Assembly (NCBI RefSeq): GCF_000333595.1
Contig: NZ_BADK01000091.1
Span: 1 to 60,922 of the forward strand
Source of the DNA: Azospirillum sp. B506
GTDB taxonomy: Bacteria > Pseudomonadota > Alphaproteobacteria > Azospirillales > Azospirillaceae
Length of the DNA stretch: 60,922 nucleotides
Direction: 5' to 3'
Positions 1-60,922 of the stretch are shown in pieces. Below the pieces are notes generated by a model, which was not told the origin of the DNA, made no database searches, and saw only the letters and a program-made list of their open reading frames with translations. The position numbers and the translations under genes are program-made. Within the stretch, counting starts at the first letter, position 1; every line of letters begins with the position of its first letter.

Positions 1-1683
1 GCGCCGGATGACCCGGCATCGCTGCCGCTGGGCGGGCCGGCACCATCGGTGGCGGTCATCCAGGCCTCGTCCGGGATGGCGACTCCGGTGGCCTGGAGAA
101 GCGCCAGCTGGCCGGCGACGCGGCTGCGGGTGAGTGGGTCGGCGCCGCGCAGCACCTCGTCCAGCCAGGCGGTCAGGGCGCGCGGGTCCCCGCCACCCGG
201 ACTGCCGCCCGGGCCGGTCGCCACCACACCCAACGGCCAAAGCCAGGCGGTGTCGGCGCTCCGCCCGCTGCGCAGGGCCAGATCGTGCCAGCGCCGCGCC
301 TGATCGAGTCGCCCTTGCGCGTAATAGAGCCGCGCCGCCGCCGGGGCCAGCGCCGCGGCATCGCCGGTTGGCGACACGCCGTCGAGCAGTCCGGCCGCCG
401 CCCCGCCCACCGGTCCGGCGCGCAGGCGCGGATCGACCAGCTCCACCGCCAGGGCGGCCAGCGCGACCCGGCGCCGCCCGTCCATCGCCGCCGCCATCGC
501 CTGATGGACCAGCGCGCGGGTGCAGACACCGCGGTCGCGCCGGGCGATGTCGCGAACCCGCAGCAGTTCGTCCCCCACCGCCGGCACCTGGGCGTAGAGG
601 TCCTGCACCTGGCGGGTGTCGAGGAACAGCGAGGCGGCCGCCCGTTCGCCGGCAGCGGCGCGGGTGGTGGGATCGGTGGCGGGGTTGGTGGCGATGGCGG
701 CCAGGGCGGGAGGATTGTCCAGCGGCAGCCGGTCGGGCGGCACGCCGACCCGCGCCGTCCGCATGGCGGCGAGCAGCAGGGCCAGCCCGTCGGCATCCTC
801 CTGCAGGGACAGCGCGCGGGCGGGCGGCGGGGCGGCGCCGGCCAGCGCCTCGGCCACCAGCAGGAAGGAGTCGGACCGGCGGCCGCTGCCGCGCAGGCCT
901 GCCAGCGCCTCGTCGGTGCCGGCACGGTCGCCGGCGCGGGCACGGCAGAACAGGGCCAGCTTCGACCAGTAGGCGGAGGTGAAGCTCTTGCCGCGCGCCA
1001 GCGCGCGCGGACAGTCCAGGCCGCCGCGCACCAGTTCGGCATCGGTCAGCGCCCTGGCCGCCGGCTCGTCCGCTGCGAGCGCCGACGGCAGCAGCGCCGC
1101 CAGCTCCGCCGCGCCGACGGGATCGCCGAGCCGCGCCAGCGTCGCGATGCGCAGGGCGCCGAACCGGCGGGTCGGCGGCGCCTCCCCGGTCGCGACGGCG
1201 GGAGAGCCGGCGCTCAGCAGCAGCCGGCGCTCCAGCGCCTTGACGGTGGGGGACGGGGTGTCCGACCGGCAGGGCGGCGATCAGGGGCAGAAGCTCCGCC
1301 CGGCCAATGCCGCGCCAGGGATCGCTGCCCAGCCCCTGCAGCCCGGTGAGGCGGCCGGCGCCGTCCGGATCGGGGGCGCCCAACGGCTCGCGCGCGACGG
1401 GTGCCGGCCGCGCCACCACCGGGGAGACGGCGGGCGGCCGGGCGACCACGGGCGGGTAGGCCGGCACGACGGCCGGAGCGGGTGCGGAGGGCCGGGACTG
1501 GACGGGAGGAGGCACCGCGGCGTCGGGCGTCAGCCGGACCGGCGGACCGACGATCTGCGCGGCGGCAGCCATCGACCAGCCGGCCGCCAGCAAGCCGGCC
1601 AGCAACGGAACGGTTCCCTGTCGGAGACCCCCGGGGCGGGCGCCCCTGGCCGATGGTCGGGGTTCAGCGCGGGAAGCGCTCAT
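1..1683 (-). CDS. Secreted Pro/Ala-rich helical protein, 3' end outside window, one frameshift
   Basis: I do not recognise a family with certainty. The ATG at 1683 overlaps the end of the small upstream gene by 20 nt. The N-terminus has an Arg-rich region followed by a hydrophobic stretch (TVPLLAGLLAAGWSMAAAAQ), which looks like a signal peptide, then a Pro/Val-rich linker and a long Ala/Leu/Arg-rich part of short amphipathic helices that suggests a TPR- or Sel1-like solenoid. The good protein frame changes by one base near 1266: upstream it reads ...RAELLPLIAALP and downstream SDTPSPTVKALERRLL... . The second frame is closed upstream by a TGA, so one frame cannot encode the whole protein. 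The downstream frame (ending ...AGQLALLQATGVAIPDEAWMT) runs off the left edge. Either a real frameshift or a one-base sequence error. A periplasmic location is inferred from the signal peptide. Confidence 0.6.
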   Translation of the reverse strand, partial: MSASRAEPRPSARGARPGGLRQGTVPLLAGLLAAGWSMAAAAQIVGPPVRLTPDAAVPPPVQSRPSAPAPAVVPAYPPVVARPPAVSPVVARPAPVAREPLGAPDPDGAGRLTGLQGLGSDPWRGIGRAELLPLIAALPVGHPVPHRQGAGAPAAAERRLSRRRDRGGAADPPVRRPAHRDAGAARRSRRRGGAGGAAAVGARSGRAGGQGADRCRTGARRPGLSARAGARQELHLRLLVEAGPVLPCPRRRPCRHRRGAGRPARQRPPVRLLPAGGRGAGRRRPAARPRAVPAGGCRRAGPAARRHADGAGRRAARPAAAGQSSRPGRHRHQPRHRSHHPRRCRRTGGRLAVPRHPPGAGPLRPGAGGGGRTAAGSRHRPARPRCLHPRAGPSGDGGGDGRAAPGRAGRPGGGAGRSAPARRTGGRGGGRTARRRVANRRCRGAGPGGGAALLRARATRSGAALARSGPAQRAERRHRLALAVGCGGDRPGRQSGWRGPARPDRLAGRGAARRRPTHPQPRRRPAGASPGHRSRHPGRGLDDRHRWCRPAQRQRCRVIRR

Positions 1684-1804
1684 CCGGCAGGACCTTCTCC
1701 ACCGTTTTCGACGGAGCCGGCAGGTCCCACGAAGCGAGGAACACCATGCCACCGGCGATCACCAGCAACAGCAGGACGAAGAGGATCGAGAGAAACCGGC
1801 TCAT
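1664..1804 (-). CDS. 46-residue single-span membrane protein
   Basis: Short protein starting MSRFLSILFVLLLLVIAGG, one transmembrane segment at about residues 4-25, then a short tail containing PAPSKTVEKVLPDERFPR. The ATG at 1804 gives the usual N-in membrane-anchor layout; a longer in-frame start at 1885 is less likely. The last codons overlap the start of the secreted protein gene downstream, so the two are probably translated together. Function is unknown. The hydrophobic core and charged tail are seen directly; a role as a small anchor or partner for the neighbour is inference. Confidence 0.65.
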   Translation of the reverse strand: MSRFLSILFVLLLLVIAGGMVFLASWDLPAPSKTVEKVLPDERFPR

Positions 1805-2130
1805 GGCACCAGGGACATGTTGTGTCGGAAAAAAAGCGGAGCGGAGCGGAGCTACCACGCCCTGCATCCGCAGGGCTTGGGACAAGCAACGGCTTTTCTG
1901 CTAAAGCATCCGCGCCCCGGCCGCGGCGTCGGGCGGCGGCGCAGTGTAGCCACAGGTTGGACCGCCGCGCAACCCGTCCACCGGGCCATTCACCGGCTCT
2001 CCAACGGGAGGCGGGCCGGGGAATGCCGGGCAGAACCGGGGCGCTTGTGCCGGCCAGCTTTCGGCGGGTATGAGTGTTGTCTGTTGCAGCGGTGTGACGG
2101 CCGGCGGGCCGGCGGCGGCGAAGGGTACGG

Positions 2131-2850
2131 GTGGCGGATCGGATGGAAGTGATGGGACTGCGCAAGGCGATGACGGCCCAAGGTCCGGGCACCGGGGCGG
2201 GCACGGGAGCGGCGGAGGATGCCGCGCCGCTGCTGCCGCGCACCGTGGTGCTGGTCGGGCTGATGGGGGCCGGCAAGAGCGCCATCGGGCGCCGGCTGGC
2301 GACGCGCCTGCACCTGCCCTTCCGCGACGCAGACACCGAGATCGAAGCCGCGGCCGGCTGCACCATCGCCGAGATCTTCGCCCGCGACGGCGAGCCGGTC
2401 TTCCGCTCCGTCGAACGGCGCATCATCACCCGTCTGGTGAAGGACGAGCCGGTGCATATCCTGGCGACCGGCGGCGGCGCCTTCATGGACCCGGAGACCC
2501 GCGCCGCCGTCCGCGACCATGGCGTGTCGATCTGGCTGCGCGCCGAGCTGGACGTGCTGGTCGCCCGCACCGCCCGGCGCACCCACCGCCCCATCCTGAA
2601 CCAGGGCGATCCTCGCACCATTCTGGGCCGGCTGATGGAACAGCGCTATCCCGTCTATGCCGAGGCCGACCTGACCGTGGTCAGCGACGAACGTCCGCCC
2701 GACGTGACGGTGGAGCTGGTGATCGATGCGCTGGAGGCGCATTTCGGCGTCCAGCTTCCCCACCGCCAGGGCCAAAGCCAGGGCCACAGCCAACCCCAGC
2801 GCGGCGGACGGCCCGGCAAGACCGACGCCTCCAAAACCGATGCGTCCTGA
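2131..2850 (+). CDS. aroK: Shikimate kinase
   Basis: Phosphorylates shikimate at O3 using ATP, the fifth step of chorismate synthesis in the cytoplasm. The P-loop GLMGAGKS lies near residue 47, followed by the family's [19 protein letters not shown] region (shikimate-binding Asp) and the TGGGAF motif. The GTG start at 2131 has GAAGGG about six bases upstream; ATGs at 2143 and 2152 are alternatives. At 239 residues it is longer than a typical 170-190 residue enzyme because of an N-terminal Gly/Ala segment and a Gln/Ser-rich tail that ends in a KTDAS duplication. aroB follows after 47 bp, the common aroK-aroB order. Confidence 0.95.
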
Positions 2851-2897
2851 CCCTTCCCGCCCCGTCTCCTGAACCACCAGCTTCGCGGACTGCCCCG

Positions 2898-4043
2898 ATG
2901 ACCTCCGTCACCGCCACCACCCCGGCCGCACCCGACACCGTCCGCCTGGAGTTGGGCGCCCGCAGCTACGACATCCTGGTCGGCGACGGCGTGCTGGCCG
3001 ATGCCGGCGAGCGCATCGCCGCCGTCACCCGCGGCCGTGCGCCCATCGTGGTGACCGACGCCAATGTGGCGCCGCTGCACCTGGACACGCTGAACGCCGC
3101 GATGCTGGGGTCGGGGATCGCCCCGCAGCCGGCCATCGTTCTGCCGGCCGGCGAAAAGACCAAGGACTTCGGCCATTTCCAGCAGCTGATGGACGACATC
3201 CTCGGCCGTGGGATCGAGCGCTCCACCGTTCTGCTGGCGCTGGGCGGCGGGGTGATCGGCGACATCACCGGCTTCGCCGCGGCCTCCGCCCTGCGCGGCA
3301 TCGACTTCATCCAGGTGCCGACCACGCTGCTGTCCCAGGTCGACAGCTCGGTCGGCGGCAAGACCGGCATCAACAGCCGCCACGGCAAGAACCTGATCGG
3401 CGCCTTCCACCAGCCGCGTCTGGTCATCGCCGACACCGCCACGCTGGACACCCTGCCCCGCCGCGAGGTGCTGGCCGGCTATGCCGAGGTGGTCAAGTAC
3501 GGTCTGATCCGCAAACCCGACTTCTTCGCCTGGCTGGAGCGGAACGGCCGGCGCGTGGTCGATGGCGACAGCGACGCCCGCCGCCATGCGGTGACGGTCA
3601 GCTGCCGCGCCAAGGCCGACATCGTCGGCGTCGACGAGCGCGAGAGCGGCGACCGCGCCCTGCTGAACCTGGGCCACACCTTCGGCCATGCGCTGGAGGC
3701 GGCGACCGGCTTCGGCCAGACGCTGCTGCATGGCGAAGGGGTGTCCATCGGCGTGGTGCTGGCCTTCGACCTGTCGGTGCGGCTGGGGCTGTGTCCGGCC
3801 GAGGACGCCCGCCGCGCCCGCGCCCATCTGGCCGAGGTCGGCCTGCCGGTGCGCCCGACCGACATTCCCGGCGTCGTCTGGGATGTGGACGGGCTGGTGC
3901 GGTCGATGGCCAAGGACAAGAAGGTGCAGGACGGCCGCATCACCTTCATCCTGGCCGACCGCATCGGCAACGCCTTCACCCGCCGCGACGTCGATGCCGC
4001 CGCCGTCCGCGCCGTTCTGGAAGAGTCGATCCAGCCTACCTGA
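2898..4043 (+). CDS. aroB: 3-dehydroquinate synthase
   Basis: Converts DAHP to 3-dehydroquinate with NAD and a divalent metal, the second step of the shikimate pathway. 381 residues from the ATG at 2898 (MTSVTATTPAAPDTVRLELG), the usual length. Visible signatures include the GEKTKDFGHFQQLMDDIL region, LGGGVIGDITGFAAA (NAD-binding), PTTLLSQVDSSVGGKTGIN, and the metal ligands in GYAEVVKYG and NLGHTFGHALE. The same frame is open far upstream through aroK, but those codons are an out-of-frame reading of aroK. Probably co-transcribed with aroK. Confidence 0.97.
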   Translation: MTSVTATTPAAPDTVRLELGARSYDILVGDGVLADAGERIAAVTRGRAPIVVTDANVAPLHLDTLNAAMLGSGIAPQPAIVLPAGEKTKDFGHFQQLMDDILGRGIERSTVLLALGGGVIGDITGFAAASALRGIDFIQVPTTLLSQVDSSVGGKTGINSRHGKNLIGAFHQPRLVIADTATLDTLPRREVLAGYAEVVKYGLIRKPDFFAWLERNGRRVVDGDSDARRHAVTVSCRAKADIVGVDERESGDRALLNLGHTFGHALEAATGFGQTLLHGEGVSIGVVLAFDLSVRLGLCPAEDARRARAHLAEVGLPVRPTDIPGVVWDVDGLVRSMAKDKKVQDGRITFILADRIGNAFTRRDVDAAAVRAVLEESIQPT

Positions 4044-4174
4044 CATCCTGCCCGCCCCGCTCGCCACGGATAATCAGTCTTTCGCACAATAGCGGCAGCG
4101 ACGTTTGCCCGCCCATACTTCCCCCACAAGACTGCGGCCATCCCGCCGCGGCATGATCTGGGGGAGGATGGGCG

Positions 4175-4666
4175 ATGAAGACGATGCTTGGCATGTCAGC
4201 CATGGGAGCGGCGATGCTGCTGGCGGCGTCCCCGGCGATGGCGCTTGAGGTTCGCGAACAGGCGACGATCAAGGCGCCGATCGAGCAGGTGTGGAAGCAG
4301 ATCGGTCCCTTCTGCGCCATCAGCGACTGGCACCCGGCGGTCGAGGGCTGCACCCTGCGCAAGACCGGCGACAAACAGGAGCGCGACATCGCGCTGAAGG
4401 GCGGCGGCGCCATCCAGGAGCGGCTGACCGGCCTGTCCGCCGCCAAGCACCGGCTGCGCTACACGCTGGTGAGCGGGCCGCTGCCGGTGAAGAACTACAC
4501 CTCCACCATCCGGCTGAGCGCGGTGGACGCCCGCACCACCCGCATCACCTGGTCCTCGCGCTTCGAGGCCAACGGCGCCGCCGACGCGGACGCCCGCAAG
4601 GCGATCGCCGGCATCTACACCAGCGGCTTCGACGGGCTGCGCAAGCGGTTGGAATCCGGCCAGTAA
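4175..4666 (+). CDS. Exported SRPBCC-fold protein
   Basis: 163 residues with an N-terminal signal peptide (MKTMLGMSAMGAAMLLAASPAMA, cleavage after AMA) followed by a Bet v1/START-like (SRPBCC, polyketide cyclase 2 type) domain. The typical opening is present: VREQATIKAPIEQVWKQIGPFCAISDWHP, with WHP before the first turn. Members of the fold bind hydrophobic ligands in a central cavity; no ligand can be assigned. Export is inferred from the signal peptide. The gene stands alone between aroB and the CBS gene. The ATG at 4175 follows GGGGGAGG about six bases upstream, a good ribosome binding site. Confidence 0.85.
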   Translation: MKTMLGMSAMGAAMLLAASPAMALEVREQATIKAPIEQVWKQIGPFCAISDWHPAVEGCTLRKTGDKQERDIALKGGGAIQERLTGLSAAKHRLRYTLVSGPLPVKNYTSTIRLSAVDARTTRITWSSRFEANGAADADARKAIAGIYTSGFDGLRKRLESGQ

Positions 4667-4833
4667 CGGCAGCGGCGGCGGCAAGGACCCGGCGCATACG
4701 CGAAGTTCCATACAATCAGTTCTATTGACGATCTGTGTGCAAAGCTGACAGGATCGTGTATGCCGCGCTGCGAAATCGCGGTCGAGTGCATCGTTCGTCC
4801 ACAAAACCTGCAATCATGAGGGAGATGGGACAC

Positions 4834-5295
<462 letters not shown>

Positions 5296-5409
5296 CCGCA
5301 AGGTTGACCCATAGGTAACGCTGCGTTGCGGCGGGGTCGGGTTGACCGGGCGCCCGGCCCCACCGATAGTCGAGGGTGAGCCATCCTCCCTGCTGAACTG
5401 GAACGCCCG

Positions 5410-6030
5410 ATGTCCGCGCCCTCGCTGTCCGCCCCCGCCGCGCGCGAGCCGATCCACACCCGCCGCGTCACCTGCCAGGGCTTCCGGCGTACAGATGGGC
5501 TGTGGGACATCGAAGGCCACCTGACCGACGTCAAGAGCTACGGCTTCCACACCGAAGAACGCGGGCACATGGAGCCGGGAACGCCGATCCACCAGATGTG
5601 GATGCGCCTGACGGTCGACGACACGCTGACCGTCCAGGCGGTGGAGGCGGTGACCCAGCACAGCCCCTACAACGCCTGCGGCAGCATCACGCCACGGTTC
5701 CAGCAGTTGGTGGGCCTGCGCATCGGGCCGGGCTGGACCCGGGCGGTGAAGGACCGGCTCGGCGGGCCGAAGGGCTGCACCCATCTGGTGGAGCTGCTGG
5801 GACCGCTGGCGACCACCGCCTTCCAGACCGTCTACCCGATTCTGACCCGCGAGGCGGCGGAGCGCGCAAAGTCGTCCGGCAAAGCGGCACAGGACAACGG
5901 CAAGCGGCCGGTTCTGCTGAACATGTGCCACATCTTCGACAGCAATGGCGAAGTGGTGCGCAAACACTGGCCGGCGCACTACACCGGCGAAAGAAGCGAA
6001 GAGGCCGCCCGCGAAGAGGCGGCCGAGTAG
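5410..6030 (+). CDS. DUF2889 family protein
   Basis: 206-residue cytoplasmic protein of the DUF2889 family. Recognisable blocks are HTRRVTCQGFRRTDGLWDIEGHLTDVKSY, PIHQMWMRLTVDDTLTVQ, and the Cys/His-containing stretches SPYNACGSI and GGPKGCTHLVELLGPLATTAFQT, the last being the most conserved part. The C-terminus is a charged, Glu-rich tail. No enzymatic role is established for the family; the conserved Cys and His residues could bind a metal (inference). Monocistronic. Convergent with the RHH gene, 87 bp between stop codons. Confidence 0.85.
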   Translation: MSAPSLSAPAAREPIHTRRVTCQGFRRTDGLWDIEGHLTDVKSYGFHTEERGHMEPGTPIHQMWMRLTVDDTLTVQAVEAVTQHSPYNACGSITPRFQQLVGLRIGPGWTRAVKDRLGGPKGCTHLVELLGPLATTAFQTVYPILTREAAERAKSSGKAAQDNGKRPVLLNMCHIFDSNGEVVRKHWPAHYTGERSEEAAREEAAE

Positions 6031-6117
6031 GCTTTGTTTCCTGGACATCCTTGCCCGGCGATGGCCGAGCACGCGCAGGATGTCCAACCGGATCGGCGCC
6101 GCTGGGGCTGGCGCGGA

Positions 6118-6600
6118 TCAGGCCTCCAGTCGGGTTGGCGCCGGACCGGCGAGGGTTGGACCGGGCGCCGGGAAATCGCCACCCGCGGCGACCGCCGACT
6201 TGACGCCATCGGTCTCGTCCACCGACGCCAGTTCGAAGGGCGTGCCGATGAACGGGTCGCTGCCGCCATGGCCGGCACGCTGATGACCGTCCTCCGTGCA
6301 GGCACGGCGGAAATATGACGCAATGAAGACGCGCACCGCGGACGTCAGGGTGACATCCGCGTCCTCCGGCTTGATGCCCTTGCGACGCGCCTGTTCTTCA
6401 ATCCGTTCCTTTATCTGGGTACAGAGGCGATTGACGGTCAGATCCTCCCGACGGCCGATTTCCTCCAGAGCATCCCACATCGACGGTTCCAGCCGCATGC
6501 TCGTGCGGTGCCCGCCGATCATGATGTTCTGGCTCCTCAGCGGTTCCACCCCCCCTTGGGGAGCGTTCACGCGCTTCTTCTTCGGCCCACGCTTCGCCAT
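6118..6600 (-). CDS. Ribbon-helix-helix DNA-binding protein
   Basis: 160 residues. A basic N-terminus (MAKRGPKKKRVN) leads into a ribbon-helix-helix fold of the RHH_4 type at about residues 28-85: IGGHRTSMRLEPSMWDALEEIGRREDLTVNRLCTQI, with the beta strand RTSMRLE and two helices. The C-terminal 60 residues are Gly/Pro/Ala-rich and probably disordered. The ATG at 6600 is preceded by AGGGGCTGCGG, a fair ribosome site, so the in-frame extension to 6654 is not needed. Likely a dimeric transcription factor. Its own leader (6601-6830) is strikingly A+T-rich and carries three copies of TGGTTGCA, candidate autoregulatory operators (inference). Confidence 0.85.
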   Translation of the reverse strand: MAKRGPKKKRVNAPQGGVEPLRSQNIMIGGHRTSMRLEPSMWDALEEIGRREDLTVNRLCTQIKERIEEQARRKGIKPEDADVTLTSAVRVFIASYFRRACTEDGHQRAGHGGSDPFIGTPFELASVDETDGVKSAVAAGGDFPAPGPTLAGPAPTRLEA

Positions 6601-6665
6601 CCGCAGCCCCTTCCACGAAGCCGCCGGCGGACATGCGAAGTTTTTGCCCGCCACGGCGCGATAAA

Positions 6666-6765
6666 TGGTTGCATATATCGCACTTTACTAAACGCAGCGG
6701 GAATTGCAACCACACTAGCGCCTCTCAATCTTACAAGCTTTTCGGAAATCCCCTTTTGGTTGCAT
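6666..6765. promoter_or_regulatory. Three TGGTTGCA motifs in the RHH gene leader
   Basis: The nine-mer TGGTTGCAT occurs at 6666-6674 and 6757-6765 on the plus strand, and TGGTTGCAA on the minus strand at 6704-6712. The surrounding 170 bp is far richer in A+T than the rest of the window, as expected for a promoter. The location is 66-165 bp upstream of the RHH start. Function as operator sites is inferred. Confidence 0.45.
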
Positions 6766-6861
6766 TCATATGTATGTATTTTTAGCCGCTCAACCGCTCG
6801 TTATTTATAGCGTATGCGAACGATCAGTCTCGAACTCTGCAAGAAGGAGGCGGCTGACGGT

Positions 6862-7137
6862 TCAGGCGCCCGCTTCGCCGGGCGCATGGGTGGTCAGGCC
6901 CAGCGCATGCACCCGCTCGCGCAGTTCGTCGGCGAGCAGCGCATAGACCATCCGCTGGCGCTCCACCCGCGACTTTCCGGCGAAGGCCGCCGAGACGACG
7001 GTGACGTGGAAATGGGTTTCCCCGGCGGCGTCCGCCCCGGCATGACCGGCGTGGCGGGCGCTGTCGTCGACGACGTCGAGCCGGTCCGGCGCCAGTCCGG
7101 CGGTCAGCTTTTCGCGGATGCGGGTGGCATATTCCAT
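6862..7137 (-). CDS. BolA family protein
   Basis: 91 residues from the ATG at 7137 ([17 protein letters not shown]). The BolA/IbaG fold is recognisable from [69 protein letters not shown], including the FxGKSxVxRxRxVYxxL block. BolA proteins pair with monothiol glutaredoxins and coordinate an Fe-S cluster through a conserved His, and some act in transcription. The gene is divergent from the J-protein-cobS-cobT genes; that neighbourhood is common in alphaproteobacteria. A longer upstream extension to 7257 lacks family similarity. Confidence 0.92.
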
Positions 7138-7347
7138 GGCGGGATCCTGATGTCTCGGCGCTGGCCGCGCTGGGTTGGAGGGGCGGCGACAGGGATCCAT
7201 GTCCCATTGGCCGCACCCGCAATCAGGAAAGGGGGCGATCCGTGCCCTGTCAAGCATCTGTCAAGCCTGGGGCCCCGCGGATTGCGGATGACGGAAGCCC
7301 GTTTCGGCGTGCTTGCCAGAGGCTTCGGCTCTTCCCATACTTGGCCG

Positions 7348-7932
7348 ATGACCAGGAACCGCACCCGCTCCAGTTACGACAGCTACGCCGCCCCGCGCGC
7401 GGCCACCCGTGTGTGCGACCATCCCGATTGCGTCGCCGCCGGCGAATACCGCGCGCCGAAAAGCCGCAACAGCCTCAACGAGTACTGGTGGTTCTGCCTG
7501 GACCATGTGCGGGAGTACAACCGGGCCTGGGACTATTACGCCGGCATGTCGACCGACCAGATCGAGGCGGAGGTCCGGCGCGACACCACCTGGCAACGGC
7601 CGAGCTGGCCGCTGGGCAAATGGGCAACTCAGGAGCGCTTCATCCGCGACCGGGTCGTCAACGGCTTCAGCTTCGAATTCGGCCAGGACACCGGCAAGAC
7701 GACGGACGAGGAAAAGACGCACCGTCGCCACCATGCCCGCACAGACGAGGAAAAAGCACTGGCGGTCCTGGACCTGACGCCGCCGGTGGACTTCACACGC
7801 ATCAAGGCACGCTATCGGGAGCTTGCGAAAAAGCATCATCCCGATGCCAACGGCGGCGACAAGGCTGCGGAAGAACGCCTGAAAGAAATCAATCAGGCCT
7901 ACAATACGCTGAAAGCCTGTTATGCTGCCTGA
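7348..7932 (+). CDS. J-domain protein with N-terminal Cys/His motif
   Basis: 194 residues. The C-terminal 60 form a J domain with the diagnostic HPD tripeptide ([17 protein letters not shown]), so it should stimulate an Hsp70 such as the DnaK encoded at 40.5 kb. The N-terminal half holds C23, C28, C50 and H53 (VCDHPDC ... FCLDH), a plausible zinc site, plus an aromatic-rich block ([13 protein letters not shown]). I started at the ATG at 7348, where family-like sequence begins; 7288 is an in-frame alternative. It lies 74 bp before cobS and probably shares its transcript. The link to folding of the CobS/CobT complex is inference. Confidence 0.88.
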
Positions 7933-8006
7933 AACCCCGTTGGCGGGCCGGGTCAATCCCGCGGCCGCCGGACAACCGACACTCGCTGGAACGTAAGAAA
8001 CCACCC

Positions 8007-9011
8007 ATGGCTTCCCAAGGAGCGACCCAGGCCAGCTCGGCCCTGTTCGACCACAAGCCCGACACGACGGTCTCGGTGCGTGAGGTCTTCGGCATCGACA
8101 GCGACATGCAGGTGCCGGCCTTCAGCCAGCGCACGGAGCATGTGCCCGACCTCGACAGCGCCTACCGCTTCGACCGGGACACGACGCTGGCCATCCTCGC
8201 CGGCTTCGCCTACAACCGCCGCGTCATGGTCCAGGGCTATCACGGCACCGGCAAGTCGACCCACATCGAGCAGGTGGCGGCCCGGCTGAACTGGCCCTGC
8301 ATCCGCGTCAACCTGGACAGCCACATCAGCCGCATCGACCTGATGGGCAAGGACGCCATCGTGCTCCGCGACGGCGTGCAGGTCACCGAATACCGCGAGG
8401 GCATCCTGCCCTGGGCCCTGCAGCATGCCTGCGCCCTGGTGTTCGACGAGTATGACGCCGGCCGCCCCGACGTGATGTTCGTGATCCAGCGCGTGCTGGA
8501 GGTCGAAGGCAAGCTGACGCTGCTCGACCAGAACCGCGTCATCCGCCCGCATCCGGCCTTCCGCCTGTTCGCCACTGCGAACACCGTCGGCCTCGGCGAC
8601 ACCACCGGCCTCTATCACGGCACCCAGCAGATCAACCAGGGCCAGATGGACCGCTGGAACATCGTGGCGACCCTGAACTATCTGCCGGTCGATGCCGAGG
8701 TGAAGATCGTCCAGGCCAAGGTCGCGTCCTATGACGACGCCAGGGGCCGCGACACGGTGGCCTCGATGGTCCGTCTGGCCGACCTGACCCGCGCCGGCTT
8801 CATCAACGGCGACATCTCCACCGTGATGAGCCCGCGCACGGTCATCACCTGGGCCGAGAACGCGAAGATCTTCAACGACGTCGCCTTCGCCTTCCGCATC
8901 ACCTTCCTGAACAAGTGCGACGAGGTGGAGCGGCCGACGGTGGCCGAATACTACCAGCGCTGCTTCGGCGTCGAGCTGCCGGAGACGGGGGTCCAGGCGA
9001 ACCTCGTGTGA
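8007..9011 (+). CDS. cobS: Cobaltochelatase AAA+ subunit CobS
   Basis: AAA+ ATPase subunit of the aerobic cobaltochelatase, which with CobT and CobN inserts Co2+ into hydrogenobyrinate a,c-diamide. 334 residues, the family length. Walker A is GYHGTGKST near residue 78, Walker B is [14 protein letters not shown], and sensor region LFATANTVG follows. The N-terminal [20 protein letters not shown] is typical of CobS. ATG at 8007. cobT follows 195 bp downstream. No cobN is seen in this window, so the porphyrin-binding subunit must be elsewhere, or this pair serves another role. Confidence 0.95.
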
Positions 9012-9206
9012 TGTGTCCTGCGCCCTTGCTTCCGCTTAAGCCGGGGCGCAGCACACAAGGACTCACACAGACCGGGGCGGACGGCATCACCGGGCAAGAG
9101 CTAACATCAGCGGTTCACGTCCCGGCATGTCCGTGGGAGCCATGCCCCGCTCCGCGTCAGTCCTGCCCACCGCGCCTTAACTGTCCCAAGAACAAAGACG
9201 CCCGCG

Positions 9207-11078
9207 ATGACCACCCAGAACGACACCCCCGTCGAAGCCTTCAAGCGGTCCACCACCGCCACGGTGCGCGCCATGTCACGGCGGGCGGAGGTGCAGGTCG
9301 GCTTCTCGTCCGATCCACCGGGGCTGTCGGGCCAGCGGGTGCGGGTGCCGCTGCCGGCGCGCGACCTCAATCCGGTCGAGGTCGCCAAGCTGCGCGGAGC
9401 GGCCGATGCCGTGGCGCTGCGGCTGCGCTACCACGACGCCACGGTTCATGCCCACCGCATGCCGCTGGGCGATGCCGCGCGCCAGGCCTATGACGCGATG
9501 GAACAGGCACGCTGTGAGGCGCTGGGCAGCCGCGACATGGCCGGCGTCGCCCACAATCTGGAAGCGGCGCTGGACGATCGCTACACCCGCCAGGGCTTCG
9601 ACCGGTTCGAGGATCGCGGGCAGGTGCCCCTGTCCGAAGCGCTGCGGCTGATGGCGCGCGAGGCGATGACCGGCGCGCCGCCGCCGCCCGCCGCCGCCCA
9701 TGCCGTCGATCTCTGGCGCCCCTGGATCGAGGAGCGGCTGGGCAAGGACATGAAGGGGCTGGCCAATTACGCCGGCGACCAGGAGGCCTACGCCAAGGCC
9801 GTCCGCCGCCTGCTGGCCGACCTCGACCTGGAAGTCGGGCAGGAAGCCGACCAGGAGGAGGAGGAGGACCAGCAGACCCAATCCTCCGAGGACGAGGAGT
9901 CGCCCCAGCACGGCCAGACCCGCGGCCAGGACGAGGACCAGTCCGACTCCGAATCCATGGCCTCGTCGGAGATGCAGGACTCGTCGGAGGCCGGCGAGAG
10001 CGCCGAGGAGGGCGCCGGCGAGGAAGGCGACATGGAGATGGGCGAGGGCGAGGGGGCGGAAGAGCCCGCCGGTCCCGGCCAGCCCTGGCGCAACGACGCC
10101 AACCGCCGCAACGAGCCCGATCCCAACGCCTACAAGGCCTACACCACCCAGTATGACGAGGTGGTCGATGCCGCCGACCTCTGCGACCCGGCCGAGCTGG
10201 AACGGCTGCGCCATTTGCTGGACCAGCAGCTGCTGCATCTGCAGGGCGTGATCTCCAAGCTGGCGAACCGGCTGCAGCGCCGGCTGATGGCCAAACAGCA
10301 GCGCTCCTGGAACTTCGACCTGGAGGAGGGCATCCTCGACGCCGCCCGGCTGGCCCGCGTCGTCGCCAACCCGGTCCTGCCGCTCTCCTTCAAGGCGGAG
10401 AAGGAGATGGACTTCCGCGACACCGTGGTGTCGCTGCTGATCGACAATTCCGGCTCGATGCGCGGCCGGCCGATCTCCATCGCCGCGATGAGCGCCGACA
10501 TCCTCGCCCGCACGCTGGAACGCTGCGCGGTGAAGGTGGAGGTGCTGGGCTTCACCACCCGCGCCTGGAAGGGCGGACAGGCGCGCGAGGCCTGGGTGGC
10601 CGGCGGCAAGCCGCCGCATCCCGGCCGGCTGAACGACCTGCGCCACATCGTCTACAAGGCCGCCGACATGCCATGGCGCCGCGCCCGCAAGAATCTCGGC
10701 CTGATGCTGCGCGAAGGCATCCTGAAGGAGAACATCGACGGCGAGGCGCTGCAATGGGCGCACAACCGCCTGCTCGGCCGGCCGGAACAGCGCCGCATCC
10801 TGATGGTGATCTCCGACGGCGCCCCGGTCGACGACTCGACCCTGTCGGTGAATGCCGGCAATTATCTGGAACGCCATCTGCGCCAGACCATCGAGCAGAT
10901 CGAGACGCGCTCGCCCGTCGAGCTGGTGGCGATCGGCATCGGCCACGACGTGACCCGCTACTACCGCCGTGCCGTGACCATCGTCGATGCCGAACAGCTG
11001 GGCGGCACGATGATGAACAAGCTGGCGGAACTGTTCGACGAGGATGACCGCCGCGGCGGTCGTCGCGGCTGGCGCTGA
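9207..11078 (+). CDS. cobT: Cobaltochelatase VWA subunit CobT
   Basis: 623-residue partner of CobS. Domains in order: an alpha-helical N-terminal region (1-210), a very acidic Glu/Asp/Ser-rich linker at about 212-300, a helical middle ([40 protein letters not shown]), and a C-terminal von Willebrand A domain with the MIDAS motif [10 protein letters not shown] and the later Thr and Asp residues ([14 protein letters not shown]). The acidic linker is a family feature. ATG at 9207. The short gap to cobS has no visible promoter, so an operon is likely. Confidence 0.95.
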
Positions 11079-11144
11079 GGTAAGGAAGCGATCAAGGGAA
11101 CTTCCAGCTTTATCAGCTGCTTAGCTGAAAAGCGCCCGTCCGGA

Positions 11145-13190
11145 TCAAGGGGTATCCTTACCTGCAAGTGCCGGTTTCACACCGTCTCCCGCATCGGGAG
11201 GGGAAGGCAGCGAGAGAGTGGGGGCTGCCTTCTCCCCGGCCGGCGGCGCGGCCTTCTTCTCCTCCTCCAGCACCAGGCGCCAGAGTTCGGTCATGCCGGT
11301 GCGGCCGCGCAGAGACCGGCCGCCCTGGCGGACCAGCGGGACGGCGTCCTTGCCCTTGGCGGCGGTGACGCCGCTGGTCAGCACGATCACCTCGGACTCG
11401 CCCTGCAGGGCGGCCGACAGCTCCTCGATGCGGGCGGCGACGTTCACGGTATCGCCGACGATGGTGTAGTTGATCCGGCTGTCGGAGCCGATGTTGCCGA
11501 CCACCACCGGACCGCTGTGCAGCCCGACGCGGACATGGATCGGCGCCCGGCCCTCGGCGACGCGGCGGCGGTTGTCGGCGCGAATGGCATGATGGATCGC
11601 CAGCGCGGCGCGCAGACCACGGACGGCATGGTCCTCCTGCGCCTCCGGCGCCCCCCAGAAGGCCATCAGCGAATCGCCGATGAACTTGTCCACCGTGCCG
11701 CCCTCCGCCTCGATGCAGGCGGCGAGCAGCGTGAAATGCTCGTTCAGCAAAGCGGCGGTGTCGGCGGCGGCCATATGCTCGGCCATGCGGGAGAAGCCGC
11801 GGATGTCGGTGAACATCACCGTCACCTCCCGCTGCACCGAATCGAGTCCGCCCTCGGTCTCGCGCTGGCGCATCAGGCGCAGGACCAGCGCCTTCGGCAC
11901 ATAGGTCTCGAACCAGCGCAGGCCGGCGACCATGGCATTGAAGGCAGTGGCGGCGCGCGCCATCTCGCGCAGCCGGGAGTCCGGCAGGTCGGGGATGGCG
12001 CGGAACTCGAAGGCGCGGACGCGGTCGGCGGCCTCGGCCAGCCGCGCCACCTGCCGGCTGATCCGCCGCCCGACCAGCAGCGCCACCCCGACCGACACCA
12101 GCAGGATGGCGAAACCGACGGCACCGGTGATGTAGAGGCGTCGGACCTCGACATTCAGCTCGCCGTCGCGATAGCCGATGCCGATGATCCAATCCTGCTG
12201 GCCATACCCCGCCATCTTGCGGGTCAGGAAGATGTAGTCGCTGCCGAGCACGCGCACGCTGCGCGCCTCCACCCGCTTCTTCAGCGACTGCACCGGAACG
12301 CCGCTGGACCACAGCGCCGCCAACGCCGGATCATCGACCTGATCGATGCGCGGCAGCGGCGGCCCGTCCAGCTTGCCGGAAAAGTCGAAGCTGCGGCCGA
12401 CCAGCGCCGGATGGGCCAGCACATGGTTGTGGTCGTACAGAACGAAGGCATTCAGCCCCTGCTCCACGAACAGAACCTGGAGGAATCGCGACAGGTCGCC
12501 CAGCGACACGCCAACCGCCACCTGCCCCAGATAACGGCCGTCGCGCCGCACCGGCTGGTAGAGGGTGACGAAGCTGTTCTGCGCCTCCTTCAGCCAGCGC
12601 GGGTCGGCCCAGCTGGCGGCGCTGCGATTGGGACCGTCCAGAACCTCCGGCGGGATGTCGCTGTCGCCCTGCATGTCGAAGGGATCGGCGACCAGGCCGC
12701 CATTCAGCCGGCCGACACGGACCCCGGTCAGATCCGGGCGGATGAAGGCGAGGCCGGTGACGTCCGGGGCGCCGGCCAGCGCACCGCGCAACGTGTCGGT
12801 CATCGCCGTGCTGTCGTCGGCGCGCAGGTCGCCGCGTTCGATCAGCCCGCCGACGAAGCGCGCCATCTCCCGCGCGGGGTCGAGCTGGTGGCGGACCCGC
12901 ACCTCCACCCCGGCCAGCGCCAGATCGGCCTTGTCGTTCAACAGGGCGAAGGTGTTGGTGCTGGCGCTGACCAGCCCCAGAACCAGGACGCTGGCGACAG
13001 CCGCCAGCATCAGCGAGCCGAACCCCGCCACCAGCACAGCGGCGATGGGCAGCCGCAGCCGCCGGTGGCCACCGGTCTTCAGCCCAGACTTCCGTCCAGC
13101 AGGCTTCGCCGCCGTCCTGCCGGCCGGCGTCACGGCGGTCGCCGGAAGGGCCGGGGCAGTGGGGGGGCGCGCTGACGGGGTATCGGGCAT
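11145..13190 (-). CDS. Membrane adenylate/guanylate cyclase with Cache-type sensor
   Basis: 681 residues from the ATG at 13190. Layout: basic Pro/Ala-rich cytoplasmic start (1-45), TM1 (about 46-78), periplasmic Cache-like sensor (80-350), TM2 (about 353-376), HAMP (375-420), and a class III cyclase domain (about 452-640). Metal aspartates D462 and D506, purine-binding K502 and D580, and transition-state N583 and R587 are all present, so it should be active and make cAMP, judging from Lys/Asp. The periplasmic ligand is unknown. Convergent with cobT. The TTG at 13226 would add 12 residues and is less likely. Confidence 0.9.
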   Translation of the reverse strand: MPDTPSARPPTAPALPATAVTPAGRTAAKPAGRKSGLKTGGHRRLRLPIAAVLVAGFGSLMLAAVASVLVLGLVSASTNTFALLNDKADLALAGVEVRVRHQLDPAREMARFVGGLIERGDLRADDSTAMTDTLRGALAGAPDVTGLAFIRPDLTGVRVGRLNGGLVADPFDMQGDSDIPPEVLDGPNRSAASWADPRWLKEAQNSFVTLYQPVRRDGRYLGQVAVGVSLGDLSRFLQVLFVEQGLNAFVLYDHNHVLAHPALVGRSFDFSGKLDGPPLPRIDQVDDPALAALWSSGVPVQSLKKRVEARSVRVLGSDYIFLTRKMAGYGQQDWIIGIGYRDGELNVEVRRLYITGAVGFAILLVSVGVALLVGRRISRQVARLAEAADRVRAFEFRAIPDLPDSRLREMARAATAFNAMVAGLRWFETYVPKALVLRLMRQRETEGGLDSVQREVTVMFTDIRGFSRMAEHMAAADTAALLNEHFTLLAACIEAEGGTVDKFIGDSLMAFWGAPEAQEDHAVRGLRAALAIHHAIRADNRRRVAEGRAPIHVRVGLHSGPVVVGNIGSDSRINYTIVGDTVNVAARIEELSAALQGESEVIVLTSGVTAAKGKDAVPLVRQGGRSLRGRTGMTELWRLVLEEEKKAAPPAGEKAAPTLSLPSPPDAGDGVKPALAGKDTP

Positions 13191-13287
13191 GCGCGGCAGC
13201 CTACCCGCCCATCCGTCCGGCGGCAACCCACGGGGCTGTATCCTTACGCGGATTTCATACCGTTCCGCTCATGCCTGAGGGCGGAGG

Positions 13288-14763
13288 CTATTCCCCGACG
13301 ATCACCTTCACCCGCTGGCCGGGCGACAGAGGCGTTCCGGGAGGAAGGTCGTTGATGATCCGGAACAATTCTTCGGCATAGGGTTCCTGCGGCATGCGGC
13401 GGACGAGGCCGGCAACGCTGTCGCCCGGCTGCACCGCCATCACCTGGACACGGCGGGGGCGGAAGCGGGCGGCCTCCTCAGCGGTCATGCGGTGAAAGCT
13501 GTTGGCCGCGGCCTGGAAATCGGCATCGAAACGAGCCAGCGATCCGGCCGGCGCCAGGAAGGTGAAGCGGTACATCCTCCCATCCGGCGCGCGGATCGCC
13601 ACCAGCCGGATGTCGGCGCTGCTGCCGTCTGTTTCACCGCGCGTGGTGGCGGTCGCCGCCGGCATGCCGCCGATGGCGAGGCGCTGGACATTGGACAAAG
13701 TCGCAGTCTTGGCCCAGACACCGGTCAGGAAGGCGGCGGGGTCGGAAACACCGGCGGCTGCACCGCCATCGAAGGCCATGGCGGTGCCGTTCTGGCCCTT
13801 GGCCACCACCTGATCGGCGCCGTTCAGCAGCGCATAGCCCTGCGGCACGGTGAAGGCGATGCCCAGCTGCGGGTGGGCGAAGGTCCGGCCGCGGACATAG
13901 CCGTTCTCCGGGCTGTCGCCGTAGATCATGCCGTCGACCGCCGCCAGGTAAGGATCGCGCGGACGGGCGCCGCCCGGCGGCAGGACGCGGGCCAAGTCGG
14001 CGGCGCGGCGCACGCGCTCCTCGGTCGCCGGGTGGCTGGCGAGGAAGTCGAAGCCGCCCTCGCCCTTGTTGCCGGCACGCAGCCCCTCATACTGGCTGTC
14101 GCGGCGCAGCGTCTCCAGGAAGGTCGCCATGGCGAAGGGGTCGTAGCCGGCCCGCCGCAAGGTCTCGACGCCGAGCTGGTCGGCCTCCAGCTCCTGCTCG
14201 CGGGAATAGCTGGCGACCACGGCGGTGCCGCCCAACCCGGCCAGCTGCGCCAGCGTGTCGTTGCCGAACACCAGCCCGACCCCGGCGGCGAGCAGCCCGG
14301 CGATGGTCTGCCGGGTCTGGCGCTGTGCCGAATGGTGGGCGGTGACATGGCCGATCTCGTGCGACAGCACGCCGGCCACTTCGGCCTCGTCCTTCGCCAG
14401 CGCCAGCAGGCCGCGGGTGACGTAGACATAGCCGCCGGGCAGGGCGAAGGCGTTGACCACGTCGCTGTCCAGCACGGTGAAGGTCCAGGGCTCGCGCGCC
14501 AGAGCGGTGGTGGAGGCGAGCTTGCGGCCGAGCCGGTCGATATAGCCCTGCAACCGGGCATCCTTCACCGCCCCGCCGAACTGGGCCAGGATCTTCGGGT
14601 GCTCCTGCGCCCCCAGCGCCGCCTCGTCACCGCCGGACAGGACATTGTCCAGCAGCCCGGCCTTGGCCGGCCCGGGAGCGACCAGGGCGGGAGTGGCCGC
14701 TGCCAGCATGAGGACGGCCAATGCGGAACGGAACGGCTTGCGGAAGGGGGCATGGATCGGCAT
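13288..14763 (-). CDS. Periplasmic M48 family zinc metalloprotease
   Basis: 491 residues. A signal peptide (MPIHAPFRKPFRSALAVLML..., cleavage about residue 35 after AKA) is followed by an M48 (BepA/LoiP-like) protease domain with zinc motif HEIGH at 135-139 and the downstream Glu in SREQELEADQLG. Beyond about residue 280 lies a region of unknown type and, at the end, a LysM-like segment (VMAVQPGDSVAGLVRRMP...LSPGQRVKVI). Relatives degrade or chaperone outer-membrane proteins, so a role in envelope quality control is likely (inference). Divergent from the SNase-like gene with 52 bp between starts. Confidence 0.92.
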   Translation of the reverse strand: MPIHAPFRKPFRSALAVLMLAAATPALVAPGPAKAGLLDNVLSGGDEAALGAQEHPKILAQFGGAVKDARLQGYIDRLGRKLASTTALAREPWTFTVLDSDVVNAFALPGGYVYVTRGLLALAKDEAEVAGVLSHEIGHVTAHHSAQRQTRQTIAGLLAAGVGLVFGNDTLAQLAGLGGTAVVASYSREQELEADQLGVETLRRAGYDPFAMATFLETLRRDSQYEGLRAGNKGEGGFDFLASHPATEERVRRAADLARVLPPGGARPRDPYLAAVDGMIYGDSPENGYVRGRTFAHPQLGIAFTVPQGYALLNGADQVVAKGQNGTAMAFDGGAAAGVSDPAAFLTGVWAKTATLSNVQRLAIGGMPAATATTRGETDGSSADIRLVAIRAPDGRMYRFTFLAPAGSLARFDADFQAAANSFHRMTAEEAARFRPRRVQVMAVQPGDSVAGLVRRMPQEPYAEELFRIINDLPPGTPLSPGQRVKVIVGE

Positions 14764-14815
14764 ACCGGTCAGAACCCCGCCCGGCGGCGGATGTTCCGCG
14801 AGGACCGCGCTCCCC

Positions 14816-15700
14816 ATGCGACTTGTCACGCTCCCGCTTGTGCGCCTGCCGGTCTTGCTGCTGGCCGGGCTTATGCTGGCCGGTGCCGCGTCGGCGGACG
14901 GGCTGAGGGTCTCCGCCGTTCTGGACGGCGACACGCTGGAGCTGGAGGACGGCCGCCAGGTCCGGCTGGCGGGGATCGAGGCGGCCAAGCCGCCGCGAAA
15001 CGCCAACCCGGCCGATGGCCGCCTCTGGCCGATGGCGGAGGCAGCGACGTCGGCACTGGCCGATCTGGCGCTGGGCCGCCGCGTCGTGTTGCACGGGCCG
15101 GCGCCGGTGGACCGCCATGGCCGGCTGCTCGCCCATCTGGTGCGGGAGGATGGGCTGTGGCTGCAATCGGCGCTGCTGGTGCGCGGGCAGGCGCGGGTCC
15201 ACACCCGGCCGGATGCCCGCGCCTATGCGGCGGAGCTGCTGGCTGGCGAGGAGGCCGCGCGCACCGCCGGGCGCGGGCTGTGGCGCAGCCGGGTCTATGC
15301 GGTGCGCGACGCCGCCGACCTGGACGGGCTTTTCCACGACCGCGACAGCTTCCAGCTGGTCGAAGGGGTGGTGCTGGCGGTGTCGAAGGGCGGTGGCGAG
15401 AGCTGGCTCGATTTCGGCACCGACTGGCGCAGCGACGTCACCGTCCATATCGGCCGCGCCGCGATGCGCGAGGTCACCCGCGCCGGCATCGATCCGCTGT
15501 CCTACGAGGGGCGGCGGGTGCGCGTGCGGGGCTGGATCACGCTGCGCAATGGACCGATGATCGAGATCACCCATCCCGAACAGATCGAACGGCTGGAGCA
15601 GGAGGCGGCCTCCGCCGCCCCGCAGCGCGCCGGCGCCAACGCCGACGATAACGATGACGACCCATGGGATGACGACGAAGGGGAGGACGAACCGGAATGA
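14816..15700 (+). CDS. Exported thermonuclease (SNase)-like protein
   Basis: 294 residues with an N-terminal signal sequence (MRLVTLPLVRLPVLLLAGLM, cleavage near ASA) and an SNase-like OB-fold domain. Ca2+/catalytic-type residues are recognisable: DGDTLELEDGRQVRLAGIEA, then AEA and DRHGRLLAHLV, corresponding to the nuclease Asp, Arg, Glu and second Arg positions. The usual GIDTPE is altered to GIEAAKP, so activity is not assured. The C-terminal half is a second, divergent OB-like domain and a strongly acidic tail (DDNDDDPWDDDEGEDEPE). The stop overlaps the next start by ATGA, so the two genes are translationally coupled. Confidence 0.85.
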   Translation: MRLVTLPLVRLPVLLLAGLMLAGAASADGLRVSAVLDGDTLELEDGRQVRLAGIEAAKPPRNANPADGRLWPMAEAATSALADLALGRRVVLHGPAPVDRHGRLLAHLVREDGLWLQSALLVRGQARVHTRPDARAYAAELLAGEEAARTAGRGLWRSRVYAVRDAADLDGLFHDRDSFQLVEGVVLAVSKGGGESWLDFGTDWRSDVTVHIGRAAMREVTRAGIDPLSYEGRRVRVRGWITLRNGPMIEITHPEQIERLEQEAASAAPQRAGANADDNDDDPWDDDEGEDEPE

Positions 15701-16557
15701 GGAAGCCGTCTATCGCGCGCAGGGCGGGGCGCCTGCTTGCCGCCCTGTCCCTGCTGCTGATCGCCTTGCCGGCGCATAGGACGCTGGCGGGTGGGCCGGC
15801 GCTGATCATCGCCGTCGCCGGGGCCGAGCGGGTGTTCGACCGCGACGCCCTTCTGGCCCGGCCGGACGCGGTGAGCGTCGACATTGCCGCCGACGTGTCC
15901 TATGGCCGGCCGATGAGCTACCGTGCCGTGCCGCTCGCCAGCCTGCTGGGCACTGCAGACTTCCCGCCCGGCACCGTGCTGGAAGGCGTGGCGTCGGACG
16001 GCTTCACCGCACAGCTGCCGCCGGAGCTGTGCCTGCGCAGCGGTCCCGACGGCGCTGTCGCCTTCCTGGCGGTGGAGCCGGCCGACCGGCCCTGGCCCAA
16101 TCTCCCGGGCAAGGAAGTGTCCGCCGGCCCCTTCTATCTGGTGTGGGTGCGGCCGGAGGCGTCGGGGGTCCGCAGCGAGCAATGGCCCTATCAGCTGGCC
16201 CGCGTCGTCGCCTCGGACGATCCATTGCGCCGCTGGCCACAGCTGGCGGTCGATCAGGGTCTGCCGCCCGATTCACCCATCCGCGCCGGGCAGGCGGTGT
16301 TCATGACCCAGTGCATGGCCTGCCACACGCTGAACGGCGCCGGCAGCGCCACGATGGGACCGGACCTGAACCGGCCGATGAACCCGACAGACTATCTCAC
16401 GCCCACCGGGCTGAAGAGGCTGGTCCGGGATCCGCGCTCCGTCCGGACATGGCCCAACCAGCAAATGCCCGGCTTCGACCCGGCGATGCTGAGCGATGCC
16501 GACCTCGACCGCGTCGTCGCCTATCTCGGGCACATGGCGGGACGGAAGGCCCCGTAG
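15697..16557 (+). CDS. Periplasmic c-type cytochrome with molybdopterin-oxidoreductase-like N-domain
   Basis: 286 residues. A signal peptide (RRAGRLLAALSLLLIALPAH) is followed by a domain of about 150 residues that resembles the sulfite-oxidase/YedY-type fold without the pterin signature (VFDRDALLARPDAVSVDIAADVSYGRPMSYRAVPLASLL), and a class I cytochrome c domain at about 195-284. The heme motif is CMACH and the distal ligand is probably the Met of NQQMPGF. Likely a periplasmic electron carrier or a redox subunit. Its start overlaps the SNase gene. Domain assignment for the N-terminal half is inferred from pattern only. Confidence 0.85.
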   Translation: MRKPSIARRAGRLLAALSLLLIALPAHRTLAGGPALIIAVAGAERVFDRDALLARPDAVSVDIAADVSYGRPMSYRAVPLASLLGTADFPPGTVLEGVASDGFTAQLPPELCLRSGPDGAVAFLAVEPADRPWPNLPGKEVSAGPFYLVWVRPEASGVRSEQWPYQLARVVASDDPLRRWPQLAVDQGLPPDSPIRAGQAVFMTQCMACHTLNGAGSATMGPDLNRPMNPTDYLTPTGLKRLVRDPRSVRTWPNQQMPGFDPAMLSDADLDRVVAYLGHMAGRKAP

Positions 16558-16565
16558 GAGAAGGT

Positions 16566-16596
16566 GGTGGGAGAGGGGCTTTCGTCCCCTCCCACC
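16566..16596. terminator. Hairpin between convergent cytochrome c and ptsI genes
   Basis: GGTGGGAGAGGGG pairs with CCCCTCCCACC around a CTTTCGT loop, with a two-base bulge. It lies in the 48-bp gap between two converging stop codons, where a shared terminator is expected, but no T-run follows on either strand. Confidence 0.4.
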
Positions 16597-16605
16597 GGTC
16601 AGGCG

Positions 16606-18466
<1,861 letters not shown>

Positions 18467-18477
<11 letters not shown>

Positions 18478-18769
18478 CGAACTTGCGGTTGATCAGGTCC
18501 AGGAGGGCGTCCATCGCAGCATCGGCCTGGGCACCGCTGGCGCGCAGTTCAACCGTGGTGCCCGGGCCGGCGGCCAGCATCATCAGCCCCATGATCGATT
18601 CGCCAGACACGACCGACTCGCCGCGGCGCACCGAGATCTCGGCATTGAAGGTGGCGACCAGCTTGACGAACTTGGCCGAGGCGCGCGCGTGCAGGCCGCG
18701 CTGGTTGGTGATGGTGGCGGTGCGGCGGATTTCGCCGTCGGCGGATGCCGTGTCGTCGGGAGGGCTCAT
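18467..18769 (-). CDS. ptsH: PTS phosphocarrier protein HPr
   Basis: 100 residues. The phosphorylated histidine is in NQRGLHARASAKFVKL, and the regulatory serine region ESIMGLMMLAAGPGT is intact, the target of the HPr kinase encoded 1.5 kb upstream. About 15 extra residues precede the core. Part of the leftward run hprK-rapZ-EIIA-ptsH-ptsI, with 9 bp after the EIIA stop. Confidence 0.95.
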
Positions 18770-18778
18770 CGCGGGCGG

Positions 18779-19177
18779 TCAGTCCGACAGGAGGGTGGAG
18801 GCGACGTTGATGTATTTCTGCCCGGCGTCGCGGGCGGCGATCACCGATTTGTCCAGCGGCTCGGTCTTGCGCACGCTGGCGAGCTTGATCAGCATCGGCA
18901 GGTTGACGCCGGCGATCACCTCCACCTTCGCCTTGTCCATGATGGAGATGGCGAGGTTGGACGGCGTGCCGCCGAACATGTCGGTCAACACCACGACGCC
19001 CGATCCGTCGTCGACCTCCGCCACCGAGTTGAGGATGTCCTGGCGGCGCTGTTCCATGTCGTCGTCGGGGCCGATGCACACGGCACGCACCTGCTGCTGT
19101 TCGCCCACCACATGGAACAGCGCGGCGATGAATTCCTCGGCCAGACGCCCGTGGGTGACAAGAACCATACCGATCAT
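18779..19177 (-). CDS. PTS EIIA component, mannose family
   Basis: 132 residues beginning MIGMVLVTHGRLAEEF, with the phospho-accepting His at position 9, and the GTPSNLAISIM motif of the EIIA-Man fold. Accepts phosphate from HPr. It is a single-domain protein with no EIIB, EIIC or EIID partner nearby, as in many alphaproteobacteria where this protein is a signalling end-point rather than a transporter part. Lies between rapZ and ptsH; 122 bp after the rapZ stop. Confidence 0.93.
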   Translation of the reverse strand: MIGMVLVTHGRLAEEFIAALFHVVGEQQQVRAVCIGPDDDMEQRRQDILNSVAEVDDGSGVVVLTDMFGGTPSNLAISIMDKAKVEVIAGVNLPMLIKLASVRKTEPLDKSVIAARDAGQKYINVASTLLSD

Positions 19178-19299
19178 GGGACATCCTTCAAGGTTGGGTC
19201 CTCCCCGGAGACCTGCGCAAGGGCCGCCGCCGCGGGGCAGCTGCCCTCATCGCAACTGGATCGTTGGTTGGACGCATGGTCGTCAAGGCGCAATTTGCA

Positions 19300-20292
19300 T
19301 CATCCCTGATGGTTGGCCTGATGGTTGGCCTGATGGTTGGCCTGCTGGCCGTTGCCGGAACCGGCGTTGCGCAGCCCCAGCCGGTCCAGCTCACGGTGGC
19401 TCAGGCTGACCCGCAGCTTCTGCTCCTTCAACCAGGCGGCCAGCCGTTCGGCGATGAAGACCGACCGGTGCTTGCCGCCGGTGCAGCCGATGGCGATGGT
19501 CAGGTAGCTCTTGCCTTCCTGGTTGTAGCGCGGCAGCAGCGGGCGCAGCAGTTCGGTCAGGTTCCGGAAGAAGGTGGGAAAATCGGGATCGCTCTCCACC
19601 CGCGCGGCGACGGCCGGGTTCAGGCCGGTCAGCGGCCGAAGCTCCGGATCGTAATGCGGGTTGGTCAGGAACCGCACGTCGAAGACCAGATCAGCTTCGC
19701 GCGGAAGACCCTGGCGGAAGGAAAAGGAGGTCACGAACACCTGCAGGGCTGCCTGGGCGTCACGCCGGAAATGCCCGGACAGGATGCGCCGCAAATCGTG
19801 AATGGACAGTTGCGTTGTGTCGATGGTGACGTCGGCTTCCTCCTTCAGCGGGAACAGCAGGGCGCGTTCGCGCTGGATGCCGTCCGGCACCGTGCGGTCC
19901 TCCGCCAGCGGATGGCGCCGCCGCGTCTCGGTGAATCGGCGTTGCAGCACCTCGTCGCCGCACTCCAGGAAGACCAGGCTGACGTCGAGGTCGCCGTCGC
20001 GGCGCAATGCCTCCAGCTCGTCCAGGAAGTTCTGCGCGGAAAAGTCGCGGGTGCGGCTGTCGATCACCAGGGCAAGCGGCCGGCGTTTCGGATCGGCCTG
20101 CCGGATCAGGGCGGGGACCAGCGACAGGCGCAGATTGTCCACCGCCTCGTATCCCAGATCCTCCAGCGCCTTCAGCGCCACCGACATGCCGGCTCCCGAC
20201 AGGCCGGTGACCAGCACGATGCGTCCGCGGTGGACAGCGGTGCCGGCGGGGTCGGACGGGCCTTCGGAAGACAGGGAGTCGGGAGATGTCAT
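19300..20292 (-). CDS. rapZ: RapZ-family nucleotide-binding protein
   Basis: 330 residues. The N-terminal kinase-like domain opens with IVLVTGLSGAGMSVALKALEDLGYEAVDNL; the C-terminal domain has the conserved FDVRFLTNPHYDPELRPLTGL and IAIGCTGGKHRSVFIAERLA. In E. coli RapZ is an RNA-binding adaptor that senses glucosamine-6-phosphate; here the partner RNA is unknown. The Walker A lysine is Met (M36). The C-terminus ends in NHQA repeats encoded by a 12-bp tandem repeat. The ATG overlaps the hprK stop (ATGA). The ATG at 20292 was chosen for that coupling and the family's N-terminus. Confidence 0.94.
   Translation of the reverse strand: MTSPDSLSSEGPSDPAGTAVHRGRIVLVTGLSGAGMSVALKALEDLGYEAVDNLRLSLVPALIRQADPKRRPLALVIDSRTRDFSAQNFLDELEALRRDGDLDVSLVFLECGDEVLQRRFTETRRRHPLAEDRTVPDGIQRERALLFPLKEEADVTIDTTQLSIHDLRRILSGHFRRDAQAALQVFVTSFSFRQGLPREADLVFDVRFLTNPHYDPELRPLTGLNPAVAARVESDPDFPTFFRNLTELLRPLLPRYNQEGKSYLTIAIGCTGGKHRSVFIAERLAAWLKEQKLRVSLSHRELDRLGLRNAGSGNGQQANHQANHQANHQG
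19306..19341. repeat. Three tandem copies of a 12-bp unit at the rapZ 3' end
   Basis: CTGATGGTTGGC is repeated exactly three times, with a partial fourth (CTG). The repeats keep the rapZ frame and encode Asn-His-Gln-Ala units at its C-terminus, just before the stop at 19300. Recent expansion by slippage is likely; copy number should vary between strains. Confidence 0.9.
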
Positions 20293-20777
20293 GATGCGAC
20301 CGGGCTCGGCTTTGCCAAATTCGCTGGAGCCATCAGGCTGGCGGGCACCCGGTCCAGCCGGCCGCCGCGCAGGCTGGCGGCGGCAAGGCGGATCTTGGCG
20401 GGAGTGGAGGCGTCGAAGGCGTGCAGGCCCAGGCGGGGCAGGGCGACGCCCATCAGCGTATCGGTCTCCGGCTCCGGCAGGCGCTCCACCGAGGGGCGCG
20501 CGAGCAGGTCGACAACGAGGCCCAGGGGCGCGGAGTCCACGGACGGAACGGGAAGAATCCCGACGCCCCGCACCTCCAGCAGCCCGGCCAGGGAGGGCGG
20601 GGGAGAAGCGGTCAGGCGGCCGGACTCGCAATGCAGCGCCACCCGGTCATCCGCGACCAGCAGAGCGCCGCCGTCGATCAGTCGCAAGGCCAAATCCGAT
20701 TTTCCCCGTCCGGACTCCCCACGCAGCAGCACGCCGATTCCGGAGAGCAAGACGCAGGTGCCGTGAATCGTCACCAT
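20289..20777 (-). CDS. hprK: HPr kinase/phosphorylase, short alphaproteobacterial form
   Basis: 162 residues from the ATG at 20777 (MVTIHGTCVLLSGIGVLLRG). The P-loop is GESGRGKSD and the HPrK signature is LEVRGVGILPV. The N-terminal domain of Firmicute enzymes is missing, as in other alphaproteobacteria. It phosphorylates HPr at the regulatory Ser and is expected to tune the phosphorelay. Coupled to rapZ by a four-base overlap. An ATG at 20873 would add 32 residues without family similarity. Confidence 0.92.
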   Translation of the reverse strand: MVTIHGTCVLLSGIGVLLRGESGRGKSDLALRLIDGGALLVADDRVALHCESGRLTASPPPSLAGLLEVRGVGILPVPSVDSAPLGLVVDLLARPSVERLPEPETDTLMGVALPRLGLHAFDASTPAKIRLAAASLRGGRLDRVPASLMAPANLAKPSPVAS

Positions 20778-20958
20778 AGTCTGGCGAAGGTGAGACGTGG
20801 CGCCGATTCTGTCAATGGAAACGGAACGGTTTTCCACAGGGTCAGGCGGGGAAACCTGTCCGGGATCCCCCATCCGCTTCCAACGGTTCTTTCGGTGCGG
20901 ACCATTGGCCGGTGTAAACAATCGGCTGGTGCGAATAAGGGAAGAAGCCTGCAGGCAA

Positions 20959-21375
20959 TCAGGCGCCGGCGGTGCCGCGGGGGCTGCACCGGATCGCCTC
21001 CAGCTCCAGGGCGAGGGCATCGCGGCGCCGGATCATCTCGTCCAGGTCCCCCAGCTCCGCCGCTTCCTGGCAGGCGTCGCGGAAGTCCTTCTCCCGCTTC
21101 AGCCGGCCCAGCAGAACCTTGTAGTTGTCGGCGATGCTGGCGAGGTGGCGCTGCGCACCTTGCAGGGCTTCCGCCAGTTGGGTCCGCTCCTGCGCGGAAT
21201 CCCGCATCATCCTCGCCAGTTCCCCCTGCTGCCGGCCAGCGTCGCGGATCAGGCGGGCCAGACGGTACCGGCGCAGGTCGACCACCTCCGAAGACCGGGG
21301 GCCGACCGCGGCGGACTGGCGGCGGTTCGCCGACAGCGTATGCACGGAAGATTTGGGCGGAACGGACTCAGGCAT
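20959..21375 (-). CDS. Hypothetical coiled-coil protein between chvG and hprK
   Basis: 138 residues, not recognised. The first 40 residues are basic and unordered. The rest is heptad-rich and charged (ARLIRDAGRQQGELARMMRDSAQERTQLAEALQGAQRHL ... LLGRLKREKDFRDACQEAAELGDLDEMIRRRDALALELEAIRC), so it is probably a long coiled coil. Codon usage is like the neighbours and the direction agrees with the flanking chvG and hprK genes. The ATG at 21375 is preferred over an upstream in-frame start at 21444. No signal peptide or membrane segment. Confidence 0.65.
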   Translation of the reverse strand: MPESVPPKSSVHTLSANRRQSAAVGPRSSEVVDLRRYRLARLIRDAGRQQGELARMMRDSAQERTQLAEALQGAQRHLASIADNYKVLLGRLKREKDFRDACQEAAELGDLDEMIRRRDALALELEAIRCSPRGTAGA

Positions 21376-21569
21376 GGCAACCCCACATCTGTGTTCAGGG
21401 GTATGGCCACCCTCCCGTTGCCGAATGACGCCAGAGACAAACAACCGGACGGGTAAAATCCGTCACCTCCAGCAGCCGACAAGCGAGAACGACCAAGTCC
21501 ATGATCGATGCTTATACAGGGCTTGTCTAGCCGATAGTGACAAGGATGTATGAAATTCCGCAGTGGCAC

Positions 21570-23267
21570 TCACAGCAAAGGCAGTATCACCACGAAGTCC
21601 GCACCTTCGATAGTCCCATCCGATACCTGACGATTTTTCGCAAATACAGAACCATTGTGTGCGCTGACTATTTGCTTCGCGATCGATAGCCCGAGACCGG
21701 AGTGGGTTCCGAACTTTTCCCCCGCCGGACGTTCGGTGTAGAAGCGGTCGAAGATGGCTTCCTCCTTGCCCTCGGGGATGCCCGGCCCCCGGTCGGACAC
21801 GACGACCCTGACGCTGCCGCCGCTGCGCCGGGCGGTCAGCCGCACCGTGCCGCCGGGCGGCGAGAAGGACAGGGCATTGTCGATCAGGTTCTGGAACACC
21901 TGGGTCAGGCGTCCTTCCAGCCCCGGCACCATCAGCCGCTCGCCCGCCGGCACGTCCACCACGACGCGCGGCACCTCGGCCGTGGCTTTGCCGCCGCCGG
22001 CCGGGACAGGCTCGTCCACGGTTTCGGCAACCGTCTGGCGCAGGTCCGCCAGCATGGTGAGCAGCAGGCCGATGTCCACCGGTTCCGGCTCCGCCCGCGA
22101 CAGCTCGGCATCCAGGCGCGAGGCGTTGGAAATGTCGCTGATCAGGCGGTCCAGCCGCTGCACGTCGTCGGCGATGATCGCCATCAGCCGGTCGCGGTGG
22201 CGCGGGTCGCTGACACGGGCCACGGTCTCCACCGCGCTGCGCAGCGAGGTCAGCGGATTCTTGATCTCGTGCGCGACGTCGGCGGCGAACCGTTCGATGG
22301 CATCCATCCGCGTCCACAGCGCGTCGGTCATCTCGCGCAGCACGCCGGACAGCTCGCCGATCTCGTCGCCGCGGCGGGTCAGATCGGGGATCCCGGCGTG
22401 GCGCCCGTGGCTGGTGCGCAGCCGGTCAGCGGCCTGGGCCAGCCGACGGATCGGCCGGGCGATGGTGCCGGCCAGATAGAAGGACAGCCCCACCGTCACC
22501 AGCAGCGCCACGCCGAACACCCGCAGGATGTCGAAGCGGACGGAGCGGATCGCCCGGTCGATCTCGCCGCCGCTGCGGGTCAGCAGCACCGCCCCCAGCA
22601 CCTCGCGGTAGCGCTGGACCGGCACCGCCACGGTCAGCAGCAGTTCCGGGTCGCCGCCGGGACCGTCAACGCGCCAGACGGTGGCCGCCGTCTCGCCGCT
22701 GAGGGCGCGTTCGACGTCGGGGTTGGGCTGGCCCGGTCGCTCGCGATAGACCGGCAGCCCCTCGCGGCTCGGCACCACGTCGATCAGGCGGGTGTAGAGG
22801 TCGTTGATCGCGCGCGACACCGCGTCGCCGGCCGGCGGGGTCGGCAGCTCGCGGATTTCGATGCGGCCCTGCGATCCAACCAGCACCCGGCTGTCGGACA
22901 GCATGTGCGCGTCGATGTCGTACAGGCGCGTGCGGGTCGCCGTCGCCTCCGCCAGCCGGCGGATCATCGGCCGCGCCAGTTCGGGCGCCAGCTCGAAGCG
23001 CTCGCCGCTCTCGTCGCCGGTGGGGGAGGGGGCGGTCAGGATGCGGTTCACCGCCCCTTCGCCCAGCGCCGAGGCGAAGATCCGCGCCTCGGTCGCCAGC
23101 GCCTCCGTCTCGGCCTGGATCAGCCGGTCCTGGTAGCGGCCGAGATAGAGCAGGCCGGCCAGCAGCACCAGCAGCGCCAACACATTCACCGCGAGAATGC
23201 GCAGGGTCAGCGGCGACACGCCCCACAGCCGCCTGGGCCGCTTCGCCCCCCCTCCCAGCGTCGACAC
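21570..23267 (-). CDS. chvG: Sensor histidine kinase ChvG
   Basis: 565 residues. TM1 lies at about residues 18-40 (LTLRILAVNVLALLVLLAGL), followed by a periplasmic sensor of about 210 residues, TM2 (FGVALLVTVGLSFYLAGTI), HAMP, the phosphoacceptor box FAADVAHEIKNPLTSLRSA, and the HATPase domain (NLIDNALSFSPPGG, DRGPGIPEGKEEAIFDRFYT, GLGLSIAKQIV). I start at the GTG at 23267, which has AAGGA eight bases upstream; in-frame ATG 23300 overlaps the chvI end. In Agrobacterium and Sinorhizobium ChvG-ChvI responds to acid and envelope stress. Paired with chvI just upstream. Confidence 0.93.
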   Translation of the reverse strand: MSTLGGGAKRPRRLWGVSPLTLRILAVNVLALLVLLAGLLYLGRYQDRLIQAETEALATEARIFASALGEGAVNRILTAPSPTGDESGERFELAPELARPMIRRLAEATATRTRLYDIDAHMLSDSRVLVGSQGRIEIRELPTPPAGDAVSRAINDLYTRLIDVVPSREGLPVYRERPGQPNPDVERALSGETAATVWRVDGPGGDPELLLTVAVPVQRYREVLGAVLLTRSGGEIDRAIRSVRFDILRVFGVALLVTVGLSFYLAGTIARPIRRLAQAADRLRTSHGRHAGIPDLTRRGDEIGELSGVLREMTDALWTRMDAIERFAADVAHEIKNPLTSLRSAVETVARVSDPRHRDRLMAIIADDVQRLDRLISDISNASRLDAELSRAEPEPVDIGLLLTMLADLRQTVAETVDEPVPAGGGKATAEVPRVVVDVPAGERLMVPGLEGRLTQVFQNLIDNALSFSPPGGTVRLTARRSGGSVRVVVSDRGPGIPEGKEEAIFDRFYTERPAGEKFGTHSGLGLSIAKQIVSAHNGSVFAKNRQVSDGTIEGADFVVILPLL

Positions 23268-23271
23268 CGCG

Positions 23272-23967
23272 CTATTCCTTGTACCGGTAGCCGACGCCAT
23301 AGAGGGTTTCGATCTGCGAGAAGTCGGGGTCGACAGCCTTGAACTTCTTGCGCAGGCGCTTGATGTGGCTGTCGATGGTGCGGTCGTCGACATAGACATG
23401 CTCGCCATAGGCCGCGTCCATCAGCTGGTCGCGGTTCTTCACATGGCCCGGCCGCTGCGCCAGCGCGCGGACCAGCAGGAATTCTGTCACCGTCAGGTCG
23501 ATCGGCTGGCCCTTCCAGCTGCAGGCATGGCGGGCGCCGTCCAGCAGCAGCGGGCCGCGGGTGACGATCTGGCCAGGGTCGGCGTCGACGGTCTCGCCGC
23601 GCAGGGCCTCGCGCCGCAGCAGCGCCCGGATGCGCTCGATCAGCAGGCGCTGCGAGAAGGGCTTCTTGATGTAGTCGTCCGCGCCCATGCGCAGGCCCAT
23701 CAGCTCGTCCAGCTCGTCGTCCTTGCTGGTCAGGAAGATGACGGGCATCTGGCTGGTCTGACGCAGACGTTGCAGCAACTCCATGCCGTCCATGCGCGGC
23801 ATCTTGATGTCGAGCACGGCGAGGTCGGGCGGGCGCTGGCTGAGGCCGCGCAGCGCCTCGGCGCCGTCGGTGTAGGTGCGCACGTCGAAGCCCTCGGCCT
23901 CCAGCGCAATGGAGACCGAAGCCAGGATGTTGCGGTCGTCATCCACCAGGGCGACGGTGTGGGCCAT
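23272..23967 (-). CDS. chvI: Response regulator ChvI
   Basis: 231 residues, OmpR/PhoB type. The receiver domain has the acidic pocket (ALVDDD), phosphoacceptor Asp in [11 protein letters not shown], Thr in IFLTSKDDE and Lys in YIKKPF. The winged-helix output domain carries [16 protein letters not shown] and [14 protein letters not shown]. Start at the ATG 23967; the extra N-terminal codons up to 24015 lie outside the fold. Co-transcribed with chvG (4 bp apart). A hairpin CCGGCC-AAGTC-GGCCGG (24008-24024) and an inverted repeat ATGTT/AACAT (24043-24058) lie in its leader. Confidence 0.95.
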
Positions 23968-24280
23968 GGTCGTAACAGATCCTATCGCAGCAGGGAGCGG
24001 GGTGAGGCCGGCCAAGTCGGCCGGACTGGGGGAGGCCCTGAAATGTTAGCGGAAACATCAGCCATAGTACGAGTGGTCATTCCAATACTTTATGTCAGTG
24101 TGCAGGCGACGCCGGCAGTTTTCTCTTTTCCCGCAGCATTTGTATGGTCCAATATGGCGGCAATGCGGCGCCGAACAACGGTGCCGCGCGGGAGAACGCA
24201 CTCGTTTTGGAATGAGTTTTTCGAACGCCATTCCCGCGTCCTCTCCGGCCGGTGCCACTCCGGACGGAAAGGGGGGCGCG
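23968..24280. other. Divergent intergenic region between chvI and the HugZ-like gene
   Basis: 313 bp without a supported gene. It holds the chvI leader (inverted repeats at 24008-24024 and 24043-24058) and an A+T-richer core (24060-24180) that probably carries both promoters. I see no strong sigma-70 match. Confidence 0.5.
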
Positions 24281-25138
24281 ATGCCGCCGGGCAGCGACCG
24301 GAACGGCTCGGCTGCGGCCATCCAGGCTCCGGCCTTGCGCGCCCGGCGCCTGATGCGCGCCTGCGACCGCGCGGCGCTGGCCACCGCGCAACGCCCGGCT
24401 GACGACCGCGCCGGCACGGACTCCGATGCGGCCGGCTGGCCCTATCCCTCGCTGGTGCTGGTGGCGTTCGACCATGACGGCAGCCCGCTGCTTCTGCTCT
24501 CCACGCTGGCCGACCACACGCGCAACCTGCTGGTCGACGGCCGGGTCGGGCTGCTGTTCGACGGCACCGCCGGGCTGGCGCAGCCGCTGACCGGCGCCCG
24601 CCTGTCGGTTCTCGGCCGGGCGGAGCGGTCGGACGATCCGGTGCATCGCGCGCGTTACCTGCGCCGCCATCCCGACGCCGCCTTCTATGCCGGCTTCGGC
24701 GACTTCGCGATCTACCGGGTGGCTGTCGAACGCGCCCATCTGGTCGCCGGCTTCGGCCGCATCCATTGGCTGTCCGCCGCGGAGCTGGATCTTCCCGCCG
24801 CCGCTCCCGCCCTGGCGACGGCGGAGGAAGCGCTGCTCGACCGCCTGAACGGCGAGGGATACGGCTCCAAGCTGGCGCCCGCCACCGATGCGGAGCGCAT
24901 CGTCACCAGCGACGGCGAAAGCTGGAGCCTGACCGGACTCGACCCGGAGGGATGCGACCTGCGACGCGGGGGGTACGTCGCCCGCGTCGATTTTGAACAG
25001 AGAATCCATGACCCCGAATCGGCTAAACTGACGCTGGACAGGCTGGTCCGGCCGCCGGAGGGGTCCGGACAACCCGGAGGATCGACATCCGGGACTGCAA
25101 CGGCCGGAACCGGAACGGACGGCGACGGAGGCACCTGA
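24281..25138 (+). CDS. HugZ-like pyridoxamine 5'-phosphate oxidase-fold protein
   Basis: 285 residues. The first 170 form a split-barrel flavin-reductase-like fold (YPSLVLVAFDHDGSPLLLLSTLADHTRNLL, GARLSVLGRAERSDD, RARYLRRHPDAAFYAGFGDFAIYRVAVERAHLVAGFGRIHWL), followed by a DUF2470-like C-terminal domain (EEALLDRLNGEGYGSKL...TDAERIVTSDGES). This pair of domains is seen in heme-utilisation protein HugZ, so heme or flavin binding is inferred. The ATG at 24281 has a run of G and A six bases upstream; ATG 24212 is an alternative. The tail is Gly/Thr-rich. Confidence 0.85.
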   Translation: MPPGSDRNGSAAAIQAPALRARRLMRACDRAALATAQRPADDRAGTDSDAAGWPYPSLVLVAFDHDGSPLLLLSTLADHTRNLLVDGRVGLLFDGTAGLAQPLTGARLSVLGRAERSDDPVHRARYLRRHPDAAFYAGFGDFAIYRVAVERAHLVAGFGRIHWLSAAELDLPAAAPALATAEEALLDRLNGEGYGSKLAPATDAERIVTSDGESWSLTGLDPEGCDLRRGGYVARVDFEQRIHDPESAKLTLDRLVRPPEGSGQPGGSTSGTATAGTGTDGDGGT

Positions 25139-25635
25139 CGGCCCCCGTCGCCGGCCCGAAAAAAGATGCAAGAACAAGAAGAAGACAAAAAGAAGAACAA
25201 TAATAACGGTCATTAAAGAACAATGACGAGAGAGACGAGAAGCCAACCGTCAGCCTGAACGACCAGCCGAGAGGTCGCTTCGACACCACCGGGCGCCGCA
25301 GCAAAAACAAGAACGCGGCGCACGGGCACGCGCAACCAGGAGAACACTTCAGTGGATCATAACGGATCGACCCGTTTCCCGTCCGGGCCATTGGCCCTCA
25401 GACCTGTCGCCTCAGGACCGCCTTTTGCCCCGTATCGTCGCCGCACCCTGCCGGTGCTGCGCATCGCGTCGGGTCTCCAGCCCGGCCGCCCGTTCGGACC
25501 GGCACGCCGCTGATGCGGCGGGCGCCATCCATCTGACACGACAACGGACGAAAGAACGGCCGGACCGGCCGCGGCGCCCCTGCGGGGGACATGCCCGATG
25601 CGGCGGGTACCGGCCCAGCCTTCGAGAGGGACGAT
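25139..25635. promoter_or_regulatory. pckG upstream region with purine tract and 23-bp spaced repeats
   Basis: 497 bp without a supported gene. Bases 25158-25204 on the plus strand are almost wholly A and G, unlike anything else in the window. AAGAACAA occurs at 25170-25177, 25193-25200 and 25216-25223, exactly 23 bp apart. GTCATT (25209-25214) and AATGAC (25222-25227) form an inverted repeat overlapping the third copy. The stretch from 25240 to 25635 is ordinary G+C-rich leader ending in GAGAGGGA before the pckG ATG. Regulatory meaning is inferred. Confidence 0.5.
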
Positions 25636-27459
25636 ATGACTGGTAACACACGGACGCGGAACAAGAAGCTCCTGGCCTGGGTCGAGGAGATCGCGCTGAA
25701 ATGCAAGCCGGAGCGCGTTCACTGGTGCGACGGGTCGCAAGAGGAATATGACCGTCTCTGCAACGAGATGGTCGAGGCCGGCACCTTCATCCGCCTGAAC
25801 GAGGCCAAGCGCCGCAACTCCTTCCTCTGCCGCTCCGATCCGGGCGACGTCGCCCGTGTCGAGGACAGCACCTACATCTGCTCGAAGACGCGCGAGGAAG
25901 CCGGTCCGACCAACAACTGGATGGACCCGGCCGAGATGAAGGCCAAGCTGGACGGCCTGTTCGAGGGCTGCATGCGCGGCCGCACAATGTATGTGGTGCC
26001 GTTCAGCATGGGTCCGCTCGGATCCGACATCGCGCACATCGGCGTGCAGATCTCCGACAGCCCCTATGTGGCGGTCAACATGCGGCTGATGACCCGCATG
26101 GGCCAGAAGGTGCTGGACATCCTGGGCGACGGCGACTTCGTGCCCTGCCTGCACTCCATCGGCGCCCCGCTGGAGCCCGGCCAGCAGGACGTGGCCTGGC
26201 CCTGCAACGCCGACAACAAATACATCGTCCATTTCCCGGAGGAGCACCGCATCGTCTCCTACGGCTCCGGCTATGGCGGCAACGCTCTGCTGGGCAAGAA
26301 GTGCTTCGCGCTGCGCATCGCCTCGGCGATGGGCCGCGAGCAGGGCTGGCTGGCCGAGCATATGCTGATCCTTGGCGTGGAAAGCCCGGCCGGCGAGAAG
26401 ACCTATGTCGGCGCCGCCTTCCCGTCGGCCTGCGGCAAGACCAACTTCGCCATGCTGGTCCCGCCGAAGGAGTTCGAGGGCTGGAAGGTCCGCACCATCG
26501 GTGACGACATCGCCTGGATCAAGCCCCAGCCCGACGGCACGCTGCGCGCCATCAACCCGGAGGCCGGCTTCTTCGGCGTCGCCCCCGGCACCAGTGTGAA
26601 GTCGAACCCGAACGCGCTGAAGACGCTGGACCACAACGTCATCTTCACCAACGTCGCGCTGACCGACGACGGCGACGTGTGGTGGGAAGGGCTGACCGAC
26701 GAGGTCCCGGCGCACCTGATCGACTGGCAGGGCAAGGACTGGACCCCGGGCTGCGGCCGCGTCGCCGCCCACCCGAACAGCCGTTTCACCGCTCCGGCGG
26801 CCCAGTGCCCGTCGATCGACCCGGCTTGGGAGGATCCGGCCGGTGTTCCGATCAGCGCCTTCATCTTCGGCGGCCGCCTGTCGAAGACCTTCCCGCTGGT
26901 GTTCGAGGCCTACAACTGGCGCGAAGGCGTCTATTGGGCCGCGACCATGGGCTCGGAGGCTACCGCCGCCGCCGTCGGCCAGGCCGCCATCCGCCGCGAT
27001 CCGTTCGCCATGCTGCCCTTCTGCGGCTACAACATGGCCGATTACTGGAACCACTGGCTGTCGATGGAAGGCAAGATCGAGAGCCTGCCGCGCATCTACC
27101 GTGTCAACTGGTTCCGCAAGGACGAGAACGGCAAGTTCGTCTGGCCGGGCTTCGGCGACAACATGCGCGTGCTGAAGTGGATCGTCGACCGCGTCCGCGG
27201 CCGCGCCACCGACGTGGCGGAATCGCCCTTCGGCTACTCTCCGCGCTACCAGGATCTGAACTGGTCCGGCCTGAATTTCCCGGCCGACAAGTTCGCCAAG
27301 ATCATGGACATCGACCGCAAGGAAGCCGAGGCCGAGGCCAAGGACCAGGAGGAGCTGTTCAACCGCTTCGGCGACCGCCTGCCCGAGGAGATCGAGCAGC
27401 AGCGCGTCGCCGTGCTGAAGCGGCTGGAGAACAGCCCGGATGTCTGGCGCATCGGCTGA
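25636..27459 (+). CDS. pckG: Phosphoenolpyruvate carboxykinase (GTP)
   Basis: Converts oxaloacetate and GTP to PEP and CO2, the entry to gluconeogenesis from organic acids. 607 residues, the length of GTP-type enzymes and not the 530-residue ATP type. Signatures: [17 protein letters not shown] (P-loop), [10 protein letters not shown] (metal), AAFIFGG-like and the lid region [13 protein letters not shown]. The ATG at 25636 has GAGAGGGA close upstream. In rhizobia pckA lies next to chvI and is tied to ChvI regulation; the same proximity is seen here, although with a HugZ-like gene between. Confidence 0.97.
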
Positions 27460-27493
27460 CCGGCCCGAACACGGTTCGCAGGTAAGAAGGATA

Positions 27494-27519
27494 GGGGCTG
27501 CCGCAAGGCGGCCCCTTTT
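27494..27519 (+). terminator. Rho-independent terminator of pckG
   Basis: GGGGCTGCC pairs with GGCGGCCCC (one G-T wobble) around a GCAA tetraloop, followed by TTTT. It starts 35 bp after the pckG stop. Confidence 0.9.
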
Positions 27520-27739
27520 CCGTTCAGCGCTGTCCCTTCGACGCGAGGATGAACCGGATTTCATCCGGATTTTCACCATCGGCAGCCGACGCAAGGGGTG
27601 CCGCGGGTCATTTCCAGACTTTACAAGGCGACCGGTCCCTGACCTGCGGCCTTCGCCTTTCGATGATTTAACCGGATTGTCAAAACAATCAGGCATAAAG
27701 TCGCCCGCGCCGGAGTGTGCATGCAGGGAGGGCGACATC

Positions 27740-28540
27740 ATGAGCGATCATCAAATTCCACCGCAGGACGGTGACGAGTCCGCGGAGCCGACCTCCCCAT
27801 CAGCCGAACAGGATGCTGCCGATCACGAGGATGCTGGCGGGCCGCTGGCGTCCAAGCGTCAACCCTGCGCCATCAGCGGCAAGCGCCGGCCGAAGCGCGA
27901 CCTGATCGCACTGGACGCATTGCGCCCCAGCCTGGCCGACCGCATCCGCCACGACCACCCGCATCTGGAGCCGGACGCGCAGATCAGCCGGCAGGAACTG
28001 GCGCGCTACCGCTCGCTCTATGTCGCCGAGCTGCTGAAGGAGGAGCATGGCGAACTCAGCGAGCTGGACCGCGAGGTCGCCGAAAGCCTCGCCCGGCACG
28101 AGACGCTGGCCGAGAACCCGGAGGAGGAATATGACGACCACCGCACACTGGGCGAACGGCTGTCGGACGGGCTGGCCAGCTTCGGCGGCAGTTGGGCCTT
28201 CCTGATCTCCTTCGCTTTCTTCCTCGGCGTGTGGATGCTCATCAACATCATCGAAGGCGATGCCAGGGCCTTCGATCCCTATCCCTTCATCCTGCTGAAC
28301 CTGCTGCTGTCCTGCCTGGCCGCCATCCAGGCGCCGGTCATCATGATGAGCCAGAAGCGGCAGGAGGCGAAGGACCGGCTGCGCTCGGAAAACGACTATC
28401 GCGTCAACCTGAAGGCCGAACTGGAAATCCGGCACCTGCACGAGAAGATGGACTATCTCATCCAGCGCCAGTGGCAGCGGCTGACCGAGATTCAACAGCT
28501 GCAGCTGGAAATCATGCAGGAAAAGCGCCTGCGCAGATAG
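27740..28540 (+). CDS. DUF1003 membrane protein
   Basis: 266 residues. A charged N-terminal domain (1-140; includes a DALRPSLADRIRHDHPHLEPDAQISRQELARYR segment) precedes the DUF1003 core with two transmembrane helices (about 151-172, GSWAFLISFAFFLGVWMLI, and 183-203, PFILLNLLLSCLAAIQAPVIMM) and a conserved cytoplasmic coiled end (SQKRQEAKDRLRSENDYRVNLKAELEIRHLHEKMDYL). The family function is unknown. The ATG at 27740 has GGGAGGG seven bases upstream; frame extensions further upstream run through the pckG terminator. Confidence 0.88.
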   Translation: MSDHQIPPQDGDESAEPTSPSAEQDAADHEDAGGPLASKRQPCAISGKRRPKRDLIALDALRPSLADRIRHDHPHLEPDAQISRQELARYRSLYVAELLKEEHGELSELDREVAESLARHETLAENPEEEYDDHRTLGERLSDGLASFGGSWAFLISFAFFLGVWMLINIIEGDARAFDPYPFILLNLLLSCLAAIQAPVIMMSQKRQEAKDRLRSENDYRVNLKAELEIRHLHEKMDYLIQRQWQRLTEIQQLQLEIMQEKRLRR

Positions 28541-28567
28541 CCAGGACCAGGAGAAACGGCCGCCGCG

Positions 28568-30298
28568 TCAGCGCTTGCGGCGGCCATCCAGCTCAAGCAT
28601 GCCGCGCAGTGCGGCAATGGTCTTGCTGAGCGGCGTCGGCTCGCCGGCGGGCTTGCCGGGCTGGGCCTTCTCCGATGGAACATCCGGCGGCAGCACACCG
28701 GCCGGCTGCGCATTTTGCGGCCGCCCGGCGTCTGGCGCGGCCGATCCGCTGCGGGCCGGGCGCGGCTTGCCGGTACGGGGTTTCGGTTGGGACGGCAAGG
28801 GCGGGGACGGCGGCGGGTCCGGCTTCACCTCGTCCTCGATCAGCCCACGCAGGGCCTTCATCGCCTCTTCGATTTCGCGCTCCTGGGCGGAGCGGCGGCC
28901 GGCCGGCGCCGGTTCGGGATCCGGTTCAGCCGCTCTGGAAACGGCCGGCTCCGGCAACGGCTCGGGATCGTCCCAACCGCCGGTCGGATCCTCATCCTTA
29001 CGGTGAGCGGATTTGTCGGCCGGCTGGCCGGCGTTGCCCAATCCCTCGCGCGGTGGCGCGTCCTCCTCCTCCGGGTCGGTCGCCGCATCCTCGATCATCG
29101 AGCGCAGGGCAGCGAGGGTCCGGTCGAATCCCTCCTCGTCCTCCGGCGGCGTCGGGCGCTGGGCACGGCGTTCAGCGCGGTGCTGGTCGAAATCGAGCGG
29201 CTCGGCAGCCGGTGGCGGGACAGGAGTGGCCGTGCGGGAGACGGATCCCCGCTTTTCCGGGTCGCGGATGGCGAAGGACAGGATCTCCTCCTCCGACGGT
29301 TCCTCGCCGTCGGACTCGCCGGCATCGACGTCATCCTCCTGCCCTCCGGTCTCCGCCACCCAGCCGTCGTCCTCCTCGTCCGCCCAGTCGTCCTCGAAAT
29401 CCCTGCGCACCAGAACCTTGTGCGAGAAGACAGGCGGTTCGTTCCGGCCCGGCTCTTCGCCAGCAGGTTCATCGACGGATGGATGTTCGGCAAAGCTCGT
29501 GGTGTTGCGGGCATGGAAAGCCGGCGGACCTCCGTCGCGACCCTCTTCCCGTTCGTCGTCCGGATCGTCATCCGAGCCGTAGGCCTGCGCCAGCAGCTGG
29601 CGCATCGCCGTCAGCGTTTCGTCGCCATCGTCAGGGGCACCATCGTCCGGATCGCCGCCGTCCGGATCGCCCTCTTCGGGACCGCCATCTTCGGGACCGC
29701 CGATGCCACGGCTGTGCTCTCGGGTGGTGTCCGGTCGCCCATCGTTGGCGGGAGTCCTGGCATCGCTTGCAGGGGGCTCGTCATCCCACTCGTCATCCGG
29801 CGCGCCGCGACCGAGACGGGCCGCCATGTCGGCGAGCGAGACCGGCTCCCACAGCGGAGCGACCCCTTCATCCCCCGGACCATCGGCCACAAGGTCGGAG
29901 AGCGGAAGGTCCGACAGGGGCCTTGCGCGAACAGGAGCGGGGGAAGGGGGAGGGGGAGGTGCAGCGGCAGGCTCCCTGTCGGCCATCCTGTCCGGGGCAC
30001 CATCTCCTCGCAGCGAGGCCAGCAGTCCGTTCAGCGCCGCCAGCGGCGCATCGAAGGAAGGCCCGTCATCGCTGGCGGCCGGGCCGGCGACCTGCGGAAC
30101 CTCCAGGATCGGACGGCTTTCGATGTCGCGGGAGTCACAGCGCGAACAGCGGTAATGCGGCGCGATCGAGAGAACCGGGTAGTTGGGACCGAAGCGCCGC
30201 TCCAGCACGGCACGGGGCAACACGCCGCCATGCCCGCAGGCGCGGCAGCGCAGTTGCACATCGGCGTCGATGTCGCGGAGGAACAGCATACGGGCCAT
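28568..30298 (-). CDS. Acidic zinc-ribbon protein with five repeated helical motifs
   Basis: 576 residues, no family recognised. The N-terminus holds C18-x2-C21 and C51-x2-C54, a likely zinc ribbon (CRACGHGG ... CSRCDSRD). The rest is low complexity, Asp/Glu/Pro/Gly-rich and probably disordered, but it carries five similar short helices: 85-96 PLAALNGLLASL, 228-239 TLTAMRQLLAQA, 394-405 TLAALRSMIEDA, 479-490 AMKALRGLIEDE and 560-571 TIAALRGMLELD. Such repeated motifs in a flexible chain suggest multivalent binding to one partner (inference). No membrane segment or signal peptide. Convergent with the DUF1003 gene, 27 bp between stops. Confidence 0.75.
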   Translation of the reverse strand: MARMLFLRDIDADVQLRCRACGHGGVLPRAVLERRFGPNYPVLSIAPHYRCSRCDSRDIESRPILEVPQVAGPAASDDGPSFDAPLAALNGLLASLRGDGAPDRMADREPAAAPPPPPSPAPVRARPLSDLPLSDLVADGPGDEGVAPLWEPVSLADMAARLGRGAPDDEWDDEPPASDARTPANDGRPDTTREHSRGIGGPEDGGPEEGDPDGGDPDDGAPDDGDETLTAMRQLLAQAYGSDDDPDDEREEGRDGGPPAFHARNTTSFAEHPSVDEPAGEEPGRNEPPVFSHKVLVRRDFEDDWADEEDDGWVAETGGQEDDVDAGESDGEEPSEEEILSFAIRDPEKRGSVSRTATPVPPPAAEPLDFDQHRAERRAQRPTPPEDEEGFDRTLAALRSMIEDAATDPEEEDAPPREGLGNAGQPADKSAHRKDEDPTGGWDDPEPLPEPAVSRAAEPDPEPAPAGRRSAQEREIEEAMKALRGLIEDEVKPDPPPSPPLPSQPKPRTGKPRPARSGSAAPDAGRPQNAQPAGVLPPDVPSEKAQPGKPAGEPTPLSKTIAALRGMLELDGRRKR

Positions 30299-30471
30299 GC
30301 CGCACAGTATAGCGGCGGTGGCGCGGCTTTCCCATTCGTTTCAAGCCGCAATCCGTCGCCGCAGGCGGCGTACCGCAGCAATGACAGGATTGCCAGCCGG
30401 ATCGGCGGACAGGATAAGGGCGGCGGATGCCCGGTCGACCGGTGTCGAACCGGGCGTCGCCTGGGGGACGG

Positions 30472-30711
30472 TCACACCGCGCGGGTGACGGTCAGGCCCT
30501 GTTCGGACAGGCTGTCGAAGATGTCCTTGAACTTCCGCAGGTAACGGGTGCGGTAGGCGTCGAAATCGGCAGCGATGGCCGCCTCGGCATTCTGGGACTT
30601 CTTGAATTCGGACACGCGATGGGCATTTTCGGCGCGATACAGGGCGAAAGCGCCCTTCGTCACCAGATCGCTGCCGACCGGGTCTGCGTTGTTCGGTTTG
30701 TCGCTGTTCAT
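30472..30711 (-). CDS. Hypothetical 79-residue protein
   Basis: Not recognised. MNSDKPNNADPVGSDL, then a charged helical body with several aromatic residues (GAFALYRAENAHRVSEFKKSQNAEAAIAADFDAYRTRYLRKFKDIFDSLSEQGL). Composition is that of a real soluble protein (few Arg-Pro-Gly runs) and the plus-strand shadow is not. The ATG at 30711 is chosen; in-frame codons up to 30777 look unlike protein. Stands between the zinc-ribbon gene and the DUF2383 gene, all leftwards. Confidence 0.55.
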   Translation of the reverse strand: MNSDKPNNADPVGSDLVTKGAFALYRAENAHRVSEFKKSQNAEAAIAADFDAYRTRYLRKFKDIFDSLSEQGLTVTRAV

Positions 30712-30876
30712 CAATCCATGTCCAGATGGCCATGTCCAGGTGGAGTGGACATCCGGCCATCGGAGCCGGATGACCAACTGACGCTGCGATACAACCCCAT
30801 GGCCATATCAGGTCGTTGCAGCCACTGGAAAAAGCCTACGCCCGCTTTTCCACAGCTGCAATGTTGCGACGCACCA

Positions 30877-31320
30877 TCAAGCCACCACCCCACGCAGGGC
30901 CGCCATGCGATCACGGTCGACCCGGATGCGGTCCAGATGCTGCGCGATCACCGCGGTGATGGGCAGGGGAAGCTCCTTCGCCATCGCTTCGTCATAGCGG
31001 CGCAGGCATTCGCTTTCGCCGCGCTCGACCTCGGTGATGATGGCGGCGCGGTCATGGCCGAGCACGGCGGACTTCAGTTCCAGGAAGAAGCGGTGGGCTC
31101 CCCCCAGCATGGTGCCGCCCATGTCGGGCGCCCCTCCCTGTTCGGCGACCAGCCGCTGGATCTCGCGCACGATGGCCCCGCGCTGGGCGGCGAGATCGTT
31201 GAACAGAGCCTTCAGATCCTCGTCTTCGGCGGATTCGGCAGCCTGCCGGTAGCCTTCGTGGCTGTCCTCGACGATGCGGATCAGCTCGTTCAGCGTATCG
31301 ACGATCTCGTCCTTTTCCAT
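30877..31320 (-). CDS. PA2169/DUF2383 four-helix-bundle protein
   Basis: 147 residues that match the ferritin-like PA2169 family (DUF2383): MEKDEIVDTLNELIRIVEDSHEGYRQAAESAEDEDLKALFNDLAAQRG...EVERGESECLRRYDEAMAKELP. Such proteins form four-helix bundles with Glu and His residues that may bind metal; the function is unproven and stress-linked expression is common in the family. The ATG at 31320 has GGAGG about ten bases upstream. Confidence 0.88.
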   Translation of the reverse strand: MEKDEIVDTLNELIRIVEDSHEGYRQAAESAEDEDLKALFNDLAAQRGAIVREIQRLVAEQGGAPDMGGTMLGGAHRFFLELKSAVLGHDRAAIITEVERGESECLRRYDEAMAKELPLPITAVIAQHLDRIRVDRDRMAALRGVVA

Positions 31321-32000
31321 GGCGGCAGGTCCTCCCATGCGTCCCCTACGCTGCCACAACCCGGCCGCAGGACCGAATGTTCCCACCAGCCACCAGGAGC
31401 ACTCCGGGAGCGACAGGGCGGGCGTTTGGAGCAGGAGATGTTATGCCGCCACCCCGGACGCCGCCTGCGGAAGAAACGGACGGCTGCGCCCCGTCCCGGC
31501 CCGCCACAGGCTGGTAATCGGCGAAAGACCAAAGGAATGATCTGTAAAGGTCGGAAGATAATCGAGCAGAAATGCCGTCATGGAACGCCTTCGCACGAAG
31601 AACATGCTGCAGTGCAGCGAAGGCGGCGGACGCTAGTCCCGGTCGGTTAACCAGATATGAACACCGATGTGACCGGAAGCAGACCAAAAGACGACAAGCG
31701 GATGTCCTCCGACAGTTTGGCAACGCAATCATGTGAAGCGCACCACGGTATCCGGTGATTATTGTGTGTCCACCGCCTACCGGACCTGTGATCGAAATGG
31801 TTTTGAAGATTTGGACCGGCAGAAGCCCGGCGATTTCGGGTTGGAACCTGTCCATCCTTGCCGTTGGCATTGGCGGCCGTAGACGGCATTCTCGCCCCGT
31901 TATGTCGGCATCGTTATCGAATGCATCGGTATCGAGGCGGGCTGGACCGGGATCGGGGGATCATCGGCGATCTGGGCAAATGCGAACTGGGGGAACCACC
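31321..32000. other. 680-bp gene-poor region
   Basis: No open frame here has coding character on either strand. Composition between about 31520 and 31830 is less G+C-rich than the average. I see no tRNA, rRNA or terminator, and no inverted-repeat ends of an insertion sequence. It could hold promoters of the two flanking divergent genes or an undetected small RNA. Confidence 0.5.
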
Positions 32001-32276
32001 ATGGCGCTGTATGGACGGCATCCCGCCTCATTGGGCTGGGAACCGAAGCCGAAGTCGAACAAGACCGGCGCAACGCGCGCGCAAGGTGGCCGCGCCACCC
32101 GCCACGGCCCGCTCTGCTGTTCCTGCGGACGGCCGATCCGCGCCGGTGACCCGCATTGGGCCGGTCATGGCGACCGGAACCCTTGGCATTATGGCTGTGC
32201 CGAGCGCGCCGGCCTTACATGGTCATGGGCGGGCCGTCCGGCCGCACCGCCGCTTCCGGCGGCGGAGATGGACTGA
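32001..32276 (+). CDS. Hypothetical small zinc-finger-like protein
   Basis: 91 residues from the ATG at 32001, which follows GGGGGA at a good distance. The middle shows CCSCGRPIRAGDPHWAGHG and WHYGC, giving Cys39/40/42, His52 and Cys66 as possible metal ligands in a short treble-clef or ribbon. Basic N-terminus, Pro/Ala-rich end. No family is recognised. Its 3' end overlaps the leftward 82-residue gene by 62 bp in antisense, so one of the two may be shorter than drawn. Confidence 0.5.
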   Translation: MALYGRHPASLGWEPKPKSNKTGATRAQGGRATRHGPLCCSCGRPIRAGDPHWAGHGDRNPWHYGCAERAGLTWSWAGRPAAPPLPAAEMD

Positions 32277-32463
32277 GCGCACCGGCAGCGATCCTGGCCT
32301 GCGCCTCTTCGCGCCCGCGCCGGTAGGCCTCACGTTCAGCCTCCAGAATGGCGTCGGCCAAGCGCCGTTCAAACTCACGCTCCACGAGGGCGGAGAACAG
32401 GTCGATGCGGAAGCGGGCCTGCAGGGAGCGGCTCAGCCTGCGGGCTCTTTCGATCGGCGGCAT
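32215..32463 (-). CDS. Hypothetical 82-residue helical protein
   Basis: Not recognised. MPPIERARRLSRSLQARFRIDLFSALVEREFERRLADAILEAEREAYRRGREEAQARIAAG is one long charged, amphipathic helix, followed by a Pro-rich tail. The ATG at 32463 has AAGGGGAA six bases upstream. In-frame codons up to 32652 are ignored. Its end overlaps the convergent small zinc-finger-like gene. Confidence 0.55.
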   Translation of the reverse strand: MPPIERARRLSRSLQARFRIDLFSALVEREFERRLADAILEAEREAYRRGREEAQARIAAGALSPSPPPEAAVRPDGPPMTM

Positions 32464-32665
32464 GGAGTTCCCCTTCTCGCTGACGGACAATGCCGTCCAG
32501 CTTCGAGGATCGCAGCCCATCACCGCAATTGCCCCATCGGAGAAGCGCCAACGCAAAAGAGAGCGCCCGTCCGCATCCATCGCTGCGAACCGCTCATCTT
32601 CGGACGTTAAAATTTCAAGTGGGACAGCGGCGCGAAGCCGAATGCCATGCACCAGCCATGGCGTT

Positions 32666-32739
32666 TGGAGCGGGTGAAGGGAATCGAACCCTCGTCGTAA
32701 GCTTGGGAAGCTTCTGCTCTACCATTGAGCTACACCCGC
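32666..32739 (-). tRNA. tRNA-Gly (anticodon CCC)
   Basis: 74 nt including an encoded 3' CCA. On the minus strand the acceptor is GCGGGTG...CACCCGC, D arm GCTCAATGGTAGAGC, anticodon loop TTCCCAA (CCC), and T arm with GGTTCGATTCC. It closely resembles glyU of other bacteria. Confidence 0.97.
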
Positions 32740-32786
32740 GCGCCCGCTGTTTATAGGCGACTGCCGTGGCGGATACAAGAGCGGAA

Positions 32787-33698
32787 TCAAGCACTCCCGG
32801 GAGCGGCCCCGGGAGTGGCATCGACGACCGTCTGCGCGGGCTTGGCGGCAACGGCAACAGGAGCAGCCGCAACCTCGGCAGCCATCGCGGGCGCAGCGGG
32901 GCGGCCGGAAATGGCACGGGCGACACCGTCGGTGATCACGCGCTTACAATGCTCGGCCAGCGCCTTGCGGCTGCTGAAGCCGTCGATGGTCACCGGTGGA
33001 TGGAACTCGACCTCCACCGTCATTCCGCCAAGGCGGAAGACCTGCCACAGGTGCGGGGCCAGGTCCATGTCGCCGTACCAGGCATAGAAGGGGCGGAAGG
33101 CGAACCCCATCGGGATACCGTCCAGCCGGGTGGCAGCGACGCTGACCGGCTGGACCGTCAGCGGACGGCCGTCGATGCGGCGGGCGGCGACGGCGAACAG
33201 GGCGGTCTTGAAGGGCAGGGTGCGGTTGCCGTCGCTGGAGGTGCCCTCCGGAAACAGGATCAGGCTGTCGCCGGCATCGAGGCGGCTGCCGATGTCGTCG
33301 CGCTGCTTGTCGACCGACGTGCGCGCCTTTCGCTCCACGAACACCGTGCGCTGGAGCCGGGCCAGCAGGCCGAAGAAGGGCCAGCTCCCGACCTCCGACT
33401 TGGCGACGAAGGAGCCGGGGATCTTCGAGCCCAGGACGATGATGTCCAGGTAGGAGGAATGGTTGGACACGAATAGCACCGGGCCGTCCGGCACCCGCTG
33501 GCCGCGCACCACCACATCCAGACCTATCAGCCGGGCACAGACCCGGTGATAGAAGGCCGGCAAGCTGCGGCACAGCCGCCAGTCGCGGGCGACCGCCAGG
33601 GCCTGCAGCGGGATCAGCAGCAGGGTCCACAGCAGATAGATCGTCAGGCGCAGGGCGCCGCGGCCGGATGAGCCCAGGGCGCGGGCGGTGCGGGTCAT
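32787..33698 (-). CDS. olsA: 1-acyl-sn-glycerol-3-phosphate acyltransferase family (OlsA-like)
   Basis: 303 residues, membrane-associated. One N-terminal membrane helix (LRLTIYLLWTLLLIPLQAL) precedes the PlsC domain: catalytic NHSSYLD, then FPEGTSSDGN and the VQPVSVAATRLDG block. The last 40 residues are an Ala/Pro-rich tail. It lies seven bp after the OlsB-like gene in the same direction; in rhizobia OlsB makes lyso-ornithine lipid and OlsA adds the second acyl chain. Assignment as OlsA rather than a general PlsC rests on that neighbour. Confidence 0.85.
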   Translation of the reverse strand: MTRTARALGSSGRGALRLTIYLLWTLLLIPLQALAVARDWRLCRSLPAFYHRVCARLIGLDVVVRGQRVPDGPVLFVSNHSSYLDIIVLGSKIPGSFVAKSEVGSWPFFGLLARLQRTVFVERKARTSVDKQRDDIGSRLDAGDSLILFPEGTSSDGNRTLPFKTALFAVAARRIDGRPLTVQPVSVAATRLDGIPMGFAFRPFYAWYGDMDLAPHLWQVFRLGGMTVEVEFHPPVTIDGFSSRKALAEHCKRVITDGVARAISGRPAAPAMAAEVAAAPVAVAAKPAQTVVDATPGAAPGSA

Positions 33699-33705
33699 GA
33701 TCGCC

Positions 33706-34599
33706 TCAGCCGGCTTGGCTGTCGCGGCTGCGACGTTCGTAATGCTTGGCGTACTTGTCGGTGATCAGATCGGACTTCACCACGATGCAGACATCGGTGG
33801 TGTTGAACTGGTGGTCAATCACGGCGCCATCGCCGATGAAACCGCCCAGCCGCAGATAGCCCTTGATCAGCGGCGGCAGGATGTTCAGCGCCCGCCGCGG
33901 ATCGATGCGGTCCTTCGGCATGCGGTCCAGCGACACGAAACGCTCCGGCAGCGCCGTCGCCCGCAGATCCGGCGGGGCCAGATGATGATGGTAGAGGTAG
34001 GACAGCGGCTCCGCCAACGCATCCGGGTCGGTGCCGGGCAGGCTGGCACAGCCGAACATCAGGGCGATGTCATGCTGGAACACATAGGCGGCAATGCCCT
34101 GCCACAGCAGCTGCATGCTGCCGCGCGACCGATAGCCGGCATCTACGCAGGACCGCCCCAGCTCCAGCACCTCGCCCGGATAGCTGGCGAGACGGCTGAT
34201 GTCGTATTCGTCGCTGGAATAGAAGCGGCCGACCTTCTCGGCGGCGGGACGGCGGATCAGGCGGTAGGTTCCCACCACCATGTCCGGACCGTTGCCGCGA
34301 GCATGGTCGATGACCAGCAGATGGTCGGCAACACCGTCGTAATCGTCGAAATCGCGGCCCTGGGCCTGCATTTCGGGGGAGGGAACCGCCGCCATCTCCT
34401 CATAGAAGACGCGGTAGCGCAGAGCCTGCGCCCAATCGATCTCCGCCGCGGACCGGGCAAGCCGAACCTCAAGGGTGCCCAGGCGAATGCCGTCCGTCAA
34501 CTTTTCACCACCGATACCAAGTGCGTCAGGTGCGGACGCCTCGCGCCGCTCCGGGCTCGTCCGGGTCATGCCCGGCTGGTCCAAGCTTGCATCAGCCAT
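33706..34599 (-). CDS. olsB: L-ornithine N-alpha-acyltransferase (OlsB-like)
   Basis: 297 residues, GNAT-fold acyltransferase of the hemolysin/OlsB family. Blocks seen: EVRLARSAAEIDWAQALRYRVFYEEM, DHLLVIDH, VGTYRLIRRPAAE, FYSSDEYDISRL, LELGRSCVDAGYRSRGSMQLLWQGIAAYVFQHDIALMFGCASLPG and IKGYLRLGGFIGDGAVID. It transfers a 3-hydroxyacyl chain from ACP to ornithine, the first step of ornithine-lipid synthesis, a phosphate-free membrane lipid; this fits the pst/pho genes in the window only as general context. ATG at 34599; 34569 is an alternative. Confidence 0.87.
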   Translation of the reverse strand: MADASLDQPGMTRTSPERREASAPDALGIGGEKLTDGIRLGTLEVRLARSAAEIDWAQALRYRVFYEEMAAVPSPEMQAQGRDFDDYDGVADHLLVIDHARGNGPDMVVGTYRLIRRPAAEKVGRFYSSDEYDISRLASYPGEVLELGRSCVDAGYRSRGSMQLLWQGIAAYVFQHDIALMFGCASLPGTDPDALAEPLSYLYHHHLAPPDLRATALPERFVSLDRMPKDRIDPRRALNILPPLIKGYLRLGGFIGDGAVIDHQFNTTDVCIVVKSDLITDKYAKHYERRSRDSQAG

Positions 34600-34916
34600 G
34601 TCGACGGTCCGCTGCGATGGTTCGGGACTATGCGCCGCGCCCACCTGCCGCCGCCAGGCCACGGCGGCCAGGTCGGGACGACAGAGTCGCACGCACCACA
34701 AGGCATAACACGACCCGCCGGTTGCCGGTCAACCGACATCGTAGGCGGCATGGTGCACGCCGTCAGCCGCCACCCTCCCCGTGCCAGCGCAAGGATGCCG
34801 ACCACAGCGAAGGCGGAATGGACTGGGAGGGAAGGGGGAGAGATGGAAAGGGAACAAAGCAGGCAAGGGCGGAGGCGCCGTTACGACGCCGATCCGCCCT
34901 GCGGGAAACCCATTCC
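34600..34916. promoter_or_regulatory. Intergenic region upstream of olsB with a possible sigma-70 promoter
   Basis: 317 bp without a gene. On the minus strand TTGACC (34727-34732) and TTATGC (34703-34708) are separated by 18 bp, a fair -35/-10 pair that would start olsBA about 95 bp before its ATG. Nothing else is visible; no clear terminator follows mucR. Confidence 0.35.
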
Positions 34917-35330
34917 TCAGGCGCCGCGGCGGGCGCGGGTGCCGAGACCGATCTGCTTGGCAAGCGAGCTGCGCTGACGGGCGTAGTTCGGGGCGACCAT
35001 CGGGTAGTCGGCCGGCAGGCTCCAGCGGTCACGGTATTCTTCTGGAGTCATATTGTACGCCGTCTTGAGATGGCGCTTCAGCATCTTCAGCTTCTTACCG
35101 TCTTCCAGGCAGACAATATAGTCCGGGGTGACCGACTTCTTGATCGGCACGGCAGGCTGGGGCCGCTCCTCCGCCACCACCGGTTCGGTGCCGACGTTGG
35201 CCAGCGACTTGTAGACCTGCTCGATCAGGGTCGGAAGATCGGTCAGTGCGACTGTATTGTTGGAGACATGCGCCGCCACGATCTCCGTGGTCAGAGACAA
35301 CAGCGCGTTGGAAGGGGACCCGTTGCTCAT
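34917..35330 (-). CDS. mucR: MucR/Ros family transcriptional regulator
   Basis: 137 residues. The family's zinc-finger region is complete: VTPDYIVCLEDGKKLKMLKRHLKTAYNMTPEEYRDRWSLPADYPMVAPNYARQRSSLAKQIGLG. N-terminal MSNGSPSNALLSLTTEIVAAHVSNNTVALTDLPTLIEQVYKSL mediates oligomerisation in relatives. MucR/Ros proteins are H-NS-like silencers of exopolysaccharide and motility genes that bind A+T-rich DNA and repress themselves. The C-x-n-H pattern lacks the second Cys of classic Ros, as some MucR do. The A+T-rich 89-bp gap to the divergent tusA-like gene is a likely target. Confidence 0.95.
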   Translation of the reverse strand: MSNGSPSNALLSLTTEIVAAHVSNNTVALTDLPTLIEQVYKSLANVGTEPVVAEERPQPAVPIKKSVTPDYIVCLEDGKKLKMLKRHLKTAYNMTPEEYRDRWSLPADYPMVAPNYARQRSSLAKQIGLGTRARRGA

Positions 35331-35419
35331 GTAAGCTTGCTCCGCGGCATTCGTACCTCACCATATAAAGAGGTTTTCTGCGTCGTGCAATATCCATCCT
35401 TTGGAACAAAGAGGAATCG

Positions 35420-35674
35420 GTGACCGAAAAAATCTCCGCAGACTTGTTTCTCGACATCACCTCGCAGGTTTGTCCGTTAACCTTCGTCAAGACCAAGTTG
35501 ATGGTGGAGCGGATGGACGCGGGGCAGACCCTCGAAGTCCGGCTGAATGCCGGCGAACCCTTGGAAAATGTTCCGCGATCCTTGATCGAGTTGGGTCACA
35601 GCATTCTGTCTGTGCACCCCGAACGAATGGAGGAGCCTGGTGGAGTCCACCGCCTGATCGTGCAGAAAAATTAA
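35420..35674 (+). CDS. TusA-family sulfur carrier
   Basis: 84 residues from a GTG at 35420 with GAGGA five bases upstream. The TusA motif with its active-site Cys-Pro is QVCPLTFVKTKLMVERMDAGQTLEVRLNAGEPLENVPRSL. TusA-like proteins relay persulfide sulfur for tRNA thiolation or other cofactors; no Tus or Dsr partner lies nearby, so its route is unknown. Divergent from mucR, convergent with rimI. Confidence 0.92.
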   Translation: MTEKISADLFLDITSQVCPLTFVKTKLMVERMDAGQTLEVRLNAGEPLENVPRSLIELGHSILSVHPERMEEPGGVHRLIVQKN

Positions 35675-35677
35675 CCC

Positions 35678-36145
35678 CTATGCCCCGTCAAGATTGCGGC
35701 GCAGAACAAGCGCCGCGACCCGTCCGTCCGGTCGTTTGTAGTATCCGGGCCGGCGCCCGACGGAAAAAAAGCCGCTTGCCTTGTATAGACTCGAAGCTGC
35801 TGGATTATCCTCGGCGACCTCAAGAAACAGCGCAGTCGCTCCCAGGTTCTGTGACACAGTGACGGCGGCTTCGACCAGCAAGCGGCCGATGCCGCCGCGA
35901 CGCACCCGCGGCAGCACGCCAATGGCGAGGATCTCCGCATCCTCCGCCGCGACGCGGGCCATGACGAAGCCGAGCGGCTGGTCCTGCGCGTCGAGGGCGA
36001 TGACGGCAAAACCGGCCGGCGGGGTGGTCAGGGTGGCAACCGACGCCTCGTCCCAGGGATCCTCGGGAAAACAGGCCTGCTGCAGGGCCGCGACCACCCC
36101 GGCCTCCAGCGGACCGGCGGGGTGGAGGCGGGCGGCGGCGGTCAT
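35678..36145 (-). CDS. rimI: Ribosomal-protein-alanine N-acetyltransferase RimI
   Basis: 155 residues with the GNAT fold: CFPEDPWDEASVATL, GFVMARVAAEDAEILAIGVLPRVRRGGIGRLLVEAAV (acetyl-CoA loop RRGGIG) and LEVAEDNPAASSLYKASGFFSVGRRPGYY. RimI acetylates the N-terminus of S18 and related proteins. ATG overlaps the tsaB stop by four bases (ATGA), and tsaB-rimI is a very common pair. Only 3 bp separate its stop from the convergent tusA-like gene. Confidence 0.93.
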   Translation of the reverse strand: MTAAARLHPAGPLEAGVVAALQQACFPEDPWDEASVATLTTPPAGFAVIALDAQDQPLGFVMARVAAEDAEILAIGVLPRVRRGGIGRLLVEAAVTVSQNLGATALFLEVAEDNPAASSLYKASGFFSVGRRPGYYKRPDGRVAALVLRRNLDGA

Positions 36146-36894
36146 GCGCCGGCTCCAGGCCCAGTTCCCGGACCGGCAGCCGGCTTGGCGCCGGCGGTCT
36201 TCGGCAGGGTGACGTCGGGTGGGCGCAGATAGAAGGGGTCGGCCGGCAGGCCGGTGGGACGGGCGGCCCCCAACGCGGCCACCACGGCGGCATCCGGCAA
36301 CCCGTCGCCGGACGCCACGGCCAGATCGGCACGCCCGGCCAGCAGCGGGGCCAGCGCCGCCGCCGCGTCGCCGGCCAGCAGCAGCGGCCCGGCCGGGTAC
36401 AGCGCGCCGAGCCAGCCGGGAATGGCCGACGGGTCGGGCATCGCCGGTTCGCCGACCGGGACCAGCGCCGCATCGTAAAGCTGAAGGAACGGCTCGGCCC
36501 GCCGGCTGTCGACGACGACCAACAGGAAGCGGCCGGCACGCTCGCCGGCCGGCACGCCATGGGCGATGGCGTCGAAGCTGGTGATGCCGACCACCGGCAG
36601 TCCCCGGGCCACCGCGATGCCGCGCGCGGCGGCCAGGGCGATGCGCAGGCCGGTGAAGGCGCCCGGTCCGACGGTGACGGCGATGCGGTCGAGATCGGCG
36701 AAACCGACACCGGCAGCGGCCAGCGCCTCCTGGGCCAGCGGCACCAGGACTTCGGCCTGGCCCCGCGCCATCGGCGGGCTGCGCCGGACGGTCACACGCG
36801 CGCTATCAGGTCCGTCGGCCCGATCGGCCGCTCCCTCCCACACCGCCGCCGAACAGCCGGACGTCGCCGTATCCAGACCCAGAACCTTCATCAC
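36142..36894 (-). CDS. tsaB: tRNA threonylcarbamoyladenosine synthesis protein TsaB
   Basis: 250 residues; 'M(M)KVLGLDTATSGCSAAVW' is the ASKHA-fold start, and PPMARGQAEVLVPLAQEALAAAGVGFADLDRIAVTVGPGAFTGLRIALAAARGIA is the highly conserved TsaB block. TsaB scaffolds the TsaD-TsaE complex that makes t6A37 on ANN-decoding tRNAs. tsaD is not in the window. A second in-frame ATG at 36891 is equally possible. The tail (AGAKPAAGPGTGPGAGA) is a low-complexity extension. Confidence 0.95.
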   Translation of the reverse strand: MMKVLGLDTATSGCSAAVWEGAADRADGPDSARVTVRRSPPMARGQAEVLVPLAQEALAAAGVGFADLDRIAVTVGPGAFTGLRIALAAARGIAVARGLPVVGITSFDAIAHGVPAGERAGRFLLVVVDSRRAEPFLQLYDAALVPVGEPAMPDPSAIPGWLGALYPAGPLLLAGDAAAALAPLLAGRADLAVASGDGLPDAAVVAALGAARPTGLPADPFYLRPPDVTLPKTAGAKPAAGPGTGPGAGA

Positions 36895-37026
36895 TCCACC
36901 TTCCTTGCCGCGACCTTCCGCCTACGGCCGATTGGTAATACGCAGGCCCGCCGTCCCTGGATTACCGGGCCGGCGCCCTTTTTCGGCGGCCGGTCCGGCC
37001 AGCGCCGGCATGGCAGATCCGCGACC

Positions 37027-37644
37027 ATGGCAGATGACGCGGCGGCCATGCTAGAGGTCGTTTGTCTTCCTCATACGCCGACGGTTGCCCATTTCATGCT
37101 GACCGAGATCGCGCCTCCGGCCTTCGACATCGAGCTGGAGCTTCTTTACGCCACCGCCGACAATCTGTCGGGCGTTCCGATCTACCGCTCGGCGGTGTGC
37201 CTGCTTCATCCCGACGCGGCCCGCCGGCTTGGCGACGCCATCAGGCTGGCCCGCGGCATCGGCTGCCGGCTGCGGGTGTACGATGCCTTCCGCCCGGCCG
37301 AGGCGCAATGGAGGCTTTGGCACGCCTTTTCCGATCCGACCTACATCGCCGACCCGCGGCTTGGGTCCAACCACACCCGCGGCGTGGCGATCGACCTGAC
37401 GCTGGTGGATGCCGCCGGCTTGGCCCTGGACATGGGCACCGGGTTCGACGCGATGACCGAGCGGTCGCACCACGGCCGCAGCGACCTGACCGCTGAACAG
37501 CAGCGCAACCGCGCCCTGCTGTTGGGCGTGATGGTCGGCGCCGGCTGGGAGCATTACCCGTCGGAATGGTGGCACTACCAGTTGCCGGATGCCGAACGCT
37601 ACCCGCTGCTGACCGACGCGGCGGCCGGCGGCCGGCTGATGTGA
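37027..37644 (+). CDS. ddpX: D-alanyl-D-alanine dipeptidase (VanX/DdpX type)
   Basis: 205 residues of the M15D family. Substrate and zinc motifs are present: RVYDAFRPAEAQWRLW, SNHTRGVAIDLTLVD (the SxHxxGxAxD zinc motif), FDAMTERSHHG, and EWWHYQL (catalytic Glu and third His). Cleaves D-Ala-D-Ala; in Gram-negatives this serves peptidoglycan turnover. No signal peptide, so it is probably cytoplasmic like DdpX. ATG 37027 follows the divergent tsaB gene by about 130 bp. Confidence 0.9.
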   Translation: MADDAAAMLEVVCLPHTPTVAHFMLTEIAPPAFDIELELLYATADNLSGVPIYRSAVCLLHPDAARRLGDAIRLARGIGCRLRVYDAFRPAEAQWRLWHAFSDPTYIADPRLGSNHTRGVAIDLTLVDAAGLALDMGTGFDAMTERSHHGRSDLTAEQQRNRALLLGVMVGAGWEHYPSEWWHYQLPDAERYPLLTDAAAGGRLM

Positions 37645-37664
37645 TGTAAGGAGGCCAGCGGCGA

Positions 37665-37727
37665 CCGGCCGATGTTTAGGATGCCGGCCACGGCCGGCCG
37701 ATGTTTAGGATGCCGGCCACGGCCGGC
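37665..37727. repeat. Tandem 29-bp duplication with internal hairpin
   Basis: A 29-bp unit at 37665-37693 is repeated exactly at 37694-37722 and begins again (CCGGC). Each unit contains GATGCCGGCCACGGCCGG, whose ATGCCGGC and GCCGGCAT arms fold into a stem after the second copy. Located 20 bp after ddpX. A structured spacer or recent duplication; function unknown. Confidence 0.9.
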
Positions 37728-37905
37728 ATGGGCCTCCATTGGGGCTTTTACCCTGTCCGCAGCGCTCCATTGTTGCACGCGCGCACCGCATCGCTGCCCT
37801 CCGCAGGAAAGCGGCGGACGGTGCTTGTTCGCACGCCGGAGATTGTGGCACACCATTTGCGTTGGGGCGGAGGTCGCCCCGATCAGCCTTTTCCCTAAGG
37901 GCGCC

Positions 37906-38958
37906 ATGCCGTTCCGTCGTGCCGTCACGGTACTCGCCGCCGCTGCGCTGTCCGCCTGGACCGCGATCGTGCCGGTATCCCGGCCCGCCGCCGCCGAAGC
38001 CGCCTCTCCACCGGGTGCGAGTGCGGTGGTGTTCGCCTATGACCGCTTCGGCGAGGACCAGAATCCCTCGATCAGCATCCGCATCGACCAGTTCGAAGCC
38101 CATTTGGACGAGCTGACCGACGGCGACTACAACGTCCTGCCGTTGCCTAAAATCCTGGATGCCCTGCGTACCGGCAAGCCGCTGCCCGACCGCACGGTGG
38201 CGATCACCATCGACGAGGCCAGCCGCTCCGCCTTCACCGAAGCCTGGCCGCGCCTGAAGGCGGCCAATCTGCCCTTCACCCTGTTCGTCGCCACCGACCC
38301 GGTGGACCGCGGGTCTCCCGCCCACATGACCTGGGGCGAAATCCGCCAGCTGGCGGCTGCCGGCGTCACCATCGGGGCGCTCGGCACCTCGACCCAGTCG
38401 ATGCTGGCGCGCAGCCCGGATCAGGTGGCTGCCGATCTGCGCCGGATGTCCGACCGCTTCCAGGCGGAGCTGGGGCGACGCCCGCAAATCCTCGCCTACC
38501 CCCAGGGTGAGTATTCGCTGGCGGTGCGGCAGCTGGTGATCGACCAGGGCTTCACCGCCGCCTTCGGCCAGCAGTCGGGAGTCCTGCACCCGCAGGCAGA
38601 CCCCTGGAGCCTGCCGCGCTTCGTCATGAACGAGACCTACGGCAGCGCTGACCGGTTCGAGCTGGCGGCCAACGCGCTGCCGCTGCCGGTATCGGACCTG
38701 ACCCCCGACGATCCGCTGGTCACCGTCAATCCGCCGCCGCTGGGCTTCACCATCGGCGACGGGGTGGGTGACAGTTCCAAGCTGGCCTGCTTCGCCACCG
38801 GCCAGGGCCGCACCGCGCTGGAGCGCATCGCCGAGGACCGGGTGGAGGTCCGCATCCGCGACCCGTTCCCGCCGGGCCGCGCCCGCGTCAACTGTACCTT
38901 GCCGGCCGCCGACGGCCGTTGGCGCTGGCTGGGCGTGCAGTTCCTGATCCCGGAATAG
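37906..38958 (+). CDS. Secreted polysaccharide-deacetylase-like protein lacking metal histidines
   Basis: 350 residues with a signal peptide (VTVLAAAALSAWTAIVPVS, cleavage near residue 31). The NodB-like fold is recognisable: VVFAYDRFGED, RTVAITIDEAS (residues 98-106), LPFTLFVATDP, MTWGEIRQLAAAGVTIGALGTSTQSM, and RPQILAYPQGEYSLAVRQL. The usual TFDDG is TIDEA, and the His-x3-His zinc motif expected at about 158-166 is GALGTSTQS, so both metal histidines are missing. The C-terminal 100 residues hold a Cys pair. Catalysis is doubtful; it may bind polysaccharide. ATG at 37906. Confidence 0.8.
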   Translation: MPFRRAVTVLAAAALSAWTAIVPVSRPAAAEAASPPGASAVVFAYDRFGEDQNPSISIRIDQFEAHLDELTDGDYNVLPLPKILDALRTGKPLPDRTVAITIDEASRSAFTEAWPRLKAANLPFTLFVATDPVDRGSPAHMTWGEIRQLAAAGVTIGALGTSTQSMLARSPDQVAADLRRMSDRFQAELGRRPQILAYPQGEYSLAVRQLVIDQGFTAAFGQQSGVLHPQADPWSLPRFVMNETYGSADRFELAANALPLPVSDLTPDDPLVTVNPPPLGFTIGDGVGDSSKLACFATGQGRTALERIAEDRVEVRIRDPFPPGRARVNCTLPAADGRWRWLGVQFLIPE

Positions 38959-39052
38959 ATCCGGAGCCGCCTGGCGGTGGCCGCGGTATTGCCGACCGCT
39001 TCAATCGGACATTGTCGGAACGACGGGCAACGCCTTATGGTGCCGGTCATTG

Positions 39053-39088
39053 CATGTCGATGGGCATGTCGATGGGCATGTGAAGGGG
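39053..39088. repeat. Short tandem 12-bp repeat
   Basis: CATGTCGATGGG is present twice in direct succession (39053-39076), followed by a diverged third unit. It lies in the leader of the 176-residue hypothetical gene. Possibly slippage; no function evident. Confidence 0.7.
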
Positions 39089-39129
39089 CATGCCAGTGCG
39101 AGGCGCGCGGCGATTTTCGGGAGCGGGCG

Positions 39130-39660
39130 ATGGCCGACGAAACCTATTCAGCGAACGCACAGGGATCCGACATCGGCTGGGCCGATACGGTGCGCTTCAG
39201 GCTTCCGGCCGGTTGGGCGGTCGATGTGGAAGACCATGAGGGCCAGCCGGTGGGCACCTTCCGACCGCCGCCGCCGGCCGCCGGCGTCCTGCGGCTGGTG
39301 ACCGACCGGGTGACGCCCCGGCCGGAGTCCGGCGGCACCGCCGCCACGCTGCAGGAGATGGCGTTGCGCTTCGTCCGGCCGCAGGATCAGCGGGCGGGCG
39401 ACCGGACCGTGGAGAGCCGGTCAGACGGTGCCGTGATCGCGCAGGCAATGATGCGGACGCAAGAGGACGGCCGGGCCGAGACCCATTATCTGTGGCTTGT
39501 CGGCGCCGAGAGGCTGGATGGCGCCGGTGGTGCTGCCGGGCCGGTTGCCGCAGTCGCGATGTTCAGCTTCGCGCTGCCCGACCTGATGGATGGCGACGAT
39601 TCCTGTGCCGAAATGTTGGGCCGGATCGACGACGCCATCCGCAACGCGGTGATCCTGTAA
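39130..39660 (+). CDS. Hypothetical 176-residue protein
   Basis: Not recognised with confidence. Contains a beta-rich first half (TVRFRLPAGWAVDVEDHEGQPVGTFRPPPPAAGVLRLVTDRVTP) and a second half with HYLWLVGAERLDG, VAAVAMFSFALPDLMDGDDSCAEMLGRIDDAIRNAVIL. The pattern (strand, Ala/Gly loops, final helix with 'F..P.......IDDAIR') resembles DcrB-like or PsbP-like lipid/protein adaptors, but this is only a visual guess. The ATG at 39130 is near a GAGCGGG site. Composition is that of a real gene. Confidence 0.65.
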   Translation: MADETYSANAQGSDIGWADTVRFRLPAGWAVDVEDHEGQPVGTFRPPPPAAGVLRLVTDRVTPRPESGGTAATLQEMALRFVRPQDQRAGDRTVESRSDGAVIAQAMMRTQEDGRAETHYLWLVGAERLDGAGGAAGPVAAVAMFSFALPDLMDGDDSCAEMLGRIDDAIRNAVIL

Positions 39661-39714
39661 GGCAGAACGGCGTCCGCCTTCACACGTCGGAACACAATTT
39701 CCGGGACTTGCCGG

Positions 39715-39918
39715 TCAGCAGTGGCCGGCACCGGTGGCCATCATCGCCTTCAGCCGGACAGCCTGCGGATCATGGGCGACGGCCGCTTCTTCGGCGGCGA
39801 GGGAGGCGAGGCTGATGAAGCGCGCCAGATCGTCCAGATCGCACCGCGTCGCGTCGCTCATCAAGCTGTCCAGGCAGGACTTGATGGCCAGGGCCACATC
39901 GCGTCGTTCGTCCATCAT
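39715..39918 (-). CDS. Hypothetical 67-residue protein
   Basis: Not recognised. MMDERRDVALAIKSCLDSLMSDATRCDLDDLARFISLASLAAEEAAVAHDPQAVRLKAMMATGAGHC is helical and Asp/Ala/Leu-rich, with three Cys. AAGGGA lies seven bases before the ATG. The palindrome TCACACCTGTGTGA is 13 bp upstream of the start. Confidence 0.55.
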   Translation of the reverse strand: MMDERRDVALAIKSCLDSLMSDATRCDLDDLARFISLASLAAEEAAVAHDPQAVRLKAMMATGAGHC

Positions 39919-39930
39919 CGCGCTTCCCTT

Positions 39931-39944
39931 TCACACCTGTGTGA
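39931..39944. promoter_or_regulatory. Palindrome TCACACCTGTGTGA
   Basis: TCACAC and GTGTGA are perfect inverted arms with a two-base centre. Lies 13 bp upstream of the 67-residue gene, where an operator would sit. The regulator is unknown; the arms resemble a half-site of CRP/FNR proteins in the opposite orientation. Confidence 0.4.
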
Positions 39945-40137
39945 CCAGCATCGCCCGGGAACCGCATGCTCCGGTGGCGGCAACGGCCGTTTCGCCGGCC
40001 TGTCCCCCTTGCGGTCATCCCTGATGGACAAATCAGATAGCATATTCCTTTTGCGCTTTCACTAATTGATTCGCCGGACCATGAATAATGGCGTCAACCG
40101 CGAATTGATTGACCAGCTCTTTGCACGCCGATGCTTG

Positions 40138-40153
40138 TTAATGAAAGGTTAAC
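40138..40153 (+). promoter_or_regulatory. CtrA-like binding site TTAA-N7-TTAAC
   Basis: TTAA at 40138-40141 and TTAAC at 40149-40153 are separated by seven bases (tgaaagg), the full consensus of the alphaproteobacterial cell-cycle regulator CtrA. It is 220 bp from the 67-residue gene and 404 bp from dnaK. Binding is inferred from sequence alone. Confidence 0.5.
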
Positions 40154-40223
40154 TTCCTTCGCTAGTTCATGGCTGTTCGATTAATCACTTGTAACACCTG
40201 TGACGATTTGAATCATAGCCGCT

Positions 40224-40274
40224 GAATATCGGGATACTCGTCCTTTCCACCTTGAATACACGGGTATTCTATTT
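40224..40274 (+). promoter_or_regulatory. Two inverted repeats and a possible heat-shock promoter upstream of dnaK
   Basis: GAATATCGGGATACTC (40224-40239) and GAATACACGGGTATTC (40254-40269) are related dyads whose starts are 30 bp apart; the second is a perfect 6-bp inverted repeat. CTTGAA (40251-40256) matches the sigma-32 -35 element and CTATTT (40269-40274) a possible -10, but the 12-bp spacing is short. CIRCE is absent. Regulator unknown. Confidence 0.45.
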
Positions 40275-40556
40275 TGGGGAGCAGCGGGATTGCCGCCATG
40301 CGACAAAGGACGCCGCGGCATCGATTTTTCCCCCCTTTTGCGGGTCGAAAGCTTCGCCACCCTGTTGCAGGCCGAAACGGCTCCGCCTATATCTCCGCCA
40401 GCACGGGCCGGACCCGGGGGCATCGCTCTCAAGGCATCGCTCCTCCGCGGACCAGACCCCCAAGCGCTCCACCGACGTTTCACCGACCCAATGGGGATCG
40501 CGGCGGTGCCGGACCAGACGGGCCGCCACGCATCTGCCGAACGAAAGAGGCTGAAC

Positions 40557-42473
<1,917 letters not shown>

Positions 42474-42527
42474 ACCTCGTCTCCCAGGCCAGCTTCTTTT
42501 TGATACGGACCTGACGCGAGCATCGAT

Positions 42528-42558
42528 GGCCCGCCGCCTTTCCCCGGCGGCGGGCCTT
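42528..42558 (+). terminator. Hairpin between dnaK and dnaJ
   Basis: GGCCCGCCGCC (42528-42538) and GGCGGCGGGCC (42546-42556) form a perfect 11-bp stem with a TTTCCCC loop. Only CTTCG follows, so it is a weak terminator or attenuator, giving less dnaJ than dnaK, rather than a full stop. Confidence 0.5.
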
Positions 42559-42631
42559 CGGTATGCTGGGGTCAGGCTCCGACGCGACGCGGACAGTTTG
42601 GACCAGAACGACTCAAAGGCGGTCGGCCCCC

Positions 42632-43783
42632 ATGGCGAAACAGGATTATTACGAGCTGCTCGGTGTGGCGAAGAACGCCAGCGCGGATGAGCTGAAAAAG
42701 GCTTATCGCAAGATGGCGATGCAGTACCACCCGGACCGCAACCAGGGTGACAAGGACGCCGAGCAGAAGTTCAAGGAAATCAGCGAGGCGTATGACGTCC
42801 TGAAGGACGATCAGAAGCGCGCGGCCTACGACCGGTTCGGCCACGCCGCCTTCGAGGGTGGCCGTGGTCCGGGACCGGGTGCCGGGGCCGGCGGCTTCAA
42901 TTTCGACTTCGGCGGCGGCGGCGGCTTCGCCGACATCTTCGACGAGATGTTCGGGGAGTTCATGGGCGGGCGCCGCGGCGGCGGCGGCGCGTCCGGCCGT
43001 GGCCAGGATCTCCGCTACAATCTGGAGATCGGGCTGGAGGACGCCTTCAAGGGCACCCAGACCACCATCCGCGTGCCGACCACCGTGCAGTGCGACAGCT
43101 GCAACGGCTCCGGCGCCGCGGCGGGGACCCAACCGATCACCTGCCCGACCTGCCAGGGTCACGGCAAGGTGCGGGCGCAGCAGGGCTTCTTCACCATCGA
43201 GCGGACCTGCCCCGGCTGCCACGGCGCCGGCAAGGTCATCAAGGACGCCTGCAAGAACTGCGGCGGCTCCGGCCGGCTGCGCAAGGAAAAGACCCTGCAG
43301 GTCAACATTCCCGCCGGTGTCGAGGACGGAACCCGCATCCGTCTGGCCGGCGAGGGCGAGGCCGGGCTGCGCGGGGCGCCGGCGGGCGACCTCTACATCT
43401 TCCTGGCCATCGGCCCGCACCCGATCTTCCAGCGCGAAGGCGCCAACATCCACTGCCGGGTACCGATCCCGATGACCACGGCGGCGCTGGGCGGTTCGGT
43501 GGAGGTGCCGACCATCGACGGCAGCCGCACCAAGGTGACGGTCCCCCCCGGCACCCAGTCGGGCCATCAGTTCCGCATCAAGGGCAAGGGCATGTCGGTG
43601 CTGCGCAGCGCCCAGCGCGGCGACATGTACATCCAGGCGGTGGTCGAGACGCCGGTGAACCTGACCAAGCGCCAGCAGGAACTTCTGCGCGAGTTCGAAG
43701 GTGCGGCCAAGGAGGGGTCGAATCCGCAGTCGGAGGGCTTCTTCGCCAAGGTGAAGGAGCTTTGGGAAGACCTGAAGGACTGA
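42632..43783 (+). CDS. dnaJ: Chaperone DnaJ (Hsp40)
   Basis: 383 residues. J domain with HPD ([29 protein letters not shown]), a Gly/Phe-rich linker, four CxxCxGxG zinc repeats ([32 protein letters not shown]), and the C-terminal substrate-binding domains. Stimulates DnaK ATPase. ATG at 42632, in the dnaK operon. A terminator follows. Confidence 0.98.
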
Positions 43784-43819
43784 AGACTTTATTTTCGGGC
43801 GGCAATCGGCGGTCTGTCG

Positions 43820-43857
43820 AACGGGCGATGTGTTTGTGACGCATCGCCCGTTACTTT
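43820..43857 (+). terminator. Rho-independent terminator after dnaJ
   Basis: AACGGGCGATG pairs with CATCGCCCGTT around an 11-base loop and is followed by ACTTTTTG. Lies 37 bp after dnaJ. Confidence 0.85.
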
Positions 43858-44009
43858 TTGTCGCACGCTGGGATCTTTCTGTGTTTTTCGGTGGGTCATA
43901 GGCCATTTCCACGCGAAAGCCATTGATAGGGCGTTCATGCGCGTGTAATCACCCTCCATGGCTAATCCATTGGCGACATGTCCGGCCGGTGCCGGGGGCG
44001 GGCTGCCGG

Positions 44010-45220
44010 ATGCGGGTTGAGAGGCTCCTCACCGCGCTTTTCGACGCCTTCGTCCGTGGCGACGAACTGCCCGACCTGATCCTGCCGGCGTCCCACACGC
44101 CGATCCTGCAGCGTCGCCGCGCCGCAATGATCCAGTCGCGCGTGCGCATGGTGGCTCTGGTCTTCGGCATCCTGACGCCGCTGTGGATCGCCATCGACGT
44201 CACCGTGTTCGACTGGTCGCTGGCGGTCTGGCTGATCCTGCTGCGCCTGACCGCCAGCGCCGCTTTCCTGGCGCTCGCCTTCGACCGCCGGTCCTGCGAA
44301 GACATGGCCTGCGCCTGGGGGCGGCTGGCCGCGCTGCTGGCCGTACCGACGCTGTTCTTCGCCATCTCGCACCCGCTGCTCTACAACAGGGGGTCGACGA
44401 CTTGCGCATCGCCGTCAGCGCCGGCTACGGCTATCTGCCCTTTGGGAAGGTGGCCGGAATCAGCGTCTTTCCGCTGACCGCGCTGGAAAGGGGCTCTTTT
44501 CGCCCCCCCGATGCTGGGCGCCCATCTGCCGCCGGGTTCTACGGGTCGCTGGTGATGCCCTTCCCCTCCTACATCAGCGCGCTGTGGCTGCTGGCGCTGA
44601 TCGCGGTGGTGGCGACGCTGGCGGCGATCAGCCAGCTGCATTTCATGATCGCGCTGCTGGAACAGGCCGCGCACGACGCGCTGACCGGCGCCTTTTCCCG
44701 CCGGATCGGCGAGGAGCTGCTGAAGCTCCAGGTCGCCCATGCCGAACGCACGGGCCAGCCCCTGTCGGCAATCTTCGTCGACCTGGACGATTTCAAGGCC
44801 GTCAACGACCGCTTCGGGCATGAGGAGGGCGACCGGGTCATTCGCCATGCCGCCAACACCATCCGCAGCCTGCTGCGCCAGTCCGACGCGCTGGTCCGCT
44901 GGGGTGGGGAGGAGTTCCTGGTCGTCATGCCCGACACCGCGATGGACGGTGCGATGATCGCGGTGGAGCGGATGCGCCGGGCCGGCTTCGGCAAGCGGCC
45001 GGACGGCAGCCTGCAGACCGCCAGCATCGGCATCGCCGAACAGACGGCGGACCGTCCCGCCGATTGGGAATCTCTGGTGGAACTGGCCGACCAGCGCATG
45101 TACCGCGCCAAGCAGGACGGCAAGAACCGGGTGGTCACCAACGACAGCGTGGTCGACGAAACCGGCATCGGCGCCCGTCCGGACACCGGGGATGAGCCTT
45201 TGGACAGCATTGTCGCATGA
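44010..45220 (+). pseudogene. Membrane diguanylate cyclase gene with three apparent frame breaks
   Basis: The protein starts MRVERLLTALFDAFVRGDELPDL at 44010 and has membrane helices (MVALVFGILTPLWIAIDVTVF, LAVWLILLRLTASAAFLALAF, LAVPTLFFAI) before a C-terminal GGDEF domain with GGEEF (FVDLDDFKAVNDRFGHEEGD, RWGGEEFLVVMP), so it would make cyclic di-GMP. Reading frames change near 44390 (run of Gs, one base missing), near 44490 (one base extra) and near 44548 (one base missing); only with all three corrected does the sensor region read HPLLYN..VDDLRIAVSAGYGYLPFG..ALEGALFAPPMLGAHLPPGSTGSLVMPFPSYISALW. The GGDEF end frame is open from 44183. Either degraded or mis-sequenced. Confidence 0.75.
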
Positions 45221-45439
45221 CGGCCGCTGAGGCCGCATCCCCGTGTGGCCAAGCCCGTTTCCGTTCCACCGCGATCCTCTCGCCGATCACAAGGCACCGC
45301 AATTCCGTCATGACCTTTTGGGAACAGGCTCCCGGACGCAGCGAGATTGCCTGAACCCCCGGTAATGCAGCTTAACGTCATGACCGGAAGGGCGTAATCT
45401 GCCTGCCAACGGACGATAGACGGGAGCAGCAGACAGAGC

Positions 45440-46159
45440 ATGCACCCGCAGAAAGAACAGGACGATGTAACGCTCCAACGAGCCTACTATGCGCAAACGG
45501 CATCGCACTATGACTCGCTCCATGTCGACCTGCACGACGTTCACCATTTGGGGCTGTCGATCCTGAGCGGTTTAATCGATCAGACCGAAGCCATGAGCGT
45601 GCTGGACGAGGGGAGCGGCACGGGCCGGGCGTTGCGCTATCTTAAAATGCGTCACCCAGGGGTATCCGTTGTCGGCTTGGAGCCGGTGGCCGAAATGCGA
45701 GCCATTGGGCATCAGAACGGCCTGAGCCAGGACGAACTGAGGGAAGGGGACGCCACGGCCATCAGGGCGATGGATGCTTCATACGACATCGTCGCGGAGT
45801 TCGGAGCGCTGCATCATATCAGGAACAGCGAGAAAGCCGTTCAGGAAATGGTCCGCGTGGCGCGCCACGGTGTGTTCCTGTCCGACAGCAACAACTTCGG
45901 GCAAGGGAGGCCCGTGACACGGTTTGCGAAACAGGTGTTGAACGCGCTCAGACTTTGGCCGCTTGCCGATTACATCAAGACACGCGGAAAAGGATACACC
46001 CTGTCCGAAGATGACGGCCTTGCGTACAGCTACTCGGTTTTCAACAGCGTCGCCATCCTGCGGCAGAAATTCCCGCATGTCATGTTCTTTGGGCTTTCCG
46101 CATCCTCTGGAAATCTCTACCGGACTGCGTCGCATGTCGGCGTTTTCGCTCACCGCTAA
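45440..46159 (+). CDS. SAM-dependent methyltransferase
   Basis: 239 residues of the class I methyltransferase fold: RAYYAQTASHYDSLH, motif I VLDEGSGTGRALRYLKMRHPGVSVVGLEP, and a post-I block AEFGALHHIRNSEKAVQEMVRVARHGVFLSDSNNFG with motif IV/V. Motif I has E in the usual D/E position. The substrate is unknown; small-molecule methylation is most likely. Base and codon use are clearly less G+C-rich than the neighbours, which suggests horizontal transfer. It lies beside the broken GGDEF gene, alone and rightwards. Confidence 0.85.
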   Translation: MHPQKEQDDVTLQRAYYAQTASHYDSLHVDLHDVHHLGLSILSGLIDQTEAMSVLDEGSGTGRALRYLKMRHPGVSVVGLEPVAEMRAIGHQNGLSQDELREGDATAIRAMDASYDIVAEFGALHHIRNSEKAVQEMVRVARHGVFLSDSNNFGQGRPVTRFAKQVLNALRLWPLADYIKTRGKGYTLSEDDGLAYSYSVFNSVAILRQKFPHVMFFGLSASSGNLYRTASHVGVFAHR

Positions 46160-46302
46160 TCGGATCTCATCGTGTTTCAGATCCATGGGACAACGTCGGA
46201 TCGTTCCGATGGCGGCAAGGCACTTGGCTCAGCGGCTCCCTTTTCACCGTATCACAGGGAACAGCAAATCCCTTACAGCCTTCCAGAACACAGCCCCGGC
46301 AC

Positions 46303-46845
46303 TTATGGCTCCGTCAGCGGATACTCCCCCAACGCCTCATACACCGCCCCGCCGTTGCCGGGATGGCTGCGGTAGAGCGTGACGTGATCGACCGACATCG
46401 GCCCGGCCCGGAAGAGGCCGCGGTCGGACAGGAAGCGGCCGATGCGGTCGGTCGGCGCGTCCTTCAGACGGGCGAGCGTGATGTGGGGGGAGAATTTCCG
46501 CTCCTCCGCCGGCAGGCCGCAGCGGACGATTGCGGACTCGACCTTGGCCTGGAGATGGGCCAGCGCCTCGTTGCGCTCCACTCCCGCCCACAGCACCCGC
46601 GCCTTGCGGCCGGCGCCGAACACGCCGACGCCATCGAGGGTGAGCGGGAAGGCCGGCGCCCGCAGTTCCGCCAGCGCGGCGTCGATGTCCATCGCCTGAT
46701 CCTCCGGCACCTCGCCGATGAAACGCAGGGTCAGGTGCATGGCGTCAGGGTCGGTCCAGCGCGCGCCGGGCACCCCGCCCGCCAGTCCGGCCAACCTCTG
46801 GCGAACCTCCTCGCTCAGGTCGAGGGCGACGAACAGGCGGAGCAT
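46303..46845 (-). CDS. thpR: RNA 2',3'-cyclic phosphodiesterase
   Basis: 180 residues with the two HxTx motifs of the 2H phosphoesterase family: HLTLRFIGEV and HITLARLKD, plus MLRLFVALDLSEEVRQRLAGLAG at the N-terminus. Hydrolyses 2',3'-cyclic phosphates, for example at tRNA half ends. GGAGG sits six bases before the ATG at 46845. It ends a leftward gene group with AKR, FIST and tesA. Confidence 0.92.
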   Translation of the reverse strand: MLRLFVALDLSEEVRQRLAGLAGGVPGARWTDPDAMHLTLRFIGEVPEDQAMDIDAALAELRAPAFPLTLDGVGVFGAGRKARVLWAGVERNEALAHLQAKVESAIVRCGLPAEERKFSPHITLARLKDAPTDRIGRFLSDRGLFRAGPMSVDHVTLYRSHPGNGGAVYEALGEYPLTEP

Positions 46846-46912
46846 GGGGCACCTCCGGGGTTGCTGCAACGCCCCGCCCCCTTTCGGAAAAGGGGGCTGG
46901 CAATGCGACAGC

Positions 46913-47956
46913 TTACGGGCACGGGTCCGGCATGCGGTTGTGCACGGCGTCGATCTCCGCCATCACCTCCGGCGACAGGGTCAGGGAGAGGGAGTCGATG
47001 TTGGAGATCAGCGTCTCCATCGTCGTCGCCCCGATCAGCGACGAGGTGACGAAGGGTTGCTGCAGCGTGAAGGCGATGGCCATCTGGTTGGGCGCCAGCC
47101 CGTGGCGGCGGGCGATGTCCAAATAGGCTTCGGTCGCGGCATCGGCATTGACGGTGGCGTAGCGCGACGGCCGGTGGTCGAGCGCGCGGCGGCTGCCCGG
47201 CGGAATGGCGCCGTTCAGATACTTGCCGGTCAGCGTTCCGGCACCCAGCGGCGAGTAGGCGAGCAGCCCGACATCCTCGCGCAGGGCCACTTCCGACAGC
47301 CCGTTCTCGAAGGTCCGGTTGAGCAGGTTGTAGGCGTTCTGGATCGAGGCGACGCGCGGCAGGCCGGCGGTTTCGGCGGCGCGCAGCCAGCGCATCCGCC
47401 CGCAGGGGCTTTGGTTCGACAGGCCGACATGGCCGATCTTGCCGGCCTGCACCAGTTCGGCCGGCGCCGACGGCGTCTCCTCGATCGGCACGGCGTCCTG
47501 CTCCGGCTTGTGCTGGTAGGTGCGGACGCCGAAACGGTTGGTGACACGGTCGGGCCAATGGATCTGGTAGAGGTCGATGTAGTCGGTCTTCAGCCGCGAC
47601 AGGCTGGCCTCGACCGCCGCGAAGAGGTTGGCGCGGTCCAGCCGCGACTTGCCCTCGCGCACCCAGCCGAAACCGCCGGCCGGCAGGCCGATGATCTTGC
47701 TGGCGAGGATGACCTTGTCGCGCTTGCCGCGCGACTGGAACCAGCTGCCGATCACCTCCTCGGTCTTGCCATAGGTGTCGGCGGTGGGCGGGATGGCGTA
47801 CATCTCCGCCGTGTCCCAGAAAGTGATGCCGCGGTCGAGCGCCGCGTCCATCTGGGCATGGCCTTCGGCCTCGGTGTTCTGGCGGCCCCAGGTCATGGTG
47901 CCCAGGCCGATGGCGCTGACCGACAGGCCGGTACGGCCGAGCGGACGATATTGCAT
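46913..47956 (-). CDS. Aldo/keto reductase, Tas-like
   Basis: 347 residues, close in length to E. coli Tas (346). MQYRPLGRTGLSVSAIGLGTMTWG opens the barrel, with FWDTAEMYAIPP (catalytic Tyr), VILASKIIG, and the end motif LAPNQMAIAFTLQQPFVTSSLIGATTMETLISNI. NADPH-dependent; the physiological carbonyl substrate is unknown. The ATG at 47956 has AAGGA nine bases upstream; 47965 lies too close to it. 28 bp after the FIST gene. Confidence 0.9.
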   Translation of the reverse strand: MQYRPLGRTGLSVSAIGLGTMTWGRQNTEAEGHAQMDAALDRGITFWDTAEMYAIPPTADTYGKTEEVIGSWFQSRGKRDKVILASKIIGLPAGGFGWVREGKSRLDRANLFAAVEASLSRLKTDYIDLYQIHWPDRVTNRFGVRTYQHKPEQDAVPIEETPSAPAELVQAGKIGHVGLSNQSPCGRMRWLRAAETAGLPRVASIQNAYNLLNRTFENGLSEVALREDVGLLAYSPLGAGTLTGKYLNGAIPPGSRRALDHRPSRYATVNADAATEAYLDIARRHGLAPNQMAIAFTLQQPFVTSSLIGATTMETLISNIDSLSLTLSPEVMAEIDAVHNRMPDPCP

Positions 47957-47984
47957 CCGGAACATTCCTTATTCGAAGAGGCTA

Positions 47985-49136
47985 TCAGAGGAAGAGCGTC
48001 AGCACGCCGGTGTAACCGTAGAGCCGGTTGTGCGACACCTCGCCCGAGGCGAAGAAGCCGGTCAGCGGGATGTCGCCGAAGGTCTCGCGGATCATCGACA
48101 GCTCGGCATCGGCGGCACCGAACAGGCTGGGACCGCGGGCGATGCAGCTGACATACACCGCCCCCTTCGGCGTTGCCTTCACCCGTTTCTTGAGGCTGTC
48201 CAGCATCCGGCGCATGTCGGCGGCTGCGGTTTCGGAATCGCGGCGGGTGAACATCACCGGCTGGCCGGTGGTCACCCGTTCGGCAATGGAAATCCAGCCG
48301 GCGCGCGGGTCGATGGCGATCAGGTCGCGGACCAGATAATCCTGGGTGTCGGACCCGACGATGGGCAGCCCGGCGCAGATCACCCCGGCCACCTGCCGCA
48401 GGTCGGCGGCAAGCTCCGGCCCGATGTCCTCCTTGAACACGTCCAGCGCCGGGCGGCCGTCGATCTCCAGGATGACGTTGTCGTCGCTGGCGGTGACGGT
48501 GCGGGTCGGCCCGATGGGGCGGCAGCCCTGGGTCAGGGCGGTGGCGACCGGCAGCTGCGGCGCGAACAGCACGCCGGACACGCCGCCATCGGTGACCGGG
48601 GCGGCATCCTCCGCCCCGGCGGCGATCTGCGGGAACTCCCCGCGCGAGGCGGTCAGGCCGCCGACCAGGAAGACGCCGGTCTCCTCCGACAGACGGGCGA
48701 CCAGCCCGGCCATGTCGGCATGGTGCGGGTCGACATGGACCAGCGCCAGCGCCGCGCCATGCTTGTCGAGCCAGCCGCCGGCACTGCCGCGCAGCGGCTC
48801 CAGCCCATCGGTCAGGGTGGGGAACAGGCGGAAGCCGTCCTCCGGCAGGCGGGCGGCCATGATCGCCAGACCCGGCTCGTCGAACAGGACCGCTCCGTTC
48901 GCCATCACGCCGATGCCGGCGGTACCGACCCAATGGCGGATGCCGGTGACGCCGCGCAGCAGGGTGACGATGCTGGTGGCATGCTCCGCCAGCCCATCGG
49001 TCAGATAGAGGAAGCCCAGGTTGCAGCCGGCGACCGGCCCCAGCCGGTCGAGGCAGGCCTTGACCGTCTGTCCCCACTCCGCCCCGGCGGCACAGGCGGC
49101 GGCAAAGCGGATGTCGCTATCCAGGGTCGCGGTCAT
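47985..49136 (-). CDS. FIST domain protein
   Basis: 383 residues made of FIST N (about 25-230; GFLYLTDGLAEHATSIVTLL, HWVGTAGIGVMANG) and FIST C (about 240-375; GVICAGLPIVGSDTQDYLVRDLIAIDP, VYVSCIARGPSLFGAADAELSMIRETFGDIPLTGFFASGEVSHNRLYGYTGVL). FIST domains bind small ligands, perhaps amino acids, and often sit next to signalling genes; here no kinase is adjacent, so the output is unclear. The ATG at 49136 is six bp after the tesA stop, so the two genes are probably translated together. Confidence 0.9.
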   Translation of the reverse strand: MTATLDSDIRFAAACAAGAEWGQTVKACLDRLGPVAGCNLGFLYLTDGLAEHATSIVTLLRGVTGIRHWVGTAGIGVMANGAVLFDEPGLAIMAARLPEDGFRLFPTLTDGLEPLRGSAGGWLDKHGAALALVHVDPHHADMAGLVARLSEETGVFLVGGLTASRGEFPQIAAGAEDAAPVTDGGVSGVLFAPQLPVATALTQGCRPIGPTRTVTASDDNVILEIDGRPALDVFKEDIGPELAADLRQVAGVICAGLPIVGSDTQDYLVRDLIAIDPRAGWISIAERVTTGQPVMFTRRDSETAAADMRRMLDSLKKRVKATPKGAVYVSCIARGPSLFGAADAELSMIRETFGDIPLTGFFASGEVSHNRLYGYTGVLTLFL

Positions 49137-49142
49137 GATGGC

Positions 49143-49877
49143 TCAGCCTCCGGTCTTTTCTGTAGTCTTCCGGATTTGCGGCAGGCTGTCGAGCAGGGCG
49201 GTGACGGACGGCAGGATGCGCTCCACGATCACCGCCACGCCCTGGGCATTGGGGTGCAGCCCGTCCGGCTGGATCAGCGTCTGCTGCAACGCCACCCCGT
49301 CGAGGAAGAAGGGATAGAGCGGCACATCGTAGGTCTTCGCCAGGTCCGGATAGATGGCGTTGAAGCTGTCGGTGTAGGGCTTGCCCAGGCTGGGCGAGGC
49401 GAACATGCCGGCCAGCAGGGTCGGGATTTTGCGCTCCGTCAGCGTCTTCAGGATGGCGTCGATGTTGGCCTTGGCCTGACCGGGGTCGAGCCCGCGCAGC
49501 ATGTCGTTGGCGCCGAGTTCGACGATGGCGGCGTCCGGCCCGTCGGCCAGCGCCCAGTCCAGCCGCGCCCGCCCGCCGGCGGTGGTGTCGCCCGACACGC
49601 CGGCATTGATGACGGTGACGCTGTAGCCCTTGGCGGCCAGCGCCTTTTCAAGTTGCCGGGTGAAGCCCTGCGGTTCCGGCAAGCCGTAGCCGGCGGTCAG
49701 GCTGTCGCCCAACGCCAGCAGCTTCACCGGCTGTGCCGCGTCGGTACGGGTCGGAACGGTCATCGATATCCCTGCGGCGAAAAGAAAGGCCAGAGCCACC
49801 CCAAGGGCGCCCATGTTGAAAGCCCGGCGGGTCGTGCCATATGGCGATGGTCCATTCCGCTTGTGCGAGTGTCGCAT
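49143..49877 (-). CDS. tesA: TesA-like acyl-CoA thioesterase/arylesterase (SGNH hydrolase)
   Basis: About 244 residues. The SGNH motifs are LLALGDSLTAGYG (Ser), NAGVSGDTTAGG, VELGANDMLRGL and the catalytic DGLHPNAQG. A twin-arginine-like signal (TTRRAFNMGALGVALAFLFAAG) points to the periplasm. Hydrolyses thioesters and esters of long acyl chains. ATG 49877 shares the palindrome CATG with the start of the divergent ABC gene; a shorter start at 49814 would give a normal signal peptide. tesA divergent to a ybbA-ybbP pair is also the E. coli arrangement. Confidence 0.9.
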   Translation of the reverse strand: MRHSHKRNGPSPYGTTRRAFNMGALGVALAFLFAAGISMTVPTRTDAAQPVKLLALGDSLTAGYGLPEPQGFTRQLEKALAAKGYSVTVINAGVSGDTTAGGRARLDWALADGPDAAIVELGANDMLRGLDPGQAKANIDAILKTLTERKIPTLLAGMFASPSLGKPYTDSFNAIYPDLAKTYDVPLYPFFLDGVALQQTLIQPDGLHPNAQGVAVIVERILPSVTALLDSLPQIRKTTEKTGG

Positions 49878-50643
49878 GTCCAAGGCTCAGTCCCCTGCAA
49901 CGTCGTCAAACTCCATCGCCCGGTCTTCCAACGAAACCATCGTTGAACTCGACGACGTCCATCTGAAATTGGACAGCGGGGCCGGACCCGTCAACATCCT
50001 GCGCGGCGTGAATCTTCAGGTGGCGGCCGGGGAGCGGGTCGGCGTCGTCGGCCCCAGCGGCTCCGGCAAGTCCACCATGATGATGGTGATGGCCGGGCTG
50101 GAACGCCCCAGCGGCGGCATCGTCCGCGTCGCCGGGCAGGATCTCGGGCGGCTGGACGAGGATGGCCTGGCGCGTTTCCGCCGGCAGCATGTCGGCATCG
50201 TTTTCCAGGCCTTCCATCTGGTGCCGACCATGACGGCGCTGGAGAATGTCGCCATCCCGCTGGAATTCGCTCGCGTCGCCGACGCCTTCGACCGCGCCCG
50301 GACCGGGCTGGAACAGGTCGGGCTGGGGCACCGCATCCACCATTATCCCGGCCAGTTGTCGGGCGGCGAGCAGCAGCGCACCGCCCTGGCCCGCGCCTTC
50401 GTCACCGAGCCATCGCTTCTGCTGGCCGACGAGCCGACCGGCAACCTCGACATCGACACCGGTGCCACCATCGTCAAACTGCTGTTCGATCTGGCCGAGC
50501 GGCGGGGGACGACGCTGGTGCTGATCACCCACGACCAGAGCCTCGCCGCGCGCTGCGACCGCAAGGTGCGGCTGGCGGACGGGCGGATCGCCGACGACGG
50601 ACAGGCGGAAAGGCGCGCGAAGCTCCAGGCGGCGGGGGAGTGA
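49876..50643 (+). CDS. ABC transporter ATP-binding protein (YbbA-like)
   Basis: 255 residues. Walker A GPSGSGKSTMMMVMAGL, Q-loop FQAFHLV, signature LSGGEQQRTALARAF, Walker B LLLADEPTGNLDID, H-loop LITHDQ. LolD/MacB-like exporter subunit that pairs with the FtsX-like permease behind it, overlapping TGATG. ATG 49876 coincides on the opposite strand with the tesA ATG. Alongside tesA, as YbbA-YbbP in E. coli; a role in envelope lipid handling is inferred. Confidence 0.9.
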   Translation: MSKAQSPATSSNSIARSSNETIVELDDVHLKLDSGAGPVNILRGVNLQVAAGERVGVVGPSGSGKSTMMMVMAGLERPSGGIVRVAGQDLGRLDEDGLARFRRQHVGIVFQAFHLVPTMTALENVAIPLEFARVADAFDRARTGLEQVGLGHRIHHYPGQLSGGEQQRTALARAFVTEPSLLLADEPTGNLDIDTGATIVKLLFDLAERRGTTLVLITHDQSLAARCDRKVRLADGRIADDGQAERRAKLQAAGE

Positions 50644-53180
50644 TGACCAACCTCCGCCTCGCGCTCCGGCTTGCCCGGCGGGAGCTGCGCACCGGCCTGA
50701 AAGGCTTCTGGGTCTTTCTCGCCTGCCTTGCCCTGGGCGTCGCCGCCATCGCCGCGGTGCAGTCGGTGTCGAGCGGGCTGCTCGACGGGCTGGCGAGCGA
50801 CGGGCGCTCCATCCTCGGCGGCGATGTCGCGTTGCGGCAACTCTACACCCCGCCGACCGACGAACAGATGGCCGCGCTGAAGGCCGGCGGCCGGGTCTCG
50901 ACCTCCGCCGAGATGCGGGCGATGGCACGGGCCCCCAACAATGCCGACGACGATGTCCGCTCCTCGCTGGTCGAGCTGAAGGCGGTCGACGATCTCTATC
51001 CGCTCTATGGCGCCGTGACGCTGGAGGGCGGCGGCGACCTGCGCGACGCGCTGGCGCAGAAGGACGGCCACTGGGGCGCGGTGATCGAGGCCAGTCTGGT
51101 CGACCGGCTGAGCGTCAAGCCCGGCGACACCATCCATGTCGGCGAAGGCGCCTACCGCGTCGCCGCCGTGCTGGATCGCGAGCCGGACCGCGCCTCCTCC
51201 AACGCCTTTTCCCTGGGGCCGCGGCTGCTGGTGGCGCTGCCGTCGCTGGCGAACACCGGGTTGCTGCAACCCGGCAGTCTCACCTGGTGGAGCACCAAGG
51301 TGGCGCTGCCGCCGGATACCGACCTGAAGGCATGGCAGGAGGGATTGCGCACCCGCTTTCCAGACGCGCCCTGGCGGATGCGCGACTACACCAACGCCTC
51401 GCCGCAGATCGAACGCTTCATCGAGCGCATGACGCTGTTCCTGACCCTGGTCGGGCTGACGGCGCTGCTGGTCGGCGGCGTCGGAGTCGGCAACGCGGTG
51501 CGCAGCCATCTCGATTCGCGCGCCCGCACCATCGCCATGATGAAGTGCATCGGTGCGCCCGGCGCACTGGTCTTCCAGCTCTATCTGGCGCAGATCCTGG
51601 CGCTGGCCCTGCTGGGCATCGTCATCGGGCTGGCGCTGGGCGCCGTGGCGCCGCTGGCGCTCGGACGGCTGCTCGATGGCGTGCTGCCGGTGTCGGCCCA
51701 TATCGGCGTCTATCCCGGCGCCCTGGCGCTCGCCGCCCTTTATGGCGTGCTGACCGCGCTGACCTTCTCGCTGTGGCCGCTCGGCCGGGCGCGCGAGGTG
51801 CCGGCCGGCGCCCTGTTCCGCGATGTGATCGCCCCGGCCGGCGGACGGCCACGTATACCCTACACGGTCGCGATGATCGTCTCCGCCCTGGCGCTCGCCG
51901 GTCTGGCGGTTCTGACCGCACACAACAAGCTGTTCGCCCTTTGGTTCGTCGGCGGCTCCATCGCCACCTTCCTCGCCTTCCGTGCCGCCGCCGCATTGGT
52001 GACATGGGGGGCGAAGCGGGTAGGGCGCGTGCGGCATCCGGGGCTGCGGCTGGCGCTTGCCAACCTGCACCGGCCGGGCAACCCGACGGCGGCGGTGGTG
52101 CTGTCGCTGGGGCTCGGCCTGACGGTGCTGGTTGCCATCGCGCTGATCCAGGGCAATTTCTCCCGCCGGGTATCGGAGACGATCCCGCAGGACGCCCCCG
52201 CCTTCTTCTTCGTCGACATCCAGCGCGACCAGTTCGATCCCCTGCGCGATCTCGTCACCGCCGTCCCCGGCACCAGCAGCTTCGAGGCGGTGCCGAGCCT
52301 GCGCGGCCGGATCGAGCGGGTGAACGGCCAGGACGCCGAACAGGCATTGGTCAACCCGGAACAGGCCTGGATCCTGGCCGGTGACCGCGGCATCACCTAT
52401 TCGGCAACACTGCCGAAGCATTCCACCGTCACCGCCGGCAACTGGTGGCCGGCCGACTATGCCGGACCGCCACTGCTCTCGATCCACCAGAGCGTCGCCG
52501 AGGCCTTCGGCATCGGTCCCGGCGCCACGATGGTCGTCAACATCCTGGGCCGCAGCATCGAGGCCAAGGTCGCCAACGTGCGCTCCGCCGATTTCAGCAG
52601 CATGGCGATCAACTTCACCATGGTGTTCGCCCCCGGCACGCTGGAGGGGGCACCGCAGACCTGGGTCGCCACCGTCCGCACCCCCCCCGGTGCCGAGACG
52701 GAGGTGCAGCGCGCGGTGCTGCAACGCTTCCCCAACATCACCATGGTGCGGGTGAAGGACGCGCTCGACACGGTGGCGGAGATGCTGGGCCATATCGGCA
52801 CCGCGGTGCGCATCGTCGCCGGCATCACGCTCGCCGCCGGCACGCTGGTGCTGGCGGGTGCTGTCGCCGCCGGGCATCGCCGCCGGGTCTATGATGCGGT
52901 GGTGCTGAAGGTGCTGGGAGCCACGCGCGGCGACGTGCTGCGCGCCTTCCTGCTGGAATATGGGCTGCTCGGGCTGCTGACCGCGACCATTGCCGGCATC
53001 ATCGGCACGCTGACCGCCTGGGCGGTGCTGAAGTTCCTGATGCATTGGGAATGGAGCTTCCTGCCGTCGGCGGTCATCACCACCGCTTTGCTCAGCACGG
53101 CGATCACGCTGGCTTTCGGGTTCTATGGTACTTGGCGGGCTTTGGGCCAGCCTTCGGCGCCATTGCTTCGGAACGAGTGA
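50643..53180 (+). CDS. FtsX-like ABC transporter permease (YbbP-like)
   Basis: 845 residues. An N-terminal TM helix (ELRTGLKGFWVFLACLALGVAAIAAVQ) is followed by a large periplasmic domain, then two blocks of FtsX-type helices (about 275-400 and 720-840) with a second periplasmic domain (TIPQDAPAFFFVDIQRDQFDPL) between, the 10-TM type of YbbP. Forms a transporter with the ATPase upstream. ATG 50643 overlaps its stop by one base; a GTG at 50640 is also in frame. Substrate unknown. Confidence 0.9.
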   Translation: MTNLRLALRLARRELRTGLKGFWVFLACLALGVAAIAAVQSVSSGLLDGLASDGRSILGGDVALRQLYTPPTDEQMAALKAGGRVSTSAEMRAMARAPNNADDDVRSSLVELKAVDDLYPLYGAVTLEGGGDLRDALAQKDGHWGAVIEASLVDRLSVKPGDTIHVGEGAYRVAAVLDREPDRASSNAFSLGPRLLVALPSLANTGLLQPGSLTWWSTKVALPPDTDLKAWQEGLRTRFPDAPWRMRDYTNASPQIERFIERMTLFLTLVGLTALLVGGVGVGNAVRSHLDSRARTIAMMKCIGAPGALVFQLYLAQILALALLGIVIGLALGAVAPLALGRLLDGVLPVSAHIGVYPGALALAALYGVLTALTFSLWPLGRAREVPAGALFRDVIAPAGGRPRIPYTVAMIVSALALAGLAVLTAHNKLFALWFVGGSIATFLAFRAAAALVTWGAKRVGRVRHPGLRLALANLHRPGNPTAAVVLSLGLGLTVLVAIALIQGNFSRRVSETIPQDAPAFFFVDIQRDQFDPLRDLVTAVPGTSSFEAVPSLRGRIERVNGQDAEQALVNPEQAWILAGDRGITYSATLPKHSTVTAGNWWPADYAGPPLLSIHQSVAEAFGIGPGATMVVNILGRSIEAKVANVRSADFSSMAINFTMVFAPGTLEGAPQTWVATVRTPPGAETEVQRAVLQRFPNITMVRVKDALDTVAEMLGHIGTAVRIVAGITLAAGTLVLAGAVAAGHRRRVYDAVVLKVLGATRGDVLRAFLLEYGLLGLLTATIAGIIGTLTAWAVLKFLMHWEWSFLPSAVITTALLSTAITLAFGFYGTWRALGQPSAPLLRNE

Positions 53181-53326
53181 CGCCCGTGTCATGACGCCGC
53201 AGGAAAAACGAATCGTGAAAGCTTTTTCATTCAGAAAAAGCGCCGCCGATTCCTATTGAACCGGCTGACGGACTCGCCAATATGTCCTGCAACGGGATCA
53301 CCCTATTCCACCGAGGAAACCAAACC

Positions 53327-54052
53327 ATGGCAGACCCGACCTATAACCGCTTCGCGACCGTGGGCCGCGCGACAGATCGGGGATACTTCGACGAAGGCCT
53401 GCGGCAGCACATGCTGCGCGTGTACAACTACATGGGCGCCGGCCTGATCCTGACGGGTCTGGTCGCGGCACTCGTGTCATCCAGCCCGGCCATGCTGCAG
53501 GCCATCTTCGGCACGCCGCTGAAGTGGGTGGTGATGCTGGCCCCGCTGGCCTTCGTCATGGTGCTGTCCTTCGGCATCCAGCGCCTGTCCTTCGCATCGG
53601 CACAGATGATCTTCTGGGCCTATTGCGGCGCCATGGGCCTGTCGATGTCGGCCATCTTCCTGGTCTTCACCGGGGCATCGATCGCGCTGACCTTCTTCGT
53701 CACCGCAGCAACCTTCCTGGCGATGAGCCTCTACGGCTACACCACGAAGGCCGACCTGTCGAAGATGGGCTCGTTCCTGATGATGGGCGTCATCGGCCTG
53801 GTGATCGCCGGCCTGGCGAACATCTTCTTCCAGTCGCCGGCCCTGCACTTCGCGATCTCCGCCATCGGCGTGCTGATCTTCACCGGCCTGACCGCCTACG
53901 ACACCCAGGCGATCAAGGAAAGCTACGCCGAAGGCTACGATCACGAGAGCACCGGCAAGCTCGCCCTGATGGGCGCCCTGACGCTGTACCTGGACTTCAT
54001 CAACCTGTTCCAGTTCCTGCTGCAGTTCCTGGGCCAGCGCAACAACGACTGA
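53327..54052 (+). CDS. Bax inhibitor-1 / YccA family membrane protein
   Basis: 241 residues with seven hydrophobic helices. Start MADPTYNRFATVGRATDRGYFDEGLRQHMLRVYNYMGAG, then the BI-1 blocks GAMGLSMSAIFLVF, MGSFLMMGVIGLVIAGLANIF and FTGLTAYDTQAIKESY. Members are Ca2+ leak channels or modulators of FtsH protease. ATG 53327 with GAGGA nine bases upstream. The leader contains a hairpin GCTTTTTC-ATTCA-GAAAAAGC (53221-53241). A strong terminator follows. Confidence 0.95.
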   Translation: MADPTYNRFATVGRATDRGYFDEGLRQHMLRVYNYMGAGLILTGLVAALVSSSPAMLQAIFGTPLKWVVMLAPLAFVMVLSFGIQRLSFASAQMIFWAYCGAMGLSMSAIFLVFTGASIALTFFVTAATFLAMSLYGYTTKADLSKMGSFLMMGVIGLVIAGLANIFFQSPALHFAISAIGVLIFTGLTAYDTQAIKESYAEGYDHESTGKLALMGALTLYLDFINLFQFLLQFLGQRNND

Positions 54053-54094
54053 ACCCGAGACGCCTGATCGGACAAGCATCGGATCACGCAGCAG

Positions 54095-54126
54095 CCGCCC
54101 GGAAGCACCCGCTTCCGGGCGGTTTT
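54095..54126 (+). terminator. Rho-independent terminator of the YccA-family gene
   Basis: CCGCCCGGAAGC pairs with GCTTCCGGGCGG (12 bp) around ACCC, then TTTT. Lies 42 bp after the stop, just before the convergent SAM hydrolase gene. Confidence 0.92.
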
Positions 54127-54139
54127 CTTATGGACCGGC

Positions 54140-54868
54140 TCAGAATTCGACGGTCACCGGGTCGCCGACCGCCAGCCCCAGCACCCGGTCGGCCCGTCCG
54201 CGGTTGACGGCAATCTCCGCCAACCCATTGGAGTTCTCGTACCACAGCGGCTGCCCCGGCCCGACGGCACCGAAGGTGCGGGCACGGGTGATGCGGGTGC
54301 CGGCGGCAGTCAGCACCGCATCGGCAGGCAGGGCGGAGGCCCGCATGCCGGTCATGGCGTTGCCATAGACGTCGACATAGACGATGCGCGGCAACTCGTC
54401 CGGCCAGTCGGGACGGTCGATGGAGTCGCGGGGAAGCGGGCTGCCCGCGACGGCCCGCCCCGTCGCAAGGCTGGCAGCCACCGGGGCGAACAGGTCGCGG
54501 CCATGGAAGCTGGCGGACAGCCGATCCGGACTCCAGTCGATTGTCCAGGCGTTTAGCGACGTTGCACGGCGGGCGGGCAGGGCGAAGAGGCCATTGTCCG
54601 GGCCGACGAACCAGCGCCCGTCGGCCTCCACCATCACCGGCCGACGGTCGGTGCCGACGCCGGGATCGACGACGCAGAGAAAGACGCTACCGGCCGGGAA
54701 GGCCGGGGCGTAGGCGGCCAGCAGATAGGCGGAGAGCTGCGGGTCGAAGGCGGGAGCGTCGGCGAACAGGTCGATGACCGGGACGGTCGGCGCCTGTTGC
54801 GCCAACACCGCCTTCATCTGGCCGGTGTAGGGACCGGAAAGCCCGAAATCGGTGAAGAGCAGGATCAT
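54140..54868 (-). CDS. SAM hydroxide adenosyltransferase (DUF62)
   Basis: 242 residues. Hydrolyses S-adenosylmethionine to adenosine and methionine. Motifs: LLFTDFGLSGPYTGQMKAVL, VVDPGVGTDRRPVMVEADGRWFVGPDNGLFALPA, SASFHGRDLFAPVAA and VDVYGNAMTGM. The chlorinase/fluorinase relatives share the fold, but the halide pocket cannot be judged here. Lies 51 bp after the phoB stop in the same direction, so it may be read through from the pho operon. Confidence 0.92.
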   Translation of the reverse strand: MILLFTDFGLSGPYTGQMKAVLAQQAPTVPVIDLFADAPAFDPQLSAYLLAAYAPAFPAGSVFLCVVDPGVGTDRRPVMVEADGRWFVGPDNGLFALPARRATSLNAWTIDWSPDRLSASFHGRDLFAPVAASLATGRAVAGSPLPRDSIDRPDWPDELPRIVYVDVYGNAMTGMRASALPADAVLTAAGTRITRARTFGAVGPGQPLWYENSNGLAEIAVNRGRADRVLGLAVGDPVTVEF

Positions 54869-54919
54869 GGGGCAGTCTCACCAGTGCTGCGGCGGTCCTG
54901 CCCCCATCCTACCCCCCAT

Positions 54920-55624
54920 TCACACCGACTTGGTATCCAGTGCGTAGCCGGCCGACCGCACCGTGCGGATCAGGTCCAGCTCGTCCTCCTCGTTCATCGC
55001 CTTGCGCAGGCGGCGGATGTGTACGTCGACCGTACGCGGCTCGACGTACACGTCATGGCCCCACACCAGATCGAGCAGCTGTTCGCGCGAGAACACCCGG
55101 CCGGGATGCTGCATGAAATGGCGCAGCAGGCGGAATTCGGTCGGGCCGAGGTGTACGTCCCGGCCGTTCCGGCGAACGCGGTGGGCGGCCAGATCCATGG
55201 TCACGTCGGCGAAGGTCAGTACCTCGTCCGTCATGCCGGGGGAGGCGCGGCGCAGCACGGCGCGCATGCGGGCGACCAGCTCGGTCGGCGAGAAGGGCTT
55301 GGTGATGTAGTCGTCGGCACCGGAATTCAGGCCGCGCACCCGGTCGCCTTCCTCGCCGCGGGCGGTCAGCATGATGATCGGGATGTCGCGGGTCTTGGCG
55401 TTGCGCCGCAGCTGGCGGCAGACCTCCAGACCGCTCATCAGCGGCAGCATCCAGTCGAGCAGCACGATGTGCGGCGTCTGTTCGCCGGCGGCCAGCAGGG
55501 CCTCCTCACCGTCGCTGGCGGTGGCGACGCGGAAGCCTTCCTTTTCCAGGTTGTACTTCAGCAGCGTCAGGATGTCGGCCTCGTCCTCGACGATCAGGAC
55601 GAGCGGCTTCAGGGCCGCGTTCAT
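54920..55624 (-). CDS. phoB: Phosphate regulon response regulator PhoB
   Basis: 234 residues, OmpR family. Receiver: LIVEDEADILTLL, phosphoacceptor in LLDWMLPLMSG, IIMLTARGEEGDR, YITKPFSPTELVARMRAVL. DNA-binding domain: GPTEFRLLRHFMQHPGRVFSREQLLDLVWGHDVYVEPRTVDVHIRRLRKAM, typical of PhoB. ATG at 55624; the in-frame codons to 55666 lie outside the fold. It closes the pstSCAB group, but no phoU lies between pstB and phoB. Confidence 0.95.
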   Translation of the reverse strand: MNAALKPLVLIVEDEADILTLLKYNLEKEGFRVATASDGEEALLAAGEQTPHIVLLDWMLPLMSGLEVCRQLRRNAKTRDIPIIMLTARGEEGDRVRGLNSGADDYITKPFSPTELVARMRAVLRRASPGMTDEVLTFADVTMDLAAHRVRRNGRDVHLGPTEFRLLRHFMQHPGRVFSREQLLDLVWGHDVYVEPRTVDVHIRRLRKAMNEEDELDLIRTVRSAGYALDTKSV

Positions 55625-55718
55625 GGTGGCTCCGTTCACGGCGCGCGTCTCGACGTTAACCGGCATGGCACAGCCTTTTCAACAAAGGAGGGAGGGGGGA
55701 ACAGGCATGGGACAGGGT

Positions 55719-56549
55719 TCAGCCGTAGCGGCCGGTGATGTAGCCCTGGGTGCGCTCGTCGCGCGGGTTGGTGAAGATTTCCTCGGTGTCGTCGCACTCC
55801 ACCATCTCGCCGAGATGGAAGAAGGCGGTGCGCTGCGACACGCGGGCGGCCTGCTGCATGTTGTGGGTGACGATGACAATGGTGTAGTTGGCCCGCAGCT
55901 CGTCGATCAGCTCCTCGATATGGGCGGTCGCGATGGGGTCGAGCGCCGAGCAGGGCTCGTCCATCAGGATCACCTCGGGGCTGACGGCGATGGCACGGGC
56001 GATGCACAGCCGCTGCTGCTGGCCACCGGACAGGCTGGTGCCGGGTTCGCGCAGGCGGTCCTTGACCTCGCCCCACAACCCGGCGCGCTTCAGCGAGGTC
56101 TGCACCACCTCGTCCAGCTCATCCCGTCCGGAGGCGAGGCCATGGATGCGCGGGCCGTAGGCCACATTGTCGTAGATCGACTTCGGGAAGGGATTCGGCT
56201 TCTGGAACACCATGCCGACGCGGGCGCGCAGCTGCACCGCATCGACCGCCTTGCCATAGACGTCCTCGCCGTCGAGCGCGATCCGCCCCTCGACCCTACA
56301 GCCCTCGACAGTGTCGTTCATCCGGTTCAGACAGCGCAGGAAGGTCGACTTGCCGCAACCGGATGGACCGATCAGCGCCAGCACCCGGTTTTCCTGGATG
56401 TCGAGGTTGATGCCGCGCAGCGCCTGCTTGGCGCCATAGAACACCGTCACTCCATGGGCGGTCATCTTGTTGGGCAGCGCAGCGGCGGTACGCTGGCCCG
56501 GACGGTCGTCGGCGCGGGGCCGCAGCTTCAGCTGGTTCTGAATGCTCAT
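55719..56549 (-). CDS. pstB: Phosphate ABC transporter ATP-binding protein PstB
   Basis: 276 residues. Walker [22 protein letters not shown], signature [17 protein letters not shown], Walker [14 protein letters not shown], and the PstB trademark [27 protein letters not shown]. An N-terminal extension of about 30 residues ([19 protein letters not shown]) precedes the core. ATG 56549 lies five bases after pstA with GGTGAG before it; a GTG at 56561 is in frame. Confidence 0.97.
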
Positions 56550-56554
56550 GACGC

Positions 56555-57880
56555 TCACCACCGTCTCTCGAAAATCTTGCGCAGGATCACGGCCGCCCCA
56601 TTCAGCAGGATCAGGACGCCGAGCAGGATCAGGATCGCCGCCGAGGTGCGCTCGGTGAAGGCCCGCTCAGGGCTGTCGGCCCACATGTAGATCTGTACCG
56701 GAAGCACGGTGGCGCTGTCGGTCAGTCCGCGGGGGATGTCGACAATGAAGGCGACCATGCCGATCATCAGCAGCGGCGCCGTCTCGCCCAGTGCACGGGC
56801 CATGCCGATGATGGTGCCGGTCAGGATGCCGGGCATTGCCAGCGGCAGCACATGGTGCAGAACCGTCTGCAGGGGCGAGGCGCCGATGCCCAGCGCCGCC
56901 TGACGGATCGACGGCGGCACCGCCTTCAGCGCGACGCGGGCCGAGATGATGATGACCGGCAGCGTCATCAACGCCATCACCAGCCCGCCAACCAACGGCG
57001 CCGAGCGCGGCATGCCGAAGAATCCCAGGAAAACCGCCAGACCGAGCAGGCCGAAGATGATCGACGGCACCGCGGCGAGGTTGTTGATGTTCACCTCGAT
57101 CAGGTCGGTCCAGCGGTTCTTCGGCGCGAACTCCTCCAGATAGACCGCGGCGGCGATCCCGACCGGCACCGAGAGGGCCATGGTCACCAGAAGCGTCAGG
57201 AGCGAGCCGATGATGGCGCCGCCGATGCCGGCCTGTTCCGGTTCGCGGCTGTCGCCGGCGGTGAACAGCGTGGTGTTGAAGCTCTGCGCCAGCGCACCGG
57301 AGGCCAGAAGCGCGTCGGCAGCGGCGACCTTGGCGTCGCTGAGCCCGCGCTCGGTCTCCGGCAGGTCGCGGCGGTAGGCGCCCTTCACCAGCTGGTCTAT
57401 CTGGTCGTCGGCGCGGACCCAGACAGTCTGCGTCGTCCCGGCCAGCGCCGGATTCTTCGCCACCATCGCCTCCAGCTCGTACGGCGCGCCCGACGACAGC
57501 AGGTCGTTCAGCACGCGTTTGCCGGCCCGGTCCGTCACCTGCGGGAACTGGGCATAGAGCGCCCGGCGCAGCGCGGCGGTGTAGTTGCGGTCGGCGACCT
57601 CAGCCGGGTCCAGCGTCACCTCCAGCCGGATCCGCGCTTCCCAGAAGGCACTGGCGCCCTTGGCGACGATGGAGCCCAGCAGCAGAAGCAGGATCAGCGC
57701 CGCCAGCGCCACCGCGGCGGCCCCGGCCAGCCGGAAGCGGCGTTCCGCCGCGTGGCGGGCGCGCAGGCGGCGGGCGAAGGCTTCGCTGCGCAGGCGCGAC
57801 TTCGGGGCGGAGGAGGGGCCAGGGGAGGAAGCAGGGGAGGGCGTCACGGCCGCCACGTCCCGCTCGACAAGGTCAGTCAT
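56555..57880 (-). CDS. pstA: Phosphate ABC transporter permease PstA
   Basis: 441 residues, longer than E. coli PstA (296) because of a periplasmic insertion between TM1 ([21 protein letters not shown]) and TM2. The six-helix permease core begins at about 230 ([34 protein letters not shown]), with the coupling sequence [45 protein letters not shown]. The insertion is usual in alphaproteobacteria. ATG overlaps the pstC stop by eight bases. Confidence 0.95.
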
Positions 57881-59255
57881 ATTTTTCCCGATAGGTCCGG
57901 ACCACCCGCAGGGCGACCATGTTGAGGCAGAGCGTGACGAGGAACAGCACGAGGCCGAGGCCGAAGGCCGACAGCGTCTTCGGGCTGTCGAACTCCTGGT
58001 CGCCGACCAGCAGCGTGGCGATCTGGGTGGTGACGGTGGTCACCGCCTGCAACGGGTTGGCGGTCAGGTTGGCGGTCAGGCCCGACGCCATGGTGACGAT
58101 CATCGTCTCGCCGATGGCCCGGCTGACCGCCAGCATCACCGCGGCGACGATGCCCGGCAGGGCGGCCGGCAGCACCACCTGCTTGATCGTCTCCGACTTG
58201 GTGGCGCCGAGGCCGTAGGAGCCGTCGCGCAAGGATTGCGGCACCGCGTTGATGACGTCGTCCGACAGCGAGCTGACGAAGGGGATGATCATCACCCCCA
58301 TGACGATGCCGGCGGCCAGCGCCGATTCCGAACTGACGTCCAGCCCCAGCGCCTCGCCGACCGAGCGCACGAAGGGCGCCATGGTCAGCGCGGCGAAGAA
58401 GCCGTAGACCACGGTCGGGATGCCGGCCAGGATCTCCAAAGCCGGCTTCAGCCAGGTGCGCACGCCGCGCCCGGCATATTCGGACATGTAGATCGCCGCC
58501 ATCAGCCCGACCGGCACCGCCACCAGCATGGCGACGACGGTGATGAGAAGCGTACCGGCGAACAGCGGGATCGCGCCGAAGGAGCCGCTGGAGCCGACCT
58601 GATCGGCCCGCATCGCCATCTGCGGACTCCAATGGGTGCCGAACAGGAAGTCGAGCGGCGAGACGACGCTGAAGAAGCGCAACGCCTCGAACAGCAGCGA
58701 CAGCACGATACCGACCGTGGTCAGGATGGCGACCAGCGAGCAGAGGACCAGCGCCACCCGCACCACCCGCTCCACCACCGGGCGGGCGCGCAGGTCCGGG
58801 CCGATGCGGTGGCTGCCCCAGGCGAGGCCGGCGACGGCGAGGCTGGCCCCGACCGCCAGCAGGCTCCAGTCGGCGAGATCGCGGAAGGCGGTGTAACGGC
58901 GGGCCGCCTCCATCACCAGGGGATCGGGCTCGCGCCCGGTGGCGATGCCGCGGGCGAGGTTGAGGATGTCGGCCTTCAGCAAGGCGACCGACTGGCCGTC
59001 GCCGGTGGCCAGCCGCTCCGGCAACGCCGACAGCACCAGCTGCAGGACGAGCCAGCCCTCGGACGCGGTCCAGGCGACGAACAGCAGCAGCGCCGGCAGC
59101 CCGGCCCACAGCGCCACATAGACGCCGTGATAGGCGGGAACCGAATGCAGCTCCGCCACCCGCCCGCCGACCGACGACGACGCGCGCGACCGGCCGATCA
59201 GGAAGCCGATCACGGTGAGCAGGGCCAGGGTCAGGGCGAGGAGGGTCAGCTGCAT
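57873..59255 (-). CDS. pstC: Phosphate ABC transporter permease PstC
   Basis: 460 residues. N-terminal helices (LTLLALTLALLTVIGFLIG, YVALWAGLPALLLFVAW), a periplasmic domain, and the permease core with GLMAAIYMSEYAGRGVRTWLKPALEILAGIPTVVYGFF and the EAA-type loop SYGLGATKSETIKQVVLPAALPGIVAAVMLAVSRAIGETMIVTMA. Overlaps pstA by eight bases. Starts 27 bp after pstS. Confidence 0.95.
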   Translation of the reverse strand: MQLTLLALTLALLTVIGFLIGRSRASSSVGGRVAELHSVPAYHGVYVALWAGLPALLLFVAWTASEGWLVLQLVLSALPERLATGDGQSVALLKADILNLARGIATGREPDPLVMEAARRYTAFRDLADWSLLAVGASLAVAGLAWGSHRIGPDLRARPVVERVVRVALVLCSLVAILTTVGIVLSLLFEALRFFSVVSPLDFLFGTHWSPQMAMRADQVGSSGSFGAIPLFAGTLLITVVAMLVAVPVGLMAAIYMSEYAGRGVRTWLKPALEILAGIPTVVYGFFAALTMAPFVRSVGEALGLDVSSESALAAGIVMGVMIIPFVSSLSDDVINAVPQSLRDGSYGLGATKSETIKQVVLPAALPGIVAAVMLAVSRAIGETMIVTMASGLTANLTANPLQAVTTVTTQIATLLVGDQEFDSPKTLSAFGLGLVLFLVTLCLNMVALRVVRTYREKYD

Positions 59256-59282
59256 GCGGGTGGCTCAGGGCGGGGGAGTTGG

Positions 59283-60326
59283 TCAGAACTGGAGCGGCGT
59301 CAGGTTGACCGCCTCGACACGAGCCGCGTCGCGCAGCGCCTTCGGCTCCGGGATCAGGCCCTTGTCCACCAGATAGCCGTCGTCGCCCAACGCCCGTTCG
59401 GAGGTGTATTCGCCGATGAACTCGCGGATGCCAGGAATGACGCCGGCATGGGCGTTCTTGACATAGATGTAGAGCGGACGCGCCAACTCGTACTTGCCGG
59501 CGGCCACCGTCTCCGCAGTCAGCTCCACCCCGTCCATCTTCGCGGATTGCAGCGTGTCGCGGTTCTGGTCGAGGTAGCTGTAGCCGAAGATGCCGAAGGC
59601 GTTCGGATTGGCCGCCAGCTTCTGGACGATCAGGTTGTCGTTCTCGCCGGCTTCGACATAGGCGCCATCCTCGCGGATGGTCATGCAGACGCGCTCGCGC
59701 GCCTTCTCGTCGGGAACCGCCCCGGCGACCTCGGTCAGCTTCCTGCAGCCTTCCAGCATCGCCAACTCGTTGAAGGTGTCGCGGGTACCGGAGGTGGGCG
59801 GCGGCCCCAGCACCTCGATCGCCACCTTGGGCAGCGACGGGTCGATGTCGGACCATAGCCTGTAAGGATTGGCGACCAGGGCCCCGTTCACCGGCACTTC
59901 CTTCGCCAGCGCCTTCCACAGGATGACGGTGGACAGCGACACCGGCGCCGCCTTTTTGGAGGAGGCCAGTGCGATGCCGTCATAGCCGATCTTCAGCTCG
60001 GTCATCGTGGTGACGCCATTGCCGGCGCACTGGTCGACCTCCGACTTCTTGATCCGGCGCGAGGCGTTGGCAATGTCGGGATGGCCCGGGCCGACACCGG
60101 CGCAGAACAGTTTCAGCCCGCCGCCGGTGCCCGTCGATTCGACCACCGGGGTCTTGAACTTGCCGGTCTTGCCGAAAGCCTCCGCCACCGCGGTGGTGAA
60201 GGGGAAGACGGTGGAGGAGCCGACCGCGCGGATCTGGTCGCGCGACTGGGCGACGGCAGGTGCGGCGGCGAGGCTCAGGGTAAAGGCGAAGGCGCTCGCG
60301 GCGACGGCATGCGTCCGGGTGGTCAC
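59283..60326 (-). CDS. pstS: Phosphate-binding periplasmic protein PstS
   Basis: 347 residues from a GTG at 60326 with GAGGGG five bases upstream. A signal peptide of 27 residues (cleavage after AVAQ region) is followed by IRAVGSSTVFPFTTAVAEAFGK, SRRIKKSE, IGYDGIALA and TSGTRDTFNELAMLEGC, the phosphate-cage residues (Ser, Thr, Asp, Arg). High-affinity phosphate capture for PstCAB. A Pho box precedes the gene at 60403-60431, so PhoB activation is expected. Confidence 0.96.
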   Translation of the reverse strand: MTTRTHAVAASAFAFTLSLAAAPAVAQSRDQIRAVGSSTVFPFTTAVAEAFGKTGKFKTPVVESTGTGGGLKLFCAGVGPGHPDIANASRRIKKSEVDQCAGNGVTTMTELKIGYDGIALASSKKAAPVSLSTVILWKALAKEVPVNGALVANPYRLWSDIDPSLPKVAIEVLGPPPTSGTRDTFNELAMLEGCRKLTEVAGAVPDEKARERVCMTIREDGAYVEAGENDNLIVQKLAANPNAFGIFGYSYLDQNRDTLQSAKMDGVELTAETVAAGKYELARPLYIYVKNAHAGVIPGIREFIGEYTSERALGDDGYLVDKGLIPEPKALRDAARVEAVNLTPLQF

Positions 60327-60402
60327 GGGTGCCCCTCTTCGATCGAACGGAGACTGGTCCAGCGGAATGGCGCGGACCATAGACCCGGAGGGCGACCAAT
60401 TG

Positions 60403-60431
60403 ATTACGTTTTTATGACGCTTTCATGACAG
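60403..60431 (-). promoter_or_regulatory. Pho box upstream of pstS
   Basis: On the minus strand CTGTCAT, GCGTCAT and ACGTAAT are three heptamers each separated by four bases (11-bp period), the PhoB-binding pattern CTGTCAT-N4-CTGTCAT. It lies 77-105 bp upstream of the pstS GTG. Confidence 0.8.
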
Positions 60432-60454
60432 CGTCACGGAAGGAACTGCCATTC

Positions 60455-60922
60455 TCATCCCCTGCCGAATCCCCTCTCCCCCCCGGGGAAAGTGTTAGGG
60501 TGAGGGGGGAGCGCGGCGGAAAGCTTGGGAACGACACGGAGTGTCTCCCCCTCACCCCGACCCTCTCCCTGGGGGCGAGAGGGGGAAATCGCTTCTCCCA
60601 CCGCCGGCAGGTAGACGGTGAAGGCGCTGCCCACCCCGACCTCGCTTTCGATGGTCAGACGGCCACGGTGGCGGTTCAGGATGTGCTTGACGATGGCCAG
60701 CCCCAGTCCGGTGCCGCCCATGGCGCGGGAGCGCGCGGCATCGACACGGTAGAAGCGCTCGGTCAGGCGGGGCAGGTGGGTGCGGGCGATGCCGTCGCCG
60801 CGGTCACGCACCGAAACCGAGACCATGCCGCTGCCGCCGCGCCCGGTGCGCTTGTCCTTCGCCGCGGCGCCCGGCGCCGGCAGACCGGTGAAACCCACCG
60901 CCGCCCCGTCGGTCAGCGCCAC
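60455..60922 (-). CDS. phoR: Phosphate sensor kinase PhoR, C-terminal part
   Basis: 155 residues remain; the gene's start and its HisKA domain lie beyond the right edge. The HATPase end shows [71 protein letters not shown], with the G1 and G2 boxes. After this the frame reads through an intergenic-type repeat (about 40 residues of Pro/Gly/Arg-rich sequence), so the natural C-terminus may be near residue 110. Placed before pstS, facing the same way, as in many alphaproteobacteria. Assignment to PhoR rests on that position. Confidence 0.85.
60471..60585. repeat. Inverted repeat of the CCCTCTCCCC...GGGTGAGGGGG family
   Basis: The arms 60471-60511 and 60544-60585 are inverted copies (TAGGGTGAGGGGG against CCCCCTCACCCC, and CCCTCTCCC against GAGAGGG) around a 32-bp spacer. 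Similar hairpins are scattered between genes in many G+C-rich proteobacteria. Here the repeat lies in the coding end of phoR. Confidence 0.75.

Follow-up and report, generated by a model that had tools for sequence, protein, structure and literature searches.

A zinc-ribbon protein with a repeated helical motif in a disordered acidic tail, found across the genus Azospirillum

The gene and its neighborhood

The stretch of DNA analyzed here (hereafter the window, 60,922 nucleotides of Azospirillum sp. B506) carries on its minus strand a gene of 576 codons plus stop (28568..30298), whose product has a zinc ribbon and, behind it, a disordered tail bearing five helical motifs. The first-pass annotation had placed a protein at 28568-30298, and these coordinates are right; the strand, which it did not give, is minus. 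This frame is probably the real gene, as supported by its conserved start, the promoter box that precedes it, and a dN/dS well below 1 in the minus frame, and orthologues are present in 45/45 genomes of the genus. The gene product is probably cytoplasmic.

The surroundings of the gene are variable. No constant co-directional neighbor was found among 30 loci, and neighbors differ between clades. A small upstream gene (30472-30777, minus strand; about 80-100 aa with an uncertain start and no Pfam match at E 0.1) adjoins the gene in 13 of the 30 loci, with 57-92% conservation. On the other side, a DUF1003 protein (27743-28537, plus strand) is convergent with the gene and adjoins PEP carboxykinase, and a convergent downstream cluster, which we take to be folC-accD-trpA-trpB, occurs in about 19 of the 30 loci. 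Opposite the gene, the plus strand contains a long open antisense frame.

Promoter and predicted leaderless start

A -10-like box, TATACT (30306..30311, minus strand), lies 13 nt before the ATG, and TATANT is conserved at this place in 30 of 31 loci (TATACT in 29 and TATAGT in one), where it begins 12-15 nt before the start codon. The spacer from box to ATG measures 6 nt in 17 loci, 7 nt in 10, and 9 nt in 3. A -35-like element read by eye, TGGGAA (30329..30334, minus strand), stands 17 bp before TATACT, and the 9-mer TGGGAAAGC recurs in 16 of the 31 upstream stretches of 200 nt. The arrangement TATANT-N5-8-ATG has a single occurrence in the 60.9-kb window when both strands are considered. A Shine-Dalgarno-like run (GGAG, GAGG, or AGGA within the final 18 nt) occurs in L103 alone, and L103 is the one locus that lacks the box. 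Since TATANT abuts the start codon and a Shine-Dalgarno sequence is missing, the gene's own promoter is predicted to initiate transcription on or beside the ATG, giving a leaderless mRNA.

Both GANTC sites and leaderless starts are covered for Caulobacter in an earlier study (PMC4287350), which serves as background here. In our set, GANTC lies at -42 in 12 of the 31 loci (L089-L092, L094, L097-L100, L102, L104, and L107), which are exactly the rows of one supported tree set, and at -44 in L088; no CtrA box was detected upstream by the two patterns tried. We therefore rejected a general cell-cycle promoter sign, because GANTC is limited to one set plus L088 and neither CtrA pattern matched. Within that clade, a GANTC methylation site placed immediately 5' of the promoter could point to cell-cycle control.

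The zinc ribbon and its short relatives

The ribbon occupies residues 1-66 (30101..30298, minus strand), with C18, C21, C51, and C54 at the positions claimed for them in the first-pass annotation. It is supported by conservation (33 of 64 columns invariant among 18 sequences, window included) and by AlphaFold, in which the ribbon alone reaches a mean pLDDT of 90.5 (residues 1-64). Searches by sequence among solved structures returned no significant relative of the ribbon (best E 0.13), and the zinc finger of AgmX/GltJ from Myxococcus (7zok) ranked second for the ribbon profile at a non-significant E of 0.38.

Homologous C-x2-C...C-x2-C ribbons are found in short uncharacterized proteins, encoded by frames of 75-193 codons, both in Azospirillaceae and elsewhere in the Alphaproteobacteria, and two members from other families share 45% and 34% ribbon identity. 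Using a ribbon profile that includes two short zinc-ribbon proteins from other families, we detected short ribbon frames in 13 of 37 family genomes outside the genus (E<=0.001, best 3.1e-25). The short proteins (11 loci, L168-L178) differ from the protein under study in that their chain stops within about 50 residues past the ribbon and the motif tail is absent, and the three that were scanned carry no Pfam or NCBIfam name. They are scattered in distribution, and the genome of the window carries one as well (L176).

A repeated motif behind the ribbon

Five copies of one motif follow the ribbon, all on the minus strand and all recovered both by profiles and as helices in the structure model: copy 1, PSFDAPLAALNGLLASLRG (30005..30061; helix 83-97); copy 2, DDGDETLTAMRQLLAQAYG (29576..29632; helix 227-240); copy 3, EGFDRTLAALRSMIEDAAT (29078..29134; helix 390-406); copy 4, REIEEAMKALRGLIEDEVK (28823..28879; helix 471-491); and copy 5, TPLSKTIAALRGMLELDGR, near the C-terminus (28580..28636; helix 556-571). 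The five 12-residue segments described earlier at residues 85, 228, 394, 479, and 560 are thus present, and the spacing of 74-166 residues given for them needs a slight correction, as the start-to-start gaps are 143, 166, 85, and 81 residues and the linkers 131, 154, 73, and 69 residues. The consensus reads F/L-x-x-T-L/I-A-A-L-R-x-M/L-L/V, with F/L preferred at position -3, L/I at 1, alanine at both 2 and 3, leucine at 4, arginine at 5, M/L at 7, and L/V at 8.

Kinship among the copies was evaluated by cross-detection, in which the orthologous sequences of each site were made into a profile and run against the window protein with that site masked, and 500 shuffled tails were scored per profile. 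The best hits elsewhere for the profiles of sites 1-5 (7.8, 22.8, 14.9, 9.3, and 15.3 bits) all exceeded the corresponding shuffle maxima (2.9, 4.1, 3.4, 6.7, and 3.0), and above the shuffle limit the profiles of sites 1-4 detected two other sites each and that of site 5 one. Sites 1 and 2 are not convincingly reached when the other profiles are used (at most 0.1 and -2.5 bits), and their kinship therefore rests on hits of their own profiles at sites 3, 4, or 5. Copy 2 is also the least conserved copy and the sole one missing from the list of conserved islands.

A pooled 19-residue motif model (42 rows from 10 sequences, picked by a motif regular expression and hence partly circular) found five places at E<0.001 in the 7.2 Mb genome (2.3e-6 to 7.8e-4), all within this gene, and the next-best match had an E of 0.89 (150 of 201 first-look candidates scored). 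When the copies of the window protein were dropped from the model, its five sites kept the top five ranks (43.1, 38.0, 27.8, 25.1, and 9.9), and the next score was 1.5. These sequence comparisons confirm that the repeats are more than chance. No solved relative of the motif was significant by sequence (best E 1.5).

Predicted structure

AlphaFold was run with 31 sequences as input, and the helices refer to single chains. For the window protein, a confident ribbon was predicted together with short helices at the five motifs, at both conserved islands described below, and at residues 370-379, a stretch that is not conserved across the genus. The motif helices have a pLDDT of about 59-84 per ten-residue block, whereas 331 of the 576 residues fall below 50 and the pTM of the whole protein is 0.27, and this low pTM and widespread low pLDDT give no sign of one common fold. 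The motif helices are only partly amphipathic: permutations had an equally high hydrophobic moment in 0.9% of cases for copy 4 and in 9%, 17%, 30%, and 30% for copies 3, 2, 1, and 5, and because the moment is striking at copy 4 alone the term should be used with care.

Conserved islands, drifting linkers, and selection

Besides the motifs, the tail contains two more conserved islands, PLWEPVSLADMAARL and EPSEEEILSFAIRDPEK, which were absent from the first-pass annotation. Island A (GVAPLWEPVSLADMAARL, residues 145-162; 29813..29866, minus strand) and island B (PSEEEILSFAIRDPEKRG, residues 334-351; 29246..29299, minus strand) are defined by conservation and contain short model helices at 155-162 and 336-342, respectively; FAIRDP is the best conserved part of island B. 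The linkers of the tail are 43.2% P+E+D and carry a net charge of -53 over 387 residues.

Selection acts very differently on these parts. In comparisons of the window with six near relatives, dN/dS was 0.07 for the ribbon, 0.08 for the motifs, 0.07 for the islands, and 0.41 for the linkers, and in comparisons of one brasilense-clade sequence with seven others it was 0.03, 0.11, 0.02, and 0.48, respectively, where the linker values are uncertain and somewhat inflated because the linkers align poorly. In the window set, constraint on motifs and islands is therefore close to that on the folded domain, and in both sets it clearly exceeds that on the linkers. In the five-copy sequences, every copy retains its own flanking signature across species, which indicates that the copies predate the split of these species and have been separately maintained, with no recent expansion.

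Distribution, copy number, and spacing

Beyond the 45 Azospirillum genomes, in every one of which the gene was matched, the full gene was absent from 37 genomes representing the 12 other genera of the family; five of these gave ribbon-only matches in frames of 115-147 codons. The motif model (E<=0.05) produced 3-6 matches in 44/44 genus genomes, counted per genome rather than per gene, and outside the genus one match each in 4 of the 37 family genomes and never more than one. In a 289-genome sample of the class, two genus genomes had several motif matches and two other genomes had one, of which one sits in a frame that presumably resembles histidyl-tRNA synthetase. The profile search beyond the window's own genome, which had been proposed as a check of the motif, thus finds multiple copies confined to the genus in the genomes searched.

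Copies were counted in 31 proteins with a score threshold of 7.1, set from 1980 shuffled tails of 33 sequences. Five copies were found in 27 of the proteins, four in two, three in A. oleiclasticum (388 aa), and six in A. halopraeferens (489 aa); one further genome encodes 784 residues with five copies, two of them near the threshold. The highest shuffle reached 12.0, and some copies lie near the limit and under this value (e.g., copy 2 of L083 at 9.2), and two of the A. halopraeferens copies exceed 12 by a small margin. In one genome (G021), the genome search gave six motif matches against five copies found in the protein by regular expression. Of the conservation of number and spacing on which the motif was to be judged, the first largely stood (27 of 31 sequences with five copies) and the second did not, as gaps between copy starts range from 64 to 208 residues in the 27 five-copy sequences. 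Steady number and variable gaps would follow if the count of copies were more important than the distance between them.

Overall, the observation made from the sequence, a ribbon followed by a five-fold helical motif in flexible acidic linkers, is confirmed, with backing from cross-detection, the genome search, AlphaFold, and dN/dS, and the orthologues, whose lack of the segments would have spoken against it, do carry the repeats.

Relation to known families and scaffolds

The protein matched no Pfam family better than E 0.13 (hmmscan to E 10, where HMMER's filters drop most matches above 0.1) and no NCBIfam model better than 1.3, and PHROG and PADLOC gave no match up to E 1. The first reading of the sequence recognized no family, and these searches agree, with no match of the whole protein to an annotated family. 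No publication on this protein was found in the literature searched, the coverage of which was partial. The protein is undescribed in what was searched, and its combination of ribbon and repeated motif is restricted to the genus in the genomes searched.

In PopZ, the alphaproteobacterial polar organizer, short helices are conserved within a disordered chain rich in proline and acidic residues, and our protein is alike in this respect: its linkers are disordered and have a similar composition (43.2% P+E+D against 66.1% in residues 27-150 of the strain's own PopZ). Several copies of one conserved motif within disordered linkers, a feature of multivalent scaffolds, are found in our protein. Unlike PopZ, it has an N-terminal zinc ribbon, and its repeated motif is scarcely PopZ-like. 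PopZ identity was rejected, as the protein has no PF10691 (DUF2497) match and the sole match in the genome (E<=0.001) lies on another contig; a PopZ origin of the motif was rejected too, because on PopZ proteins of Azospirillum the motif model does not exceed 2.8 bits. With ZitP the protein shares an N-terminal four-cysteine zinc ribbon and an alphaproteobacterial host. According to PMC5182065, ZitP has its cysteines at C5, C8, C28, and C31 (C18, C21, C51, and C54 here) and carries a C-terminal DUF3426 domain. Neither PF13719 (Zn_ribbon_5) nor DUF3426 matched our protein, which together with the different cysteine spacing excludes ZitP membership, and the one PF13719 match of the genome (E<=1) belongs to another gene. 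SpmX of Caulobacter forms condensates (PMC8849385); it is an integral membrane protein for which the accessible part of that source describes no repeated motif, and it is set beside our protein by description only. The protein thus resembles PopZ/SpmX-style proline-acidic scaffolds, yet it is neither PopZ nor ZitP.

A candidate multivalent hub and its alternatives

We hypothesize that the protein is a genus-specific multivalent hub, in which the repeated helix docks on one partner, either a different protein or the protein itself, and the ribbon holds another, and we give this reading about an even chance of being correct. Each motif copy would fold into a short helix on docking, all copies using one and the same groove of a single kind of partner protein, and weak single contacts would add up so that several partner copies are gathered on one chain, while the ribbon and the two single islands would hold other partners and the acidic linkers would keep the binding sites apart. 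The partner should be a folded surface and not another motif carrier, because the next motif match in the genome reaches only E 0.89. The proposal of a scaffold or hub had been made from the sequence alone, and it stands in part: motifs kept by purifying selection in 3-6 copies and freely varying linkers make it the most economical reading, while it remains an interpretation with partial support. Gene order, which gives no lead to a partner, counts against it, as do the incomplete amphipathicity of the helices, the weak conservation of copy 2, the low scores of some copies, and the uncertainty of the linker dN/dS.

The main rival to a partner-docking hub is self-association, in which the five helices would bind between chains to form a network or condensate and the ribbon would recruit clients. 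A proline-acidic chain with three to six stickers suits such a scaffold, and homotypic contacts would fit with the finding that no other protein of the genome has the motif at better than E 0.89. However, the predicted helices are short (the longest being 471-491) and a long coiled coil is absent, strong negative charge would be expected to work against self-association, no packing between helices is visible in the model (pTM 0.27), and the conserved arginine and Ala-Ala face seem more like a specific docking surface. We consider self-assembly unlikely but worth serious attention.

A place in the PopZ network, with the protein as client or regulator, island B as a mimic of the PopZ N-terminal peptide, and a ribbon that works like that of ZitP, is attractive, but the evidence is thin and we regard it as improbable. 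PopZ was found in 31/31 genus genomes searched, and ZitP offers a precedent of a zinc ribbon able to bind PopZ (PMC5182065). Of the N-terminal PSMEEILASIRRIISE helix of PopZ, only the EPSxEEIL core is found, in island B, where EPSEEEIL matches EPSMEEIL of PopZ in 7 of 8 residues and is followed by FAIRDP, which has no PopZ counterpart. The PopZ N-terminal profile scores 4.4 bits at island B of the window and 7.0 bits in L089, above the maximum of 2.7 in 930 shuffled tails, although these scores are flattered by shuffles that lose local acidic runs. The profile represents one distinct peptide, which was read from 28 of 30 loci and is identical in all of them. The same profile gives weak signals on motif copies as well, with 6.6 bits for the final copy in L105 and 2.0-3.5 around copy 4 in several sequences. 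The low scores of the motif model on PopZ, a cysteine spacing unlike that of ZitP, and the separate Zn_ribbon_5 protein of the genome argue further against this link.

We find it equally hard to favor a nucleic-acid-linked regulator, in which the basic ribbon would bind DNA, RNA, or RNA polymerase and the acidic tail would recruit or mimic nucleic acid. The ribbon has a net charge of +3 and several invariant arginines, and fold comparison returned chains of MCM, PolC, a peptide release factor, and the 70S ribosome (best Z 3.7; Foldseek best E 0.037), but these nearest solved shapes are generic ribbons, a Z below 4 says little beyond general ribbon shape, the metallochaperone HypA tops both fold lists, and no DNA-binding family was matched in Pfam or NCBIfam. 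Finally, an ordinary low-complexity tail with segments similar by chance or drift, which high GC, a P/D/E/G bias that favors look-alike stretches, and the open antisense frame might suggest, is very nearly dismissed by a linker dN/dS 4.5- to 5-fold that of the motifs, by the shuffles and the genome-wide motif search, and by the presence of the gene in every genus genome examined.

Extending the partner-docking hub, one could picture a genus-defining, zinc-anchored organizer that is made from a leaderless mRNA with a conserved promoter abutting it and collects many copies of one partner via the repeated AALR helix into a compartment of its own beside PopZ, with the 3-6 sites tuned between species; this fuller picture is speculative, and we hold it to be doubtful. 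Only a handful of bacterial scaffolds are known in which short motifs are strung along disordered chains, and here such an architecture is encoded in 45/45 genomes of a genus of soil bacteria used in agriculture, without an annotated family. The sharp contrast between conserved motifs and drifting linkers marks putative binding sites, which makes the partner searchable with a simple bait, and natural variants with 3, 4, 5, and 6 sites allow testing of how valency sets function. The odd copy numbers fall on long branches of the protein tree, where placement is unsure and the root serves for drawing only. The 30 loci among named genomes comprise 29 labeled Azospirillum and one labeled Roseomonas genomospecies 6, and the latter groups inside the Azospirillum tree.
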